From Arthrobacter sp. B3I9 (GTDB lineage Bacteria; Actinomycetota; Actinomycetes; Actinomycetales; Micrococcaceae): a stretch of 64,000 nucleotides of DNA. The DNA lies in assembly GCF_030816935.1 (NCBI RefSeq), contig NZ_JAUSYO010000001.1, positions 2,356,001 to 2,420,000 of the forward strand. The letters are read 5' to 3'. Below are positions 1 through 64,000 of this stretch, piece by piece. The position numbers and the translations under genes are program-made. Every line of letters begins with the position of its first letter. The stretch's first letter is position 1. Under the pieces are notes generated by a model. It ran no database searches, had not been told where the DNA came from, and saw only the letters and a list, made by a program, of their open reading frames with translations.

Positions 1-50
1 GACACTTTCCGCCGTCGCCGCCGGTGGCCTGCCTGGTGCGGTGACCGACG

Positions 51-76
51 ACGACGGCGGCCCGAACCGCCGTCGT
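51..76 (-). terminator. Stem-loop after fabG
   Basis: A perfect 10-bp stem (ACGACGGCGG paired with CCGCCGTCGT) closes a 6-nt loop about 35 nt beyond the fabG stop. There is no strong U-tract on the minus strand, so it may end transcripts weakly or protect a 3' end. Bases 1-50 are too short to assign; a plus-strand gene could end at a TGA at 42-44. The same stem base occurs in two other intergenic hairpins (11316-11363 and 51136-51175). Confidence 0.5.
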
Positions 77-109
77 ACGTCTCCGCCGTCGTCCACCGGA
101 AAGCAGGCC

Positions 110-835
110 CTAGTGACCCATGCCGAGGCCGCCGTCAACCGGGATGACGGCGCCGGAAATGTACGCCGCCTCCGCGCTGGCCACCCAGCGGACGACGTCC
201 GCGACCTCGGACGCCTCGGCGAACCGGCCGGCGGGGACCTTGGACAGGTAGTCCTTCTGGGTCGCCTCGGGCAGCTCGGCCGTCATGTCCGTGTTGATGA
301 AACCGGGCGCCACAACGTTGGCGGTGATGCCGCGGCCGCCGAGTTCGCGGGTCAGCGACCTGGCGATGCCCACGAGGCCCGCCTTGGAGGCGGAGTAGTT
401 GATCTGGCCGGGCGCGCCGTAAAGGCCGGAAACGGAGGAGATCAGGACCACACGTCCCTTGCGCGCGCGGATCATGCCCTTGGACGCCCGCTTGATGACC
501 CGGAAGGCGCCCGTGAGGTTGGTGTCGATCACCGAGGTGAAGTCGTCCTCGCTCATGCGCATCAGCAGGGTGTCCTTGGTGATGCCGGCGTTGGCCACCA
601 GCACCTCGACAGGCCCGTGCGCGGCTTCAACCTCAGCGAAGGCGGCGTCCACCGAAGCCTCATCCGTCACGTCGGCCTTCACGCCGAGGATGCCCTCGGG
701 CAGCTGGGACTCGCTACGGTAGGTGACCGCCACCTTGTCGCCGTTGGCAAGGAAGGATTCCGCGATCGCAAGGCCGATTCCGCGGTTCCCGCCGGTGATC
801 AGGACGCTGCGGCCGGGAGTTGCTGCTTCAGACAT
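110..835 (-). CDS. fabG: 3-oxoacyl-[ACP] reductase, SDR family
   Basis: Cytosolic NADPH-dependent short-chain dehydrogenase, most likely reducing 3-oxoacyl-ACP in type II fatty-acid elongation. It has 241 aa, the usual length. The cofactor motif TGGNRGIG lies at residues 14-21, NAG near 80, the catalytic Ser in SSVSGLYG near 135, and the Tyr/Lys pair in YSASK near 147. The C-terminus reads PVDGGLGMGH, typical of FabG. The frame stays open upstream to 1252, but SDR homology begins at this ATG, which is preceded by GGAGC. It diverges from the DUF3099 gene across 127 bp. Other SDR substrates cannot be excluded from sequence alone. Confidence 0.9.
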   Translation of the reverse strand: MSEAATPGRSVLITGGNRGIGLAIAESFLANGDKVAVTYRSESQLPEGILGVKADVTDEASVDAAFAEVEAAHGPVEVLVANAGITKDTLLMRMSEDDFTSVIDTNLTGAFRVIKRASKGMIRARKGRVVLISSVSGLYGAPGQINYSASKAGLVGIARSLTRELGGRGITANVVAPGFINTDMTAELPEATQKDYLSKVPAGRFAEASEVADVVRWVASAEAAYISGAVIPVDGGLGMGH

Positions 836-962
836 AGTGGGCTCCGGAATTCTGCGGCTGGCGGCGCCGCGCTGGGGGCTGGATTTTCCTGCCTCCGATC
901 TTAGCGCCCGGCCGGTCCACGTTTGGGCGGCTCCTCCGATGGTGCGAGAATTGAAGTAAGCC

Positions 963-1460
963 TTGGAGCGTGATCTGACAGCCTTGACACTCAAAAACCG
1001 ACCCGGTGAAGCGATGCCGGGGGACCCTGATGCGCTTTCCGGCGACAACGAGGTCCACAGCATCACAGACGCCGCGACGCCACACTCGGAAGAGATGCGC
1101 CAGCGGATGATCAAGTATGCCGTCGCCATGGGCATCCGTATGGTGTGCCTCATCCTGATCTTTGCGGTGGACGGCTGGTTCAAGCTTGTCCCCGCGCTCG
1201 GCGCCGTGTTCCTGCCGTGGGTTGCCGTGATCATCGCCAACGGCGGCGACAAGGCGGAGATCCACAGCGACGCCCTGCTGGACTACGTTCCGGTGGGCGA
1301 ACTGGAGGCGCCGGAGGCTGCCGCCGGAGCAGCCGGGGACGCCGGACCGGCAGCCGAGGGCACTGAAGACGCAGGCATGACATTGTTGCAGGGCGAACTG
1401 ATCGACGAAGAGGATGGACTTGCAGACGATGATGGCGACCACGGGCGGGCTGCTTCATGA
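963..1460 (+). CDS. DUF3099 family membrane protein
   Basis: A 165-aa protein if the TTG at 963 is used. An in-frame ATG at 1014 would give 148 aa and is equally plausible. Two hydrophobic segments (around VAMGIRMVCLILIFAVD and LGAVFLPWVAVIIAN) form a hairpin typical of DUF3099, a small actinobacterial inner-membrane family of unknown function. The C-terminal 60 residues are acidic and Ala/Glu/Asp-rich. It opens a tightly packed plus-strand run: its stop overlaps the next start by 4 bp (ATGA), suggesting translational coupling to the small cysteine-containing protein and the SURF1 gene. No enzymatic motif is visible. Confidence 0.8.
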   Translation: MERDLTALTLKNRPGEAMPGDPDALSGDNEVHSITDAATPHSEEMRQRMIKYAVAMGIRMVCLILIFAVDGWFKLVPALGAVFLPWVAVIIANGGDKAEIHSDALLDYVPVGELEAPEAAAGAAGDAGPAAEGTEDAGMTLLQGELIDEEDGLADDDGDHGRAAS

Positions 1461-1738
1461 GCCTGTTTGACCTTGCCGGGAGCGGGGGCCCGGAGGCGGG
1501 GCCGGCCGAAGCGGTGTGTTCGCGGAAGGCGTGCCGGGCGGGAGCCGAATGGCAGCTGCTCTGGAACAACCCGAAAATCCATACGCCGGAGCGGCGGAAG
1601 ATCTGGCTTGCCTGTGGCGAGCACCGCTCCTGGCTCGAGGACTACCTGCAGACCCGCGGCTTGTGGAAAGAAACCCTGGCCCTGCCCTTCGCGCATGCGC
1701 CTGTCGCGCCTGCGCCTGTCACACCTGAGGCCAGCTGA
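1457..1738 (+). CDS. Conserved small actinobacterial protein with paired cysteines
   Basis: A 93-aa soluble protein. Its core has Cys-x4-Cys (CSRKAC), the segment WQLLWNNPKIH, and a Cys-containing LACGEHRSWLEDYLQTR. The three cysteines and a nearby His could hold a metal, but this is inference. Homologues in actinobacteria sit beside SURF1 genes and are often mislabelled acetone carboxylase; I see no carboxylase domain. The start overlaps the DUF3099 stop by 4 bp and the stop abuts the SURF1 start (TGAATG), so the three genes look translationally linked. The function is unknown; proximity to SURF1 hints at a role around cytochrome oxidase. Confidence 0.75.
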   Translation: MSLFDLAGSGGPEAGPAEAVCSRKACRAGAEWQLLWNNPKIHTPERRKIWLACGEHRSWLEDYLQTRGLWKETLALPFAHAPVAPAPVTPEAS

Positions 1739-2614
1739 ATGTACCGCTTCCTTTTTTCCAGCAAATGGCTGGGATATCTGTTGCTGGCCGCCATTTTCGC
1801 CACAGGCTGCGTCTTCCTCGGCCGCTGGCAGATGGACCGCCGCGCCGAGACCCTGGCCGAGATCAACCGCATCACCAGCAACTACTCCGCCGCGCCGGTT
1901 CCCTTTGCCCAGGTGAAGGACCAGTTCAGCAGGCTGGACCCGCAGCGCGAGTGGACCCAGGTGGAGCTGAAGGGCAGCTACGACACCGCGGGCCAGCGCG
2001 TGGTGCGCAACCGCCCGCTCAACGGACAGCCCGGATACGAGGTCGTGGTCCCCTTCCGGCTGGACACAGGTGAGACCGTTGTCATTGACCGCGGCTGGCT
2101 GCCGATCGGTAACGACAACCCCGGCCGGCCGGACTCGGTTCCGGCGCCGCCGGCGGGCAACGTGACCGTCGTCGCGAGGCTCAAGCACGCAGAGCCCGAA
2201 CTGCAGCGTGGAGCGCCGGACGGGCAGCTCGCCTCCATCGACCTTGCCGCCTACTCGTCGCAGCTCGGCTACCCGTTGCTCACCGGCGCCTACGGCCAGC
2301 TGGCGTCGGAAAGCCCTGCGGTGCCGGAGATGCCATTGCCCTTCCCCAAGCCGTCCACGGATGAAGGCACCCACCTGTCCTACTCGCTGCAGTGGTTCGC
2401 CTTCGGGGTGCTGATGTTCATCGGCTTCGGGTATGCGGCGCGGCAGCAGGCCCGCAATGCGGCCATCGATGCGGAGGATGCGGAAGAGTTCGGCGACGCC
2501 GGGTTCCAGCACTCGAGCGCACCGGCGGCCCGCCGTCGGGCGTCTCCGCGGAAGCGGAAGAATGCCACCGCGGAGGAAGAGGAAGACGCCATCCTGGACG
2601 CGCAGGGCTACTGA
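1739..2614 (+). CDS. SURF1 family cytochrome oxidase biogenesis protein
   Basis: A 291-aa membrane protein of the SURF1/Shy1 family, which assists assembly of heme-copper oxidases, probably in heme A insertion. The N-terminal transmembrane helix (residues about 10-28) is followed by the family signature GRWQMDRR. A long extracytoplasmic domain contains VVRNRPLNGQPGYEVVVPF and VDRGWLP-type motifs (here IDRGWLP). A second helix lies near residues 215-235 (LQWFAFGVLMFIGFGYAAR). The charged C-terminal tail is rich in Arg and Glu. It starts directly at the upstream stop. ctaA and ctaB for heme A synthesis lie about 16-20 kb away in this window. Confidence 0.9.
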   Translation: MYRFLFSSKWLGYLLLAAIFATGCVFLGRWQMDRRAETLAEINRITSNYSAAPVPFAQVKDQFSRLDPQREWTQVELKGSYDTAGQRVVRNRPLNGQPGYEVVVPFRLDTGETVVIDRGWLPIGNDNPGRPDSVPAPPAGNVTVVARLKHAEPELQRGAPDGQLASIDLAAYSSQLGYPLLTGAYGQLASESPAVPEMPLPFPKPSTDEGTHLSYSLQWFAFGVLMFIGFGYAARQQARNAAIDAEDAEEFGDAGFQHSSAPAARRRASPRKRKNATAEEEEDAILDAQGY

Positions 2615-2624
2615 GGGAGGCGGC

Positions 2625-3092
2625 ATGTATCCGGAACCGGTAGCGCACGTGAAGCAGGCATTGACCGCGGCGGGCGCCCAGGACACCGTCACCGTGTTCG
2701 AGACCAAGGTCCCGACGGCAGCCGCGGCGGCAACCGCCCTCGGCTGCGAGCTCGCTGCGATCGCCAACTCCCTGGTCTTCGACCTGGAAGGCACTCCCCT
2801 GCTGATCCTGGCCAGCGGCGCCGCCAGGGTGGACGTCCGGAAGGTTGCAGCGCAGCTTGGCGCCAGCAAGATCCGGCGCGCCACGCCGGACTTCGTCCTG
2901 GCCCACACCGGCCAGGAAGTCGGAGGCGTGGCCCCGCTGGGGCATCCGGAAAAGATCCGCACCGTCCTGGACGAGTCGCTGGCGGCCCACCCCCTGCTCT
3001 GGGCCGGGGCCGGCGACCACAACTCGATGTTCTCCATCAGCTACGAGGACCTGCGGCGGATCACCGAAGCGGAAGAAATGCCCGTCCGCTAA
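2625..3092 (+). CDS. YbaK/EbsC-type aminoacyl-tRNA deacylase
   Basis: A 155-aa single-domain protein of the YbaK/ProXp family, which hydrolyses misacylated tRNA (in E. coli YbaK, Cys-tRNA-Pro). The conserved core is recognisable: VFETKVPTAAAAATALGCELAAIANSLVF, then ILASGAARVDVRKVAAQLG, with GVAPLGHP near residue 105. The start ATG at 2625 has a strong GGGAGG just upstream. An open frame extends further 5' but lies inside the SURF1 gene. It is convergent with the ABC-F gene, with a 66-bp palindrome between them. Which mischarged tRNA it clears cannot be told from sequence. Confidence 0.88.
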   Translation: MYPEPVAHVKQALTAAGAQDTVTVFETKVPTAAAAATALGCELAAIANSLVFDLEGTPLLILASGAARVDVRKVAAQLGASKIRRATPDFVLAHTGQEVGGVAPLGHPEKIRTVLDESLAAHPLLWAGAGDHNSMFSISYEDLRRITEAEEMPVR

Positions 3093-3158
3093 CCCAACTG
3101 AGTCGCAGCTGGTGTCGGTTTGGGCGCTGAAAACGACACCAGCTGCGAGGTAGTTGGG
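3093..3158. repeat. Long palindromic intergenic repeat, probable bidirectional terminator
   Basis: It begins at the base after the YbaK stop and ends 4 bp before the ABC-F stop. The inner stem is a perfect 14 bp (3104-3117 with 3134-3147, core CGCAGCTGGTGTCG), followed by a 4x4 internal loop and an outer 7-bp stem CCCAACT/AGTTGGG. The loop of 16 nt contains GGGCGCTG flanked by T and A runs. It fills the whole gap between convergent genes, so bidirectional termination is the simplest role. It resembles dispersed palindromic repeats I recall from Arthrobacter genomes. Confidence 0.8.
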
Positions 3159-3162
3159 TGGC

Positions 3163-4761
<1,599 letters not shown>

Positions 4762-5033
4762 TGCAGCTAAGGCCTTTCACAACAGGGAACGCCGCGGCGC
4801 AACGGAGGAATCTGGAGGGCGCCGGGGCAGTGCGGCCGAGAGCACGGCCTTTCCTATCCTACCGGCCCGGGCCCGGCCGGATGACACGGCCCCCGCTCCG
4901 GGAGGCCGGGCCTTTGGCGGCGGTCTCCAGCATCTTGCGCCCCGCTTAGTGGGGCACCTACAAAAAACCGGGCGCGGGGGCCGCCGTATCGTCGGATGCA
5001 AGAACTGACGCCCTTCAACCTGACAGGACAGCA

Positions 5034-5822
5034 ATGACGCAGACCGGCGGCCCCGCACGCATCCCCGTCCGTACCCCCGCTTCGGGCGGCCCCTCTACGG
5101 GCGGCCTGAAGCCAGCGCGCCGCGGGCCGGCCGCGCGCCGCGGCCGGAACCGGTGGGACGCCACCGACCTCGGGCTGATCGCCGTCTTCGCGGCGCTCGT
5201 GGCCGGTTCGGCTCTCATCGCAGCAATCCCCGTGGGCGGACTCGGGGTTCCCATCACACTGCAGACCCTGGCTGTCATGCTCACAGGGCTGGCCCTCGGC
5301 CCCGGTCGGGCTTTCGCCGCCGTCGGGCTGTACGTCCTCCTGGGACTGGCCGGGCTGCCGATCTTCAGCGGGGGCCGCGGCGGCCTCGGGGTCCTGGCCG
5401 GGCCGTCCGCCGGCTACATCGTGGCCTTCCCCCTGGCCGCCGCGGCAGCGGGCTGGCTGACTGCCGTGGTGCTCCGGCGGACCGCAGGCCGGGCCGGCCG
5501 GCTCCGCGCTGTGCTGTTGTTTCTTGGCGCCATGGTGAGCAGCATCATCTTCGTGCATGGTCTCGGCGTGCTTGGCATGATGGTGAACGCCAAGCTGGAC
5601 TTCTCAAAAGCCTTCCTCACCGATCTCGCCTTCTACCCCGGAGATGTGATCAAGAACGCCCTGGCCGTGACCATCGCGCTGTCCCTGCACAAGGCCTTCC
5701 CGGACCTGTTGCTCCGCCGTGTCCGGCCGGTTGGCAGCTTTCCCGGGGACGCTGCTCCAGGGGACGATGTTCGTGGCGACGATGTTCGTGGCGACGATCT
5801 TGCTGGGAACGACCACGCGTGA
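5034..5822 (+). CDS. bioY: Biotin transporter substrate-binding subunit BioY
   Basis: The S component of the biotin energy-coupling-factor importer, an integral membrane protein that binds biotin. It has 262 aa with about six hydrophobic segments. The family core GGLGVPITLQTLAVMLTGLALGPGRAF and the glycine-rich GLPIFSGGRGGLGVLAGPSAGY are clear. The N-terminal 40 residues are Arg/Pro/Gly-rich and cytoplasmic. The C-terminal tail holds a pentapeptide repeat (GDDVR, GDDVR, GDDLA). The ATG has an AGGACAG ribosome site. It is first of three overlapping genes with bioM and bioN. No biotin-regulator site was recognised upstream. Confidence 0.92.
   Translation: MTQTGGPARIPVRTPASGGPSTGGLKPARRGPAARRGRNRWDATDLGLIAVFAALVAGSALIAAIPVGGLGVPITLQTLAVMLTGLALGPGRAFAAVGLYVLLGLAGLPIFSGGRGGLGVLAGPSAGYIVAFPLAAAAAGWLTAVVLRRTAGRAGRLRAVLLFLGAMVSSIIFVHGLGVLGMMVNAKLDFSKAFLTDLAFYPGDVIKNALAVTIALSLHKAFPDLLLRRVRPVGSFPGDAAPGDDVRGDDVRGDDLAGNDHA
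5763..5807 (+). repeat. 15-bp tandem repeat in the 3' end of bioY
   Basis: Two identical 15-bp units (5763-5777 and 5778-5792, GACGATGTTCGTGGC) are followed by a third diverged copy (5793-5807). The length is a multiple of three, so copy changes keep the frame. It encodes acidic repeats at the BioY C-terminus just before the bioM start. Confidence 0.8.
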
Positions 5823-6562
5823 AGATTCTCCTGGACCGGGTGGCGGTGCGGGTCGGGGCTGACGGCCGCGCGGCACCCAAGACCCTGCTCGAAGGGTTGT
5901 CACTGGAGCTGGTGGAGCGGCGGATCGGCATCATCGGCGCCAACGGTTCCGGGAAGTCCACCCTCCTGCGGCTCCTGAACGGTCTGGTGGCACCCAGCAG
6001 CGGCAGGGTGCTCGTGGGTGGTTCGGATACTGTCCGTGCGGTGCGGGAAGTCCGTCGCCGGGTCGGCTTCGTCTTCACCGATCCGCTGTCCCAGCTGGTG
6101 ATGCCCACCGGCCGCGAGGACGTGGATCTTTCCCTCCGGCGCTCGGTCCGGAATGCTGCGGAGCGGCGGCGGCAGGCTGAGGCCACCCTGGACCGCTTCG
6201 GGTTGCTGCCGCTGGCGGACCAGAGCATTTATGAGCTTTCCGGCGGGGAGCGCCAGCTGATGGCCCTCGCCGCCGTCCTCGCGGTGGACCCGGAGCTGCT
6301 GGTCCTGGACGAGCCCTCCACGCTGCTGGACCTGCGCAACCGGGAACTGCTCCGCCGGACCCTGGCAGGCCTCAGCCAGCAGGTCATTCTGTCCACGCAC
6401 GATCTCGAGCTCGCCCAGGACATGGACCGCGTCCTCGTAGTCGACGCCGGCCGGGTCGTGTTCGACGGCGATCCCGCGCCCGCCGTCGAGCATTACCGCG
6501 CGCTGAGCGCGTCAGGGTCTAAGCCGCCAGTCGGGCACGCGCTGCAAAGGGAGCAGCGGTGA
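5819..6562 (+). CDS. bioM: Biotin ECF importer ATPase BioM
   Basis: A 247-aa ATP-binding subunit energising biotin uptake with BioN and BioY. Walker A is GANGSGKSTLLRLL (about residue 41), the signature ELSGGERQLMAL, Walker B LLVLDEPSTLLDL, and the H-loop region STHDLELAQDMDRV. The GTG start overlaps the bioY stop (GTGA), giving translational coupling, and the stop overlaps the bioN start in the same way. A longer upstream frame is an overlap artefact inside bioY. Placement directly after bioY supports biotin rather than cobalt or thiamine specificity. Confidence 0.9.
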   Translation: MKILLDRVAVRVGADGRAAPKTLLEGLSLELVERRIGIIGANGSGKSTLLRLLNGLVAPSSGRVLVGGSDTVRAVREVRRRVGFVFTDPLSQLVMPTGREDVDLSLRRSVRNAAERRRQAEATLDRFGLLPLADQSIYELSGGERQLMALAAVLAVDPELLVLDEPSTLLDLRNRELLRRTLAGLSQQVILSTHDLELAQDMDRVLVVDAGRVVFDGDPAPAVEHYRALSASGSKPPVGHALQREQR

Positions 6563-7191
6563 GCGGTTCGGGGTTCCTGTTCGCAAACTATGTGCCAGGC
6601 GGGTCCGTGGTGCACCGGGCGCCGCTGTGGCTGAAGTTCCTGCTGGTTCTGGGCTGCGGCATGGCGTCCTTCCTGATCGCGGACTGGACCGTGGCAGCCG
6701 GGATGCTGGCGCTGATGTGCGGACTGTTTCTGCTCAGTGGGGCGGGGCCGGCACGCCTGCTGCGCGCCGTCCGGCCGGTGCTGCCGGTGCTCGCGGTGCT
6801 CGGCCTCTTCCAGTGGTGGCAGCTGGGCGGCCCCACCGCAGCCCGCATCGTGCTGAACGTGCTGGTCTGCATCGTGGCGGCATCCATCCTGACGGCGACG
6901 ACGCCCGTCCAGGCGCTGCTGGACGGGGTAGCGTCCTTGGCCATGCCGTTCCGGGGCTTGGGTGCGGATCCCGAACGCTTCACCCTGACAATCGCCGTCA
7001 TGCTGCGGAGTATCCCGTTCGTCGCAGGTGCCTATTCCAACGTCCGGGATTCCGCGCGCGCCCGCGGCCTGGAACGAAACCCCCGGGCCCTGGTGCTCCC
7101 GGTCTTCATCACCACCGTGGCCTTCGCCCGGCAGACCGGCGAAGCCCTGGCGGCGCGAGGTTTGGGCGAGGCCGAGGACCGGGAAGGCTGA
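6559..7191 (+). CDS. bioN: Biotin ECF importer transmembrane subunit BioN
   Basis: A 210-aa CbiQ/EcfT-type membrane coupling protein. Four or five hydrophobic segments lie between residues 20 and 140 (for example LKFLLVLGCGMASFLIADW and IVLNVLVCIVAASIL). Near residue 165 comes the cytoplasmic coupling motif SARARGLERNP, an Ala-Arg-Gly signature that contacts the ATPase. The GTG start overlaps the bioM stop by 4 bp. It ends the bioYMN operon; a non-coding palindrome array begins 31 bp downstream. Confidence 0.9.
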   Translation: MSGSGFLFANYVPGGSVVHRAPLWLKFLLVLGCGMASFLIADWTVAAGMLALMCGLFLLSGAGPARLLRAVRPVLPVLAVLGLFQWWQLGGPTAARIVLNVLVCIVAASILTATTPVQALLDGVASLAMPFRGLGADPERFTLTIAVMLRSIPFVAGAYSNVRDSARARGLERNPRALVLPVFITTVAFARQTGEALAARGLGEAEDREG

Positions 7192-7221
7192 GACCGGTCT
7201 GCGGTGTTCTTCCACGGGAAG

Positions 7222-7644
7222 GGACATGCCCTCCCCTGCCCGCGGACAATGAGCATAGTGCCGCTATGCCCACTGCTCGGGCCCAGGAATGAGCATGTTC
7301 CCCGGGGCGAAGCGCCAGGAATGAGCATGTCCCGTGGGTCGTCGGCGCAGGACATACTCTCCCCCTTGGTGCCCCACGGGACATGCCCTCCCTTGCCCGC
7401 GGACATTGGACATAGTGGCATCGTGTCCGTGGCTCAGGCCTAAGAATGAGCATGTCCTCCCGGCCAAGGGCCCAAGAATGAGCATGCCCGTTGCTCAGAC
7501 TGAAGAATGAGCATGTCCCCTGGGCGCGGACTGAAAAATGAGCAAGTCCCGTGGGCGCGAACTCCGCAAATGGGCATGTCCCGCGCTCCCCGCACCGGAA
7601 AAACGGGCATGTCCCTTCGCCGCGCCCCACGAATGAGCATGTCC
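7222..7644. repeat. Array 1: phased RRRCATGYYY palindromes with two split elements
   Basis: This fills the 464-bp gap between convergent bioN and the thiolase gene. The 10-bp palindromic cores (GAGCATGTCC, GGACATGCCC, GGGCATGTCC and relatives) start at 7222, 7291, 7323, 7350 (degenerate), 7379, 7448, 7480, 7509, 7540 (CAAG variant), 7572, 7605 and 7635. Two 21-bp split elements start at 7251 and 7408: the left half is GAGCATA or GGACATA and the right half is TATGCCC or CGTGTCC. Start-to-start distances are 29, 40, 32, 27, 29, 29, 40, 32, 29, 31, 32, 33 and 30 bp. The order 29-40-32 occurs twice, and the segments at 7222-7271 and 7379-7428 are near copies, so part of the array was duplicated. 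Several cores are preceded by A/G-rich AGAAT or GGAAT. Nothing here looks coding. Confidence 0.9.
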
Positions 7645-7655
7645 CTAAGGGAAGG

Positions 7656-8873
7656 TCAGGGGAACCTGCGGTATTCCAGCAGCGCGGCCGTGCCCATGCC
7701 CCCGGCGCTGCTGATCAGGGCCAGGGCCAGCTGGCCTTGCACCCCGGCGCGGCGGGCCTGGGCCAGCACCCGGGTGACGAGGACCGCTCCCGAGGCGCCG
7801 TAGGCGTGGCCGAGGGCCAGCGCTCCGCCGTCAACGTTGGCCCGTGCCGGGTCGATGCCGAGCCGTTCGAGGCAGGCGATCGTCTGGGACGCGAACGCCT
7901 CGTTGAACTCGACCAGGCCGAGGTCCGCTCCGGTCATGCCGTGCGCGGCGAGCAGGCGTTCCCCCGCGGCGGCCGCGCCGATGCCGAGCAGCCGGGGGTC
8001 CACGCCGGCTGTGTCCGTCCCCAGCACCAGCAGGCCGTCGCGGGGCCCCAGCTCGCGGGCACGCCCCATCGAAGTGACCACGACGGCGGAGGCAGCGTCC
8101 GCGTCGAAGCAGGAGTTCCCGGCCGTGACGGAACCCCCGGAAACGAACGCCGGCGGGAACCGTGCCAGAACGTGCGCGGTCAGTCCGCGGCGGGGTCCGT
8201 CGTCGGCCGTCACGGTGTGGGAACCGCCCGGCCCGGAGGACATGTCCAGCGGAACGATTTCCGCGTCGAACGTGCCGGAGGCGGCTGCGGCGAGGGCCCG
8301 TTGGTGGCTGCGCAACGCCAATTCATCCTGCCGCTCCCTGCCCACTCGGAAATGTTCGGCCACGTTTTCGGCAGCGGCACCCATGTCCGGATCACCGAAG
8401 GCGGCCGGCACGAACTGTGCGCGCGAAAAGAATTCCGGCTCACCTGCACTGTTCCGGTGCGCGCGGAGCGGCGCGGTGCTGACGCTTTCCACCCCGCCGG
8501 CCAGGTACACCGCGCCGCCCCCGGCAGCCACCAGCCGCGAGGCGAGTGCGATCGCGTCCAGCCCGGAGCCGCACTGCCGGTCCACAGTCAGGCCGGGAAC
8601 GCCGACCGGCAGGCCCGCCTCGAGCGCGGCGAGGCGGGCCACGTTCCCGCCGCCGCCCACGGCATTGCCAATCACGACGTCGGCCACCGCATCCGCGGGC
8701 ACGCCCGTCTCGACCAGGAGGCTGCGCAGGACCGGGGCCAGCAGTTCATGGGCGCGCAGCGAGGCCAGAGCGCCGTTGGCGCGGCAGACCGGGGTCCGGC
8801 GGGCCGCGATGATGACGGGCTGCCGGTCCTCCGGAAGGTCCTCCGCAAGGACCGCCGTGCGGGGCTCAGCCAA
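7656..8873 (-). CDS. Thiolase family acyltransferase with atypical active site
   Basis: A 405-aa thiolase-fold enzyme. The nucleophile Cys is in DRQCGSGLDAI (about residue 99). The NEAF motif is present as FNEAFASQ, and the His is in ALGHAYGASGA. The C-terminal catalytic cysteine, normally in C-x-G-G-G-x-G, is replaced: the stretch reads ISSAGGMGTA. Canonical thiolysis needs both cysteines, so the reaction may differ, for example a condensation. The start is TTG at 8873, overlapping the 3' end of the upstream ligase by 8 bp, so the two are co-translated and probably act in one acyl-CoA pathway. The product is unknown. Its 3' end lies 11 bp from palindrome array 1. Confidence 0.85.
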   Translation of the reverse strand: MAEPRTAVLAEDLPEDRQPVIIAARRTPVCRANGALASLRAHELLAPVLRSLLVETGVPADAVADVVIGNAVGGGGNVARLAALEAGLPVGVPGLTVDRQCGSGLDAIALASRLVAAGGGAVYLAGGVESVSTAPLRAHRNSAGEPEFFSRAQFVPAAFGDPDMGAAAENVAEHFRVGRERQDELALRSHQRALAAAASGTFDAEIVPLDMSSGPGGSHTVTADDGPRRGLTAHVLARFPPAFVSGGSVTAGNSCFDADAASAVVVTSMGRARELGPRDGLLVLGTDTAGVDPRLLGIGAAAAGERLLAAHGMTGADLGLVEFNEAFASQTIACLERLGIDPARANVDGGALALGHAYGASGAVLVTRVLAQARRAGVQGQLALALISSAGGMGTAALLEYRRFP

Positions 8874-10299
8874 GCCGGCGGACCCTAGGATCGGCGCGGG
8901 TGATCCAGTCCGCCAGAAGCTGGCGGCTGAGCTTGCCCCGGTCGGTCAGCGGGAGCTCGGTCAGGGCGAAATACTCCATCGGGCGCTTGGTCCTGACCAG
9001 CACCTCTTCCACGCCGGCCCTCAGCTGGGTGGCGGTGACTCCCCCGTGGGACGGCACCACGCCGGCCACCACGCGCTGTCCGCGAAGGTCATCGGCCAAC
9101 CCGGCGGCCACCGCGGAGGCGACGCCCGGAACGGAGGCCAGTGCCAGTTCCACTTCATGGGGGTACACGTTCGTGCCGGCCGTGATGATCATGTCCGAGC
9201 GGCGCCCCAGCAGGTGCAGGGTTCCTGCCGAGAGGTACCCCTGGTCTCCCACTGTGTACCAGCCGCCCAGGGACTGGAGTGCCTGGCCGTCGTCGCCCCA
9301 GAGGTAGCCGTCGCTGACCATCCCGCTCCGGACGCAGATGTTGCCGACACCGCCCTCCGGCAGTTCCGCGCCCGCGGCGTCCAGGATCCGGATCTGCACT
9401 CCCGGGAATGGCCGTCCGATCCCGGTGCCGCCCAGCTGGGGTTGCTGGCCGGGAGGAAGGCCGGCGCCCGCGACAAAGCTGAGTTCGGACGCACCGTAGT
9501 ACTCGAAGATGGTGGCGTTGGGGGCCCAGCGGCGGGCCGCTTCCAAGGTCCGCGCGTCCAGCTTGGAACCGGCGCAGACAATGCTGCGGATACCGGCGGC
9601 GTCGACGCCGCCAGCGAGGCCCCGCTCGCTCAGCAGCCTCAGCATGCTGGGCACCAGGACCAGTCGGGTGATCCCGTCATGGCTGACGGCGGCGTGCGCG
9701 TCGCCGACGTCGAACTGCTTCAAGGTGTGGAACTCCGAGCCCGCGTACAGGCATTCGGCGAGGGCATAGAGGTTCAGGCTCGCGGCCAAAGGCCCGGGCG
9801 CCAGCGTCACGTCCTCCGCGGTCAGGCCGAAGAATTCGATGGACGCGTCGAAAGACGTCCGCCAGGACTCCCGGCTGCGGGTAAAGGCCTTCGGAATGGA
9901 AGTGGTGCCGGCGGTCAGCCCGATCAGGAACGGCGACCCCGGCGGCCCGTCAGTGAGCCCGTCAGTAACCCCGTCGATGCGCCGCCCGCCGGGACGCGGC
10001 ACGGCGCTCGGATCCGGTGGGAACTTTGCCGTGATCCGTGCGGCGATCGTGTCCAGCAGCTGCTGCGGCCACGACGGATCCAGGACCGCGCACAGCCGCT
10101 CCCCTGCCACCGCGGCAGCGAAACCGACGGCGGAGGCCAGAGAATTGTCCGCCGGGAGCACCGTGACGGCGGGAACCACCGGCACCAGGCCCGCAGCGTC
10201 CCGAAACTCCGCCCAGCTGAGCCGCTTTTCGGCGACGACGACGGCGGTACCGTCGGGGCGCTCGTCGGCCCAACGCTGGAGTCTGTCGAGAAAAGGCAT
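8866..10299 (-). CDS. Class I adenylate-forming acyl-CoA ligase (AMP-binding)
   Basis: A 477-aa member of the ANL superfamily, which activates a carboxylic acid as acyl-AMP and transfers it to CoA. The phosphate-binding loop is degenerate (GLTAGTTSIPKAF). YYGASELSFVAG is the A5 motif, and the aspartate segment is YTVGDQGYLSAGTLHLLGR. The hinge and C-terminal region include DMIITAGTNVYPHEVE. The start ATG at 10299 is preceded by TAAAGT plus 7 nt, fitting a leaderless mRNA; the frame is open further upstream but overlaps the divergent metallopeptidase promoter. It is coupled to the thiolase gene. It resembles MenE and fatty-acid ligases but the substrate cannot be assigned. Confidence 0.85.
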   Translation of the reverse strand: MPFLDRLQRWADERPDGTAVVVAEKRLSWAEFRDAAGLVPVVPAVTVLPADNSLASAVGFAAAVAGERLCAVLDPSWPQQLLDTIAARITAKFPPDPSAVPRPGGRRIDGVTDGLTDGPPGSPFLIGLTAGTTSIPKAFTRSRESWRTSFDASIEFFGLTAEDVTLAPGPLAASLNLYALAECLYAGSEFHTLKQFDVGDAHAAVSHDGITRLVLVPSMLRLLSERGLAGGVDAAGIRSIVCAGSKLDARTLEAARRWAPNATIFEYYGASELSFVAGAGLPPGQQPQLGGTGIGRPFPGVQIRILDAAGAELPEGGVGNICVRSGMVSDGYLWGDDGQALQSLGGWYTVGDQGYLSAGTLHLLGRRSDMIITAGTNVYPHEVELALASVPGVASAVAAGLADDLRGQRVVAGVVPSHGGVTATQLRAGVEEVLVRTKRPMEYFALTELPLTDRGKLSRQLLADWITRADPRVRRLG

Positions 10300-10306
10300 C
10301 GGATCA

Positions 10307-10312
10307 ACTTTA
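10307..10312 (-). promoter_or_regulatory. -10 hexamer for leaderless ligase mRNA
   Basis: On the minus strand TAAAGT is followed by 7 nt and then the ATG at 10299, placing the likely transcription start at or next to the start codon. There is no ribosome-binding sequence. Confidence 0.5.
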
Positions 10313-10345
10313 CCGGCAGCCGCCGCCCGGACCAGCGGGAAGGGA

Positions 10346-10351
10346 TATTGT
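10346..10351 (+). promoter_or_regulatory. -10 hexamer for leaderless metallopeptidase mRNA
   Basis: TATTGT is followed by 6 nt (GACAGC) and the ATG at 10358. The divergent ligase promoter lies 34 bp away. There is no Shine-Dalgarno sequence, consistent with a leaderless transcript. Confidence 0.5.
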
Positions 10352-10357
10352 GACAGC

Positions 10358-11242
10358 ATGAGTTTCAATGACAACGTCCAGCTGGACCCGTCCGAAGTTC
10401 AGAGCCGTGGCGGCATGGGCCGCGGCACGAAAATCGGCGGCGGCATTGGCGGCGGCATTGTGCTGCTCCTGGCCGCATTGTTCGGCATCAATCCACAAAT
10501 GCTCGAGGGCCTGGGCGGCACCACCCAGGACCAAACGCAGAGCCAGAGCACCGCGCCGGCGTGCAGGACCGGCGCCGATGCCGATGCCCGGCTCGAGTGC
10601 CGGATCGTGGGCACCGTCAACAGCCTGAACGCGTTCTGGCCGCAGTATCTTGCGCAATACAACCAGAAGTACCCGCGGCCGGAGACGGTGTTGTTCAACG
10701 GCGGTACCAGCACGGGCTGCGGCAGCGCGACCTCCGAGGTAGGACCGTTCTACTGCCCCGCCGACCAGACCGCATACTTCGACCCCGGCTTCTTCCAGGA
10801 ACTCGTGGACCGCTTCGGCTCCTCCGGCGGCCCGCTGGCGCAGGAGTACGTGGTGGCGCACGAATTCGGACACCACATCCAGAACCTGCTCGGCACGATC
10901 GACCGCGCGCAGCAGGATCCGCAGGGGCCTCAATCCGGAGCGGTGCGCGTTGAGCTGCAGGCAGACTGCTACGCAGGGCTGTGGGCCCGCTACGCCACCA
11001 CCACCAAGGACCCCAACACCGGCCAGCCCTTCCTGGAACCGCTCAAGACGCAGGACCTGCAGGACGCCCTGTCCGCGGCGTCGTCGGTGGGCGATGACCG
11101 GATCCAGAAGGCCGCCACCGGCCGCGTCTCACCGGAGTCATGGACCCACGGCTCCAGCGCTCAGCGGCAGAAGTGGTTCTATCAGGGCTACCAGACCGGC
11201 GACATCAACCAGTGCGACACGTTCGCCGTCGCAACCCCCTGA
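10358..11242 (+). CDS. YpfJ-type neutral zinc metallopeptidase
   Basis: A 294-aa membrane-anchored putative zinc peptidase of the KPN_02809/YpfJ family. The N-terminus has a cytoplasmic stretch with RGGMGRGTKIGG, then a hydrophobic helix (about residues 30-45, GGGIVLLLAALFGI). The outer domain holds paired cysteines (CRTGADADARLEC) and the segment YCPADQTAYFDPGFF. The zinc motif HEFGHH is near residue 168, and a downstream ELQADCYAGLWA contains the likely third ligand region. The substrate is unknown. The start was chosen at ATG 10358; upstream frame is shadow sequence of the divergent ligase. Two strong hairpins follow the stop. Confidence 0.9.
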   Translation: MSFNDNVQLDPSEVQSRGGMGRGTKIGGGIGGGIVLLLAALFGINPQMLEGLGGTTQDQTQSQSTAPACRTGADADARLECRIVGTVNSLNAFWPQYLAQYNQKYPRPETVLFNGGTSTGCGSATSEVGPFYCPADQTAYFDPGFFQELVDRFGSSGGPLAQEYVVAHEFGHHIQNLLGTIDRAQQDPQGPQSGAVRVELQADCYAGLWARYATTTKDPNTGQPFLEPLKTQDLQDALSAASSVGDDRIQKAATGRVSPESWTHGSSAQRQKWFYQGYQTGDINQCDTFAVATP

Positions 11243-11249
11243 CTCCTCT

Positions 11250-11309
11250 ATCGATTGCTCCGTAACGGCCCTTATGACGCGCCTAAAGGGCCGTTACGGA
11301 GCAATCGAT
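11250..11309. repeat. Perfect 24-bp inverted repeat
   Basis: The arms 11250-11273 and 11286-11309 are exact reverse complements (outer end ATCGATTGCTCC, inner end CGGCCCTT) around a 12-nt loop. The outer half is AT-richer than the surrounding genome. It lies 8 bp after the metallopeptidase stop and directly before a second hairpin. It is probably a dispersed palindromic repeat that also ends transcription. Confidence 0.85.
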
Positions 11310-11315
11310 GACACG

Positions 11316-11363
11316 ACGACGGCGGCCGGTCACCTTCGAGGGAAGGTGACCGGCCGCCGTCGT
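11316..11363. terminator. Strong bidirectional terminator hairpin
   Basis: A perfect 21-bp stem (11316-11336 with 11343-11363) has a 6-nt loop CGAGGG, between convergent genes. The stem base ACGACGGCGG matches hairpins at 51-76 and, over nine bases, 51136-51175. On the plus strand it is followed by a weakly T-rich CTTTTA. Confidence 0.85.
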
Positions 11364-11374
11364 ACTTCGAGCTT

Positions 11375-11707
11375 TTAGATGTTGAAGCCGAGCGCCCGCA
11401 TCTGGTCGCGGCCGTCTTCGGTGATCCGTTCCGGACCCCACGGCGGCATCCAGACCCAGTTCAGGCGCCATTCATCGACGATCCCGTCTAGGGCCTGGCC
11501 GACCTGCTCCTCGATGACATCGGTGAGCGGGCAGGCGGCGGTGGTGAGCGTCATGTCGATCAGCAGGGCGCCGTCGTCGTCTGAGTACTTCAGACCGTAG
11601 AGCAGGCCCAGATCAACGATGTTGACCCCGAGTTCCGGGTCAATGACATCCTTGAGTGCCTCTTCGACATCCTCGAGGCCCGTGCGGGCCACATTGAGTT
11701 CGGTCAT
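11375..11707 (-). CDS. Metal-sulfur cluster assembly factor (MIP18/SufT-like, DUF59)
   Basis: A 110-aa DUF59 protein of the kind that assists iron-sulfur cluster maturation or transfer. The DUF59 core is clear: ALKDVIDPELGVNIVDLGLLYGL, then LIDMTLTTAACPLTDVIEEQV with the conserved Cys, then RLNWVWMPPWGPERITEDGRDQMRALGF. It lies 13 bp after sufC and on the same strand, so it is very probably the last gene of the suf operon. Actinobacterial operons usually have sufS and sufU between sufC and this gene; they are absent here. Confidence 0.9.
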   Translation of the reverse strand: MTELNVARTGLEDVEEALKDVIDPELGVNIVDLGLLYGLKYSDDDGALLIDMTLTTAACPLTDVIEEQVGQALDGIVDEWRLNWVWMPPWGPERITEDGRDQMRALGFNI

Positions 11708-11720
11708 TGCGGAGTCCTAA

Positions 11721-12518
11721 CTACGCCTGGGTTGCTGCCGGAGCGGCAGCGATGGCGGCCGCCCCTGCGCCGTTGGCGTAGCGGTCGTAGCCTTCTTCTT
11801 CGAGACGGTCCGCGAGCTCCGGGCCGCCCTCTTCCACAACCTGGCCATCAACGAACACGTGCACGAAGTCCGGCTTGATGTAGCGCAGGATCCGCGTGTA
11901 GTGGGTGATGAGCAGGGTCCCCATGTTGCCTTCGGCGTGGGCGCGGTTGACGCCCTCGGAGACGACCTTCAGGGCGTCAACGTCCAGGCCGGAGTCGGTC
12001 TCGTCCAGGATGGCGAACTTCGGCTTGAACAGCTCGAGCTGGAGGATCTCGACGCGCTTCTTCTCGCCGCCGGAGAAGCCTTCGTTGACGTTGCGCTGGG
12101 TGAAGTCGGCGTCGATCCGCAGCTGCTCCATGGCGGCCTTGACTTCCTTGGTCCACGTGCGGAGCTTCGGGGCTTCGCCGTCGATGGCCGTCTTGGCGGT
12201 GCGCAGGAAGTTCGTCATGCTCACGCCGGGGACCTCCACCGGGTACTGCATGGCCAGGAACACGCCGGCGCGGGCGCGCTCGTCAACGCTCATCGCCAGG
12301 ACGTCTTCGCCGTCGAGGGTGATCGTGCCGGAGGTGACGTTATAGCGCGGGTGTCCGGCGATGGTGGACGCCAGGGTGGACTTGCCGGAGCCGTTCGGGC
12401 CCATGATGGCGTGGGTCTCGCCGGTCCGGATGGTCAGGCTGACGCCCTTCAGGATTTCCTTGGTGCCCTGCTCGGTGTCAATGCTGACGTGCAGGTCCTT
12501 GATCTCAAGAGTCGACAT
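11721..12518 (-). CDS. sufC: Fe-S cluster assembly ATPase SufC
   Basis: The cytosolic ABC ATPase of the SufBCD scaffold. It has 265 aa with Walker A GPNGSGKSTLASTI (about residue 37), Q-loop region LAMQYPVEVPGVSM, signature GFSGGEKKRVEIL, Walker B FAILDETDSGLDVDAL and H-loop LLITHYTRIL. All are typical SufC, including the DETDSGLD variant. The start is at ATG 12518, with AGGAG 11 nt upstream; an upstream ATG in frame lacks that support. The C-terminal tail is Ala-rich (residues 245-265). It lies downstream of the Rieske ferredoxin gene in the suf operon. Confidence 0.95.
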   Translation of the reverse strand: MSTLEIKDLHVSIDTEQGTKEILKGVSLTIRTGETHAIMGPNGSGKSTLASTIAGHPRYNVTSGTITLDGEDVLAMSVDERARAGVFLAMQYPVEVPGVSMTNFLRTAKTAIDGEAPKLRTWTKEVKAAMEQLRIDADFTQRNVNEGFSGGEKKRVEILQLELFKPKFAILDETDSGLDVDALKVVSEGVNRAHAEGNMGTLLITHYTRILRYIKPDFVHVFVDGQVVEEGGPELADRLEEEGYDRYANGAGAAAIAAAPAATQA

Positions 12519-12606
12519 ATGTCTTGTTCTCCTCTGCACCGTGCCCTCCGGCCTGGTGCGGTTTCTCGTCGAAAAGGTAGCTTGTGCGGGTGCCGGCTGC
12601 GGGCAG

Positions 12607-12966
12607 CTAGCTGAAGTTCGGAGCTTCGGCGCCGTTCAGGACGTTGCTGACGTCCACGTACACCTCATCGCCCTGGATGGTCACGGCGAAAACAGGAACA
12701 GGATCGTAGGCCGGCAGCTGGAGCGGCTCGCCGCTGCGCAGGTCGAACTGGGAGCCGTGCCCCCAGCATTCGATCAGGCAGCCTTCCACCTCGCCTTCGG
12801 AGAGCGAGATGTCCGCGTGCGAGCAGGTGTCGCCGATGGCGTGGATTTCTCCCATCGAGTCCTTCACGATCGCTACCGGGTAGTCGTCGATCAGGATCCG
12901 CAGCGCCTGCTTGGGTTGGATCTCGCTGGCGTTGCAGACGAGCTCGCCCTTTGGCTGGTCAGTCAT
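12607..12966 (-). CDS. Rieske-type non-heme ferredoxin in the suf operon
   Basis: A 119-aa small protein with a Rieske [2Fe-2S] site: CSH near residue 50 and CWGH about 17 residues later supply two Cys and two His. It resembles ferredoxin subunits of aromatic-ring dioxygenases, but no oxygenase gene is nearby. Its place between sufD and sufC, common in actinobacterial suf operons, argues for electron supply or cluster storage during Fe-S assembly. The start is ATG at 12966, following a weak AAAGGACAC-type site. Confidence 0.9.
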   Translation of the reverse strand: MTDQPKGELVCNASEIQPKQALRILIDDYPVAIVKDSMGEIHAIGDTCSHADISLSEGEVEGCLIECWGHGSQFDLRSGEPLQLPAYDPVPVFAVTIQGDEVYVDVSNVLNGAEAPNFS

Positions 12967-13019
12967 CTGATTCTTTTCCTGTGTCCTTTAGTGCTGTGCT
13001 TGTCCTCTAGTGCCGGGCA

Positions 13020-14305
13020 CTAGTTGTCCGTTGCCGCGAGTTCGCGCTCGACGGCGGCCGTGAGGCGTTCCTCGATGGCCGGAACCTTGATCTTCTGGAT
13101 GATCTCGTTCAGGAAGCCGCGGACCACCAGGCGGCGGGCCACCTCTTCCGGAATGCCGCGGGCCATCAGGTAGAACAGGTGCTGGTCGTCGAACCGTCCG
13201 GTGGCGCTGGCGTGGCCGGCGCCGGCGATCAGGCCGGTCTCGATTTCCAGGTTCGGCACGGAGTCCGCGCGGGCGCCGTCGGTGAGGACCAGGTTGCGGT
13301 TGGCCTCGTAGGTGTCGGTGCCTTCTGCCTCCTTGCGGATCAGGACGTCACCTACCCAGACGGTGTGCGCGCCGCGGCCCTGCAGGGCGCCCTTGTAGAG
13401 GACGTTGGACTTGCAGTTGGCGACCGCGTGGTCAACGAACAGGCGCTGCTCAAGGTGCTGGCCGGCGTCGGCGAAGTACAGGCCGAACAGTTCCGCTTCG
13501 GCGCCGGGGGCGGTGAAGCGGGCCGAGGGCGTGATGCGCACCAGGTCGCCGCCGAGGCTGACGACGATGTGCTTGAACTTCGCGTCGCGGCCGAGCTTCG
13601 CCTGCTGGGAGGAGACGTGCACGGCGTCGTCGTTCCATTCCTGGAGCGAGATGACGGTCAGCTGCGCGCCGTCCTCAACGAGGATCTCGATGTTTTCCGA
13701 CACGACGGCGCTGCCCTGGTGGTCCACCACGACGACGGCCTTGGAGAACTTTTCCGCCACGATGACGATGTGCTGCGCCGAGGCCTCGGCGCCGTTGCCG
13801 GTCAGCACAACGCTGATCTCGCCGTCGGCCTGGACCTCGGCGGGCACGGTGATGACGGTGGCCTCGGTGAAGTTCTCCCAGGCATTGGCGGAGACGCGGT
13901 CCTCGGGGATGGCTGCGGAGCCGATCCGGGAGTCGTCGCGGCCGACGCTCTCGACGTGCACGCCGTGCGGGGCGGTGACGCTGACGGTGGGAGCAGTGCC
14001 GCCCAGGACCTCGCTGTGCAGCCCGCGGAGGCGCTTGAGCGGGGTGAACCGCCAGTCTTCCTCCAGGCCGGTCAGCGGCTTGAAGTCCGCCAGCTTGTAG
14101 GACGTCAGGCGGCCGGCGCGGGAGCTGTCCGGGATGCCGACGCCGCCGCCGTGGGAGTGGCGCTTGACGGCGTCCCCGGCGAGCGGTGCCTTGGAGTCCG
14201 CAGCATTGAGCGGGGACAGGCTTTCGCCTTCCTCGGTGAATCCGTTGATGAACGGCTGGGCTGACGGCGCGCCGATGCGGGCCTTTTCCGTAGTGATGTC
14301 AGTCA

Positions 14306-14306
<1 letters not shown>
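13020..14306 (-). CDS. sufD: Fe-S cluster assembly protein SufD
   Basis: A 428-aa scaffold partner of SufB and SufC. The N-terminal 80 residues are variable and contain a His stretch (KRHSHGGGVG). The beta-helix core includes GRGAHTVWVGDVLIRKEAEGTDTYEANRN-type sequence (around residue 310) and the C-terminal helix motif GFLNEIIQKI. The conserved ASATGRFDDQHLFYLMARGIPEEVAR is present. It starts at the last base of the sufB stop (TAATG), so translation is coupled to sufB. Confidence 0.93.
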
Positions 14307-15768
<1,462 letters not shown>

Positions 15769-15769
<1 letters not shown>

Positions 15770-16605
15770 CACGGCCTTTCTTGCAGATGGTTGGATACTT
15801 CGTCCGGACCGGCCGGAGAGCTGCCGGGGCTGGAAAGCCTCGTGGCAGCCGGACGGCCCGTGGGTATGTGGGTGGTGCAGACGTGGCCGCCGCGGGCCAG
15901 GGTGGACAGCCGGCGGACGTCAACGCCGACCAGCCGGGAGAACACTTCGGTTTCCGCCTCGCAGAACACCGGGAACTGCGCGGCGAGCTGCTGGATGGGG
16001 CAGTGACCCTGGCAGAGCTGGACGCTGGAGAGCGCCGCCGGCAGGGGTGCCTTGGCTTCGATCGAGGCTGCCGAGGCGACGAAGCCGTCGCGGCTCAGCA
16101 GTTCGGACAGTACCCGGGCGCGGGCCGGAATGTCCGCACCGGCCTGTTCGATCTCAGGAGCGTAGCGGCGTTCCATGTCGGCAAAGCGCTCGACGGCGAA
16201 CTGCCGCACCGCTTCGGGTCCGGCCATCTCGCCAAGGCGCTGCAGCGCAACGGTGGCGATGTCGAGGTAGTCGTTGCCGAGGAAAGACTGCCCCTGCGAG
16301 CTGAGGACGTAACGGCGCGCGGGGCGGCCCGCCCTGGCACCTGCGCGGGCAACGCGCTTTACCTCGATAACGCCGTCGCGGGAAAGGCGGTCAAGGTGGC
16401 GGCGGACGGCGGCAGGTGTGAAGCCGAGCAGGTCGCCGAGCTCCGCGGCACTGATGGGCCCGTGCTCCAGGACGGCGTTACGCACGCGGTCCCGCGTGCG
16501 ATCATCGGCGTCGGCCGCATGCACCGCTGCGAGAGGCGCGGCAGGCGCCTGCGGCACGCGCGTCGCGCCATGCCCGGAAAGGGCAGCAGAAGAGAATGGG
16601 CTCAC
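15769..16605 (-). CDS. sufR: SufR-type Fe-S sensing transcriptional repressor
   Basis: A 278-aa winged-helix regulator of the actinobacterial SufR type (cf. M. tuberculosis Rv1460), which represses the suf operon when its cluster is loaded. The N-terminal HTH is [24 protein letters not shown]. The C-terminal cluster ligands are visible: CQGHC, then FPVFCEAE 12 residues on, then VCTTHIP. It is the first gene of the suf operon and its stop overlaps sufB. The GTG at 16605 is preferred because the stop of a leaderless seven-codon frame overlaps it (GTGA); an in-frame GTG at 16614 is the alternative. The frame is open much further upstream but non-homologous. Confidence 0.88.
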
Positions 16606-16625
16606 GGAATACACAACACAATCAT
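16602..16625 (-). other. Possible leaderless seven-codon leader ORF before sufR
   Basis: On the minus strand the frame ATG ATT GTG TTG TGT ATT CCG TGA encodes MIVLCIP. Its ATG lies 5 nt after a TAAATT hexamer (16631-16636), so the mRNA may begin at or near it. Its TGA overlaps the sufR GTG. Leaderless cysteine-containing short ORFs act as cysteine-responsive switches in mycobacteria; only one Cys codon is present here, so a regulatory role is inference. Confidence 0.4.
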
Positions 16626-16630
16626 GTCGT

Positions 16631-16636
16631 AATTTA
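16631..16636 (-). promoter_or_regulatory. -10 hexamer of the suf operon
   Basis: TAAATT on the minus strand lies 5 nt before an ATG and 25 nt before the sufR GTG. It is the only good TANNNT hexamer in the gap between sufR and the divergent ABC exporter genes. No clear SufR operator dyad was recognised. Confidence 0.5.
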
Positions 16637-16710
16637 GTCCCGCCTTCCAGTAAGGCATGGCTTGCATGTCGCTCCCGCGGCAGGACCGGGCCGTGCCCTA
16701 CTACATCGCG

Positions 16711-16716
16711 TAGAAT
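16711..16716 (+). promoter_or_regulatory. -10 hexamer for leaderless ABC exporter mRNA
   Basis: TAGAAT is followed by 6 nt and GTG at 16723. This spacing places the transcription start at the start codon. It favours GTG 16723 over the TTG at 16720. Confidence 0.6.
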
Positions 16717-16722
16717 GTTTTG

Positions 16723-17688
16723 GTGCGATCTCCCGAATCCCCCGTCCTGTCCATCAGCGGGCTCGTCAAGGATGTAGGTCCACTGCCCACCCTGGACGGC
16801 AAGATGCTGCGGGTGGTCAGCGGCCTTTCCCTCATCGCCGAACGCGGGCAGGTCACGGCACTGCTGGGAGCCAACGGAGCCGGCAAGACAACCACCATCG
16901 AATGCGCGCAGGGCCTGCAAAAGCGCACCGCCGGCTCGATCAGTCTGCTCGGCCAGGACCCGGATACGGCCGGGGCGGCGCTGCGCGCGAGGGTCGGCGT
17001 GATGCTGCAGGACGGCGGACTGCCGCCGTCGGCCCGGCCCATTCCGCTGCTGAAGCACGTCGCCGGCATGTACCAGGACCCCTGGCCCGTCGAGGACCTG
17101 ATCGGCCGCCTCGGGATCGACAGCTTCAGCCGCAGCTCAGTGCGCAGGCTTTCGGGCGGCCAGAAGCAGCGCCTCGCCCTCGCCGCAGCCCTCGCCGGAA
17201 ATCCGGAGGTGCTGTTCCTGGATGAGCCGAGCGCCGGCCTGGACCCACAGTCCCGGCAACTGGTCTTCGAGCTCATCTCCGAACTCCGCGACCGCGGAAT
17301 GGGGATCATTCTCACCACGCACCTGATGGACGACGCCCAGCGCCTGGCCGACTACGTGTACATCATGGACGCCGGCCGCAACGTCGCCGAGGGCACCGTA
17401 ACCCAGCTGCTGCAGCACCGGCTCCCGTCCGCCGACGAACGCCACATCCGGACCCTCCTGTTCGAGGCCGAACCGGGACTGGACTTCACCGGAGTGCTGC
17501 CCGATACGGTCACCGTCACGGAGTCGCGCGCGGGCAGCTACGCCGCCACCGGCGCCCTCACGCCCGCCGACCTGGCCGCCATCACCGCCTGGTGGGCCGC
17601 GCACGGGATCATGCCCGGCTCCCTGAGCCTTGAGGCACGCAGCCTCGAGGACGTTTTCCTGGACATCTCCGGAAGGGAGATCCGATGA
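16723..17688 (+). CDS. ABC-2 type exporter ATPase
   Basis: A 321-aa ATP-binding subunit. Walker A is LGANGAGKTTTIECAQGL (about residue 45), signature RLSGGQKQRLALAAAL, Walker B VLFLDEPSAGLDPQSR and H-loop TTHLMDDAQRL. A C-terminal accessory domain of about 90 residues follows, as in drug or lipid exporters. The stop overlaps the permease start (ATGA). In M. tuberculosis the equivalent pair (Rv1458c/Rv1457c) also sits between sufR and ctaA, so a link to heme or redox function is possible but unproven. The substrate is unknown. Confidence 0.9.
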   Translation: MRSPESPVLSISGLVKDVGPLPTLDGKMLRVVSGLSLIAERGQVTALLGANGAGKTTTIECAQGLQKRTAGSISLLGQDPDTAGAALRARVGVMLQDGGLPPSARPIPLLKHVAGMYQDPWPVEDLIGRLGIDSFSRSSVRRLSGGQKQRLALAAALAGNPEVLFLDEPSAGLDPQSRQLVFELISELRDRGMGIILTTHLMDDAQRLADYVYIMDAGRNVAEGTVTQLLQHRLPSADERHIRTLLFEAEPGLDFTGVLPDTVTVTESRAGSYAATGALTPADLAAITAWWAAHGIMPGSLSLEARSLEDVFLDISGREIR

Positions 17689-18527
17689 CCCGCGTATCCA
17701 GCCGCAGGCCCCTCGCCGGCGCACCCCGGGCCGGGGCGCCCCTCGGCAGCCCGGCCGGCAGCCCGGCCGGCAACAGCCCGCTGGGCAGCGACCCGGCTCC
17801 GCTGTTGCGGCGGATCGCCCAGCAGGGCAGGTACGAAACTGTCACCATGCTTCGGAACGGCGAGCAACTGATCCTCGCGGTGGTACTCCCCCTGCTGGCA
17901 ATGGTCGGGCTCACCGTCACCCCACTGCTGGACGGGCTGGGTTCAAGCCGGATCAACGTCGCCGTCCCGGGCATCCTGGCGCTGTGCGCCATGTCCACGG
18001 CCTTCACCGGCCAGGGGATCTCCACCGGCTTCGACCGCCGCTACGGCGTCCTGCGGTTCCTCTCCACGACGCCCCTGGGCCGTACCGGCCTGATCGCCGG
18101 CAAGGTCCTCGCCGTGCTGGCCGTCCTGTGCCTGCAGGTGCTCGTGGTGACGGCAGTGGCCCTGCCCCTGGGCTGGCAGCCCGAACCGGCGGGCTGGCTG
18201 CCGGGCCTGGCCGTACTGGTACTGGGCGCCGCGTCCTTCACGGCGCTGGGCCTGCTGGTCGCCGGGACGGTCCGGCCGGAGGCAACCCTGGCCATCACGA
18301 ACCTGCTGTGGATCCTGCTCGGCGCCCTGGGCGGGATCGTGATCCCGTCGGAACGGCTCCCGGCATTGTCACAGGCCGTGGTGCATTTCCTTCCCTCCGG
18401 CGCGCTCGGCCAGGCCCTGAGGGACGCCTTCCTGCACGGCAGCGTCAACTCCGCCGCCGTGCTTGTCCTGCTGTTCTGGACGGCCCTCGCCGGCGGAGCA
18501 GCAACCCGTTGGTTCAAATGGAATTGA
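17685..18527 (+). CDS. ABC-2 type exporter permease
   Basis: A 280-aa integral membrane partner of the preceding ATPase. The N-terminal 40 residues are Gly/Pro/Ala-rich and low in complexity, including a short repeated SPAGSPAGN segment. Six hydrophobic segments follow (for example LILAVVLPLLAMVGLTV, VLAVLCLQVLVVTAVAL, LAITNLLWILLGALGGIVI). An FLPSGALGQALRDA motif near the C-terminus is typical of ABC-2 membrane proteins. It overlaps the ATPase gene by 4 bp and ends 7 bp before ctaA, so the three genes are probably co-transcribed. Confidence 0.88.
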   Translation: MTRVSSRRPLAGAPRAGAPLGSPAGSPAGNSPLGSDPAPLLRRIAQQGRYETVTMLRNGEQLILAVVLPLLAMVGLTVTPLLDGLGSSRINVAVPGILALCAMSTAFTGQGISTGFDRRYGVLRFLSTTPLGRTGLIAGKVLAVLAVLCLQVLVVTAVALPLGWQPEPAGWLPGLAVLVLGAASFTALGLLVAGTVRPEATLAITNLLWILLGALGGIVIPSERLPALSQAVVHFLPSGALGQALRDAFLHGSVNSAAVLVLLFWTALAGGAATRWFKWN

Positions 18528-18534
18528 GAAAACT

Positions 18535-19479
18535 GTGAGTACGGTGTCCCGCCCGCCCCGGATCGTTTCCGGCATCATCTCCCGGCTGCCCGTCGCCGTC
18601 GACAGGACGGTCAGGCGGCTGGCAGTTCTGTCGCTCGTCGGGCAGACGGTCCTGGTGGTGACGGGCGGTGCCGTCCGGCTCACCGCCTCGGGCCTCGGCT
18701 GCCCCACCTGGCCGCGGTGCTCGGAGGCCTCCCTCGTGAACACCCCGGAAGCGGGAATCCACGGCGTCATTGAGTTCGGCAACCGGCTCCTGACCTTCGC
18801 CCTGGCCGCCGTCGCCGTTCTGATGCTCGTGTACTTGTGGAACCTCCGCAAGGAACGCCGTGACCTCTTCCTGCTGGCCGTGGGCCTGCTCGCCAGCATC
18901 CCGGCGCAGGCCGTCATCGGCGGCATCAGCGTCCTGACCCAGCTGAACCCGTGGGTGGTGGGGCTGCACTTCCTCGTCTCGATGGGGCTAGTGGTCCTCG
19001 CGACCCTGTTGGTCAACCGCGCCTACGGCCGTTCCGGGAGGTTCCGGACAGCGGAACTGCCGGCACTGCCGGGCGCCGCGCGTCCGGTGATGACCGCGGT
19101 GGCGCTGTTCTCCGCCATCGCCGTCTGCCTCGGCGTCGTGGTCACCGGCGCCGGGCCCCACGCCGGGGACGCCGATGCCCCGCGGAACGACCTCGACTGG
19201 GACCTGTTTTCGCACATCCACGCCGTCCCGGCGTACCTGGTCACCGCGGGAGCGCTTTTCGCGTTGTTCCTGGTGGTCGGCGGGCGGATCCGCGGGCCGT
19301 TCCGCAGCGCCGTCTTCCTGCTCCTGGGCGTCACGGTGCTCCAGGCGGTCATCGGCTTCACGCAGTACTACAACGGCATCCCGGCACTGCTGGTCGGGTT
19401 CCACATGCTGGGCGCGGCCCTGCTGATGAGCGCGGCGACCAACAGCGCGGATCTGGCCCGTCACAGCCCGGTGAAGTAG
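18535..19479 (+). CDS. ctaA: Heme A synthase CtaA (COX15 family)
   Basis: Oxidises the C8 methyl of heme O to give heme A for the aa3 cytochrome oxidase; a multi-spanning membrane enzyme. It has 314 aa with about eight hydrophobic segments. The family signature VVTGGAVRLTASGLGCPTWP lies near residue 40, and further heme-ligand His candidates occur in EFGNRL, WVVGLHFLVSM, SHIHAVPAYL and GFHMLGAAL. The GTG start at 18535 lies 7 bp after the permease stop, without a good ribosome site, suggesting coupling. ctaB is nearby on the opposite strand. Confidence 0.92.
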   Translation: MSTVSRPPRIVSGIISRLPVAVDRTVRRLAVLSLVGQTVLVVTGGAVRLTASGLGCPTWPRCSEASLVNTPEAGIHGVIEFGNRLLTFALAAVAVLMLVYLWNLRKERRDLFLLAVGLLASIPAQAVIGGISVLTQLNPWVVGLHFLVSMGLVVLATLLVNRAYGRSGRFRTAELPALPGAARPVMTAVALFSAIAVCLGVVVTGAGPHAGDADAPRNDLDWDLFSHIHAVPAYLVTAGALFALFLVVGGRIRGPFRSAVFLLLGVTVLQAVIGFTQYYNGIPALLVGFHMLGAALLMSAATNSADLARHSPVK

Positions 19480-19480
19480 C

Positions 19481-19536
19481 CTCGAGACCTGGCTGCTGGC
19501 TGGCAGCAGCCTAAAGCACGAATGCCAGGTCTCAAC
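19481..19536. repeat. Nested palindromic intergenic repeat
   Basis: The outer arms GAGACCTGGC (19484-19493) and GCCAGGTCTC (19524-19533) are perfect reverse complements. Inside lies a second stem, GCTGCTGGC facing GGCAGCAGC, plus unpaired AGCACGAAT. It lies 4 bp after the ctaA stop and 20 bp before the lipoprotein start, so it could terminate ctaA. It resembles dispersed Arthrobacter palindromes. Confidence 0.75.
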
Positions 19537-19555
19537 TACTGTAAGGACTGCTTCC

Positions 19556-20479
19556 ATGCTGGACTTCACCACGCGCCGACTCGTTACCGCTGCCGCCGTC
19601 GCCGGGGCACTCTCCTTGTCGGCCTGCTCGGCTCCTGCCCCCGCGCCGGACGGCTCAAGCAGCGCGGCCCCCTCGTCCCCGGCATCATCGGATGCCCCGG
19701 CCCCGGCGCCGGATTCGGCAGCACCGGAATCCGCAGCACCGGGTTCCGCGTCACCCGACTCGGCACCGGACGCCTCGGCAGCAACCTCCGAAACGGAGCC
19801 GGCTTCTGCGCCGGCGGCCGGGCCCGCGGCGGTGCCCTACATCCCGCCGCAGGGCGGCTTCGACGTCAGCGACCCCTCTGCCGCCCAGGCCGTCCTGGCG
19901 CAGAGCTTCATCTACGAACTGGTGACCAACAGGTACAGCCTTTCCGGCCAGTGGAAGGCGGACGGCGCGGTGCACGCCAACACCGCCAAACTCTGGGACA
20001 AACGGCTCAGTGAAAGCCTCAAAGCCAAGCTGACGGCCGCGGGCAAGGACGGCGACGTTTCCGGATTCGGCACCTGGGCTGTCCTGGCGCTGCCGGGTCC
20101 GGACAGCACGGAAGCGGTGAAGGCCTCGCCCACCTGCGCCGAGGCGCCGGAGCCGCACTGCCTTATCCTGCAGGAAACGGGCGGCGACCAGGGCGCCATG
20201 AAGCAGGCAGGAGGGCCTCAGCTCGCCACGATGGACCAGTCCGTACCGAACCGCGTGGCCTTCGACTACGACGTCGTCGTCCCGGTTTCCCTGACGGAGA
20301 AGGGGAACGCGGAGGGAGTGCGGAAGGGGGTCCTGAAAGTCGATCTGAGCTTCGTCCCCAACCCGAATCCCGGCGCAGGCGGACCGGAATTCCTCATCGA
20401 CTCGATCAAGAACCAACTGACCGGCACCAGCACAGCAGAGCTGGCGGCCAGCCCCGGCCTGTCATTCGATTCGTACTAG
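19556..20479 (+). CDS. Secreted lipoprotein of unknown function
   Basis: A 307-aa exported lipoprotein. The signal peptide (residues 1-24, RR near the start and hydrophobic VTAAAVAGALSL) ends in the lipobox LSAC. Residues 25-95 are a low-complexity Pro/Ala/Ser linker. The remaining 200 residues form a globular domain with two Cys (CAEAPEPHC) that could form a disulfide outside the cell. No enzymatic family was recognised. The start has only a weak AAGGA site. It sits between ctaA and ctaB, and a strong hairpin separates it from ctaB. A role near the oxidase is only inferred from location. Confidence 0.8.
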   Translation: MLDFTTRRLVTAAAVAGALSLSACSAPAPAPDGSSSAAPSSPASSDAPAPAPDSAAPESAAPGSASPDSAPDASAATSETEPASAPAAGPAAVPYIPPQGGFDVSDPSAAQAVLAQSFIYELVTNRYSLSGQWKADGAVHANTAKLWDKRLSESLKAKLTAAGKDGDVSGFGTWAVLALPGPDSTEAVKASPTCAEAPEPHCLILQETGGDQGAMKQAGGPQLATMDQSVPNRVAFDYDVVVPVSLTEKGNAEGVRKGVLKVDLSFVPNPNPGAGGPEFLIDSIKNQLTGTSTAELAASPGLSFDSY

Positions 20480-20511
20480 GCCGGCATCGTTCCGCCTGCC
20501 GGTACAACGAA

Positions 20512-20558
20512 AAGACGCTCCCCGCACATCTGGGCTCAAACGTGCGGGGAAGCGTCTT
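20512..20558. terminator. Bidirectional terminator between lipoprotein gene and ctaB
   Basis: The arms AAGACGCTCCCCGCAC and GTGCGGGGAAGCGTCTT pair with one bulged base around a 14-nt loop. Preceded by AAA and followed by TT on the plus strand, it suits termination in both directions for these convergent genes. Confidence 0.85.
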
Positions 20559-20572
20559 CCGAAGCGGTGGGG

Positions 20573-21535
20573 CTAGCCGCCCACGATGGCGGCACCCACG
20601 AACGGGTCCACGGCCACGGCAATAAACAGCAGGGTCAGGTAGCTGATGGAGCCGTGGAAGACTTTCATGGCGCCCTTGTTGGACACGTCCCCGCGCTGCG
20701 CGCGCTGATACAGAGCATGTGACTCATACAGGAACCAGGCACCCGCAACGACGGCGGTGACGGTGTAGACCCAGCCGGCGCCGCCGACCGGAACCATCAG
20801 CAGCGAGCACGCCACCATGGCCCAGGCGTACAGGACAACCTGCACCGAGACGACCTTCGCCCCGGCGATGGCCCCGAGCATCGGCACGTTGGCGTTCCGG
20901 TAATCCTCGCCGTAGCGCATGGAGAGCGGCCAGTAGTGCGGCGGAGTCCAGAGGAAGATCACCATGAAAAGCACGACGGCGGGCCACTCCACCGTGTTGG
21001 TCACGGCAGCCCAGGCGATCAGGACCGGGAAACAGCCCGCGGCTCCGCCCCAGACAATGTTCTGCGCGGTGCGGCGCTTGAGGATCATGGTGTAGATGAC
21101 GACGTAGAAGACAATCGCGCCGAGGCCCAGCCAGGCCGAGAGCGGGTTGGCCCCGAACCACAGGATCGCGATCGCCGCGGCACCCAGCAGCCAGGAGAAG
21201 ACGAGCGCCTCGCGGGGCGTTACTTCCCCTGTCACCAGCGGCCGGTTCTCGGTGCGGTGCATGAGCTTGTCGATGTCGCGGTCGATGTAGCAGTTGAAGG
21301 CCCCGGCGCTGCCGGCGGCGAAGGCGCCGCCCACGAGGGTTGCCAGGATCAGGCCGACCGACGGAAACCCGCGCTCGGCGTAGATCATGGTCGGCAGCGT
21401 GCTCACGAGCAGCAGCTCAATCACCCGGGGCTTCGTGAGCGCCAGGTAGGCCTTGGCTTTGCGGGAGAAGCCGATCTTCCCAGAGATCGGAGAGGCGTTC
21501 AGCGGCGTATCGGTTGTGCTCACGGTGGCAGTCAC
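20573..21535 (-). CDS. ctaB: Protoheme IX farnesyltransferase (heme O synthase) CtaB
   Basis: Transfers a farnesyl group to protoheme IX, the step before CtaA. It has 320 aa with eight or nine membrane segments. The UbiA-family aspartate motif is [20 protein letters not shown] (around residue 80), the second motif is [25 protein letters not shown], and [17 protein letters not shown] lies in the first helix. The start is GTG at 21535; a second GTG four codons in is possible. It is divergent from tkt across a 500-bp gap, the gene order also found in mycobacteria. Confidence 0.93.
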
Positions 21536-22036
21536 TCTGTTCTGTCTGGCTGTTCAGTCCGGCTGTTGTCGCAACGTAGGATGCACGTCGCAGGGGACCA
21601 CACGCGCTGCGCACGGGCGTGCCTTCGCCCCCGTAGGTAGCCACCAACCATCATACCGTGGCCCTGCCGCCTCCAAGTCCGGACGGGTCCAGACGGAGGG
21701 CCGCATGTTTCCGGCAGGTTTTGGGGCTCTCACCGGCGCAGCGGCCGGCGGTGATTCATATAAGCGTAAAACCGGTCCAATCCGTGAGATTTACGCCGCC
21801 CGACAGGTGGAATGGGGCTAAGCTAGCTGCAGATCAGCGTGCACGGACGGCGGTCGAAGGACCTCCTGCGACTATGGAAGTGTGCCTTTCGCGCACTTGC
21901 AGCGGCCGATGCGACTGAATGATAGATCAACGTTTCGATGGTGAACGGCTGGAACGTACCGCAGCGGGCACCGATCTGTGCCCGGACGGAGCTGACCAGT
22001 CCACCCGCCATCAGCACAGAGAGGGGCCCGGTTTTC
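21536..22036. other. 501-bp divergent gap between ctaB and tkt
   Basis: No convincing gene. A TAAGCT hexamer at about 21817-21822 could drive tkt with a leader of roughly 200 nt. That leader holds a perfect 7-bp stem (CGGGCAC/GTGCCCG, 21965-21984) and the smaller GTGCCTTTCGCGCAC. The region near 21745-21800 is AT-richer than the surroundings. Small open frames here have no supporting homology that I recognise. Confidence 0.4.
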
Positions 22037-24163
22037 GTGCCACATTTGGAAGAGCAAGAACTGTCATGGACCAGCTTGGACCAGCGCGCGGTGGACACCG
22101 TCCGCGTGTTGGCTGCGGATGCCGTGGAGAAGGTCGGTAACGGCCACCCCGGCACGGCGATGAGCCTGGCGCCGGCCGCGTACCTTCTCTTCCAGAAGAT
22201 GATGCGGCACGACCCGAAGAACCCGGACTGGCTGGGCCGCGACCGTTTCATCCTCTCCCCCGGCCACACCTCCCTGACGCTGTACATCCAGCTGTTCCTC
22301 TCCGGCTACGGCCTGGAGCTGAAGGACCTCGAGGCCCTGCGCACGTGGGGCTCGCTGACCCCGGGCCACCCGGAATACAAGCACACGGCGGGCGTGGAGA
22401 TCACCACCGGACCCCTGGGCCAGGGCCTCGCTTCCGCGGTCGGGTTCGCGTATTCCCAGCGCCGCCAGCGCGGCCTGTTCGACGCCGACGCCGCTCCCGG
22501 TACGTCCCCGTTCGACCACACCATCTGGGTGATTGCTTCCGACGGCGACCTGCAGGAGGGCGTCACCTCCGAGGCGTCCTCGCTCGCCGGGCACCAGGAG
22601 CTCGGGAACCTCGTGGTGATTTACGACGAGAACCACATCTCGATCGAGGACGACACCGACGTCGCGTTCACCGAGGACGTCCTGAAGCGCTACGAGGCCT
22701 ACGGCTGGCACGTCCAGCGCGTGGACTGGACCCGCACCGGTGAATACAAGGAGGACGTGGCCGAACTCCACGCTGCCCTCCTGGCCGCGAAAGCCGAGAC
22801 GGACAAGCCCTCCATCGTGTCGCTGCGGACCATCATCGGCTACCCGGCCCCCAAGAAGCAGAACACCGGCAAGATCCACGGCTCGGCCCTGGGCGCCGAG
22901 GAAGTCGCGGCACTGAAGAAGGTCCTGGGCTTCGACCCGGAGCGCACATTCCAGGTGGACGACGACGTCCTGGCCCACACCCGGGAGGTCCTGGAGCGCG
23001 GCTCGGCCGCACGCAGCGAATGGCAGGAAGCGTTCGAGGCATGGCAGGCCGGCAACCCCGAGGGTGCCGCCCTGCTCGAACGCGTCGAGGCACGCAAGCT
23101 CCCGGCCGAACTCGACTCCGCGCTCCCGGTCTTCGAAGCCGGCAAGGACGTCTCGACCCGTGCCGCGTCGGGTAAGGTCCTGAACGCCATCGGCCCGGTC
23201 ATGCCCGAGCTGTGGGGCGGCTCGGCCGACCTCGCCGAGTCCAACAACACCACCATCGAAGGGTCGCCGTCGTTCATTCCGGCGTCCCGGCAGACCGCCG
23301 CCTGGAAGGGCAACCCCTACGGCCGCGTGCTCCACTTCGGCATCCGCGAACACGCAGCCGCGTCCATCGTGAACGGCATCTCCCTGCACGGAAACACCCG
23401 GGCGTTCTCCGGCACGTTCCTGATCTTCAGCGACTACCAGCGCCCGGCCATCCGGCTCGGCGCGCTGATGGGCGTGCCGTCCCTGTACGTCTGGACGCAC
23501 GACTCCATCGGGCTCGGCGAAGACGGACCCACCCACCAGCCGGTCGAGCAGCTCGCCTCGCTCCGCGCCATCCCCGGCCTGGACGTCGTCCGCCCGGGCG
23601 ACGCCAACGAGGTCGCAGCGGCCTGGAAGGTGATGCTCGAAAACCACGAGAACCCTGCCGGAATCGTGCTCACCCGCCAGAACATCCCGACCTACGCCCG
23701 CGGCACCGGCGAAGCCGAGGGCGACACCTTCGGGTCCACCGCCGGGGTCGCCAAGGGCGGTTACGTCCTGGCCGAAGCCTCCGCCGATGGTGCCACCGCC
23801 GAGCCGCAGGTCATCCTGATCGGGACGGGCTCCGAGGTCCAGCTCGCCGTCAACGCCCGCCAGGCCCTGCAGGCCGAAGGCATTCCCACCCGCGTCGTGT
23901 CCATGCCCTGCGTTGAATGGTTCAACAAGCAGGACGCCGCCTACCGTGAGGCTGTCCTGCCCGCGGCAGTCAGGGCACGCGTGTCCGTTGAAGCCGGCCT
24001 CGCGCTGGGCTGGAAGGAATTCGTCGGCGACGCCGGCCGTTCCGTGTCGCTGGAGCACTTCGGTGCCTCCGCGGACTACAAGCGCCTCTTCCAGGAGTTC
24101 GGCATCACCGCCGAAGCCGTCACCGCCGCCGCCAAGGAATCCCTCGCCGGCCTCTCCGCCTGA
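22037..24163 (+). CDS. tkt: Transketolase
   Basis: Thiamine-diphosphate enzyme of the non-oxidative pentose phosphate pathway, moving two-carbon units between sugar phosphates. It is about 708 aa. Landmarks are [19 protein letters not shown] near residue 40, the ThDP/Mg motif [45 protein letters not shown] with the catalytic Glu, and [16 protein letters not shown]. The GTG at 22037 is chosen because GAGAGGGG lies about 10 nt upstream; a TTG at 22046 is the alternative. It leads the tkt-tal-pgi-zwf-opcA-pgl cluster. Confidence 0.94.
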
Positions 24164-24228
24164 TTCACCCCGTTTTCCGGGCCGCCGCCCTACTGACGGC
24201 GGCGGCCCCAGACTGTCAGGAGTTCCAC

Positions 24229-25359
24229 ATGAGCACCACCCCCAGCTCCACCCCCACCCAGCAGCTGTCCGACGCCGGCGTCTCGATCTGGCTCGACGAC
24301 CTTTCCCGCGGGCGGCTCGCCACCGGCACCCTGCGCAAGCTGATCGAAGAGAAGAACGTCGTCGGTGTCACCACGAACCCGTCCATCTTCCACGCCGCGA
24401 TCACCGCCGGCACCGATTACGACGCCATCATCGCCGACAAGGCCGCGGCCGGGGCCACAGTCGAAGAGACCATCTTCGAAATCACCACCACCGACGTGGC
24501 CGACGCGTGCGACCTGTTCGCCCCCGTCGCCGCAGCCACCCGGGGTATCGACGGCCGCGTCTCCATCGAGGTCGACCCGCGCCTGGCCTGGGACACCGCC
24601 GCCACCATCACCGAAGCCAAGCACCTGTATAAGAAGGTCAACAAGGACAACGTCCACATCAAGATCCCGGCAACCCAGGAAGGCCTCGAGGCCATCACGG
24701 CCACCTTGGCCGAGGGCATCAGCGTCAACGTGACCCTGATCTTCTCCCTGGAGCGCTACCGCGCCGTCATCAACGCCTTCCAGTCCGGCCTCGAGCAGGC
24801 CAAGGACAACGGCCACGACCTCTCCCGGATCCACTCCGTCGCCTCCTTCTTCGTCTCCCGCGTGGACTCCGAGATCGACAAGCGCCTCGACGCGATCGGC
24901 ACCGACGAGGCCCGCGCCCTCAAGGGCAAGGCCGGCCTGGCCAACGCCCGCCTCGCCTACCAGGTCTACGAGGAACAGTTCGCCACCGAGCGGTGGGCGC
25001 TTCTGGCCGAAGCCGGAGCCCTTCCCCAGCGCCCGCTGTGGGCCTCCACCGGTGTCAAGGATCCGGCCTACCCGGACACCCTCTACGTCACGGAACTCGT
25101 CGCTCCCGGCGTCGTGAACACCATGCCGGAGAAGACCCTGGACGCCACCTTCGACCACGGCGTGATCACCGGCAACACCGTCACCCGCGGCTACGACGAC
25201 GCCAACGCCACCCTTAACGCCCTCGACGCGCTGGGCATCTCCTACAACGACGTCGTCAAGTTGCTCGAAACGGAAGGCCTCGACAAGTTCGTCGCCAGCT
25301 GGAAAGAACTGCTGGCCGACGTCGAGGGCGCCCTCGCTGCCGCACGGAAGGACGCCTAG
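24229..25359 (+). CDS. tal: Transaldolase
   Basis: A 376-aa enzyme that transfers a dihydroxyacetone unit from sedoheptulose 7-phosphate to glyceraldehyde 3-phosphate. The Schiff-base lysine is in [12 protein letters not shown] (around residue 140). The N-terminal [10 protein letters not shown] and the [13 protein letters not shown] segment are typical of the longer actinobacterial class. The ATG has a clear CAGGAG site. It lies 65 bp after tkt and 5 bp before pgi. Confidence 0.94.
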
Positions 25360-25364
25360 CCCAA

Positions 25365-27000
25365 ATGACGACGCTCAGCTACGACGCCACGGGCGCTGCC
25401 CGGCAGGCCCACGAACAGCACCTCCCGGCACTGCTGGAAGATAAGGTCGCCACCCGGATCTTCGCCAAGGACCCCCACCCTCTGGGGTCCCGACGCCGAA
25501 GCCGAGGCCTCCGTCCGGCTCGGCTGGGTCGAGGCTGCCACAGTCTCGCAGCCGCTCGTCGGCGAAATCCTCGCACTCCGCGACGCCCTGCGCGCCGAGG
25601 GAGTCAGCCGGATCGTGCTGTGCGGCATGGGCGGATCCTCGCTGGCCCCCGAGGTCATCGCCGGAACCGCCGGCGTCGAGCTGACGGTACTGGACAGCAC
25701 CGATCCCGAACAGGTCTCCACCGCCCTCGCGGACCGGCTGGCTGAAACGGCGATCGTGGTGTCCTCGAAGTCCGGCTCCACCCTGGAAACGGATTCCCAG
25801 CGCCGGATCTTCGAGCACGCCTTCACCGAGGCGGGCATCGACGCCAAGAGCCGCATCGTCATCGTCACCGATCCCGGCTCACCGCTGGACAAGTCCGCCC
25901 GCGAGGCCGGCTACCGCGCCGTCTTCAACGCCGACCCGAACGTCGGCGGCCGCTACTCCGCCCTCACCGCCTTCGGGCTGGTGCCCTCCGGGCTTGCCGG
26001 GGTGGACATCCAGGCCTTCCTGGACGAGGCCGAGGAGGCCGCCGAGGTCCTTAACGATGACTCCGAGGAGAACATCGGGCTGGCTCTCGGTACCGCACTG
26101 GGCGGCACCAACCCGCTGCGCAACAAGATCGTCATCGCCGAGGACGGCTCCGGAATCGCCGGTTTCGCCGACTGGGCCGAACAGCTCATCGCCGAATCCA
26201 CCGGCAAGCTCGGCACCGGCGTGCTGCCGGTCGTCGCCGGCCCGAAGTCACCGGAGGCCACCCTCGGCGCCCCCGACGTCCTCGTGGTCCGCCTCGTTGC
26301 CGCGGATGCCGACGTCGAGCTGGGCGAAAACGAGGTGGCCATCGCGGGCGGGCTCCCCACCCAGATGATGGCCTGGGAATTCGCCACCGCGGTTGCCGGC
26401 CGCCTGCTCGGCATCAACCCTTTCGACCAGCCCGACGTCGAGGCCGCGAAGGTTGCCGCACGGGGCCTGCTCGACGCCCAGCCGGAACCCACCCCGGCCA
26501 ACTTCACGGACGGCGCCATTGAGGTCCGCGGCGGGGAATGGCTCGGCAGTGCCGGCACCGCAGCCGAAGCCGTCAGCGCCCTCCTCGGAGAACTCGGCAC
26601 GGACAGCTACCTGAGTGTCCAGGCCTACTTCGACCGGCTCGCCTACGCGTCCCTTGAGGGCGTCCGGGACCAGCTCGCCGAGCTGAGCCGCCGCCCTGTC
26701 ACCTTCGGCTGGGGTCCGCGGTTCCTGCACTCCACGGGCCAGTTCCACAAGGGCGGACCCGCGATCGGGGTGTTCCTGCAGGTAACGGCCGCAGCTGACA
26801 CCGACCTTCCCATCCCGGGCCTGCCCTTCACGTTCGGTGAGCTGATCTCCGCACAGGCCGCAGGTGACGCGCAGGTCCTCACCGAACACGGCCGCCCGGT
26901 TCTCCGCCTGCACCTGACGGACCGCGCCGCTGGCGTGCGCCAGTTGCAGGAGCTCGTCACGGCCCTCGCCGGCCGGGCAGCATCCTCCACCGAAAGCTAA
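25365..27000 (+). pseudogene. pgi: Glucose-6-phosphate isomerase with a +1 frameshift
   Basis: It starts at ATG 25365 and reads correctly for 36 codons (to FAKDP). At a run of five C (25472-25476) one base too many shifts the frame. Removing one C restores TLWGPDAEAEASVRLGW and then an unbroken frame through LCGMGGSSLAPEV, VVSSKSGSTLETD and the C-terminus at 27000, about 544 aa in all. The remainder is well conserved with no further damage. So this is either a very recent loss of function or a homopolymer sequencing error. Internal initiation at ATG 25624 would lack the first 86 residues. It lies between tal and zwf and would link glycolysis to the pentose phosphate pathway. Confidence 0.9.
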
Positions 27001-27014
27001 GGCACCGACGAACC

Positions 27015-28577
27015 ATGCCAGAAACGAACAACGGCGGCAGGAAGTCCTGGGGCCAGGGCCACAACCCGCTTCGTGATCCACGGGACCGCCGCCTGAACCG
27101 AATCGCCGGGCCGTCGTCGCTGGTCCTCTTCGGCGTCACCGGGGACCTCGCGCGCAAGAAACTCATGCCGGCCGTCTACGATCTCGCCAACCGCGGACTG
27201 CTCCCGCCGAGCTTTGCCCTGGTGGGCTTCGCCCGGCGGGAGTGGGACGACGACGACTTTGCCGCCCGGGTGAAGGAATCCGTCATGGCATATTGCCGTA
27301 CGCCGTTCGATGAGACGGTCTGGGAACAGCTGTCCGAGGGCATCCGGTTTGTCCAGGGCGAGTTCGACGACGATGACGCCTTTGAGCGGCTCGGCAAGAC
27401 GCTGTACGAGCTGGATGAGCACCGTGGAACGCGGGGCAACCACGCGTTCTACCTGTCCATCCCGCCGAAGGCCTTCGAGCTGGTCTGCCGCCAGCTTTCC
27501 AAGCACGGGCTGGCCGAGGCCGAGGGCGACAAGTGGCGCCGGGTGGTCATCGAAAAGCCGTTCGGCCATGACCTTGAGTCGGCCCGGCAGCTCAACGACA
27601 TCGTCGAGTCGGTGTTCCCGCAGGACGCGGTCTTCCGGATCGACCACTACCTGGGCAAGGAGACAGTGCAGAACATCCTGGCACTGCGCTTCGCCAACCA
27701 GCTCTTCGAGCCGTTGTGGAACGCCAACTACGTGGACCACGTCCAGATCACCATGGCGGAGGACATCGGCACCGGCGGCCGTGCCGGCTACTACGACGGC
27801 GTGGGCGCTGCCCGCGACGTCATCCAGAACCACCTGCTGCAGCTTCTGGCGTTGACGGCGATGGAGGAACCCATCTCCTTCAACGCGGACGACCTCCGCG
27901 CGGAGAAGGAAAAGGTCCTCGCCGCTGTCCGGCTCCCCCGGGATCTGTCCAGCCACTCCGCCCGCGGGCAGTTCACCGGAGGCTGGCAGGGCGGAGAGAA
28001 AGTTGTCGGGTACCTGGAGGAAGAGGGCATTCCCGCCGACTCCAAAACCGAGACGTTCGCAGCGATCCGCGTGGACATCAACACCCGCCGCTGGAGCGGC
28101 GCGCCGTTCTACCTCCGCGCGGGCAAGCGGCTGGGCCGCCGCGTGACGGAGATTGCCGTTGTGTTCAAGCGCGCCCCGAACCTGCTTTTCACGGACCACG
28201 CCGAGGACGACTTCGGCCAGAACGCCGTGGTGATCCGGGTGCAGCCCGACGAGGGAGCCACCATCCGGTTCGGCTCCAAGGTCCCCGGCACGCAGATGGA
28301 GGTCCGCGATGTCACGATGGACTTCGGCTACGGCCATTCCTTTACCGAATCCAGCCCGGAGGCCTATGAGCGCCTCATCCTCGATGTGCTCCTGGGCGAG
28401 CCCCCGCTCTTCCCGCGGCACCAGGAAGTCGAACTGTCCTGGAAGATCCTGGATCCGTTCGAGGAATACTGGGCCGACCTGGACGAACAGCCGGAGCCCT
28501 ATGCCCCGGGAAGCTGGGGACCCGCCTCCGCTGACGAGCTCCTTGCCCGCGACGGACGAACCTGGAGAAGGCCATGA
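27015..28577 (+). CDS. zwf: Glucose-6-phosphate dehydrogenase
   Basis: A 520-aa NADP-dependent enzyme opening the oxidative pentose phosphate pathway. The nucleotide motif is LFGVTGDLARKKLMPA near residue 38. The active-site signature is RIDHYLGKE with the catalytic His, and substrate-binding EKPFGHDLESA precedes it. It is preceded by pgi (14-bp gap) and its stop overlaps opcA by 4 bp. In actinobacteria its activity depends on OpcA, encoded next. Confidence 0.95.
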   Translation: MPETNNGGRKSWGQGHNPLRDPRDRRLNRIAGPSSLVLFGVTGDLARKKLMPAVYDLANRGLLPPSFALVGFARREWDDDDFAARVKESVMAYCRTPFDETVWEQLSEGIRFVQGEFDDDDAFERLGKTLYELDEHRGTRGNHAFYLSIPPKAFELVCRQLSKHGLAEAEGDKWRRVVIEKPFGHDLESARQLNDIVESVFPQDAVFRIDHYLGKETVQNILALRFANQLFEPLWNANYVDHVQITMAEDIGTGGRAGYYDGVGAARDVIQNHLLQLLALTAMEEPISFNADDLRAEKEKVLAAVRLPRDLSSHSARGQFTGGWQGGEKVVGYLEEEGIPADSKTETFAAIRVDINTRRWSGAPFYLRAGKRLGRRVTEIAVVFKRAPNLLFTDHAEDDFGQNAVVIRVQPDEGATIRFGSKVPGTQMEVRDVTMDFGYGHSFTESSPEAYERLILDVLLGEPPLFPRHQEVELSWKILDPFEEYWADLDEQPEPYAPGSWGPASADELLARDGRTWRRP

Positions 28578-29515
28578 TCGTAGATCTTCCCGATACAACA
28601 ACGTCCAACATCTCCAAAAAGATGACGGCCCTGCGGGAACAGGGCGGCGTCATCGCCCTGGGCCGGGTCCTGACCCTCGTGGTGGTGACCAAGTCCGGGC
28701 TGGAGGAAGAGGCGATTGAGGCCGCCAATGAGGCGAGCCGTGAGCACCCGTGCCGGATCATTGTGCTGGCAGACGCCGGGGCCTCCGCCCCGACCCGGCT
28801 GGACGCCCAGATCCGGGTCGGCGGTGACGCCGGCGCGTCAGAGGTGATCCTGCTCCGCGGTTACGGCGAGCTGGCGGAGGAAAGCGAGTCCCTCGTCGCC
28901 GCTCTCCTGCTGCCGGACGCGCCGATCGTGGCGTGGTGGCCGCACGGCGCCCCGAAAAACGCCTGCGAGACATCGATCGGCCGGATCGCGCACCGCCGGA
29001 TCACCGATTCAGCCAACGAACCGGAACCGCAGGAGGCCCTGGACAACGTCCGGCGGACGTACAAGGCCGGCGACACCGACCTTGCCTGGACCCGGCTGAC
29101 GAACTGGCGCATCCAGCTCGCCGCGGCCCTGGACCAGGCGGACGATTCGCCGGTCACGGCCGTCGCCGTCGAAGGCGCTTCCGACTCCCCCAGCACCATC
29201 CTGCTTGCGGCGTGGCTCACGCTGGCCCTGGACGTGCCGGTGACCATCGTGGCGGATCCTGCCGGCACGGGCATCCGGCGGGTGCGGCTGAGCCGCCCCG
29301 GCGGGGACATCCAGCTGTTCCGCCCGGCCCTCACGGTGGCGGAGCTGACGCAGCCCGGACAGCCCGCGCAGCGGATCTCGCTGCCGCGCCGGAGCCTGCA
29401 GGATTGCCTTGCCGAGGAACTGCGCCGCCTGGACCCGGACGAAGTGTTCGGCGAAGTGATTACTATGGGACTTCCACGCACCAATCTAAGGAGTGTCCGT
29501 CCCAGTGAGCGTTGA
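28574..29515 (+). CDS. opcA: Glucose-6-phosphate dehydrogenase assembly protein OpcA
   Basis: A 313-aa protein needed for assembly and activation of Zwf in actinobacteria and cyanobacteria; it has no catalytic motif. The N-terminal IVDLPDTTTSNISKKM and the central PIVAWWPHGAPKNAC segment are family features, along with TDLAWTRLTNWRIQLAAALDQ. The start overlaps the zwf stop (ATGA) and the 3' end overlaps pgl by 11 bp, so the three are co-translated. Confidence 0.93.
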   Translation: MIVDLPDTTTSNISKKMTALREQGGVIALGRVLTLVVVTKSGLEEEAIEAANEASREHPCRIIVLADAGASAPTRLDAQIRVGGDAGASEVILLRGYGELAEESESLVAALLLPDAPIVAWWPHGAPKNACETSIGRIAHRRITDSANEPEPQEALDNVRRTYKAGDTDLAWTRLTNWRIQLAAALDQADDSPVTAVAVEGASDSPSTILLAAWLTLALDVPVTIVADPAGTGIRRVRLSRPGGDIQLFRPALTVAELTQPGQPAQRISLPRRSLQDCLAEELRRLDPDEVFGEVITMGLPRTNLRSVRPSER

Positions 29516-30323
29516 TCCCAGAGTAAGCATCCATCCCGACTCGACCGTTCTGATGGCTGCGATCGCCGCCCGCCTGATCACCAAGCTTGTCGACATCCAG
29601 GACAAGCACGGCGAGGCGACGGTGGTCCTGACGGGCGGCACGATGGGAATCGGCTCACTTAAGGCTGTGGCAGCGTCACCGGCGGCATCCGCCGTCGACT
29701 GGTCCAAGGTCAACTTCTGGTGGGGCGACGAACGCTTTGTCGCCGCCGACGACGCCGAGCGCAACGCACGCCAGGCGCAGGAGGCGTTGCTGGCGCACAT
29801 ACCGGTAGACCCGGCGCGGGTGCACGTGCCCGGAGCGGCGGGGGAATTCGACTCCCCGGAGGAGGCGGCGGAAGACTACGCCCGCAGGCTGGCCGATGCC
29901 GCGGCGGAAGAACACGCCGCCGACATGTCGGATGACCGGCCGGACAACCCGGGCCTGCTTCCCCGCTTCGACATCGTCCTGCTGGGCGTGGGACCGGACG
30001 CCCATGTGGCGTCGCTGTTCCCCGAACAGGCGGGCATCCGCGAAAAGCAGCTCACCGTCGTCGGCGTCCGCAACTCCCCCAAGCCGCCGCCGGCCCGGGT
30101 CTCCCTGACCCTGCCGGCAATCAACACCGCCGCGGAAGTGTGGATGGTCGTCGCGGGTGAGGACAAGGCGGGCGCCGTCGGACTGGCACTCGCGGGCGCC
30201 AATCCCGTACAGGTTCCGGCCGCCGGCCCCCGGGGCCGCCAGGAAACGCTGTGGCTGATCGACGAGAACGCAGCTGCCCGGGTACCGGCGCAGCTAGTCC
30301 GGAAGAGCGCGGCCGGCTCGTAA
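29505..30323 (+). CDS. pgl: 6-phosphogluconolactonase
   Basis: Hydrolyses 6-phosphogluconolactone, the product of Zwf. It has 272 aa from GTG 29505. The family motifs are VVLTGGTMGIGSLKAV, WWGDERFVAADDAERNARQA and LLGVGPDAHVASLFP. An AAGGAG site ends at 29492; GTG 29493 would have no spacing to it, so the GTG at 29505 is preferred. The last 30 bp overlap the 3' end of rbpA on the opposite strand, a true convergent coding overlap. Confidence 0.93.
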   Translation: MSVDPRVSIHPDSTVLMAAIAARLITKLVDIQDKHGEATVVLTGGTMGIGSLKAVAASPAASAVDWSKVNFWWGDERFVAADDAERNARQAQEALLAHIPVDPARVHVPGAAGEFDSPEEAAEDYARRLADAAAEEHAADMSDDRPDNPGLLPRFDIVLLGVGPDAHVASLFPEQAGIREKQLTVVGVRNSPKPPPARVSLTLPAINTAAEVWMVVAGEDKAGAVGLALAGANPVQVPAAGPRGRQETLWLIDENAAARVPAQLVRKSAAGS

Positions 30324-30671
30324 TCTCTCCAGCGCTCCGGCCAGCACGTCCTCGGCGTCCTGGCTGGAGCGCCGTTCTTTAACGTAGTCGAGATGGCTCT
30401 TAAAGCCATCCAGAGGCGGTTCCTCGAGGTCCAGCGTGGCCACGTCCCGTGTGGCTGTCCCGCCGCAACGGCGGCAGTCCCAGAGTCCGGGGATCTGGTC
30501 CTCCGGGAGCTGGGCAAAAACCAGAGCCGTCTCATGGCCCTTGGCGCACCAGTAGGAAACCCGGATCCGCGGCTGCCGGGCAGCGGTATCGTCGAGGGGT
30601 TCGTGCCGCGGGGCCGCCCCTTCAATCGCACCCACGCGGATGCCCCTGAAACCGGAAGCAGAATGCAGCAT
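30294..30671 (-). CDS. rbpA: RNA polymerase-binding protein RbpA
   Basis: A 125-aa actinobacterial transcription factor that binds RNA polymerase and the principal sigma factor and stabilises open complexes. The N-terminal tail ASGFRGIRVGA is typical. The zinc-ribbon-like core has Cys in YWCAKGHE and DCRRCGG. The C-terminal sigma-interacting helix includes KSHLDYVKERRS. The ATG has a GGAG site. That site and start codon are matched by a perfect inverted copy 64 bp upstream. The 3' end overlaps pgl. Confidence 0.93.
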   Translation of the reverse strand: MLHSASGFRGIRVGAIEGAAPRHEPLDDTAARQPRIRVSYWCAKGHETALVFAQLPEDQIPGLWDCRRCGGTATRDVATLDLEEPPLDGFKSHLDYVKERRSSQDAEDVLAGALERLRAGRALPD

Positions 30672-30759
30672 CGGGAACTCCTGGCTACTGGACTGGCTGT
30701 TTGTGCCTGCTTGGTATGTGCCTGCAGTCAGCGACAGTGTATTTCGGAGTTCCCGATGC
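30668..30759 (-). promoter_or_regulatory. Inverted repeat enclosing the rbpA 5' region
   Basis: A perfect 14-bp inverted repeat: GCATCGGGAACTCC at 30668-30681 and its reverse complement at 30746-30759. On the rbpA strand the proximal arm contains the ribosome site and start codon (GGAGTTCCCGATGC). If the transcript includes the distal arm, the start site would be paired and hidden. The distal arm also contains GGAAC, which could instead be a stress-sigma -35 element, but no matching -10 is clear. Confidence 0.55.
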
Positions 30760-30818
30760 CGGGAGGGCCCTAGGACCCGCTTATGAAGTTTTAAGGAACA
30801 GTACCCCGGAGCCGGCCT

Positions 30819-31076
30819 CTAGGAGTCGGCGCCGGTGCTGAACCGCATCAGCAGGCCGAGGGCGATGATCACAACACCCCAGGTGACCCCAAGGATGATC
30901 GTGAACCTGTTGAGGTTCCGTTCCGCAACGCCGGACGAGCTGAGCCCGGAGCTCATCCCGCCGCCGAACATGTCGGACAGGCCGCCTCCACGCCCCTTGT
31001 GGAGCAGGATGAGCAAGGTCAGCAGGAGGCTGGTGATGCCCAGCAGGACCTGCAGAATGACATGAAGAACGTCCAC
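30819..31076 (-). CDS. secG: Preprotein translocase subunit SecG
   Basis: An 85-aa membrane protein of the SecYEG channel. It has two hydrophobic helices (VLHVILQVLLGITSLLLTLLILLH and FTIILGVTWGVVIIALGLLM) around the conserved HKGRGGGLSDMFGGG loop. The start is GTG at 31076, with AAAGG upstream. It lies 49 bp downstream of tpiA on the same strand, a common actinobacterial arrangement. Confidence 0.93.
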   Translation of the reverse strand: MDVLHVILQVLLGITSLLLTLLILLHKGRGGGLSDMFGGGMSSGLSSSGVAERNLNRFTIILGVTWGVVIIALGLLMRFSTGADS

Positions 31077-31125
31077 GACGGCCTTTCAGAAGGATTGGAT
31101 TGCGGGGGCCAAAGCTGTGTCCGGA

Positions 31126-31941
31126 CTAATCCGTCACCAAATGACTCTCGAACCTGACAATATTAGCAAACTCGGCAGGATCAAGGCTGGCGCCGCCCAC
31201 CAGCAGTCCGTCCACGTCGCGTTCCTTGAGGATCGACGCCGCGTTGTTGGCCTTGACCGAACCGCCGTAGAGCAGCCGGGTCTTCCCGGCGACGTCCGAG
31301 CCGAAGAGCGTGGCCAGCTCGGCCCGGATGGCTGCGCACATTTCCTGCGCATCCTCGGGTCCGGCAACCTCGCCGGTGCCGATCGCCCAGACCGGTTCGT
31401 AGGCAACGACCAGTTCGGCGGCCTGCTCCGGGGTGAGGCCATCGACGCCGGCACGGAGCTGGGCGAGGGTGTGATCGACGTGGGTGCCGGCTTGGCGGAC
31501 CTCCAGGCCTTCGCCGACGCACAGCACCGGTGTCAGGCCGTGGCGGAAGGCTGCTTTGGTCTTCGCGTTGAGCAGCTCATCGGTTTCGCCGTGGATGGTG
31601 CGTCGTTCGCTGTGGCCCACGAGGACGTAGCGGCACCCCAGCTTGGCGAGGAACTGGCCGGAAACGTCACCGGTGTAGGCACCCGAATCGAACTGCGAGA
31701 GGTCCTGTCCGCCGTAGGCAATCTCCAGTTCATCGCCCTGGACGAGCGTCTGGACGCCGCGGAGGTCCGTGAACGGGGGAAAGACGGCCACCTCCGCACG
31801 GCTGTAGTCATGTTTGGCGTCGGACAAGGTCCAGGCCAGCTTCTGCAGGAGGGTGATGCCCTGGACGTGGTCCATGTTCATCTTCCAGTTGCCTGCGATG
31901 AAAGGCTTGCGGTCGAACGTGCCGTTGGTTGACGTTGTCAC
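31126..31941 (-). CDS. tpiA: Triosephosphate isomerase
   Basis: A 271-aa TIM-barrel enzyme interconverting dihydroxyacetone phosphate and glyceraldehyde 3-phosphate. The catalytic Lys is in AGNWKMN, the His in LVGHSERR and the Glu in [24 protein letters not shown] binds phosphate. The ATG has a strong TGGAG site. It follows pgk across 110 bp that contain a long hairpin, and precedes secG. Confidence 0.96.
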
Positions 31942-31983
31942 ATGGTCTCCAAAAAGAGGTGGGAGTCAGAAATAGTTCGGGGA

Positions 31984-32044
31984 CAGCCGGCGGCGCGCCC
32001 GCGGCACCGCTCCGCGAGGTGCGGGACGGGCGCGCTGCCGGCTG
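31984..32044 (-). other. Long hairpin between pgk and tpiA
   Basis: Two 18-nt arms (31984-32001 and 32027-32044) pair with one mismatch. Inside them GCACC and GGTGC add a second stem. No U-tract follows on the minus strand, so it is more likely a processing or stabilising structure than a full terminator within the gap-pgk-tpiA transcript. Confidence 0.7.
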
Positions 32045-32051
32045 GAAGTGC

Positions 32052-33278
32052 TTAGCGGTCCAGGACGCTCAGGCCCGGGAGGTCCTTGCCTTCGAGGTAC
32101 TCGAGGCTGGCACCGCCGCCGGTGGAAATGTGGCCGAACTGGTCGTCCGCGAAGCCGAGGGTCCGCACTGCCGCGGCGGAGTCGCCGCCGCCGACAACGG
32201 TAAACCCATCGGTTTCCGTGAGCGACTGGGCGATTGCCTTCGTGCCGGCGGCGAACGCCGGGAACTCGAAGACGCCCATCGGACCGTTCCAGAACACCGT
32301 CTTGGCACCCTTGATCCGTTCCGCGAACTCGGCTGCCGATTCCGGTCCGATGTCCAGGCCGATGCCCCGGCTGCCGAAGCTGCTGTCCTCGATCGACTCG
32401 GCACGGACCGTCTCAGCCTCCGCATCGGCGGCGAACTTGCTGGCCACCACGACGTCCGTGGGGACCACGAACTCGGTTCCGGAGTCCGCGGCGCGCTTCA
32501 GGTACTCCTGCACCACGGGGATCTGGTCCTCTTCCAGCAGGCTGGCGGCGACCTTGTAACCCGCGGCTGCGAGGAAGGTGAACAGCATGCCGCCGCCCAC
32601 CAGGATCGTGTCCGCCTTGCCGATCAGGTTGTCGATCACGGCGAGCTTGTCGGAGACCTTGGAGCCGCCAAGGACGACGACGTACGGACGCTGGGTTTCG
32701 GTGGTGAGCTTGCGCAGCACCTCCACCTCCGTGCGGACCAGGTCGCCCTGGTAGGAGGGCAGCCGGGTGGCGACGTCGAACACGCTGGCGTGCTTGCGGT
32801 GCACGGCGCCGAAGGCGTCATCCACGAACGCGCCGTTCGCTCCCGTCAGGCCTACCAGCTCATCGGCGAAGGCACCGCGCTCGGCGTCGTCCTTGGACGT
32901 TTCACGGGCGTCGAAGCGCACGTTCTCCAGCACGAGCGCCTGGCCGTCCTGCAGCCCCGCCGCGAGTTCCTGCGCGGAGGTGCCGACAGTGTCGTCGGCA
33001 AGCGAAACCTTGAAGGACGCCAGTTCGGCGAGCCGGGACACGGCGGGCTTGAGCGAATACTTCTCCTCCGGCGCGCCCTTGGGGCGGCCGAGGTGCGCTG
33101 TGACCAGCACGCGGGCACCGGCGTCCGTGAGCTTCGCCAGGACTGGCAGGGAGGCCTTGATGCGGCCGTCGTCAGTCACTGTAGAGCCGTCGAGCGGCAC
33201 GTTCAGGTCACTTCTGACCAGAACGTACCGCCCGCGGACACCATCAGCGATCAGTTCGTTGAGGGTGTGGAATGTCAT
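32052..33278 (-). CDS. pgk: Phosphoglycerate kinase
   Basis: A 408-aa two-domain enzyme making ATP from 1,3-bisphosphoglycerate. Signature [15 protein letters not shown] lies at the N-terminus, then [35 protein letters not shown], and the nucleotide loop [11 protein letters not shown] at the C-terminus. The start ATG at 33278 matches the family start; an open frame upstream overlaps gap. It lies 10 bp after gap, so the two are one operon. Confidence 0.96.
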
Positions 33279-33288
33279 GAGTCTTACC

Positions 33289-34335
<1,047 letters not shown>

Positions 34336-34471
34336 CTAGTTGAGCGGGCGTTCAAGCCAACTAACAGATCCCGCACGCCATTGGGCAGAGATGATTACCA
34401 GATCGGAGGGCGACCAGCTACATTGCTGAAGGCTAACCGCCTTCCGTGACCTATCTTACGTTTAACGAAGC

Positions 34472-34495
34472 CTGCCCCCGCAAGTGCGGGGGCAG
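34472..34495 (-). terminator. sodA terminator hairpin
   Basis: A perfect 10-bp GC stem (CTGCCCCCGC/GCGGGGGCAG) with a 4-nt loop lies about 70 nt past the sodA stop and upstream of the gap promoter. The minus strand continues GCTTCGTT, a poor U-tract. Confidence 0.75.
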
Positions 34496-34566
34496 ACAGC
34501 CCGCGATTCGGCCCTGCAGGACCGAAACGTGAGCTTTGTTACAAACAGACGCGCGTCACTTCACCG

Positions 34567-35190
34567 TTAGAGGGTGATGAGGCCGGTGGCGTTCGTGCGG
34601 GCAGCCTCGAAGCGACGGGCGACATCGGCCCAGTTCACGATGTTCCAGAACGCCTTAACGTAGTCAGCCTTGACGTTGACGTAGTCCAGGTAGAAGGCGT
34701 GCTCCCACATGTCCAGCATCAGCAGCGGGGTGGTGCCCAGCGCGACGTTGCCCTGCTGGTCGTAGAGCTGCTCGATGACGAGGTTGCCGCCGATCGGCTC
34801 GTAGGCCAGGAAGCCCCAGCCGGAGCCCTGCAGGCCCAGGGCCGCGGCGCTGAACTGGGCGCGGAAGGCGTCGAAGGAACCGAACGCGTCGTCAATGGCC
34901 GCCGCGAGCTCGCCCTCGGGCTTGTCGCCGCCGTCCGGGGAGAGGTTCTTCCAGAACACGGAGTGGTTGACGTGCCCGCCGGTGTGGAACGCGAGGTCCT
35001 TGGAGAGGCGGTTGATGTTGGCGAAGTCGCCCTTTTCGCGGGCCTCGGCCAGCTGTGCAAGTGCGTTGTTGGCGCCGGCAACGTAGGTTGCGTGGTGCTT
35101 GCTGTGGTGCAGCTCCATGATCCTCGCGGAGATGTGGGGCTCCAGCGCGGCGTAATCGTAGTCGAGTTCAGGCAGTACGTACTCGGTCAC
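34567..35190 (-). CDS. sodA: Superoxide dismutase (Fe/Mn family)
   Basis: A 207-aa cytosolic metalloenzyme. The metal ligands are visible: His in [13 protein letters not shown], His in [13 protein letters not shown], and Asp/His in [16 protein letters not shown]. The GTG start at 35190 is preceded by GGAGG at ideal spacing, so the longer frame starting at 35247 is rejected. Metal choice (Mn or Fe) cannot be settled by eye. A manganese exporter gene with a riboswitch occurs about 16 kb away. Confidence 0.94.
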
Positions 35191-35358
35191 AAAATCCTCC
35201 AATGTCGTGGACGGGTTGTCCGGTTCGGTAACTCTCGGATTGTGCATCCGGATGGTGTTGCACCCGGAAATCTGTGGCGGATCCGGAATCCGGTGGGCGC
35301 GGCCTCCGCTGCTGCCGAGGTATGTCCACCGTCTGGATCCGATTCTAGGGGTGTGCGC

Positions 35359-36339
35359 CTACTCGTCCAGCATGTCAGCAGTCACATTGGCCTCCGTGCC
35401 GGGGATCCCCAGGTCCTGGGCGCGCTTGTCCGCCATGGCCAGCAGCCGCCGGATCCGGCCGGCGATGGCGTCCTTCGTCATGACCGGATCGGCCAGCCGG
35501 CCTAGTTCGTCCAGGCTGGCCTGCTTGTGCGCCACCCGCAGTTCGCCGGCGTACTTGAGGTGGTCCGGAACGTCGTCCCCGAGGATCTCCAGGGCGCGGT
35601 CCACCCGGGCACCGGCCGCGACAGCGGCCTGGGCCGAGCGCCGCAGGTTCGCGTCGTCGAAGTTGGCCAGCCGGTTGGCGGTCGCCCGGACTTCCTTGCG
35701 CATCCGGCGTTCCTCCCAGACCATCAGCGCGTCGTGCGCTCCCATCCGGGTCAGCAGCGCCGCGATCGTATCGCCGTCGCGGATCACCACGCGGTCCACT
35801 CCCCTGACTTCCCGGGCCTTGGCCTGGATGCCCAGCCGGCGCGCCGCGCCGACGAGGGCCAGGGCCGACTCCGGTCCCGGGCAGGTGACCTCCATGGCGG
35901 AGGAACGTCCGGGTTCGGTCAGCGAACCGTGGGCGAGGAACGCCCCGCGCCAGACCGCCTCGGCGTCGGACGCGGAACCGTTCACCACCGCCGACGGCAG
36001 ACCGCGGACGGGGCGCCCGCGGGCGTCCAGGAGGCCCGTCTGGCGGGCAAGCGCCTCGCCATCGCGCACCACCCGGACCACATAGCGGCTGCCGCGGCGC
36101 AGACCCCCGCCGGAGACTACGATGATCTCGCTCTGATGCCCGTAGACCTCGGCAATGGCCGCGCGAAGCCGGCGTGCGGTGGAGGCGAGGTCGACTTCGG
36201 CCTCGATCACGATCCGGCCGGAGATGATGTGCAGTCCGCCGGCGAAGCGGAGGATGGCCGACACTTCAGCCTTGCGGACGGAGGACTTCTTGATGTCCAG
36301 CCGGGAAAGTTCTTCCTTGACTGATGCTGTCAGTGCCAT
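35359..36339 (-). CDS. whiA: WhiA DNA-binding regulator
   Basis: A 326-aa regulator conserved in Gram-positives. In Streptomyces it works with WhiB to switch on sporulation division; in rods it affects division and chromosome segregation. An N-terminal homing-endonuclease-like domain is followed by a C-terminal helix-turn-helix ([27 protein letters not shown]). The start at ATG 36339 gives the standard [14 protein letters not shown]. It is the last gene of rapZ-yvcK-whiA, a conserved order. Confidence 0.94.
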
Positions 36340-36349
36340 GGCACCTTTC

Positions 36350-37366
36350 CTAACTGTTCCCGAAAATGTCTTGGTACGCCGTCGCCAGACGCAATGGGTC
36401 GTGGATCGGGCGGCGGCTCGACGCCCCCACTTTACCCAACACAACCTCGGCGCCGAGCATCCCGGCGGCCTGCTCGAACTCCGGGAGGTCCGGGACCGAC
36501 GCCGGATCGGCCAGTACGACGTCGACCGTGAACTCCGGTGCGTACTCGCGCAGCACCCGGAGGTGGTCCGCGGCAGTCATGCCACTGGTTTCCTTGGTGT
36601 CCGTGGCCAGGTTCATCGTGAGGCAGCGCCGCGCCTGGGTGTTGCAGAGCGCGTCCCGCATTTCCGGCAGCAGCAGGTGCGGCAGCACGGACGTGTACCA
36701 GGAGCCCGGGCCCAGGATGACCCAGTCGGCCAGTTCGATGGCCGTGAGGGCCTCGATGCAGGCAGGTGCGTCCTCGGGCAGCAGGCGGACGCGTTCCAGC
36801 GATCCGGCAACGGCGCATTTGGCCTGGCCGCGGAGTGTCTGCAGCACCGACGTGCCGTCCGGAGCGGTGACGCGGACTTGACCCTCGATGGTGAGCGGCA
36901 CACTGGACATCGGCAGCACCTCGCCGCGGGCGCCCAGGAGGGCGCCGGCCCACTTGAGGCCGGCGACGGTGTCGCCGAGCAGTTCCCAGAGGGTCACGAT
37001 CAGCAGGTTGCCCATGGCATGCTCGTCAAGGGAGCCGCCGCGGCCCTTGCCGGGCATGAACCGGTGCTGCATCACATCACGCCAGGTGCGGCCCCAGTCG
37101 GTGTCGTCACACAGCGCGGACAGAGCCATCCGCAGGTCTCCCGGCGGGAGGACGCCGTACTCCTCGCGCAGGCGCCCGGAGGATCCGCCGTCGTCTGCAA
37201 CTGTGACGATCGCGGTCAGTTCCGAGGTGAGCAGGCGCAGCGCGGACAGCGAGGCCGAGAGCCCGTGGCCGCCGCCCAGGGCAACCACGGACGGGCCTTT
37301 GTCCTGCTGGCTGAAGGCAGGACTGGCGGGCGGGACAAGGGGCAGGGGTCCGGTGAGCAACGCCAT
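36350..37366 (-). CDS. YvcK/GlmR-type UDP-GlcNAc-binding regulator
   Basis: A 338-aa protein of the CofD/YvcK family, required for growth on gluconeogenic carbon and linked to cell-wall precursor control. The nucleotide-sugar motif is [18 protein letters not shown], followed by [43 protein letters not shown] is also typical. The start shares a base with the rapZ stop (TAATG). whiA follows after 10 bp. Confidence 0.92.
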
Positions 37367-38289
37367 TATTCGCGGCCCAGATCCCGGTGGGTCGTGGTCA
37401 CCGTGACGCGCGGATACTGCGCGAGCCGTCGGGAAAGTTCCACCGCCACGGCCACGGAACGGTGCTTGCCTCCGGTGCAGCCGATGGCGATCGTCGCGTA
37501 ATGCTTGTTTTCGCGCCGGTAGCCGTCCAGCACCGGTTCGAGGGCCAGGACATAGCGCTCCACGAAGTTGCTGACGCCCTCGGCGTCAAGGACGTAGTCG
37601 CTGACATCCTTGTCGAGGCCGGTGTGCGGGCGGAGGGCGGGGACCCAGTGTGGGTTCGGGATGAAGCGGGCATCCGCCACGAAGTTCGAATCCACGGGAA
37701 GGCCATACTTGAAACCGAAGCTCATGACGTTCAGGCGCAGCGCCACCGGTCCGGTCTCACTGAACAGCTCGGTGATCGCCGTGGCCAGCCCGTGCACGTT
37801 CAGGGCCGACGTGTCCAGGACAATGTCGGCGGAAGTCCGCAGTTCGTGCAGCAGTTCACGTTCGGCGGCAATGCCGTCGAGGATCCTGCCGCCGCCCTGG
37901 AGCGGATGCGGGCGCCGGCCCTGTTCGAAGCGGCGGACCAGCACGCCGTCGTTCGCGTCGAGGAACAGCACCCGGAAGGTGAGCCCGCTCGCCTCAAGCG
38001 CACGGAGCGCGGCGCGGATGTCAGCGAACAGCTCCTTGCTGCGCACATCCATGACCACCGCGAGCTTGGAGATGGAGCGGGGCGCATGGGAGACCAGTTC
38101 GGCGAGCGTTCCAAGCATCTGCGGCGGAAGGTTCTCCACGACGTACCAGCCGTGGTCTTCCAACGCGTCCGAGGCGGTGCTGCGGCCGGCTCCCGACATG
38201 CCGGTCACCACGAGCAGTTCCGCCTCATCGGGTTTGACCGGCGTCATGCCGTCGGTCTCCGCGCCGGATCCTGCCGTCGACTCTGCCAT
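37366..38289 (-). CDS. rapZ: RapZ-type nucleotide-binding protein
   Basis: A 307-aa member of the RapZ/YvcJ family. In E. coli RapZ directs RNase E to the GlmZ RNA; the role in actinobacteria is not settled. The P-loop is [18 protein letters not shown], with Arg where most have Lys. The C-terminal signature is [16 protein letters not shown]. The start at ATG 38289 is chosen over an upstream extension that lacks homology. It is first of the rapZ-yvcK-whiA run. Confidence 0.92.
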
Positions 38290-38405
38290 CTGTGAAGCCC
38301 CATTCTGCCGTGCAGTCCTATGCCGCAGCCGCCCAGGGCGCGCCTTACGCACGCCGGACCTGCCATTGCCCAAGTCCTTACCCTAGCTAAATTTGCTGGT
38401 CCTAG

Positions 38406-40448
38406 CTAAGTTTCGAGGATTTCACCCGTGGTCATGTTGATGGCAGGCAGGGCGGGGGCCCCGGCGGAGTCCTCCTCGCTGAAGTGCCGCACGATCGCCT
38501 CGGCGAGGGAGGGGCCGATGCCCTTGGCCACGGTGAGCTCGGCAGCCGTCGCGGCCCTGATGCTCTTGACCGAGCCGAACTCCGCCAGAAGTGCCTTCCG
38601 CTTGGAGGCGCCCAGGCCCGGAACGCTGTCCAGGGCGGATACGGTCATCGCCTTGCCGCGTTTCTGCCGGTGGAAGGAGATCGCGAAGCGGTGTGCTTCG
38701 TCACGGATGCGCTGCAGGAGGTACAGCCCCGCCGAGGCACGCGGCAGGATGACCGGGAAGTCGCTGTCCGGCAGCCAGACCTCTTCGAGCCGCTTGGCCA
38801 GCCCGACGACGTACACGTCGTCGACGCCCAGTTCCGCCAGGGCGCGGGCCGCCGCGTTGACCTGGGGCTTGCCGCCGTCAACCACGACGAGGTTGGGCGG
38901 GTAGGCAAACTTTGCCCGGGGCGTGGCCGTCGTGGTGTCCGTGAGGGCCCCTGCCGTTCCGGGAAGTGCGCCTGCGACGGCGGCGTCACCTGCGGCGTTG
39001 AGCGCGGCCAGGTGGCCGGGCAGTGCGGCGGCCGCAGCATGGTCCGACTTTTCCTGCAGGTAATGCCGGAAGCGGCGGGTGAGCACGTCGTGCATCGCGG
39101 CGGTGTCGTCGTTTGCGGCGGCGCCCGTGATGGAGAACTTCCGGTAGTCCGACTTCTTCGGCAGCCCGTCCTCGACCACCACCATGGAACCGACCACGTT
39201 GGTGCCCTGCACGTGCGAGATGTCGAAGCATTCGATCCGCATCAGCGCGACCGGAATGTCCAGGGCCTCCTGCAGTTCCTGCAGTGCCTGCGACCTCATG
39301 GTCAGGTCACCGGCGCGCCGGGACTTGTGGAGCTTCAGCGCATGTTCGGCGTTGTCCCGCACGGTGGACAGCAGGGCAGCCTTGTCACCGCGTTGCGGCA
39401 CACGGATGTCCACCCGGGCCCCGCGCAGCCCGCTCAGCCATTCCGCGAGCTCGGGGGCATTGCTGGGTTCGGCCGGGACCAGCACCTCACGCGGCAGCCG
39501 GCCCTGGCTTTCGGCTTCGGCGCCGTAGACCTGCTGCAGCAGGTGTTCCACCAGGTCCGGCGTGGTGAAGTCCTCGACCTTTTCAACGACCCAGCCGCGC
39601 TGGCCGCGGATCCGGCCGCCACGGACGTGGAACACCTGGACGGCGGCTTCCAGCTCGTCCTCGTGCAGCGCGAACACGTCCGCGTCGGTGCCCTCGGCGA
39701 GAACGACGGCGTTGCGCTCGAAAACCTTCTTCAGGGCCACGATGTCGTCCCGGAGGCGGGCCGCCCGCTCATAGTCGAGTTCCGCGACGGCGGCAGCCAT
39801 CTCCTTTTCCAGCCTCGTGACGAACGGTTTGGCTTCGCCGCCCATGAAGGCGCAGAAATCCTCGGCCAGGGCGCGGTGGTCCTCCGTTGAGATCCGCTTG
39901 ACGCACGGGGCGGAGCATTTGTCGATGTAGCCGAGCAGGCAGGGCCGGCCGCTCGCTTCGGCCCGTTTCAGGACGCCGGCGCTGCAGCTGCGGACCGGGA
40001 ACACGCGCAACAGCGTGTCCATGGTGTCCCGGATGGCGCCGGCAGTGTAGGGGCCGAAATAGCGGGTCCCCTTGCGGCGTTCACCGCGCAGGACCTGGAC
40101 GCGCGGGTACTTCTCCCCCATCGTCACCGCGAGGTACGGGTAGCTCTTGTCGTCCCGGAACATCACGTTGAAACGCGGCTTGAATTCCTTGATCCAGGTG
40201 TATTCCAGCTGCAGGGATTCGAGTTCGCTGCCGACCACTGTCCATTCGACGCTGCTCGCCGCATGGACCATCGCATGGGTCTTGGGCAGCAGCCCGGCGG
40301 GATTGGCGAAGTACGAGTTGAGCCGGGAGCGGAGGTTCTTGGCCTTGCCGACGTAAATGACCCGGCCGTGCGGATCGCGGAAACGGTACACGCCCGGATT
40401 GGTCGGAATCTCACCCGTCTGGGGTCGGTAACTCGCTGGATCTGCCAC
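38406..40448 (-). CDS. uvrC: Excinuclease ABC subunit UvrC
   Basis: The nuclease of nucleotide excision repair, cutting on both sides of the lesion with UvrA and UvrB. It has 680 aa. The N-terminal GIY-YIG domain has [21 protein letters not shown]. The UVR motif region is near residues 205-245, with an RNase H-like domain ([19 protein letters not shown]) and C-terminal helix-hairpin-helix ([27 protein letters not shown]). An Ala/Thr-rich insert lies near residues 495-530. The GTG start follows TAGAAT plus 6 nt, consistent with a leaderless mRNA. Confidence 0.96.
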
Positions 40449-40454
40449 AGTTCA

Positions 40455-40460
40455 ATTCTA
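40455..40460 (-). promoter_or_regulatory. -10 hexamer for leaderless uvrC mRNA
   Basis: On the minus strand TAGAAT is followed by 6 nt and the uvrC GTG at 40448. There is no ribosome site. Confidence 0.6.
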
Positions 40461-40493
40461 CTGAGGCTGCGGGGGTCTCCGGGACAGGGCCTG

Positions 40494-41156
40494 CTACTCG
40501 ATGGCCTTGCTCTGGTTGTAGCCCGTGGCACGTTGTTGCCCGCTCAGTTCCGCTACCGCATCCATGATCCGGTCAGTGACCTGGCGGCGTGCCGGCAGCG
40601 AATGGTCCGGCCCCGTCTTTTCGAAGTAGAGCGGCTCGCCGACCTTCATGGTGAAGTGCTGCGGCTTGATCGACTTGCTGTCCGCCGGCTGCAGGTGTTC
40701 GGTCCCGATCAGCCCGACAGGAACAACGGGGGCGCCCGTCGTCAGGGCGAGCCAGCCGACCCCGGTCCGGCCGCGGTACAGCAGGCCGTCGCGTGAACGC
40801 GTGCCTTCGGGGTAGATACCGATGCCCCTGCCCGAGTCCAGGATCTCCAGCAGCGTCTTCAACGCCTGCACGCTGGCGGCCTGCTCGCCGCGCTCGACGG
40901 GAATGGAACCGACGGCCTCGAAAAAGGACTTCATGACCTTCCCCTTGACGCCGCCGGTGTTGAAGTACTCGGCCTTCGCGAAGAACGCAACGGGGCGCGG
41001 CATGAGGGCCTGGACGATCACGCTGTCGAGGAAGGAAAGGTGGTTCGGGGCGACGATGAACGGCCCGTCCTTGGGCACGTTGTCAAGGCCGATGACGGTG
41101 GGCCGGCAGGTGGACGTCAGGAGTCCCCGCGTGGTCCAGCGGATGGCATCAAACAT
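40494..41156 (-). CDS. 1-acyl-glycerol-3-phosphate acyltransferase family protein (PlsC-like)
   Basis: A 220-aa membrane-associated acyltransferase likely making phosphatidic acid. The HX4D catalytic motif is NHLSFLD (about residue 40), with the second motif IPVERG and third YPEGTRSRDG. A hydrophobic VIVQALMPRPVAFFAKAE segment lies between. The start ATG at 41156 overlaps the upstream HAD gene by 8 bp, so the two are translationally linked. Acceptor specificity is not predictable. Confidence 0.9.
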   Translation of the reverse strand: MFDAIRWTTRGLLTSTCRPTVIGLDNVPKDGPFIVAPNHLSFLDSVIVQALMPRPVAFFAKAEYFNTGGVKGKVMKSFFEAVGSIPVERGEQAASVQALKTLLEILDSGRGIGIYPEGTRSRDGLLYRGRTGVGWLALTTGAPVVPVGLIGTEHLQPADSKSIKPQHFTMKVGEPLYFEKTGPDHSLPARRQVTDRIMDAVAELSGQQRATGYNQSKAIE

Positions 41157-41895
41157 GGGCATTGGCCGGCACCTCGCTCCGGGCTGCGTCGTCGACGTCG
41201 GCTGCGTCCCGCCGGAGGACCGACTCGTGCAGGGCCTCGGTGGAATGCACGATTTCAGCAGCGCCTGCCTCGCGGAGCTCGCCGTCGAGGGCAAAGCCCC
41301 AGCCGACGCCGATGCACTCAAGGCCGTTTGCCGCGGCGCCGGCCACGTCCTGGGCGCGGTCCCCCACCATCACGGCCTGCCCGGGGTGCGCGGCGGCCTG
41401 CTGTTCCAGATCTGCCAGCGCGGCCGCGACGATTTCGGCTTTTCCGGCCGGAGCGGAGGCGTCCGCCGCTGCCATCTCATCGGGGGCGGAGCCCCGGATG
41501 GTGTCGAAGAGGTGGGCGATGCCGTGGTGTTCGAGCACCACGCGCGCCAGGTTCTCGGGCTTTTGCGTGGCGACCCCCACGGGACGGCCGGCGGCGGCGA
41601 AGGTTTCCAGCAGCTCCCGGATCCCCGGGTACAGCTGGCTCTGGGCTATGCCGCTGGAGACGTAATGCGCGCGGTAGATCGTAATGGCACGTTCCAGCTG
41701 GTGCGCGGGAACGCCAGCGATTGCGGTGAGCGCATGACTGAGCTTTGGTCCGATCATTGCGTCCAGTTGGGCCGGGCCGGGCACGGGAAGCCCGAGTTCC
41801 GCGAGAGCCGCTGCGATTCCGCCCGTAATTCCGCCGGCGGGATCGACAAGAGTGCCGTCCAGGTCGAAGATCAGGGGCACTGTTGTATGGGTCAC
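41149..41895 (-). CDS. HAD-family phosphatase (phosphoglycolate phosphatase-like)
   Basis: A 248-aa haloacid dehalogenase superfamily hydrolase. The catalytic DxD motif is FDLDGTLVDPAGG, motif II lies in VGVATQKPENLARVVL, and motif IV is VMVGDRAQDVAGAAANG. The helical cap between residues 15 and 85 resembles Gph. The substrate is uncertain. The start is GTG at 41895; its 3' end overlaps the acyltransferase gene. Confidence 0.88.
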   Translation of the reverse strand: MTHTTVPLIFDLDGTLVDPAGGITGGIAAALAELGLPVPGPAQLDAMIGPKLSHALTAIAGVPAHQLERAITIYRAHYVSSGIAQSQLYPGIRELLETFAAAGRPVGVATQKPENLARVVLEHHGIAHLFDTIRGSAPDEMAAADASAPAGKAEIVAAALADLEQQAAAHPGQAVMVGDRAQDVAGAAANGLECIGVGWGFALDGELREAGAAEIVHSTEALHESVLRRDAADVDDAARSEVPANAHV

Positions 41896-42006
41896 CGGCC
41901 TAGTTTCTCACGACTGCCGTGATGCCAGAAACTCGCATGCCGCGCACGGAATACTTCCGCTGCCCCGGCGGGGCCGCCGTGCCCGGCGATGGCCGGGCAC
42001 GGCGGC

Positions 42007-44976
<2,970 letters not shown>

Positions 44977-44983
44977 GCTACCA

Positions 44984-44989
44984 ATGCTA
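44984..44989 (-). promoter_or_regulatory. -10 hexamer for leaderless uvrA mRNA
   Basis: On the minus strand TAGCAT is followed by 7 nt and GTG 44976. About 10-20 nt further upstream lies a half-match to an actinobacterial LexA box (TCGAACAT), with no second half. Confidence 0.45.
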
Positions 44990-45064
44990 ATCGAAAACTT
45001 CTTCGAACATCTATCCGGGCTGTGTCCCAGCGACGATAACGGGGACGGGTGTGCTACCGGTGCG

Positions 45065-45454
45065 TCATTCGCGATCGTAGGCCGCGGCAAGCAGCTGCAC
45101 GGCCTCGGCGAAGCTGGCGCCGCGGGCCTTGGCGGCGGCGGCAAAGTCCGCGGCGGCGGCCGAGAGCGAGCTCCACGCTTCATCGCGGGCGCAGACCACG
45201 GTGCCGTTCCGGCCGCGGGTCGCGACGATGCCGGCGGCCTCCAGTTCCTTGTAAGCGCGGGCCACCGTGTGCGGCGCGACCCCCAGCTCGGCGGCAAGGT
45301 TGCGGACGGCCGGCAGCCGGGTGCCCGGTGCCAGGGTGCCGTTGTCGGCCCTTTCAATGATGTTCAGCCGGAGCTGCTCGAACAGCGGGACGGAGCTGGC
45401 CGGGTTCGGTTTCCAGACGCCCGGGAAAGGTTCTGCGACGCTCTCCGGATTCAC
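45065..45454 (-). CDS. GntR family transcriptional regulator (YtrA-like, short)
   Basis: A 129-aa regulator. The winged HTH covers residues 20-90: [57 protein letters not shown] sequence is the classic GntR head. Only a short helical tail follows, as in the YtrA subfamily, which usually controls neighbouring ABC transporters. Its GTG start overlaps the stop of an ABC-exporter remnant (GTGA), so it was probably the last gene of an ABC operon now lost. The current target is unknown. Confidence 0.88.
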
Positions 45455-45651
45455 TGTTCCGGCCCCTGGCGGCCGGTTCGCTGTTCGCGAAGGGCGAACT
45501 GTGCCTCAGGGAGACCCGGGCAGGGCCAGCCCGCCGCCCTCAGCTGGCGATGAGTCCCGTGGTCAACAATCCGTCCGTGGTCCATGACGAGAATTAGATC
45601 AGCGTCCCGGACGGTGGACAAGCGGCGCCCTCCCGGGCGGGACGCATTCAA
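45451..45651 (-). pseudogene. C-terminal remnant of an ABC exporter ATPase
   Basis: Only the last 60 or so residues of an ABC exporter can be read: RLSTVRDADLILVMDHGRIV is the post-Walker B switch/H-loop stretch, followed by DHGTHRQLRAAG and EAQFALREQRTG. Walker A, signature and membrane segments are absent, and the sequence 5' of 45630 has no match. The segment WPCPGLPEAQF looks degraded relative to the usual YARLYEAQF. The stop overlaps the gntR start by 4 bp. I read it as a decayed gene, not a functional peptide. Confidence 0.8.
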
Positions 45652-45689
45652 GGGGCCGCGGTGTTCAAGGAGGCCACGGTGTTAATGCG

Positions 45690-46469
45690 TCAGCCCCGCT
45701 TGCGTGCCACGGCGAAGGTCCGGCGGAACGGATACACGGTCCCGTGCTCCGATGGCGGGTAGGCCTCGGCGAGGCGGGCGGAATACTCGGCCTCGAACCG
45801 GAGGGCCTCCTCGGCGGTGAGCGCGGCCAGAACGGGGCGGAGCCCGGCACCGCGGACCCATTCCAGGACCGGGTTTTCGCCCGGCAGGAGCTGCAGGTAC
45901 GTCGACTCCCACGCGTCGGCGTCGCAGCCGGCGTCGAGCATGATCCGGAGGTAGTCGCCGGGGTCACCCGCGGCGTCGTCGTGGCGGAGCACGCCTGCGA
46001 GCCGGTGGGACCATGCGTCGGACGCGGCCAGTTCCCGCATCAGGGTGTGGGAGGGCGAGTTGAAGTTTCCGGGGACCTGCAGGGCGAACCACGCGCCGGG
46101 TTTAAGGGCCCGGAGCCAGCCCGGCAGCAGGTCGCGGTGGCCGGGGACCCACTGCAGGGCGGCGTTGGTCAGGACGACGTCCGCCTCTTCCGGGGGCGTC
46201 CAGGCAGCAATGTCCGCGCGGTTGAAGGAGAGGTGGGGCTTCTTGGCGGACCATTCCTCGGCGCGTGCCAGCATCTCTGCGGACGAATCGAGGCCCACCA
46301 CTTCCGCGGAGGGCCAGCGGTCGGTGAGGGTGGCGGTCAGGTTGCCGGGGCCGCAGCCGAGGTCCAGTACGAGCCGCGGATTGTCCGCGTGGATCCGGCC
46401 TGTCAGGTCAAAGAAGGGCCTGTCCCTGTAGTCGCCGAACTGCACATACTTGGCGGGATCCCATTTCAC
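45690..46469 (-). CDS. tam: Trans-aconitate 2-methyltransferase
   Basis: A 259-aa SAM-dependent methyltransferase that esterifies trans-aconitate, a by-product that inhibits the TCA cycle. The N-terminus KWDPAKYVQFGDYRDRPFFDL is characteristic of Tam. SAM motif I is VLDLGCGPGNLTATL, followed by VGLDSSAEML. The ATG is preceded by a GGAGGAA-type site. The assignment as Tam rather than another small-molecule methyltransferase rests on the N-terminal signature. Confidence 0.88.
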   Translation of the reverse strand: MKWDPAKYVQFGDYRDRPFFDLTGRIHADNPRLVLDLGCGPGNLTATLTDRWPSAEVVGLDSSAEMLARAEEWSAKKPHLSFNRADIAAWTPPEEADVVLTNAALQWVPGHRDLLPGWLRALKPGAWFALQVPGNFNSPSHTLMRELAASDAWSHRLAGVLRHDDAAGDPGDYLRIMLDAGCDADAWESTYLQLLPGENPVLEWVRGAGLRPVLAALTAEEALRFEAEYSARLAEAYPPSEHGTVYPFRRTFAVARKRG

Positions 46470-46621
46470 CGTGTTCCTCCAATGCGTGTTCCTCTAATGC
46501 GCGTTCGTCCAGACAAAAAATGCTCTCCGAGCCTAGCCCGGGCCGCAGGCGGGTCCAAAGCGGCGCGCACCGGGCGGCGCGGAACGCTTCCGGGCGGGAC
46601 ATCCAGGCGGGTTCCGCCCAC

Positions 46622-46627
46622 TAAACT
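46622..46627 (+). promoter_or_regulatory. -10 hexamer for leaderless helicase mRNA
   Basis: TAAACT is followed by 5 nt and ATG 46633 (a second in-frame ATG follows at 46636). There is no Shine-Dalgarno sequence. Confidence 0.55.
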
Positions 46628-46632
46628 GGAAC

Positions 46633-49182
46633 ATGATGAAACTTGTTGATCAGCTCCCCGCCCCGGCCGCCCGAGTCCCAGGCAGGACGGGAATGGATGC
46701 GGACGAGCTGTACACGCGCTTTGTCGAGTGGACGGAGAGCCGCGGACTTGCCCTCTACACCGCGCAGGATGAGGCCATCATGGAACTGGCTTCCGGCTCC
46801 AACGTCATCCTGGCCACGCCCACAGGTTCCGGGAAATCCCTGGTAGCGATCGCTGCCCACTTCCAGGCCATGGCCCGCGGAGAGCGCAGCTACTACACGG
46901 CCCCCATCAAGGCCCTTGTGTCGGAGAAGTTCTTTGCCCTGTGCGAGATCTTCGGCGCGGAAAACGTCGGGATGATCACCGGTGATTCGGGCGTGAACCA
47001 GGACGCCCCGATCATCTGCTGCACGGCGGAGATCCTCGCGAACACGGCCCTGCGGGAAGGCTCCGCCGCGGACCTGGGCGCAGTCATCATGGATGAGTTC
47101 CACTTCTACTCCGACCCGCAGCGCGGCTGGGCGTGGCAGGTTCCGCTGCTGGAACTCGTCCAGGCCCAGTTCCTGCTGATGTCCGCGACGCTGGGTGACG
47201 TCAGCCGCTTCGAGAAGGGCATCAGCGAACTGACCGGGCGTCCGACGACGACCGTCAGCTCGGTCGAACGGCCCATCCCGCTGCACTACTACTACGAGCA
47301 GACACCCGTCCACGAGACCCTCGAAGAGCTGCTGGCCACGAAACAAGTGCCCGTCTATGTGGTGCACTTCAGCCAGGTGGAGGCCATTGACCGCGCGCAG
47401 AACCTGATGAGCGTCAATGTCTGCACCCGCGAGGAAAAGGACAAGATCGCCGAGCTCATCGCCGGCTTCCGGTTCGCCGCCGGCTTCGGCAAGACCCTGA
47501 ACCGGCTGGTCCGCCACGGCATCGGCGTCCACCACGCCGGCATGCTCCCGAAGTACCGCCGGCTTGTGGAGCAGCTGGCCCAGGCGGGCCTGCTCAAGGT
47601 CATCTGCGGCACGGACACGCTGGGCGTCGGCATCAACGTGCCGATCCGTACGGTCCTGCTGACGGCGCTCAGCAAATACGACGGCGTCCGCACGCGGCTG
47701 CTCAACTCCCGCGAGTTCCACCAGATCGCGGGCCGCGCCGGCCGCGCCGGTTATGACACGGCGGGAACGGTGGTGGTGCAGGCGCCCGAGCACGTCACCG
47801 AGAACGTGAAGGCGATGGCCAAGGCAACGGCGAAGTTCGGCGATGACCAGAAGAAGCTGCGCCAGGTGGTCAAGAAGAAACCGCCCGAGGGCTTCGTGTC
47901 CTGGGGCGAGCCGACGTACAAGCGCCTGGTGGAATCCGTTCCGGACCCGCTGACGTCCAGCTTCACCGTGACGCACGCGATGCTGATGAACCTGATGGAA
48001 CGGCCCGGCGACCCCTTCCAGGCCGCGCGCCGGCTGCTGACCGAAAACCACGAGTCCCGCTCCTCCCAGCTGCAGCTCATGAAGAAGGCCCTGGGGATCT
48101 ACCGGGAACTGCTGGCCGCCGGCGTCGTGGAACGCATCCCTGCCGAGGAGCAGGGTCCGGACGGGCGCACCGTCCGGCTCACCGTCCACCTGCAGCCCAA
48201 CTTTGCCCTGAACCAGCCGCTGTCCCCCTTCGCCCTGGCGGCACTGGAACTGCTGGATCCGGAGTCGCCGTCGTACGCCCTCGACGTCGTTTCCGTGATC
48301 GAATCCACGCTCGAGAAACCGCGGCAGATCCTTTCCGCGCAGCTCAAGAAGGCCCGCGGCGAGGCCGTCGCCGCGATGAAGGCAGACGGCATCGACTACG
48401 ACCAGCGCATGTCCATGCTCGAGGAAGTCAGCTGTCCGCAGCCCCTGGCGGAAATCCTCGGCGAGGCGTTCGATGTTTACCGCAAGGCCGCGCCCTGGGT
48501 CGGCGACTTCGAACTCGCTCCCAAATCCGTCATCCGTGACATGTACGAACGCGCCATGAACTTCGGCGAGTTCGTGCAGTTCTACGGCCTGGCCCGCTCC
48601 GAAGGCATTGTGCTGCGCTACCTCGCGGACGGCTTCAAGGCGCTCCGCCAGACCGTCCCGCAGGACTTCCTGCGCGAAGACCTTGAGGACCTGGTCGCGT
48701 GGCTGGGTGAACTGGTCCGCCAGGTCGACTCGAGCCTGCTGGATGAATGGGAGGAGCTCACCTCCGGCGCCGTGCCGACGCCGCACGACGCTCCGCCGCC
48801 CCCGCCGCCGTCGCTGACCTCCAATATCCGGGCTTTCCGGGTGATGGTCCGCAACGAGATGTTCCGCCGGGTGGAGCTGTTCGCGGATGAGGACGCCACA
48901 GCACTGGGCGAGCTCGACGGCGGATCCGGCTGGGACGCCGAACGCTGGGAAGACGCGCTGGATGACTACTTCGATGAACACGACGACATCGGCACCGGAC
49001 CGGACGCGCGCGGACCGGGCCTGCTGATCATCACCGAGGAACCCGGGACGTGGAAGGTCCGGCAGATCTTCGACGACCCGGCGGGCAACCACGACTGGGG
49101 CATTTCCGCGGAAGTGGATCTGGGCGCCTCGGACGAGACCGGCACCGCCGTCCTGCGGGTAACCGACGTCAGCCGGCTGTAG
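46633..49182 (+). CDS. DEAD/DEAH-box helicase, Ski2-like with DUF3516
   Basis: An 849-aa superfamily 2 helicase. Walker A is LATPTGSGKSLVAIA (about residue 60), motif Ia YTAPIKALVSEKFF, motif II VIMDEFHFYSD (DEFH), motif III LLMSATLGD, motif VI HQIAGRAGRAGYDT. The C-terminal 350 residues match the actinobacterial DUF3516 extension, with a helical SVIESTLEKPRQILSAQLKKARGEAV and a Pro-rich DAPPPPPP stretch. It probably acts on RNA or DNA; the role is unknown. It is transcribed without a leader and followed by a GNAT gene. Confidence 0.92.
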   Translation: MMKLVDQLPAPAARVPGRTGMDADELYTRFVEWTESRGLALYTAQDEAIMELASGSNVILATPTGSGKSLVAIAAHFQAMARGERSYYTAPIKALVSEKFFALCEIFGAENVGMITGDSGVNQDAPIICCTAEILANTALREGSAADLGAVIMDEFHFYSDPQRGWAWQVPLLELVQAQFLLMSATLGDVSRFEKGISELTGRPTTTVSSVERPIPLHYYYEQTPVHETLEELLATKQVPVYVVHFSQVEAIDRAQNLMSVNVCTREEKDKIAELIAGFRFAAGFGKTLNRLVRHGIGVHHAGMLPKYRRLVEQLAQAGLLKVICGTDTLGVGINVPIRTVLLTALSKYDGVRTRLLNSREFHQIAGRAGRAGYDTAGTVVVQAPEHVTENVKAMAKATAKFGDDQKKLRQVVKKKPPEGFVSWGEPTYKRLVESVPDPLTSSFTVTHAMLMNLMERPGDPFQAARRLLTENHESRSSQLQLMKKALGIYRELLAAGVVERIPAEEQGPDGRTVRLTVHLQPNFALNQPLSPFALAALELLDPESPSYALDVVSVIESTLEKPRQILSAQLKKARGEAVAAMKADGIDYDQRMSMLEEVSCPQPLAEILGEAFDVYRKAAPWVGDFELAPKSVIRDMYERAMNFGEFVQFYGLARSEGIVLRYLADGFKALRQTVPQDFLREDLEDLVAWLGELVRQVDSSLLDEWEELTSGAVPTPHDAPPPPPPSLTSNIRAFRVMVRNEMFRRVELFADEDATALGELDGGSGWDAERWEDALDDYFDEHDDIGTGPDARGPGLLIITEEPGTWKVRQIFDDPAGNHDWGISAEVDLGASDETGTAVLRVTDVSRL

Positions 49183-49184
49183 GC

Positions 49185-49218
49185 GCCAGTAAGCTCGGAC
49201 GAGCCAGTAAACTCGGAC
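49185..49218 (+). promoter_or_regulatory. Duplicated leaderless promoter before a GNAT gene
   Basis: A 16-bp unit, GCCAGTAA(G/A)CTCGGAC, occurs twice 18 bp apart (49185-49200 and 49203-49218). Each carries a TANNCT -10 hexamer. The second, TAAACT, lies 6 nt before the ATG at 49220. The duplication starts directly after the helicase stop. Confidence 0.6.
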
Positions 49219-49219
49219 A

Positions 49220-49720
49220 ATGAGTGTAATCCGGCCTGCAACCGCCAACGACGTCCCCGCAATCCTGCAGATGATCCACGACCTCGCGATCTACGAGAAG
49301 GAGCCGGACGCCGTCCGGAACACCCCGGAGATGCTGCACGCGGCGCTGTTCGGCGAGAACCCCCGGATCTTCGCGACAATGGCCGAGAACGACGCCGGGG
49401 ACGTCCAGGGCTTCGCGCTGTGGTTCCTGAACTACTCCACGTGGGAAGGCGTCCACGGCATCTACCTCGAGGACCTCTACGTGAAACCCGAGGCGCGCGG
49501 CGCCGGCCACGGCAAGGCCCTTCTCCGGCATCTCGCCGCGACCGCCGTCGACCGCGGCTACGCCCGGGTGGAATGGAGCGTGCTGGACTGGAACGAGCCG
49601 TCGATCAACTTCTACAAGAACCTGGGCGCAGCGCCGATGGATGACTGGTCCGCCTTCCGGCTGACCGGTGCCGCGTTGGAATCCTTCGGCACCTCGCACC
49701 GGGTGCAGACCCTTGGCTGA
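49220..49720 (+). CDS. GNAT family N-acetyltransferase (diamine acetyltransferase-like)
   Basis: A 166-aa acetyl-CoA-dependent acetyltransferase. The N-terminal MSVIRPATANDVPAIL is a GNAT beta-1 start, and YLEDLYVKPEARGAGHGKALL carries the acetyl-CoA-binding R-G-x-G-x-G/A loop. DWNEPSINFYKNLGA is the beta-6 signature found in spermidine/diamine acetyltransferases (SAT/PaiA-like). The substrate is not certain. The ATG sits 6 nt after a TAAACT hexamer. The 3' end overlaps the possible TTG start of the hydrolase by 8 bp. Confidence 0.9.
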   Translation: MSVIRPATANDVPAILQMIHDLAIYEKEPDAVRNTPEMLHAALFGENPRIFATMAENDAGDVQGFALWFLNYSTWEGVHGIYLEDLYVKPEARGAGHGKALLRHLAATAVDRGYARVEWSVLDWNEPSINFYKNLGAAPMDDWSAFRLTGAALESFGTSHRVQTLG

Positions 49721-51116
49721 CCGTCCCGTGGCCGCGCTGGCCAGCCCCTCCCAGGGCCTGCTGGAGGCCGGAGTATCCGCTGGCACCCGGGCCAGCACCG
49801 TTCCGCATACGGTCAAGGCGCGGCACGAGTACCGCGGCATGCGCACCGTGGAGCACTACTTCGAAGTGCCCCTGGACCACTCCGGCGGCCTGGGCCCCGG
49901 CAGCGGCGAGACGATCACGGTGTTCGCCCGCGAATACGTCTCCGCGGACCACAGCGAGGAGGCCGCGGCGGAGCTGCCCTGGCTGCTCTACCTGCAGGGC
50001 GGTCCCGGCGGGCGCGGCAACCGGCTTCCTGCCCTGGGCGGCTGGAGCAAGGCAGCCGCCCGCGACTTCCGCATCCTCATGCTGGACCAGCGGGGCACCG
50101 GCCTGTCCTCCCCCATCGACCGCAACACGCTGCCCCTGCGGGGTAACGAGGCGGACCAGGCCGGGTATCTGTCGCATTTCCGCGCGGACTCCATCGTCGC
50201 CGACGCCGAAGCCATCCGGCACGCCCTGGGCTCGGCGCCCTGGACTGTCTACGGCCAGAGCTATGGCGGGTTCTGTGCCCTCAGCTACCTCTCCTTTGCC
50301 CCCGAGGGTCTGCGTGAGGTTTTCATCACCGGCGGGCTGGCCCCGCTGTCCGGACCGGCGGACCGTGTGTACCGGTCAACCTTCCGCCGCGTCGCCGCGC
50401 GCAACGCGGAATACTTCGGGTGGTATCCGGAGGACCGGCAGGCCGTCACCCGGATCGCCCAGCACCTACGGGAGTCCGAGGAGATCCTGCCGGACGGTTC
50501 GCCGCTGACGGTGGAACGCTTCCAGATGGTGGGTTCCTTCCTGGGCGGCAACACCCGGGTGGACGCCCTGCACCACCTCCTGGAGGACGCTTTCGTGAGC
50601 ACCCCGGACGGCGAGAGGCTGTCGGACGCCTTCCTCGAACAGGTCCGCGGCATCGTTTCCCGGTCCGCCAACCCGCTGTATGCCCTCATGCACGAATCCA
50701 TCTACGCCCAGGGCGAGGGCACCGACTGGGCCGCGTGGCGGGTCCTCCAGGACTTTCCCGAGTTCCAGCCGGACGCGCCGGAGCCGCTGCTGACCGGCGA
50801 GATGGTGTACCCCTGGTACTTCGAACAGGACCCGGCACTCCGACCATTGCGCAACGTCGCGAACCTGCTGGCGGAAAAGGCGGACTGGCCGCCGCTCTAC
50901 GATCCGGACCGGCTTGCCCGGAACAATGTTCCCGTGGCGGCTGCCGTCTACACGGACGACATCTACGTGGACCGGGACCTGTCGTTGGAGACCGCGGCGG
51001 CGGTCCGCGGCCTGCAGGTGTGGGAGTCCGCCGACTTCCACCACGACGGGATCGCCGACGACGGCGAGGAGATTTTCGGCCGGCTGCTCGGCATGACCCG
51101 GTCGGTCCGGGTCTGA
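49713..51116 (+). CDS. Alpha/beta hydrolase, prolyl aminopeptidase-like (S33)
   Basis: A 467-aa hydrolase if TTG 49713 is used; GTG 49728 is an alternative and the conserved part begins near VEHYFEVPLDHS. The oxyanion region is LYLQGGPGGRGNRLPALGGW, followed by LMLDQRGTGLSSP. The nucleophile elbow is GQSYGGFCALSYL. A late Asp (YTDDIYVDRDLS) and His (FHHDGIAD) fit the catalytic triad. The family cleaves N-terminal proline or related peptides. A strong terminator follows 19 bp after the stop. Confidence 0.87.
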   Translation: MADRPVAALASPSQGLLEAGVSAGTRASTVPHTVKARHEYRGMRTVEHYFEVPLDHSGGLGPGSGETITVFAREYVSADHSEEAAAELPWLLYLQGGPGGRGNRLPALGGWSKAAARDFRILMLDQRGTGLSSPIDRNTLPLRGNEADQAGYLSHFRADSIVADAEAIRHALGSAPWTVYGQSYGGFCALSYLSFAPEGLREVFITGGLAPLSGPADRVYRSTFRRVAARNAEYFGWYPEDRQAVTRIAQHLRESEEILPDGSPLTVERFQMVGSFLGGNTRVDALHHLLEDAFVSTPDGERLSDAFLEQVRGIVSRSANPLYALMHESIYAQGEGTDWAAWRVLQDFPEFQPDAPEPLLTGEMVYPWYFEQDPALRPLRNVANLLAEKADWPPLYDPDRLARNNVPVAAAVYTDDIYVDRDLSLETAAAVRGLQVWESADFHHDGIADDGEEIFGRLLGMTRSVRV

Positions 51117-51135
51117 CCCTCCCGCACGCCGAACG

Positions 51136-51180
51136 ACGACGGCGCCGCACCCCTTCAGGGGTCCGGCGCCGTCGTCTTTT
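51136..51180 (+). terminator. Intrinsic terminator after the hydrolase gene
   Basis: A perfect 12-bp stem (51136-51147 with 51164-51175, ACGACGGCGCCG) is capped by a second stem ACCCC/GGGGT with loop TTCA, then TTTT. The converse strand also serves the convergent terC gene. Confidence 0.9.
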
Positions 51181-51200
51181 GCTACGGGATTACTGCAGGG

Positions 51201-52229
51201 CTACTCGACGTCGCTGAGGCTCTTGCGGGAGTCCTCTTCGAGGCGGGCGTCGAGCTTGGCCTTGGAGGCCTTGGAGCTGGCAAGGCTGGCGATGACGGCC
51301 ACGACGATGGTGCCGATGATTACTCCCAGCGAGACAAAGGTCGGGATCTCGGGAGCCCACTCGATGTGGTGGCCGCCGTTGATGAACGGCAGTTCATTGA
51401 CGTGCATGGCGTGCAGGACCAGCTTGACGCCGATGAACGCCAGGATGACGGACAGCGCGTGCTTCAGGTAGATGAGGCGGTTCATCAGGCCGCCGAGCAG
51501 GAAGTACAGCTGGCGCAGGCCCATGAGGGCGAAGATGTTTGCGGTGAAGACGATGAAGGCGCTCTGGGTAAGACCGAAGATCGCCGGGATGGAGTCGACA
51601 GCGAAGAGCAGGTCGGTCATGCCGATGGTCACGAAGACGATCAGCATCGGGGTGAAGACCTTCTTGCCATCCACCACGGTGCGCAGGTTGCCGCCGTCGA
51701 ACTTCTCCGACATCGGCAGGACCTTGCGGATGCGCGCGATGAGCGGGTTTTCCTTGTCTTCCTCGTCCTCGCCCTCATCCTGGGCCTGCTTCCAAGCGGT
51801 CCAGAGCAGGAAGGCGCCGAAGATGTAGAAGACCCAGCTGAACTGCTCGATCACGATTGCGCCGAGCATGATGAAGATGCCCCGGAGGACCAGCGCGATG
51901 ATGATGCCCACCATGAGCACCTCCTGCTGGTACTTACGCGGTACCGAGAAGCGCGCCATGATGATGATGAACACGAACAGGTTGTCGATGCTCAGGCTGT
52001 ATTCGGTCACCCAGCCGGCGATGAACTGGCCTCCGTACTCCGGGCCGGTGAACGCGAACATGGCGCCCGCAAAGACCAGGGCCAGTGCAATGTAGAAGCT
52101 GACCCACAGCCCGGCCTCCTTCATGGAGGGCTCGTGCGGGCGCTTCAGGACCAACAGCAGGTCGATGGCAAGGATGATGCCGAGGACGACAAATGAGCCG
52201 ACCTCGAACCAGATGGGAAGTTCGGGCAC
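51201..52229 (-). CDS. TerC family membrane protein, probable Mn2+ exporter
   Basis: A 342-aa integral membrane protein with about nine hydrophobic segments. The conserved acidic motifs VTEYSLSIDNLFVF and DLLFAVDSIPAIFG mark the TerC/Alx/MeeY family, several members of which export manganese, some to load secreted proteins. The cytoplasmic loop near residue 160 is acidic (DEGEDEEDKENP). The GTG start at 52229 has AAAGG upstream. A probable yybP-ykoY manganese riboswitch occupies the 5' leader, which strongly supports manganese as substrate. Confidence 0.9.
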   Translation of the reverse strand: MPELPIWFEVGSFVVLGIILAIDLLLVLKRPHEPSMKEAGLWVSFYIALALVFAGAMFAFTGPEYGGQFIAGWVTEYSLSIDNLFVFIIIMARFSVPRKYQQEVLMVGIIIALVLRGIFIMLGAIVIEQFSWVFYIFGAFLLWTAWKQAQDEGEDEEDKENPLIARIRKVLPMSEKFDGGNLRTVVDGKKVFTPMLIVFVTIGMTDLLFAVDSIPAIFGLTQSAFIVFTANIFALMGLRQLYFLLGGLMNRLIYLKHALSVILAFIGVKLVLHAMHVNELPFINGGHHIEWAPEIPTFVSLGVIIGTIVVAVIASLASSKASKAKLDARLEEDSRKSLSDVE

Positions 52230-52241
52230 GAAGATACCTTT

Positions 52242-52372
52242 CGTAGGGTGCGACTAAGCGGTGTAAGTCTCTCCGACTGCCCGGCGTCGAACTGCCTGGC
52301 TGCCCGCTACGCCCGGCAAGGCATCTGTGCCGTGCGTGTTGACGATCGTAGCGCTTGGGATACTCCCCTACG
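52242..52372 (-). ncRNA. yybP-ykoY (manganese) riboswitch upstream of terC
   Basis: Read on the minus strand, the leader starts CGTAGGGGAGTATCCC and ends CACCCTACG. Thus P1 pairs CGTAGGG with CCCTACG around a multibranch core. Inside are CGTCAACAC and GAGAGACTTACACCG. The GGGGAGTA and CGTCAAC blocks, the closing P1 and the terC-family gene downstream fit the yybP-ykoY class, which senses Mn2+. P1's 3' strand directly abuts the AAAGG ribosome site, so control of translation is likely. The call is from recalled consensus, not a covariance-model search. Confidence 0.82.
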
Positions 52373-52388
52373 TTCGAACCACTTTACC

Positions 52389-54470
52389 TTAGGCGTGCCC
52401 GGCGGACTGCATCTGCCGGAGTTCCTTCTTCAGCTCCCCTACCTCGTCACGGAGACGGGCGGCCAGCTCGAACTGCAGCTCCCCCGCCGCGGCGTGCATC
52501 TGTTCCGTCAGCTGTTCGATCAGCCCCACGAGGTCCTCGGCCGGGGCGGCAGCGAGCCCGTCGGACCGGACCTTCGACGCGCCCTTGCCCTTGCCGCGCG
52601 TCTTGCCCGCTGCAGCGAGCAGCTCCCGGGTGTCCGCGTCCTCCTTGTTAATCTGGTCCGTGATGTCCGCGATTTTCTTCCGCAGCGGCTGCGGGTCGAT
52701 GCCGTGCTCGGTGTTGTACTTCACCTGGATTTCCCGGCGGCGGTTGGTCTCGTCGATGGCCTTGGCCATGGAGTCGGTGATGCGGTCCGCGTACATGTGG
52801 ACCTCGCCGGAGACGTTGCGGGCGGCACGGCCGATGGTCTGGATCAGTGAGGTGGACGAGCGCAGGAAGCCTTCCTTGTCCGCGTCCAGGATGCTCACGA
52901 GGGAAACCTCCGGCAGGTCCAGGCCTTCACGGAGCAGGTTGATGCCCACCAGGACGTCAAAAACGCCCATCCGGAGTTCACGCAGCAGTTCCACCCGGCG
53001 GAGGGTGTCGACGTCGGAGTGCAGGTATTCGACCTTGACGCCGTGGCCCAGCAGGTAATCGGTGAGGTCCTCGGCCATCCGCTTGGTCAGGGTGGTGACC
53101 AGGACGCGTTCGTTCTTGGCGGTCCGGGTGCGGATCTCACCCAGCAGGTCATCGATCTGGCCCTTGGTGGGCTTGACGATGACTTCCGGGTCGATCAGCC
53201 CGGTGGGCCGGATGATCTGCTGGACGAAGCCGTCGGACTTGTCGAGTTCGTACTTTCCAGGGGTAGCTGAAAGGTAGACGGTCTGTCCCACGCGGTCCTG
53301 GAATTCATCCCACTTGAGCGGGCGGTTGTCCATGGCCGACGGCAGGCGGAAACCAAAGTCCACGAGGTTCCGCTTGCGGGACATGTCACCCTCGTACATG
53401 GCGCCGATCTGCGGCACGGTGACATGGGATTCGTCGATCACCAGGAGGAAATCGTCAGGGAAGTAGTCGATGAGGCAGTGCGGCGCGGTCCCGCGGGCGC
53501 GTCCGTCGATGTGCGAGGAGTAGTTCTCGATGCCGTTGCAGAAGCCCATCTGCTGCATCATTTCCAGATCGTACGTGGTGCGCATCCGGAGCCGTTGGGC
53601 CTCCACCAGCTTGTTCTGGCTCTCGAGCACCTTGAGGCGCTCGGCGAGTTCGTCCTCGATCCGCTTGATAGCCCGGCTCATGCGTTCCGGACCGGCCACG
53701 TAGTGGGAGGCCGGAAAGACGTACATCTCCGTCTCGTCCCGGATGACCTCCCCGGTGAGCGGGTGCAGGGTGTAGATGTTTTCGATCTCGTCCCCGAAGA
53801 ACTCGATCCGGATGGCGAGTTCCTCGTACATCGGGATGATTTCCACGGTGTCGCCGCGCACCCGGAACGTGCCGCGGTGGAAGTCCATGTCGTTGCGGGC
53901 GTACTGCATGGAGACGAACTTGCGCAGCAGGGCGTCGCGGTTCATCTCCGCGCCCTTGCGGAGGGTCACCATGCCCGCGATGTACTCTTCCGGGGTGCCC
54001 AGGCCGTAAATGCAGGAGACGGTGGCCACCACGATCACGTCCCGGCGGGTGAGCAACGCGTTGGTGGCGGAGTGGCGGAGGCGTTCCACTTCCTCATTGA
54101 CGGAGGAGTCCTTTTCGATGAAGGTGTCCGTCTGCGCCACGTAGGCTTCGGGCTGGTAGTAGTCGTAGTAGGAGACGAAGTACTCGACCGCGTTGTTCGG
54201 GAGCAGTTCGCGGAATTCATTGGCGAGCTGCGCGGCAAGGGTCTTGTTCTGCACCATCACCAGGGTGGGCCGCTGGACCTGTTCGACCAGCCACGCCGTC
54301 GTCGCGCTCTTACCGGTACCGGTGGCGCCGAGCAGCACCACGTCCTTTTCGCCGTTCTTGATCCGCTCGGTCAGTTCGGCGATGGCCGTCGGCTGGTCAC
54401 CCGCCGGCTGGAACTCGCTGATGACCTCGAACGGCGCCACGACTCGGTTGATTTGCTGGGCAAGACTCAT
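52389..54470 (-). CDS. uvrB: Excinuclease ABC subunit UvrB
   Basis: The helicase-like damage verifier of excision repair. It has 693 aa. Walker A is [16 protein letters not shown] (about residue 42). The beta-hairpin region is [12 protein letters not shown], followed by helicase motifs [11 protein letters not shown] and [23 protein letters not shown] and the C-terminal UVR domain ([20 protein letters not shown]) are present. The ATG follows TAGATT plus 6 nt, a leaderless layout shared with uvrA and uvrC here. coaE lies directly upstream on the same strand. Confidence 0.96.
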
Positions 54471-54476
54471 GCAACT

Positions 54477-54482
54477 AATCTA
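54477..54482 (-). promoter_or_regulatory. -10 hexamer for leaderless uvrB mRNA
   Basis: On the minus strand TAGATT is followed by 6 nt (AGTTGC) and the ATG at 54470. There is no ribosome site. It lies in the 40-bp gap after coaE. Confidence 0.6.
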
Positions 54483-54510
54483 CCGCCGGGCACCGACAAG
54501 AATTCCGGAT

Positions 54511-55749
54511 TCAGCTTTGGGCGGTACGGGGCACGGCATTGGCTCCCGACGGCGGCTGCCAGCCCGTGCGCTTCGCCCAGGCCTCCATCCGCGGGAACGC
54601 CTGGCCAGTGAACCAGCTCTCCTTATCCGCTGCGTAGCCTGCCGTGGACTTGTCCGAGACATGGCGCCTCGCCACCCGGCGTTTTTCGGCGAGGTAGTCC
54701 GCCCGGGCCGCTTCGTCATCGCGCAGCCAGTCACGGAAGCAGAGCGCAAAACGCCAGCCCGCAGACCCTGCGATGCGGACATGGACGTTGACGGCGCGGC
54801 CGGGGTCGGCGCTGCCGTGGAGCCGCTTGACCCAGTCGGCCGGGTCCGGATGGGAGGGCTTGGGATTGTCCGAGACGATCCCCGGCCAGCGCGGGAACCC
54901 GGATTCAGCCAGCAGCGGGGCGATCCGGTCCGCGGCGGCCATGTCGTGCACGCCGAGCTGCAAATCGACGACGTCCTTGGCGTCCAGGCCGGGAACGGCG
55001 GTGGATCCGACGTGGTCCAGCGTCATGATCTCGTCAGGAGCCACCGCCTGCAGGCGGGCGATCAGCCGTCCGGCCTGCGCCGGCCAGTCCCGCTGGGCCG
55101 TCATGATGACGGGACCTCCCGTCCGGGGAGCCACCCGGCCCTCCTTGAGGTTGGCCGCGAAGGGCACCAGGCGGAACTTCCAGAGCCGGTCCACGGCGTC
55201 GCGGAGTTCATCTTTCGTGCCTGAATTGTCCAGTACGACGTCAGCGGCCGCCAAGCGGTCCTCCCGCGTGGCCTGGGCAGACATCCTGGAGCGGGCGTCC
55301 GCTTCGGTCATGTGCCGGTGTTGCACCATCCGCTCGACCCGGACGGTGTCCGGTGCGTCCACGACCAGGACCAGATGGAAATGGGTCCCTTGCCCGGTCT
55401 CCACCAGCAGAGGGATATCCTGCACCACGACGGCCCCGGCCGGCGCGGCGGCCACCAGCGCGGCGGCGCGCTCCCGGACGAGCGGGTGGATGATGCCGTT
55501 CAGCACGGCGAGGCGGTCCGGGTAGCCAAAGACCAGGGCCCCCAGCCGGGGGCGGTCAAGGTGGCCGTCCGGGGTCAGGACCGCGGAGCTGAACGCGTTG
55601 ACGACCTGCGCCAGGCCGGGGCTTCCGGGCTCCACCGCTTCCCGCGCCAGCGCGTCCGCGTCCACCAGCACCGCCCCGAGTTCGCGCAGGCGCGAGCCAA
55701 CCACCGACTTCCCCGAGGCTATGCCACCCGTCAATCCGATCTTCAGCAC
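54511..55749 (-). CDS. coaE: Dephospho-CoA kinase fused to a UPF0157/GrpB domain
   Basis: The last step of coenzyme A synthesis. It has 412 aa. The kinase domain (residues 1-200) has P-loop GLTGGIASGKSVVGSRL, then LVDADALAREAV and a lid with Arg residues. The C-terminal half (about 215-400) is a UPF0157/GrpB nucleotidyltransferase-like domain with DHVGSTAVPGLDAKDVVDLQLGV. The same fusion exists in mycobacterial CoaE, where the extra domain aids folding or regulation. The GTG start lies 6 nt after TAGTCT. The promoter overlaps that of divergent yigZ. Confidence 0.94.
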   Translation of the reverse strand: MLKIGLTGGIASGKSVVGSRLRELGAVLVDADALAREAVEPGSPGLAQVVNAFSSAVLTPDGHLDRPRLGALVFGYPDRLAVLNGIIHPLVRERAAALVAAAPAGAVVVQDIPLLVETGQGTHFHLVLVVDAPDTVRVERMVQHRHMTEADARSRMSAQATREDRLAAADVVLDNSGTKDELRDAVDRLWKFRLVPFAANLKEGRVAPRTGGPVIMTAQRDWPAQAGRLIARLQAVAPDEIMTLDHVGSTAVPGLDAKDVVDLQLGVHDMAAADRIAPLLAESGFPRWPGIVSDNPKPSHPDPADWVKRLHGSADPGRAVNVHVRIAGSAGWRFALCFRDWLRDDEAARADYLAEKRRVARRHVSDKSTAGYAADKESWFTGQAFPRMEAWAKRTGWQPPSGANAVPRTAQS

Positions 55750-55755
55750 CCCACC

Positions 55756-55765
55756 AGACTAAACT
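55756..55765. promoter_or_regulatory. Overlapping divergent leaderless promoters (coaE and yigZ)
   Basis: In the block AGACTAAACT the plus strand gives TAAACT (55760-55765), 6 nt before the yigZ GTG. The minus strand gives TAGTCT (55761-55756), 6 nt before the coaE GTG. The two -10 hexamers share 2 bp, so polymerase cannot occupy both. Each promoter's -35 region must lie inside the other gene's coding sequence. Confidence 0.65.
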
Positions 55766-55771
55766 GATCCG

Positions 55772-56470
55772 GTGGCAGAAGATGCAGTGGTGGCGGAGAG
55801 CCGGGCCACGACCTACACCACGCTGGCCGAACCGGAGTTCCGCCACGAGCTGGAGGTCAAGCGCTCCCGGTTCATCACGGTACTGCACCGGACCGGCGAC
55901 GAGGACCAGGCGAGGTCGTCGCTGGCCGGGCTCCGCAAGGAGTTTTACGATGCGCGGCACCACTGCTCCGCGTTCGTCCTGGGACCGGACCGGAGCGTGC
56001 AACGCTCCAATGACGACGGCGAGCCGTCGGGCACGGCCGGCGCGCCGATGCTCGAGGCGCTGCTCAAACGCGAGACCGCCCCCGGCGTGGCCGACCTCAG
56101 CGACGTGACGGCCGTCGTCGTCCGTTACTTCGGTGGAATCCTGCTCGGCGCCGGCGGGCTGGTGCGGGCCTACTCCGAATCGGTGTCGGCTGCCCTGGAC
56201 CGGGCGGGGATGGTGCACCGGCGGCGGCTGCGGGTCTGCGCTGTTGCCGTGCCGCACGCGGTGGCGGGCCGGCTGGAAAATGACCTGCGCGCCGCGGGCT
56301 ATGTCATGGCGGACACGAGCTACGAGGCACAGAACACGGTGCTCAGGCTTGCGCTGCCGGACGATCCGGCGGCCCTGGACGCGGCCGTTGAACGGCTCGC
56401 GGCCCTTTCGGCCGGACGTGCGGCGCTGGTGCCCGGCGGATCGGAGTGGGTGGATGTCCCCATCGGCTGA
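55772..56470 (+). CDS. YigZ/IMPACT family protein
   Basis: A 232-aa protein of the YigZ/UPF0029 family, related to eukaryotic IMPACT; the bacterial role is not settled (translation-linked or peptidase-associated). The N-terminal domain has EVKRSRFITVLHRTGDEDQA and the signature HHCSAFVLG, then DDGEPSGTAGAPMLEAL and VVRYFGGILLGAGGLVRAY. The C-terminal RNA-binding-like domain spans 145-225. The GTG start is leaderless. The 3' end overlaps the following GNAT gene by 17 bp. Confidence 0.92.
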   Translation: MAEDAVVAESRATTYTTLAEPEFRHELEVKRSRFITVLHRTGDEDQARSSLAGLRKEFYDARHHCSAFVLGPDRSVQRSNDDGEPSGTAGAPMLEALLKRETAPGVADLSDVTAVVVRYFGGILLGAGGLVRAYSESVSAALDRAGMVHRRRLRVCAVAVPHAVAGRLENDLRAAGYVMADTSYEAQNTVLRLALPDDPAALDAAVERLAALSAGRAALVPGGSEWVDVPIG

Positions 56471-56975
56471 GCTGCCCTTGGTGGTGTTCCTCGTGGACGT
56501 CGGGGAGGATGTGCTGGAGCACCTCCTCGCCGTGGCCGTCCGGGACGCCGACGCTGACGAGGTGACGCCGCCCATCGGTGGCACCGCAGGCTGGAACTCC
56601 GAGCGGATCAGCTGGTTCCGCGAATACCACCGGACGGCCACCGGGCTGGACGGCCCCGCACGGCAGAAGAGCTGGGCCATCGGGTACGCGGGCGGGCTGG
56701 CAGGATCCATCCGGCTGAAGCGGACAGGACCCGGGACCCTCGAAACCGGGATCTGGCTGGCGCGGAGTAGCCGCGGTCTGGGCATCGGGCAGGAGGCCCT
56801 ACGGCAGGTGACGGCCCACGCTGCTGCCTCCGGCGCCGCCAGGCTCGAGGCCTGCACGACGGCCGGCAACCGCGCGGCGCTGGCCCTGTTGCGCGGGTCG
56901 GGGGCGGAGCTCGTCTTCGAGACTGCGTCCGAGGCCCCGCAGGCGTCAGTGCGGGCCTACATCCCGCTGCGCTGA
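56454..56975 (+). CDS. GNAT family N-acetyltransferase
   Basis: A 173-aa acetyltransferase of the RimJ/RimL-like GNAT type. The acetyl-CoA loop is WLARSSRGLGIGQEALRQV, followed by ARLEACTTAGNRAALALLRGSGAE, the usual beta-5/beta-6 region for protein or small-molecule N-acetylation. The N-terminus (MSPSAELPLVV) overlaps yigZ by 17 bp, implying translational coupling; a longer upstream frame is inside yigZ. The substrate is unknown. The 3' side opens into palindrome array 2. Confidence 0.82.
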   Translation: MSPSAELPLVVFLVDVGEDVLEHLLAVAVRDADADEVTPPIGGTAGWNSERISWFREYHRTATGLDGPARQKSWAIGYAGGLAGSIRLKRTGPGTLETGIWLARSSRGLGIGQEALRQVTAHAAASGAARLEACTTAGNRAALALLRGSGAELVFETASEAPQASVRAYIPLR

Positions 56976-57082
56976 GCCCGGTTCGCCGCACCGGCTTCCC
57001 CACTCCCCGCTGGGGCCCGTCCCCGGTCCCAGGCTCAGGCATCAGGCCCAAGGGTTCAGGCTCACAGGGCCCAGTTCTCACC

Positions 57083-57312
57083 GGACATGCTCAACGTCGT
57101 ATGCCCCGTTCGGACATGACCCACGTTCGGCACAGCCATTGGGCATGTCCTCCCGGACGCACCACAAGAGCCGGACATGTCCCACGTTCCGCACAGCCAT
57201 TGGGCATGTCCTCCCGGACGCACCACAAGAGCCGGACATGTCCCACGTTCCACGCGCGCACCGGACATAATGCCAAGATGCCCATTCGTTGAACCCAGGA
57301 CTGGACAAGTCC
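57083..57312. repeat. Array 2: phased palindromes with a 61-bp tandem unit
   Basis: It lies in the 407-bp gap between the GNAT and VOC genes. Ten-bp cores start at 57083, 57112, 57141, 57173, 57202, 57234 and 57303 (CAAG variant), with a 21-bp split element at 57263 (GGACATA left half, ATGCCC right half). Start-to-start spacings are 29, 29, 32, 29, 32, 29 and 40 bp. The segment 57112-57172 repeats almost exactly at 57173-57233, and a third copy begins at 57234. Bases 56976-57082 before it and 57313-57382 after it show no recognisable feature. Confidence 0.9.
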
Positions 57313-57382
57313 CCCGCAATACGAAGCCAACATCGACCTAACCCGCGTTCCACGTGGCTACAGGGCGGCCGGCGCGGTCCGG

Positions 57383-57811
57383 CTAACGGGCGATTTCCCA
57401 GATATGGCCGCCGGGGTCCCGGAAGCTGGCAGTGCGGATTCCCCAGGGCCGGTCCAGCGGGCCGTTCAGCAGCTCGACTCCGCGCGCGGCCAGTTCCGCG
57501 CACATGGCGTCGACGTCGTCCACCTCGATGGTGAACTGCATTCGCGCACCGGCCTCGGGTTGGGCCACGACAGCAGGGCGGATCAGCTCCGGCGCTTCGC
57601 TGGCTTTGAGCAGATTGATCATGGTGTTCTCGAACCGGAACACCGTGGAAGCGTCGTCTTCGTACACCACCGGCAAGCCGAACACGTCCTCATAGAACAG
57701 TCTTGTGACAGCCAGATCCTCCACGAACAGCGTGATGGCTCCGATACCCCTCGGCCACGGGCCGCCGCTATGAGCAACCGCCGCTTTGGCCCCTTCTGAT
57801 GCTTCAACCAT
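57383..57811 (-). CDS. VOC (glyoxalase/bleomycin-resistance) superfamily protein
   Basis: A 142-aa single-module pair giving one VOC domain. The core begins IGAITLFVEDLAVTRLFYEDVFGL, includes FRFENTMINLLK and MQFTIEVDDVDAMCAELAARGV, and ends with ASFRDPGGHIWEIAR carrying a Glu in the usual metal-ligand place. The function could be a lyase, dioxygenase or antibiotic-binding protein; nothing decides it. The gene is bracketed by palindrome arrays on both sides. The start is inferred by length; the first 20 residues lie outside the domain. Confidence 0.83.
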   Translation of the reverse strand: MVEASEGAKAAVAHSGGPWPRGIGAITLFVEDLAVTRLFYEDVFGLPVVYEDDASTVFRFENTMINLLKASEAPELIRPAVVAQPEAGARMQFTIEVDDVDAMCAELAARGVELLNGPLDRPWGIRTASFRDPGGHIWEIAR

Positions 57812-57899
57812 GACTTGCTCCCTCCGAAAGCTTGGTCTGCAACCTCCACACTGTGCGCTCGCGCTCGGCCCGCGTCAAGAATCTTCCTGCCGCAGGACT

Positions 57900-58010
57900 G
57901 AGCATGCTCCCCCTGCGACGCCTCAGGACTGGACATGCTCCCCCTCGGGCCTAGCCACTGGGCATAGACCCGCATATGCCCATCCGCCCGGCCCAGGGCT
58001 GGGCATGTCC
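57900..58010. repeat. Array 3: phased palindromes upstream of the VOC gene
   Basis: Ten-bp cores lie at 57900 (GAGCATGCTC), 57931 (GGACATGCTC) and 58001 (GGGCATGTCC), with a 22-bp split element at 57960-57981 (GGGCATA left half, TATGCCC right half). Spacings are 31, 29 and 41 bp, again leaving 19 nt on each side of the split element. It fills the 314-bp gap between the VOC start and the rpsA terminator. Confidence 0.88.
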
Positions 58011-58057
58011 CCGGGGAAAAGCCGCCCCAACCCCGCCCAGTTCCTGGCCTAACGCAA

Positions 58058-58090
58058 AAGCGGGCCCCTGCGCATGGCAGGGACCCGCTT
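58058..58090 (-). terminator. rpsA intrinsic terminator
   Basis: On the minus strand the arms AAGCGGG-CCCTG pair with one mismatch around a 7-nt loop and are followed by TTTTGCG. It lies 36 nt after the rpsA stop. Confidence 0.9.
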
Positions 58091-58125
58091 GAGCTAGCCC
58101 TCGATCACTCGGAGGCCGGTGGCAA

Positions 58126-59601
58126 TTAGTTGCCGGTCAGCTTCTCGCGCAGAGCAGCAAGAGCCTCGTCCGAAGCAAGCGTGCCTGCACCGGTCTCGGT
58201 TGCAGCGGGCTCGGAGGAGTAGCTGGTGGTGCCGGAGTCGCTCTCGCCGGACGTTGCAGCTGCAGCGTCGTCGGCAGCGTGCTGGGCAACCTGCTTCTTG
58301 TGTGCTTCCCAGCGGGTCTGGGCGTCAGCGTACTGCTGCTCCCAGGCGGCGCGCTGGTTCTCGTAGCCTTCAAGCCACTCGTTGGACTCCGGGTCGAAGC
58401 CCTCCGGGTACTTGTAGTTACCCTCTTCGTCGTACTCAGCGGCCATGCCGTAGAGAGCCGGATCGAATTCGGTGCTCTCGGCGTCAACGCCCTCGTTAGC
58501 CTGCTTGAGGGAGAGGGAGATGCGGCGGCGCTCGAGGTCGATGTCGATGACCTTGACGAACAGCTCGTCGCCAACGGAGACAACCTGCTCGGCCAGCTCA
58601 ACGTGGCGCACGGCGAGCTCGGAGATGTGGACCAGGCCTTCGATGCCGTCTTCAACGCGAACGAACGCGCCGAACGGAACCAGCTTGGTGACCTTACCCG
58701 GAACAACCTGCCCGAGGGCGTGGGTGCGGGCGAAGGTCTGCCACGGATCTTCCTGCGTAGCCTTGAGCGACAGGGAAACACGCTCGCGGTCCAGGTCGAC
58801 CTCGAGAACCTCGACGGTGACTTCCTGGCCAACTTCGACAACCTCGGACGGGTGGTCGATGTGCTTCCAGGACAGCTCGGAAACGTGAACCAGGCCGTCT
58901 ACGCCGCCCAGGTCCACGAAGGCACCGAAGTTGACGATGGAGGAAACGACGCCCGGACGGACCTGGCCCTTTTCCAGCTTGTTGAGGAACGTGGAGCGGA
59001 CCTCGGACTGGGTCTGCTCGAGCCATGCACGGCGGGACAGCACAACGTTGTTGCGGTTCTTGTCCAGCTCGATGATCTTGGCTTCGATCTGCTGACCGAT
59101 GTACGGAGCAAGGTCGCGCACACGGCGCATCTCGACGAGGGATGCGGGCAGGAAGCCGCGCAGGCCGATGTCGAGGATAAGACCACCCTTGACAACCTCG
59201 ATGACGGTACCGGTGACGACGCCGTCTTCTTCCTTGACCTTCTCGATGTCGCCCCAGGCGCGCTCGTACTGAGCACGCTTCTTGGAGAGGATCAGGCGGC
59301 CTTCTTTGTCTTCCTTGGTGAGCACCAGGGCTTCGACCTGATCGCCAACGGAGACGACGTCTCCGGGATCAACGTCGTGCTTGATGGAAAGCTCGCGGGA
59401 GGGAATGACACCTTCGGTCTTGTAACCGATGTCGAGCAGAACTTCATCGCGGTCGACCTTGACGACGGTACCTTCGACGAGGTCTCCGTCGTTGAAGTAC
59501 TTGATGGTCGCGTCGACTGCTGCGAGGAAGTCCTCAGCGGTACCGATGTCGTTAATCGCGACTACGGGGGTACCGGGCTTCTCGGTGGAGGTGATGGTCA
59601 T
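58126..59601 (-). CDS. rpsA: 30S ribosomal protein S1
   Basis: A 491-aa mRNA-binding ribosomal protein with four S1 (OB-fold) domains at about residues 38-106, 123-190, 212-280 and 297-366. Typical repeats include GDLVEGTVVKVDRDEVLLDIGYKTEG, FGAFVDLGGVDGLVHVSELSW and FGAFVRVEDGIEGLVHISEL. The C-terminal 120 residues are acidic, then Ala/Ser/Thr-rich, as in other actinobacteria. The ATG has a GGAGC site. A 235-bp gap upstream, separating it from the Eis-type gene, holds the promoter; no second gene is seen there. Confidence 0.97.
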   Translation of the reverse strand: MTITSTEKPGTPVVAINDIGTAEDFLAAVDATIKYFNDGDLVEGTVVKVDRDEVLLDIGYKTEGVIPSRELSIKHDVDPGDVVSVGDQVEALVLTKEDKEGRLILSKKRAQYERAWGDIEKVKEEDGVVTGTVIEVVKGGLILDIGLRGFLPASLVEMRRVRDLAPYIGQQIEAKIIELDKNRNNVVLSRRAWLEQTQSEVRSTFLNKLEKGQVRPGVVSSIVNFGAFVDLGGVDGLVHVSELSWKHIDHPSEVVEVGQEVTVEVLEVDLDRERVSLSLKATQEDPWQTFARTHALGQVVPGKVTKLVPFGAFVRVEDGIEGLVHISELAVRHVELAEQVVSVGDELFVKVIDIDLERRRISLSLKQANEGVDAESTEFDPALYGMAAEYDEEGNYKYPEGFDPESNEWLEGYENQRAAWEQQYADAQTRWEAHKKQVAQHAADDAAAATSGESDSGTTSYSSEPAATETGAGTLASDEALAALREKLTGN

Positions 59602-59836
59602 GTAGTAGGGGCTCCGTTGTGGATAGTAAGTCGGTCAGGGAAACCGCTTCCCCCGCATTATGGAATGCAGGCCAAGCGCACGGCGTCTCAACTGGGATCG
59701 GCCGGGTCACCCTGATTTGTGGATTGTAAATGCGCGCACGTAGTACACGCCCGTTTAGTCTAGTCGTTTACTCCAACGCCGGTCAAAGCGCGGGGGGTCG
59801 CGCGGCGGGTGCCGCGCGGTCCTCCGGGGCCGGGCG

Positions 59837-61132
59837 CTAGAAGTGCGTGAGGCAGTGCGCCGGGCGTTCGACGGCGAACATGCGGGCGGCGCGGAACGCG
59901 GCGTCCGGCGTGTGCTCGCGGATGCGGCCGGAAGCCGCCAGCGTAACGGGATGGATCCCGCCCAGGTAGATCGAGGACAGCGCCGCTACGTCGAGTTCGA
60001 GATCAGCGGGGTGGCCGCCCGCGTCGGTGACGACGGCGGCGCCGCATGTCACGTCCAGGGCGAATCTTCCGTCCGCCAGGCCAAGGGAATCTGACACGTG
60101 CAGCACCAGCCGCCCGTCGGCGGGATAGTGGCGGGCTTCAAGGGCGTCCTTAACGTCCAGGATCCTTAGCCAGAGCATGTCCCTCGCGTCCGATGCCTCC
60201 ACGCAGCGGGCGTCCTCGAGCGCCCACGGCAGGGGGTCATCCACCGGCGACTCCCGCCAGGTGACCCGTTCGACCAGGTCGATGGCGCCGAGGTACTGCC
60301 ACAGCTCCAAGTACGCGGCACGGGTTGCCGCGACGAGGTCAACGACCTCCATGGTGTACGGCGTGCTGGACCAGCCCCCGAACTTGTACGAGACGTAGCC
60401 GTCCACCTCCCCGTCCGGCCCGTAATGCAGCGCCACCTTGAGCTTCGGGTCCTCGCCGCCCTCCCGGCTGATGGAGCCCGAGACGAAGCGCCGGTAGAAC
60501 TCGTGACGGTCGATGGATCCGGGCGTCGTGCGGTGCAGCCGGTCGAAGACCAGCGGGGCCAGGTCCAGGAGGACCCGGGGATCGGCTACCTCGACGCTGC
60601 CGACCGGAGCGTGGTTCAACTTGAAACGCGACGTCGTATCCACTTTGATCGACTGCTCCGACGTCGCCACGCCGAATCCGAAGCGCCCGTAGATCGAAGC
60701 TTCCGAGGCGGTGAGTGCCGCCATCGCCAGGCCCTCCTCCCGTGCCCGTGCCAGGTCCTCCCCCATCATGCGGCGCAGCAGCCCGCGGCGCCGGTGCGAG
60801 GTCCGGACGGTCACGGACGTCACCAGCCAGGTGGGCAACAGCCGGCCAAAGCCGATGTTCAGGCTCTTGGTGAAAGTCGCGAAGGTGGCGACCGGCACGT
60901 CCGCTCCCAGCGAATGGCCAGCGACGGCGCCCGTCTGGTAAACGCCCGTCATGACGCGGCGGTCAGCGCGCTGCATCTCGATCCCCAGGTCCACCCGGGC
61001 ATCGTCACGGCGCTCATCGTGGAAGCCGAAGGCCACTGCCCGCATCCACGCCACCGACTCCGGGTACGCCGGATCGTCTTTGGCCGCAGGCTCGAACCGC
61101 CGGATTTCGTAGTCCCCGCTCAGATTAGACAC
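59837..61132 (-). CDS. Eis-type GNAT family acetyltransferase
   Basis: A 431-aa protein of the Eis family: two GNAT-like domains and a C-terminal sterol-carrier-like domain. The acetyl-CoA loop is [19 protein letters not shown] (about residue 110), and IYGRFGFGVATSEQSI and the terminal carboxylate-bearing CLTHF are typical. Mycobacterial Eis acetylates aminoglycosides and proteins; the substrate here is unknown. The start at GTG 61132 lies 7 nt after TAGGCT, suggesting a leaderless mRNA; TTG at 61150 is the alternative. It lies 83 bp downstream of polA. Confidence 0.9.
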   Translation of the reverse strand: MSNLSGDYEIRRFEPAAKDDPAYPESVAWMRAVAFGFHDERRDDARVDLGIEMQRADRRVMTGVYQTGAVAGHSLGADVPVATFATFTKSLNIGFGRLLPTWLVTSVTVRTSHRRRGLLRRMMGEDLARAREEGLAMAALTASEASIYGRFGFGVATSEQSIKVDTTSRFKLNHAPVGSVEVADPRVLLDLAPLVFDRLHRTTPGSIDRHEFYRRFVSGSISREGGEDPKLKVALHYGPDGEVDGYVSYKFGGWSSTPYTMEVVDLVAATRAAYLELWQYLGAIDLVERVTWRESPVDDPLPWALEDARCVEASDARDMLWLRILDVKDALEARHYPADGRLVLHVSDSLGLADGRFALDVTCGAAVVTDAGGHPADLELDVAALSSIYLGGIHPVTLAASGRIREHTPDAAFRAARMFAVERPAHCLTHF

Positions 61133-61139
61133 AGCCCCG

Positions 61140-61145
61140 AGCCTA
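61140..61145 (-). promoter_or_regulatory. -10 hexamer for leaderless Eis-type gene mRNA
   Basis: On the minus strand TAGGCT is followed by 7 nt and the GTG at 61132. The gap to polA is 83 bp. Confidence 0.45.
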
Positions 61146-61215
61146 GCCAACGGTGCAGCGGCCCGCCACCGCTGGCCCGCCGGCCACCCCGGGCGGACCG
61201 CCCTCCCCCGGAAGC

Positions 61216-64000
61216 CTAGTGCCCGGCGTCGTACCAGGTGGGGCCGACGCCGATCTGGACTTCCAGCGGAACGCTGAGCTCGGCCGCGGCCCCCATCTGT
61301 TCGGTGACCAGCTTCTCCACGGCAGCCCGCTCGCCGTTAGCGACCTCGAGGACCAGTTCGTCATGCACCTGCAGCAGCATGCGGGACTTGAGCCCCTGCT
61401 CGGCCAGCGCCCCGGCGACGCCCAGCATGGCCCGCTTGATGATGTCTGCAGCGGACCCCTGGATGGGCGAGTTCAGCGCGATGCGTTCGGCGTTCTCGCG
61501 GAGCTGGCGGTCCGAGCTGGTGAGGTCCGGGAGGTAGCGGCGGCGGCCTTCGATGGTTGCCGTGTAGCCGTCGATCCGGGCCTGGTCCACCACGCCCCGC
61601 AGGTAGTCGCGGACAGCGCCGAACCTGTCAAAGTACTCCTTCATCAGGGTGCGGGCCTCGTCCACGGAAATTTCCAGCTGCTTGGACAGCCCGAAGGACG
61701 TCAGACCGTAGGCCAGGCCATAGGACATCGCCTTGACCTTGGAGCGCATGGCGCTGGTGACCTCATTGGCGGGCACCCGGAAGATGTTGGAGCCCACGAA
61801 GCGGTGCAGGTCCTCGCCTTCCTTGTAGGCCGCGATCAGCCCGGCGTCGCCGGAGAGGTGCGCCATGATCCGCATCTCGATCTGGGAGTAGTCCGCCGAC
61901 AGCAGGCACTCGTAGCCCTCGCTGACGACGAAGATGCCGCGGACCCGGCGCCCTTCCTCGCTGCGGATGGGGATGTTCTGCAGGTTCGGGTTGTTGGACG
62001 AGATCCGTCCCGTAGCCGCCACGTTCTGCGCGTACGTGGTGTGGATCCGGCCGTCCTCGGCGACGGACTTCTTCAGGGTTTCGAGCATCTGCCGCAGCTT
62101 CGCGGATTCGCGGTGTGCCATCAGCTGGACCAGGAACTCATGCCCGGTCTTTTCCAGGAGGTTCTTCAGCGATGCGGCGTCGGTGGTGTACCCGGACTTG
62201 ATCTTCTTGGTCTTGGGCAGCTGGAGTTCGTCGAACAGCACCGTCTGCAGCTGCTTGGGCGACCCCAGGTTCACCTCGTGGCCGATCGCGGCAAACGCCA
62301 GTTCCTGCGCGTTGTCGATCACCTTTGCGAGATCGGCCAGCTGCTCATCCATCCGCTGCATGTCGATGGAGATCCCGGCGAGTTCCATCTCGGCGAGGAC
62401 CCGGCTGACCGGAAGCTCAAGGGTGGAGAGCAGCTCCTGCGCCTGGCGGTCCGTCAGCTCCGCTTCGAAGTAGCGGCTCAGCGCATGGACGACGGCGGCG
62501 ACCTGGACCAGGGCGCCGGCGGCCGCTTCATCGCCGTCGAAGTCCAGTTCCAGCTGTCCCGCCTTCGCCGCGGCGGTGGAAATTGCAATGTTGAGGTGGT
62601 GCTGCGCCAGCTCCGCCAGTTCGTAGCTGCGGCGGTCGGGCTCGATCAGATAGCCGGAGATCGAGGTGTCATCCACCACGCCTGCCAGTTCCAGGCCACG
62701 GGCGGTCAGCGCCTTCAGAGCGGCTTTGTAGCCGTGCAGCACCTTGGGCGCCCCGGGGTCCCGCAGCCAGGCCGCAAGGACGTTTTCGGACTCGGCGTCC
62801 TGCCCGGCCAGGTCGATGTAGGCGGCTGCACCGTCGCGGACGATGGCCACCGCGGCGGCGTCCTCGCCGATCCGGCCCGGGACAAGGTCCACAGCCAGCG
62901 CAGTCCGCTGGCCGGCGCCAGCGGCCAGGAATGCATCCAGGTCAACCGCCCCTGCCGGAGTCACGAATTCCGGAACATCCAGGCTCTCCCGCTCGGGATT
63001 TTCCGGAGCCTCGTCACCGTACAGGGCAAAGAGCCGGGAACGGATGGTCTTGAATTCGAGGGTGTCAAAGAGCTCCTCGAGCGCGGCCTGGTCCGGCCGC
63101 GGTTCGGCGAGCTCGTCCAGTGTCACGGGGAGCTCCAGGTCGGTGTGCAGCCTGTTCAGCCGCCTGTTGCGCTTGACGGACTCCACATGTTCCCGGAGGG
63201 CGTCCCCCACCTTCCCGCCGATCGAGTCCAGGTTTTCGAGGACCCCCTCGAGGCCGCCGTAGAGGTTGATCCACTTGGCTGCCGTTTTGGGTCCGACGCC
63301 GGGAACCCCCGGGAGGTTGTCCGCCGACTCCCCCACCAGGGCGGCAAGGTCCGAGTACTGGGCGGGGCTGACGAAGTACTTTTCCTGGATGGCAGCCGCG
63401 TCCATCCGCGGGATGTCGCTCACGCCCTTCTTGGGATAGAGCACGACCACGTTGTCGGTAATGAGCTGGAAGGCGTCGCGGTCGCCCGAGACGAGCAGCA
63501 CCTCGAAGCCGGCCTTTTCCCCCATGCTGGCCAGGGTGGCCAGGATGTCATCGGCTTCATAGCCGGGCAGCTTGATGGTCTTGATCCCCCACGCGCCCAT
63601 GACCTGGTCGATGAGGTCGATCTGTCCGCTCATCTCCCGGGGGGTTTCGTTGCGGCCGCCCTTGTACTCGCTGTACTCGGCCTTCCGGTGCGTGGTCTCG
63701 TCCGATACGTCAAAGGCCACCGCGATGTGGGTGGGCTGCTGTTCCTTGATGAGGTTGATGAGCATCGAGGTGAACCCATGGATGGCGTTGGTGTGCTGCC
63801 CGTTGGACGTGGAGAATTTGTCCGCCGGCAGGGCAAAGAAGGCCCGGAAGGCCATGGAGTGGCCATCGAGCACCATCAGCCGGGGCTGGTCAGTGATGGG
63901 GACCACCGGCGCCTCCGTCGCTGAAACCTCCGCGCCGGAGCTGCGGGGCTTCTGGACTGGCTCAGCGACCAGGACCGAGGCGCTCTGCGCCGGTGCTGCG
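61216..64000 (-). CDS. polA: DNA polymerase I (5' end at or beyond the window edge)
   Basis: The repair and Okazaki-fragment polymerase. At least 896 aa are visible from GTG 63906, but the frame stays open with coding-like codon use to base 64000, so the true start may lie outside. The 5' nuclease domain begins LMVLDGHSMAFRAFFALP and has the helix-hairpin-helix VGESADNLPGVPGVGPKTA. The central 3'-5' exonuclease-like domain lacks obvious catalytic carboxylates, as in other actinobacteria. Polymerase motifs are SADYSQIEMRIMAHL (A), VKAMSYGLAYGLTSFGL (B) and LLQVHDELVLEV (C). Confidence 0.95.
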   Translation of the reverse strand, partial: AAPAQSASVLVAEPVQKPRSSGAEVSATEAPVVPITDQPRLMVLDGHSMAFRAFFALPADKFSTSNGQHTNAIHGFTSMLINLIKEQQPTHIAVAFDVSDETTHRKAEYSEYKGGRNETPREMSGQIDLIDQVMGAWGIKTIKLPGYEADDILATLASMGEKAGFEVLLVSGDRDAFQLITDNVVVLYPKKGVSDIPRMDAAAIQEKYFVSPAQYSDLAALVGESADNLPGVPGVGPKTAAKWINLYGGLEGVLENLDSIGGKVGDALREHVESVKRNRRLNRLHTDLELPVTLDELAEPRPDQAALEELFDTLEFKTIRSRLFALYGDEAPENPERESLDVPEFVTPAGAVDLDAFLAAGAGQRTALAVDLVPGRIGEDAAAVAIVRDGAAAYIDLAGQDAESENVLAAWLRDPGAPKVLHGYKAALKALTARGLELAGVVDDTSISGYLIEPDRRSYELAELAQHHLNIAISTAAAKAGQLELDFDGDEAAAGALVQVAAVVHALSRYFEAELTDRQAQELLSTLELPVSRVLAEMELAGISIDMQRMDEQLADLAKVIDNAQELAFAAIGHEVNLGSPKQLQTVLFDELQLPKTKKIKSGYTTDAASLKNLLEKTGHEFLVQLMAHRESAKLRQMLETLKKSVAEDGRIHTTYAQNVAATGRISSNNPNLQNIPIRSEEGRRVRGIFVVSEGYECLLSADYSQIEMRIMAHLSGDAGLIAAYKEGEDLHRFVGSNIFRVPANEVTSAMRSKVKAMSYGLAYGLTSFGLSKQLEISVDEARTLMKEYFDRFGAVRDYLRGVVDQARIDGYTATIEGRRRYLPDLTSSDRQLRENAERIALNSPIQGSAADIIKRAMLGVAGALAEQGLKSRMLLQVHDELVLEVANGERAAVEKLVTEQMGAAAELSVPLEVQIGVGPTWYDAGH

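What the first reader, a model, noticed from the sequence alone, without database searches (positions are those of the whole stretch)
7222..7644. Helically phased array of short palindromes, a possible new chromosomal binding-site system
Seen directly: twelve 10-bp cores fitting RRRCATGYYY (two degenerate) and two split forms in 420 bp of non-coding DNA. Start-to-start spacing is 27-33 bp, averaging about 30, close to three turns of B-DNA. Linkers vary while cores and spacing hold, unlike an ordinary minisatellite. Each core is self-complementary, so it suits a homodimer, and the regular phase would put successive dimers on nearly the same face of the helix. Inference: a multimerising DNA-binding protein (nucleoid-associated, segregation or silencing factor) or a specialised insulator between convergent genes.
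Basis: partly seen in the sequence, partly recalled or inferred. Interest (0 to 1): 0.85.

Follow-up and report, generated by a model that had tools for sequence, protein, structure and literature searches.

The report
Nuclease-linked palindrome arrays in Arthrobacter
The repeats are a real, rigidly built DNA element found in dozens of copies in about a quarter of Arthrobacter genomes, and they bracket a gene for a DNA-binding, nuclease-like protein that probably recognises them, which would make this a new counterpart of the known REP repeats of other bacteria.

Summary
In detail: 10 exact and 2 near-exact RRRCATGYYY cores plus two split forms lie at 7222-7644. The split form is a second site type (B, half-sites one turn further apart). 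The real unit is a 79-bp module, A-19-B-19-A, with dyad symmetry. It occurs (up to 2 mismatches) in 57 of 206 genomes of the genus, in 47 of them with 20-65 copies; 149 have none, and the control is zero. Cores are conserved better than linkers between species. Linkers do not covary, so this is operator-like DNA rather than a hairpin. A candidate partner gene lies outside the window: a 269-aa protein with an AbiEi-antitoxin-like fold and a VSR/homing-endonuclease-like domain. Its orthologue is in 50 of 206 genomes, 49 of them module-positive. In 28 of the 30 best orthologues, A cores lie within 700 bp on both sides. Sister genes about 50% identical carry a different palindrome. This resembles REP repeats bracketing their RAYT transposase, but RAYT is absent. 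Binding, cleavage and mobility are inferred; relatedness of the genomes limits the co-occurrence evidence.

The parts
7222..7644 (.). Array 1 (the finding): 10 exact A cores, 2 near-exact A cores, 2 B sites
7222..7300 (.). Module 1, A-19-B-19-A: A 7222-7231, B 7251-7271, A 7291-7300
   Evidence: a module at the same place 3' of ecfT in 9 other genomes, in G024 and G031 with a degenerate B
7251..7271 (.). B site (split palindrome GAGCATA-N7-TATGCCC)
7379..7457 (.). Module 2, A-19-B-19-A: A 7379-7388, B 7408-7428 (one mismatch), A 7448-7457
7408..7428 (.). Second B site (one mismatch)
7480..7644 (.). Run of further A cores (7480, 7509, 7540 near-exact, 7572, 7605, 7635)
57083..57312 (.). Array 2: A 57083, 57112 (near-exact), 57141, 57173, 57202, 57234; B 57263-57283; A 57303 (near-exact)
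57900..58010 (.). Array 3: A 57900, 57931; B 57960-57981 (22 bp); A 58001
6559..7191 (+). Gene whose 3' end lies 30 bp before array 1; looks like EcfT (name by eye)
   Evidence: matched in 30 of 30 genomes searched
7656..8873 (-). Convergent gene, ends 11 bp after array 1; looks like a thiolase (name by eye)

Best explanation
The array is one of many dispersed binding-site arrays of a cognate protein encoded elsewhere in the genome (G000:1442619-1443425, between typA and fdxA, names by eye). The protein has an AbiEi-antitoxin-like DNA-binding part (residues 1-164) and a VSR/homing-endonuclease-like domain (about 168-267). Shown: the sites, their rigid A-19-B-19-A geometry, their conservation, the gene-module co-occurrence and the bracketing of the gene by arrays. 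Inferred: one monomer reads one half-site, roughly CNANSRNT-GGRCAT. Two half-sites meet as A (adjacent) or B (one helical turn further apart), so a module holds six. Inferred further: the nuclease-like domain helps to spread or maintain modules, for instance by cutting at cores and provoking repair from another copy. That would make this a REP/RAYT-like system built from unrelated parts, with arrays surviving best at gene 3' ends.
Confidence: 0.65

Rival explanations
1. The protein is only a sequence-specific repressor or regulator that uses the modules as operators, roadblocks or terminators at gene 3' ends; its nuclease-like domain has another role and modules arise by ordinary mutation and duplication.
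For: AbiEi proteins autoregulate through inverted repeats (PMC7319586 passages). Module cores are conserved at orthologous places, core above linker in 45 of 45 pairs. Arrays sit close to gene 3' ends (median 36.5 bp, n 152). Modules differ widely within a genome, so no recent spread is seen.
Against: Arrays rarely lie between divergent genes (13 of 118) and adjoin unrelated genes, unlike a regulon. The catalytic-type residues are invariant.
Confidence: 0.17
2. The modules are sites of a different protein (nucleoid-associated factor, insulator or terminator protein); the nuclease-like gene merely carries arrays on both flanks and was inherited with them in one clade.
For: Positive genomes are mostly one clade, so many genes would show a similar profile; bracketing at typA-fdxA may be one inherited event; modules persist in G043 and G045 without an intact gene.
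Against: Sister genes are flanked by a different palindrome and some paralogues by others: protein and motif change together. Absence or damage of the gene goes with low module counts.
Confidence: 0.13
3. A minisatellite or hairpin/REP-type repeat without a cognate binding protein.
For: Tandem duplication of units is visible in some arrays (G000 28.4 kb and 1246 kb). Some modules are near-perfect long palindromes (33 of 39 pairs). B flanks and outer A arms covary (z 5.4 and 4.0 within genomes).
Against: Linkers are not complementary (0.335 against 0.372 shuffled, n 180; columns 10-22 z -1.0), G-U pairs are depleted where covariation exists, cores are conserved above linkers, no Rfam match.
Confidence: 0.05

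Closest known systems
REP/BIME repeats with their RAYT (REP-associated tyrosine transposase)
   Same: Many dispersed extragenic palindromic elements in clusters, and a cognate-type gene bracketed by its own repeats; repeat and protein change together. RAYTs are described as always flanked by two inverted REPs (PMC2817692 passages).
   Different: No Y1 transposase (PF01797 in 2 of 206 genomes, none in G000). The element is an array of operator-like double-stranded sites, not a hairpin. The protein is AbiEi-like plus VSR-like nuclease domain.
AbiEi antitoxin operators (S. agalactiae abiE, Rv2827c)
   Same: AbiEi-like fold; inverted repeats, with spacing between repeats differing by about one turn.
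   Different: There one promoter is bound; here tens of modules genome-wide, arrays both up- and downstream of the gene, and a fused nuclease-like domain.
EDxHD/VSR-type homing endonucleases (I-Bth0305I)
   Different: Fused to an AbiEi-like DNA-binding part, free-standing between typA and fdxA, and the candidate targets are many extragenic arrays.
CRISPR arrays
   Same: Short near-palindromic repeats with variable linkers of near-constant length.
   Different: 10-bp degenerate repeats, two site types, dyad symmetry round B, semi-conserved linker positions. cas genes were not searched for.

Membership tests
REP/RAYT | Y1 tyrosine transposase (PF01797) in the genome | tested here: not met
   G000 none; 2 of 206 genomes, 1 over cut-off
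REP/RAYT | Gene bracketed by its repeats | tested here: met
   28 of 30 orthologues with A cores within 700 bp on both sides
REP/RAYT | Repeat folds as a hairpin (complementary arms) | tested here: not met
   Linkers show no complementarity above shuffles; B flanks and outer A arms do covary, and a few modules are near-perfect palindromes
REP/RAYT | GTAG or CGTC tag at the foot of the repeat | not tested
   Not scanned for
AbiEi antitoxin family | AbiEi fold (wHTH plus C-terminal domain) | tested here: met
AbiEi antitoxin family | Pfam AbiEi_4 over cut-off | tested here: inconclusive
   G000 protein 24.2 bits, cut-off 25; precomputed hit in most listed homologues
AbiEi antitoxin family | Paired AbiEii-type toxin gene | tested here: inconclusive
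   In G000 the gene stands alone between two arrays; neighbouring ORFs were read by eye, not family-searched
VSR/EDxHD nucleases | PD-(D/E)XK-type fold and candidate catalytic residues | tested here: met
VSR/EDxHD nucleases | DNA cleavage | not testable with these tools
   Needs protein
Nucleoid or segregation site system (parS/matS-like) | Clustering near ori or ter | tested here: inconclusive
   17 mapped array positions in G000 do not depart from uniform, KS p 0.58, but the map holds only 22 of 28 modules and ori was not located
Described RNA family | Match to an Rfam model at gathering score | tested here: not met
   0 matches in the window

The most novel reading that the evidence does not exclude
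AbiEi/VSR-like fusion proteins are a family of array-making enzymes: each lineage or paralogue reads its own palindrome, is bracketed by it, and in the G000 clade has seeded and maintains tens of tripartite modules per genome. This would be a REP-like system that evolved independently of RAYT transposases.
Probability: 0.35. Interest if true: 0.9.

Novelty: new variant of a known kind. Interest (0 to 1): 0.78.

Why it matters
If true, dispersed extragenic palindromes with a cognate bracketed enzyme arose a second time from unrelated parts. It would also give AbiEi/VSR-like fusion proteins (named in the listing as AbiEi family antitoxin domain-containing, very-short-patch-repair endonuclease or hypothetical) a concrete, testable role and predict their target sites. 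The 79-bp module is a rigid, genome-wide marker with defined geometry, so binding, cleavage and spread can be tested directly in harmless soil bacteria.

Tried and rejected
RAYT/REP membership: rejected. RNA or cruciform hairpin for the whole module: rejected for linkers; covariation at B flanks and outer A arms is real and only partly explained. Plasmid or phage origin of array 1: no blastn match; the exact module is in 0 viral contigs. Strict helical phasing: rejected. Ori/ter clustering: not seen, incomplete map. Relaxed selection on modules after gene loss: expected, not seen in substitutions. Flank-sharing for paralogues: one search used 60 shuffles, one search used 100; I count. Structure searches list no single entry covering both domains well; absence there excludes nothing.

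Papers: search listings (open-access PMC only) showed no title or abstract start describing this element or this gene-repeat pairing. Passages read: PMC7319586, PMC2817692, PMC12306157 (one table passage that lists REP counts for Arthrobacter livingstonensis, sequences not seen).

Spacing and orientation counts from those loci are biased because they were chosen by the module pattern; G000 and the ecfT locus are not. The 118 arrays include orthologous places several times, and genes were picked by a simple composition rule; 20 of 84 5' distances were negative, that is the array overlapped the picked frame. One search kept 45 of 164 modules after thinning; one search kept 53 of 71, 46 of 88 and 180 of 432. 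For one search I left out 12 of the 84 + strand modules listed for eight genomes (tandem near-copies and one weak row). In one search the G024 row is one base short in B and so shifted, which lowers the identity of its second half. In one search, three rows with more than 25 gaps were left out of the totals and one locus (L244) was found in only 1 of 4 genomes. In one search, G018 with one module was scored as module-negative. The table listing was capped; 65 of 69 pairs and 22 of 28 modules lie in the stretches that I held.

Full report
What is there. The window is part of a 4.12-Mb single-contig genome (G000). Its genus is inferred to be Arthrobacter, because all 80 record titles shown for the same element name Arthrobacter and close homologues of the partner protein are named Arthrobacter or Pseudarthrobacter. 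The genome has 69 core pairs and none for the reversed control pattern. Eighteen places were mapped, 17 arrays plus one isolated pair at 1540470; they hold 65 of the 69 pairs and 22 of 28 modules, so a few arrays were not seen.

Two site types and a fixed module. The stricter form CATA-N5-10-TATG occurs at 13 places in G000, 12 of them 21 bp long, against 1 for the control. B is flanked at 19 bp by A on both sides (A-B 14 of 15, B-A 12 of 14 in G000), while A-A gaps run mostly from 19 to 23. A sites are mirrored about B. In loci from other strains the left neighbour has the GGA half outside in 88 cases, inside in 10, undecided in 68; the right one 105, 3 and 64 (G000 9:2 and 6:3). Linkers carry a weak consensus next to each core, giving a half-site of about CNANSRNT-GGRCAT.

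DNA site, not hairpin. Complementarity within linkers is at or below shuffled level (180 of 432 linkers kept), and so it is across B for columns 10-22 (72 modules). Covariation exists only where half-sites face each other: outer A arms (z 4.0) and B flanks (z 5.4) in within-genome shuffles, with G-U pairs depleted. Some modules are near-perfect 79-bp palindromes. This fits matched protein half-sites or DNA-level palindrome correction better than an RNA stem.

Conservation without ascertainment. Using the EcfT protein alone, 30 genomes were opened at the position of array 1. The module stands 3' of ecfT in ten of them including G000, with a degenerate B in G024 and G031; 20 have none there. Mean pairwise identity is 0.94 and 0.76 in the A sites and 0.77 in B halves, against 0.61 and 0.55 in linkers, 0.42 in the B middle and 0.38 and 0.34 just outside; cores exceed linkers in 45 of 45 pairs. 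A second set of 7 loci, taken from G054 modules, gives core differences of 0.02-0.06 against 0.14-0.19 in linkers in four relatives.

Distribution. The module (up to 2 mismatches) is in 57 of 206 genomes of the genus, 47 of them with 20-65 copies, and in none of the other 149; the control is zero. In the family sample it is in 19 of 395 genomes and 2 of 32 genera. It is in no viral contig as an exact match. Arrays favour gene 3' ends: 118 arrays lie between convergent 47, tandem 30 and 28, divergent 13 gene pairs (places shared by several strains count several times).

The candidate partner. Among genes next to arrays, one cluster had arrays at both ends: 12 flank entries in 8 loci. It encodes a 269-aa protein at G000:1442619-1443425. 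Its orthologues (at least 67% identity and 350 bits; the next match has 262 bits) are in 50 of 206 genomes. 49 of these have modules; 49 of the 57 module-positive genomes have it. Of the 30 best, taken by protein score only, 28 have A cores within 700 bp on both sides. Of ten more, all have A cores on at least one side and 9 on both.

Losses. At the fdxA locus, 11 of the 12 module-free genomes examined have no such gene and no A core within the 1.5 kb held; the twelfth is G179, which has the gene. Module-positive genomes without an intact orthologue have few modules: G068 12 (internally deleted copy), G105 9 (no gene, A cores left at the locus), G119 4 (locus not recovered), G045 17 (fragment of residues 1-85), G043 10, G018 1, and the incomplete genomes G172 and G173 with 16 each. 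The median with the gene is 37.5. This suggests that the gene sustains modules, but substitution rates do not show relaxed constraint in G043 and G045, and relatedness limits the test to 3 independent contrasts.

Sister genes and paralogues. Ten homologues at 45-54% identity in module-free genomes have no A cores within 700 bp. In six of the seven whose flanks I printed, the end of typA is visible upstream by eye, so the locus is the same. An inverted-repeat finder shows a different palindrome, TGYGCASGGRCWGTCCSTGCRCA, on the flanks of five of the ten (G071, G011, G029, G137, G204). Allowing 3 mismatches on either strand it occurs in all 27 sister-gene genomes tested (2-11 on the better strand), against 0-3 in the 13 other genomes tested; pairs bracket the gene, for example in G137, G138, G142, G072, G006 and G029. 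At 31-36% identity, 7 of 20 paralogues share an up/down motif above all 100 shuffles, against 6 of 150 control ORFs; known orthologues score 5 of 10 and sisters 4 of 10, so the test is insensitive.

The protein. AlphaFold gives mean pLDDT 89.5. Residues 1-164 match AbiEi antitoxin 6y8q; about 167-267 match ngo0050, I-Bth0305I and VSR. E172, D199, E209, D211 and H216 are invariant in 42 homologues. Published AbiEi binds two 23-bp inverted repeats 3 bp apart, and Rv2827c pairs are 13 bp apart (PMC7319586, passages). A and B half-sites likewise differ by one turn (11 bp).

How it may work. Shown: geometry, conservation, co-occurrence and bracketing. Inferred: six half-sites per module bound by monomers that meet in pairs; cutting at cores and repair from another copy may spread or trim modules, in line with core-located junctions in two of three indels inspected. 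By organisation this is REP/RAYT-like (PMC2817692, passages), by parts it is not. I file it as a new variant of the dispersed-repeat-plus-enzyme kind, not as a member of REP/RAYT.

Noticed in passing
window 57083-57312 and 57900-58010: Two more arrays, on either side of a small glyoxalase-like gene (name by eye); array 3 lies 3' of a gene that looks like rpsA (name by eye).
   Followed up: yes
window 8238, 44842, 60173: Isolated exact A cores outside arrays; those at 8238 and 60173 lie inside open frames that look coding, so they are likely chance.
   Followed up: no
L231-L240, flanks of the sister gene: A different palindrome, TGYGCASGGRCWGTCCSTGCRCA, flanks sister nuclease-like genes and recurs a few times in those genomes.
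   Followed up: partly
L286-L305: Paralogue flanks share other motifs: AACTGGCCCAGT (G137, G011, G017), GCAGAAATGC (G076, G115, G002), GTGTCCGTGTCGAAGTGCCCC-like (G132, G044, partly G121).
   Followed up: partly
L231-L240, about 180-260 bp upstream of the sister gene: Long stem AGAATGCCACCGGT...ACCGGTGGCATTCT after typA in several genomes, looks like a terminator.
   Followed up: no
L032 (G000:1540470-1540507): An isolated 38-bp A-18-A pair that is a near-perfect hairpin without B, 24 bp 3' of a gene; similar single hairpins occur in other genomes of the genus.
   Followed up: no
G233 (another genus of the family): One genome outside the genus carries 11 modules; no fdxA match at E 1e-30 was found in that incomplete assembly.
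   Followed up: partly
window 7109-7630 (- strand) and 7507-7803 (+ strand): Open frames run through array 1 and translate to short repeats; probably not genes.
   Followed up: no
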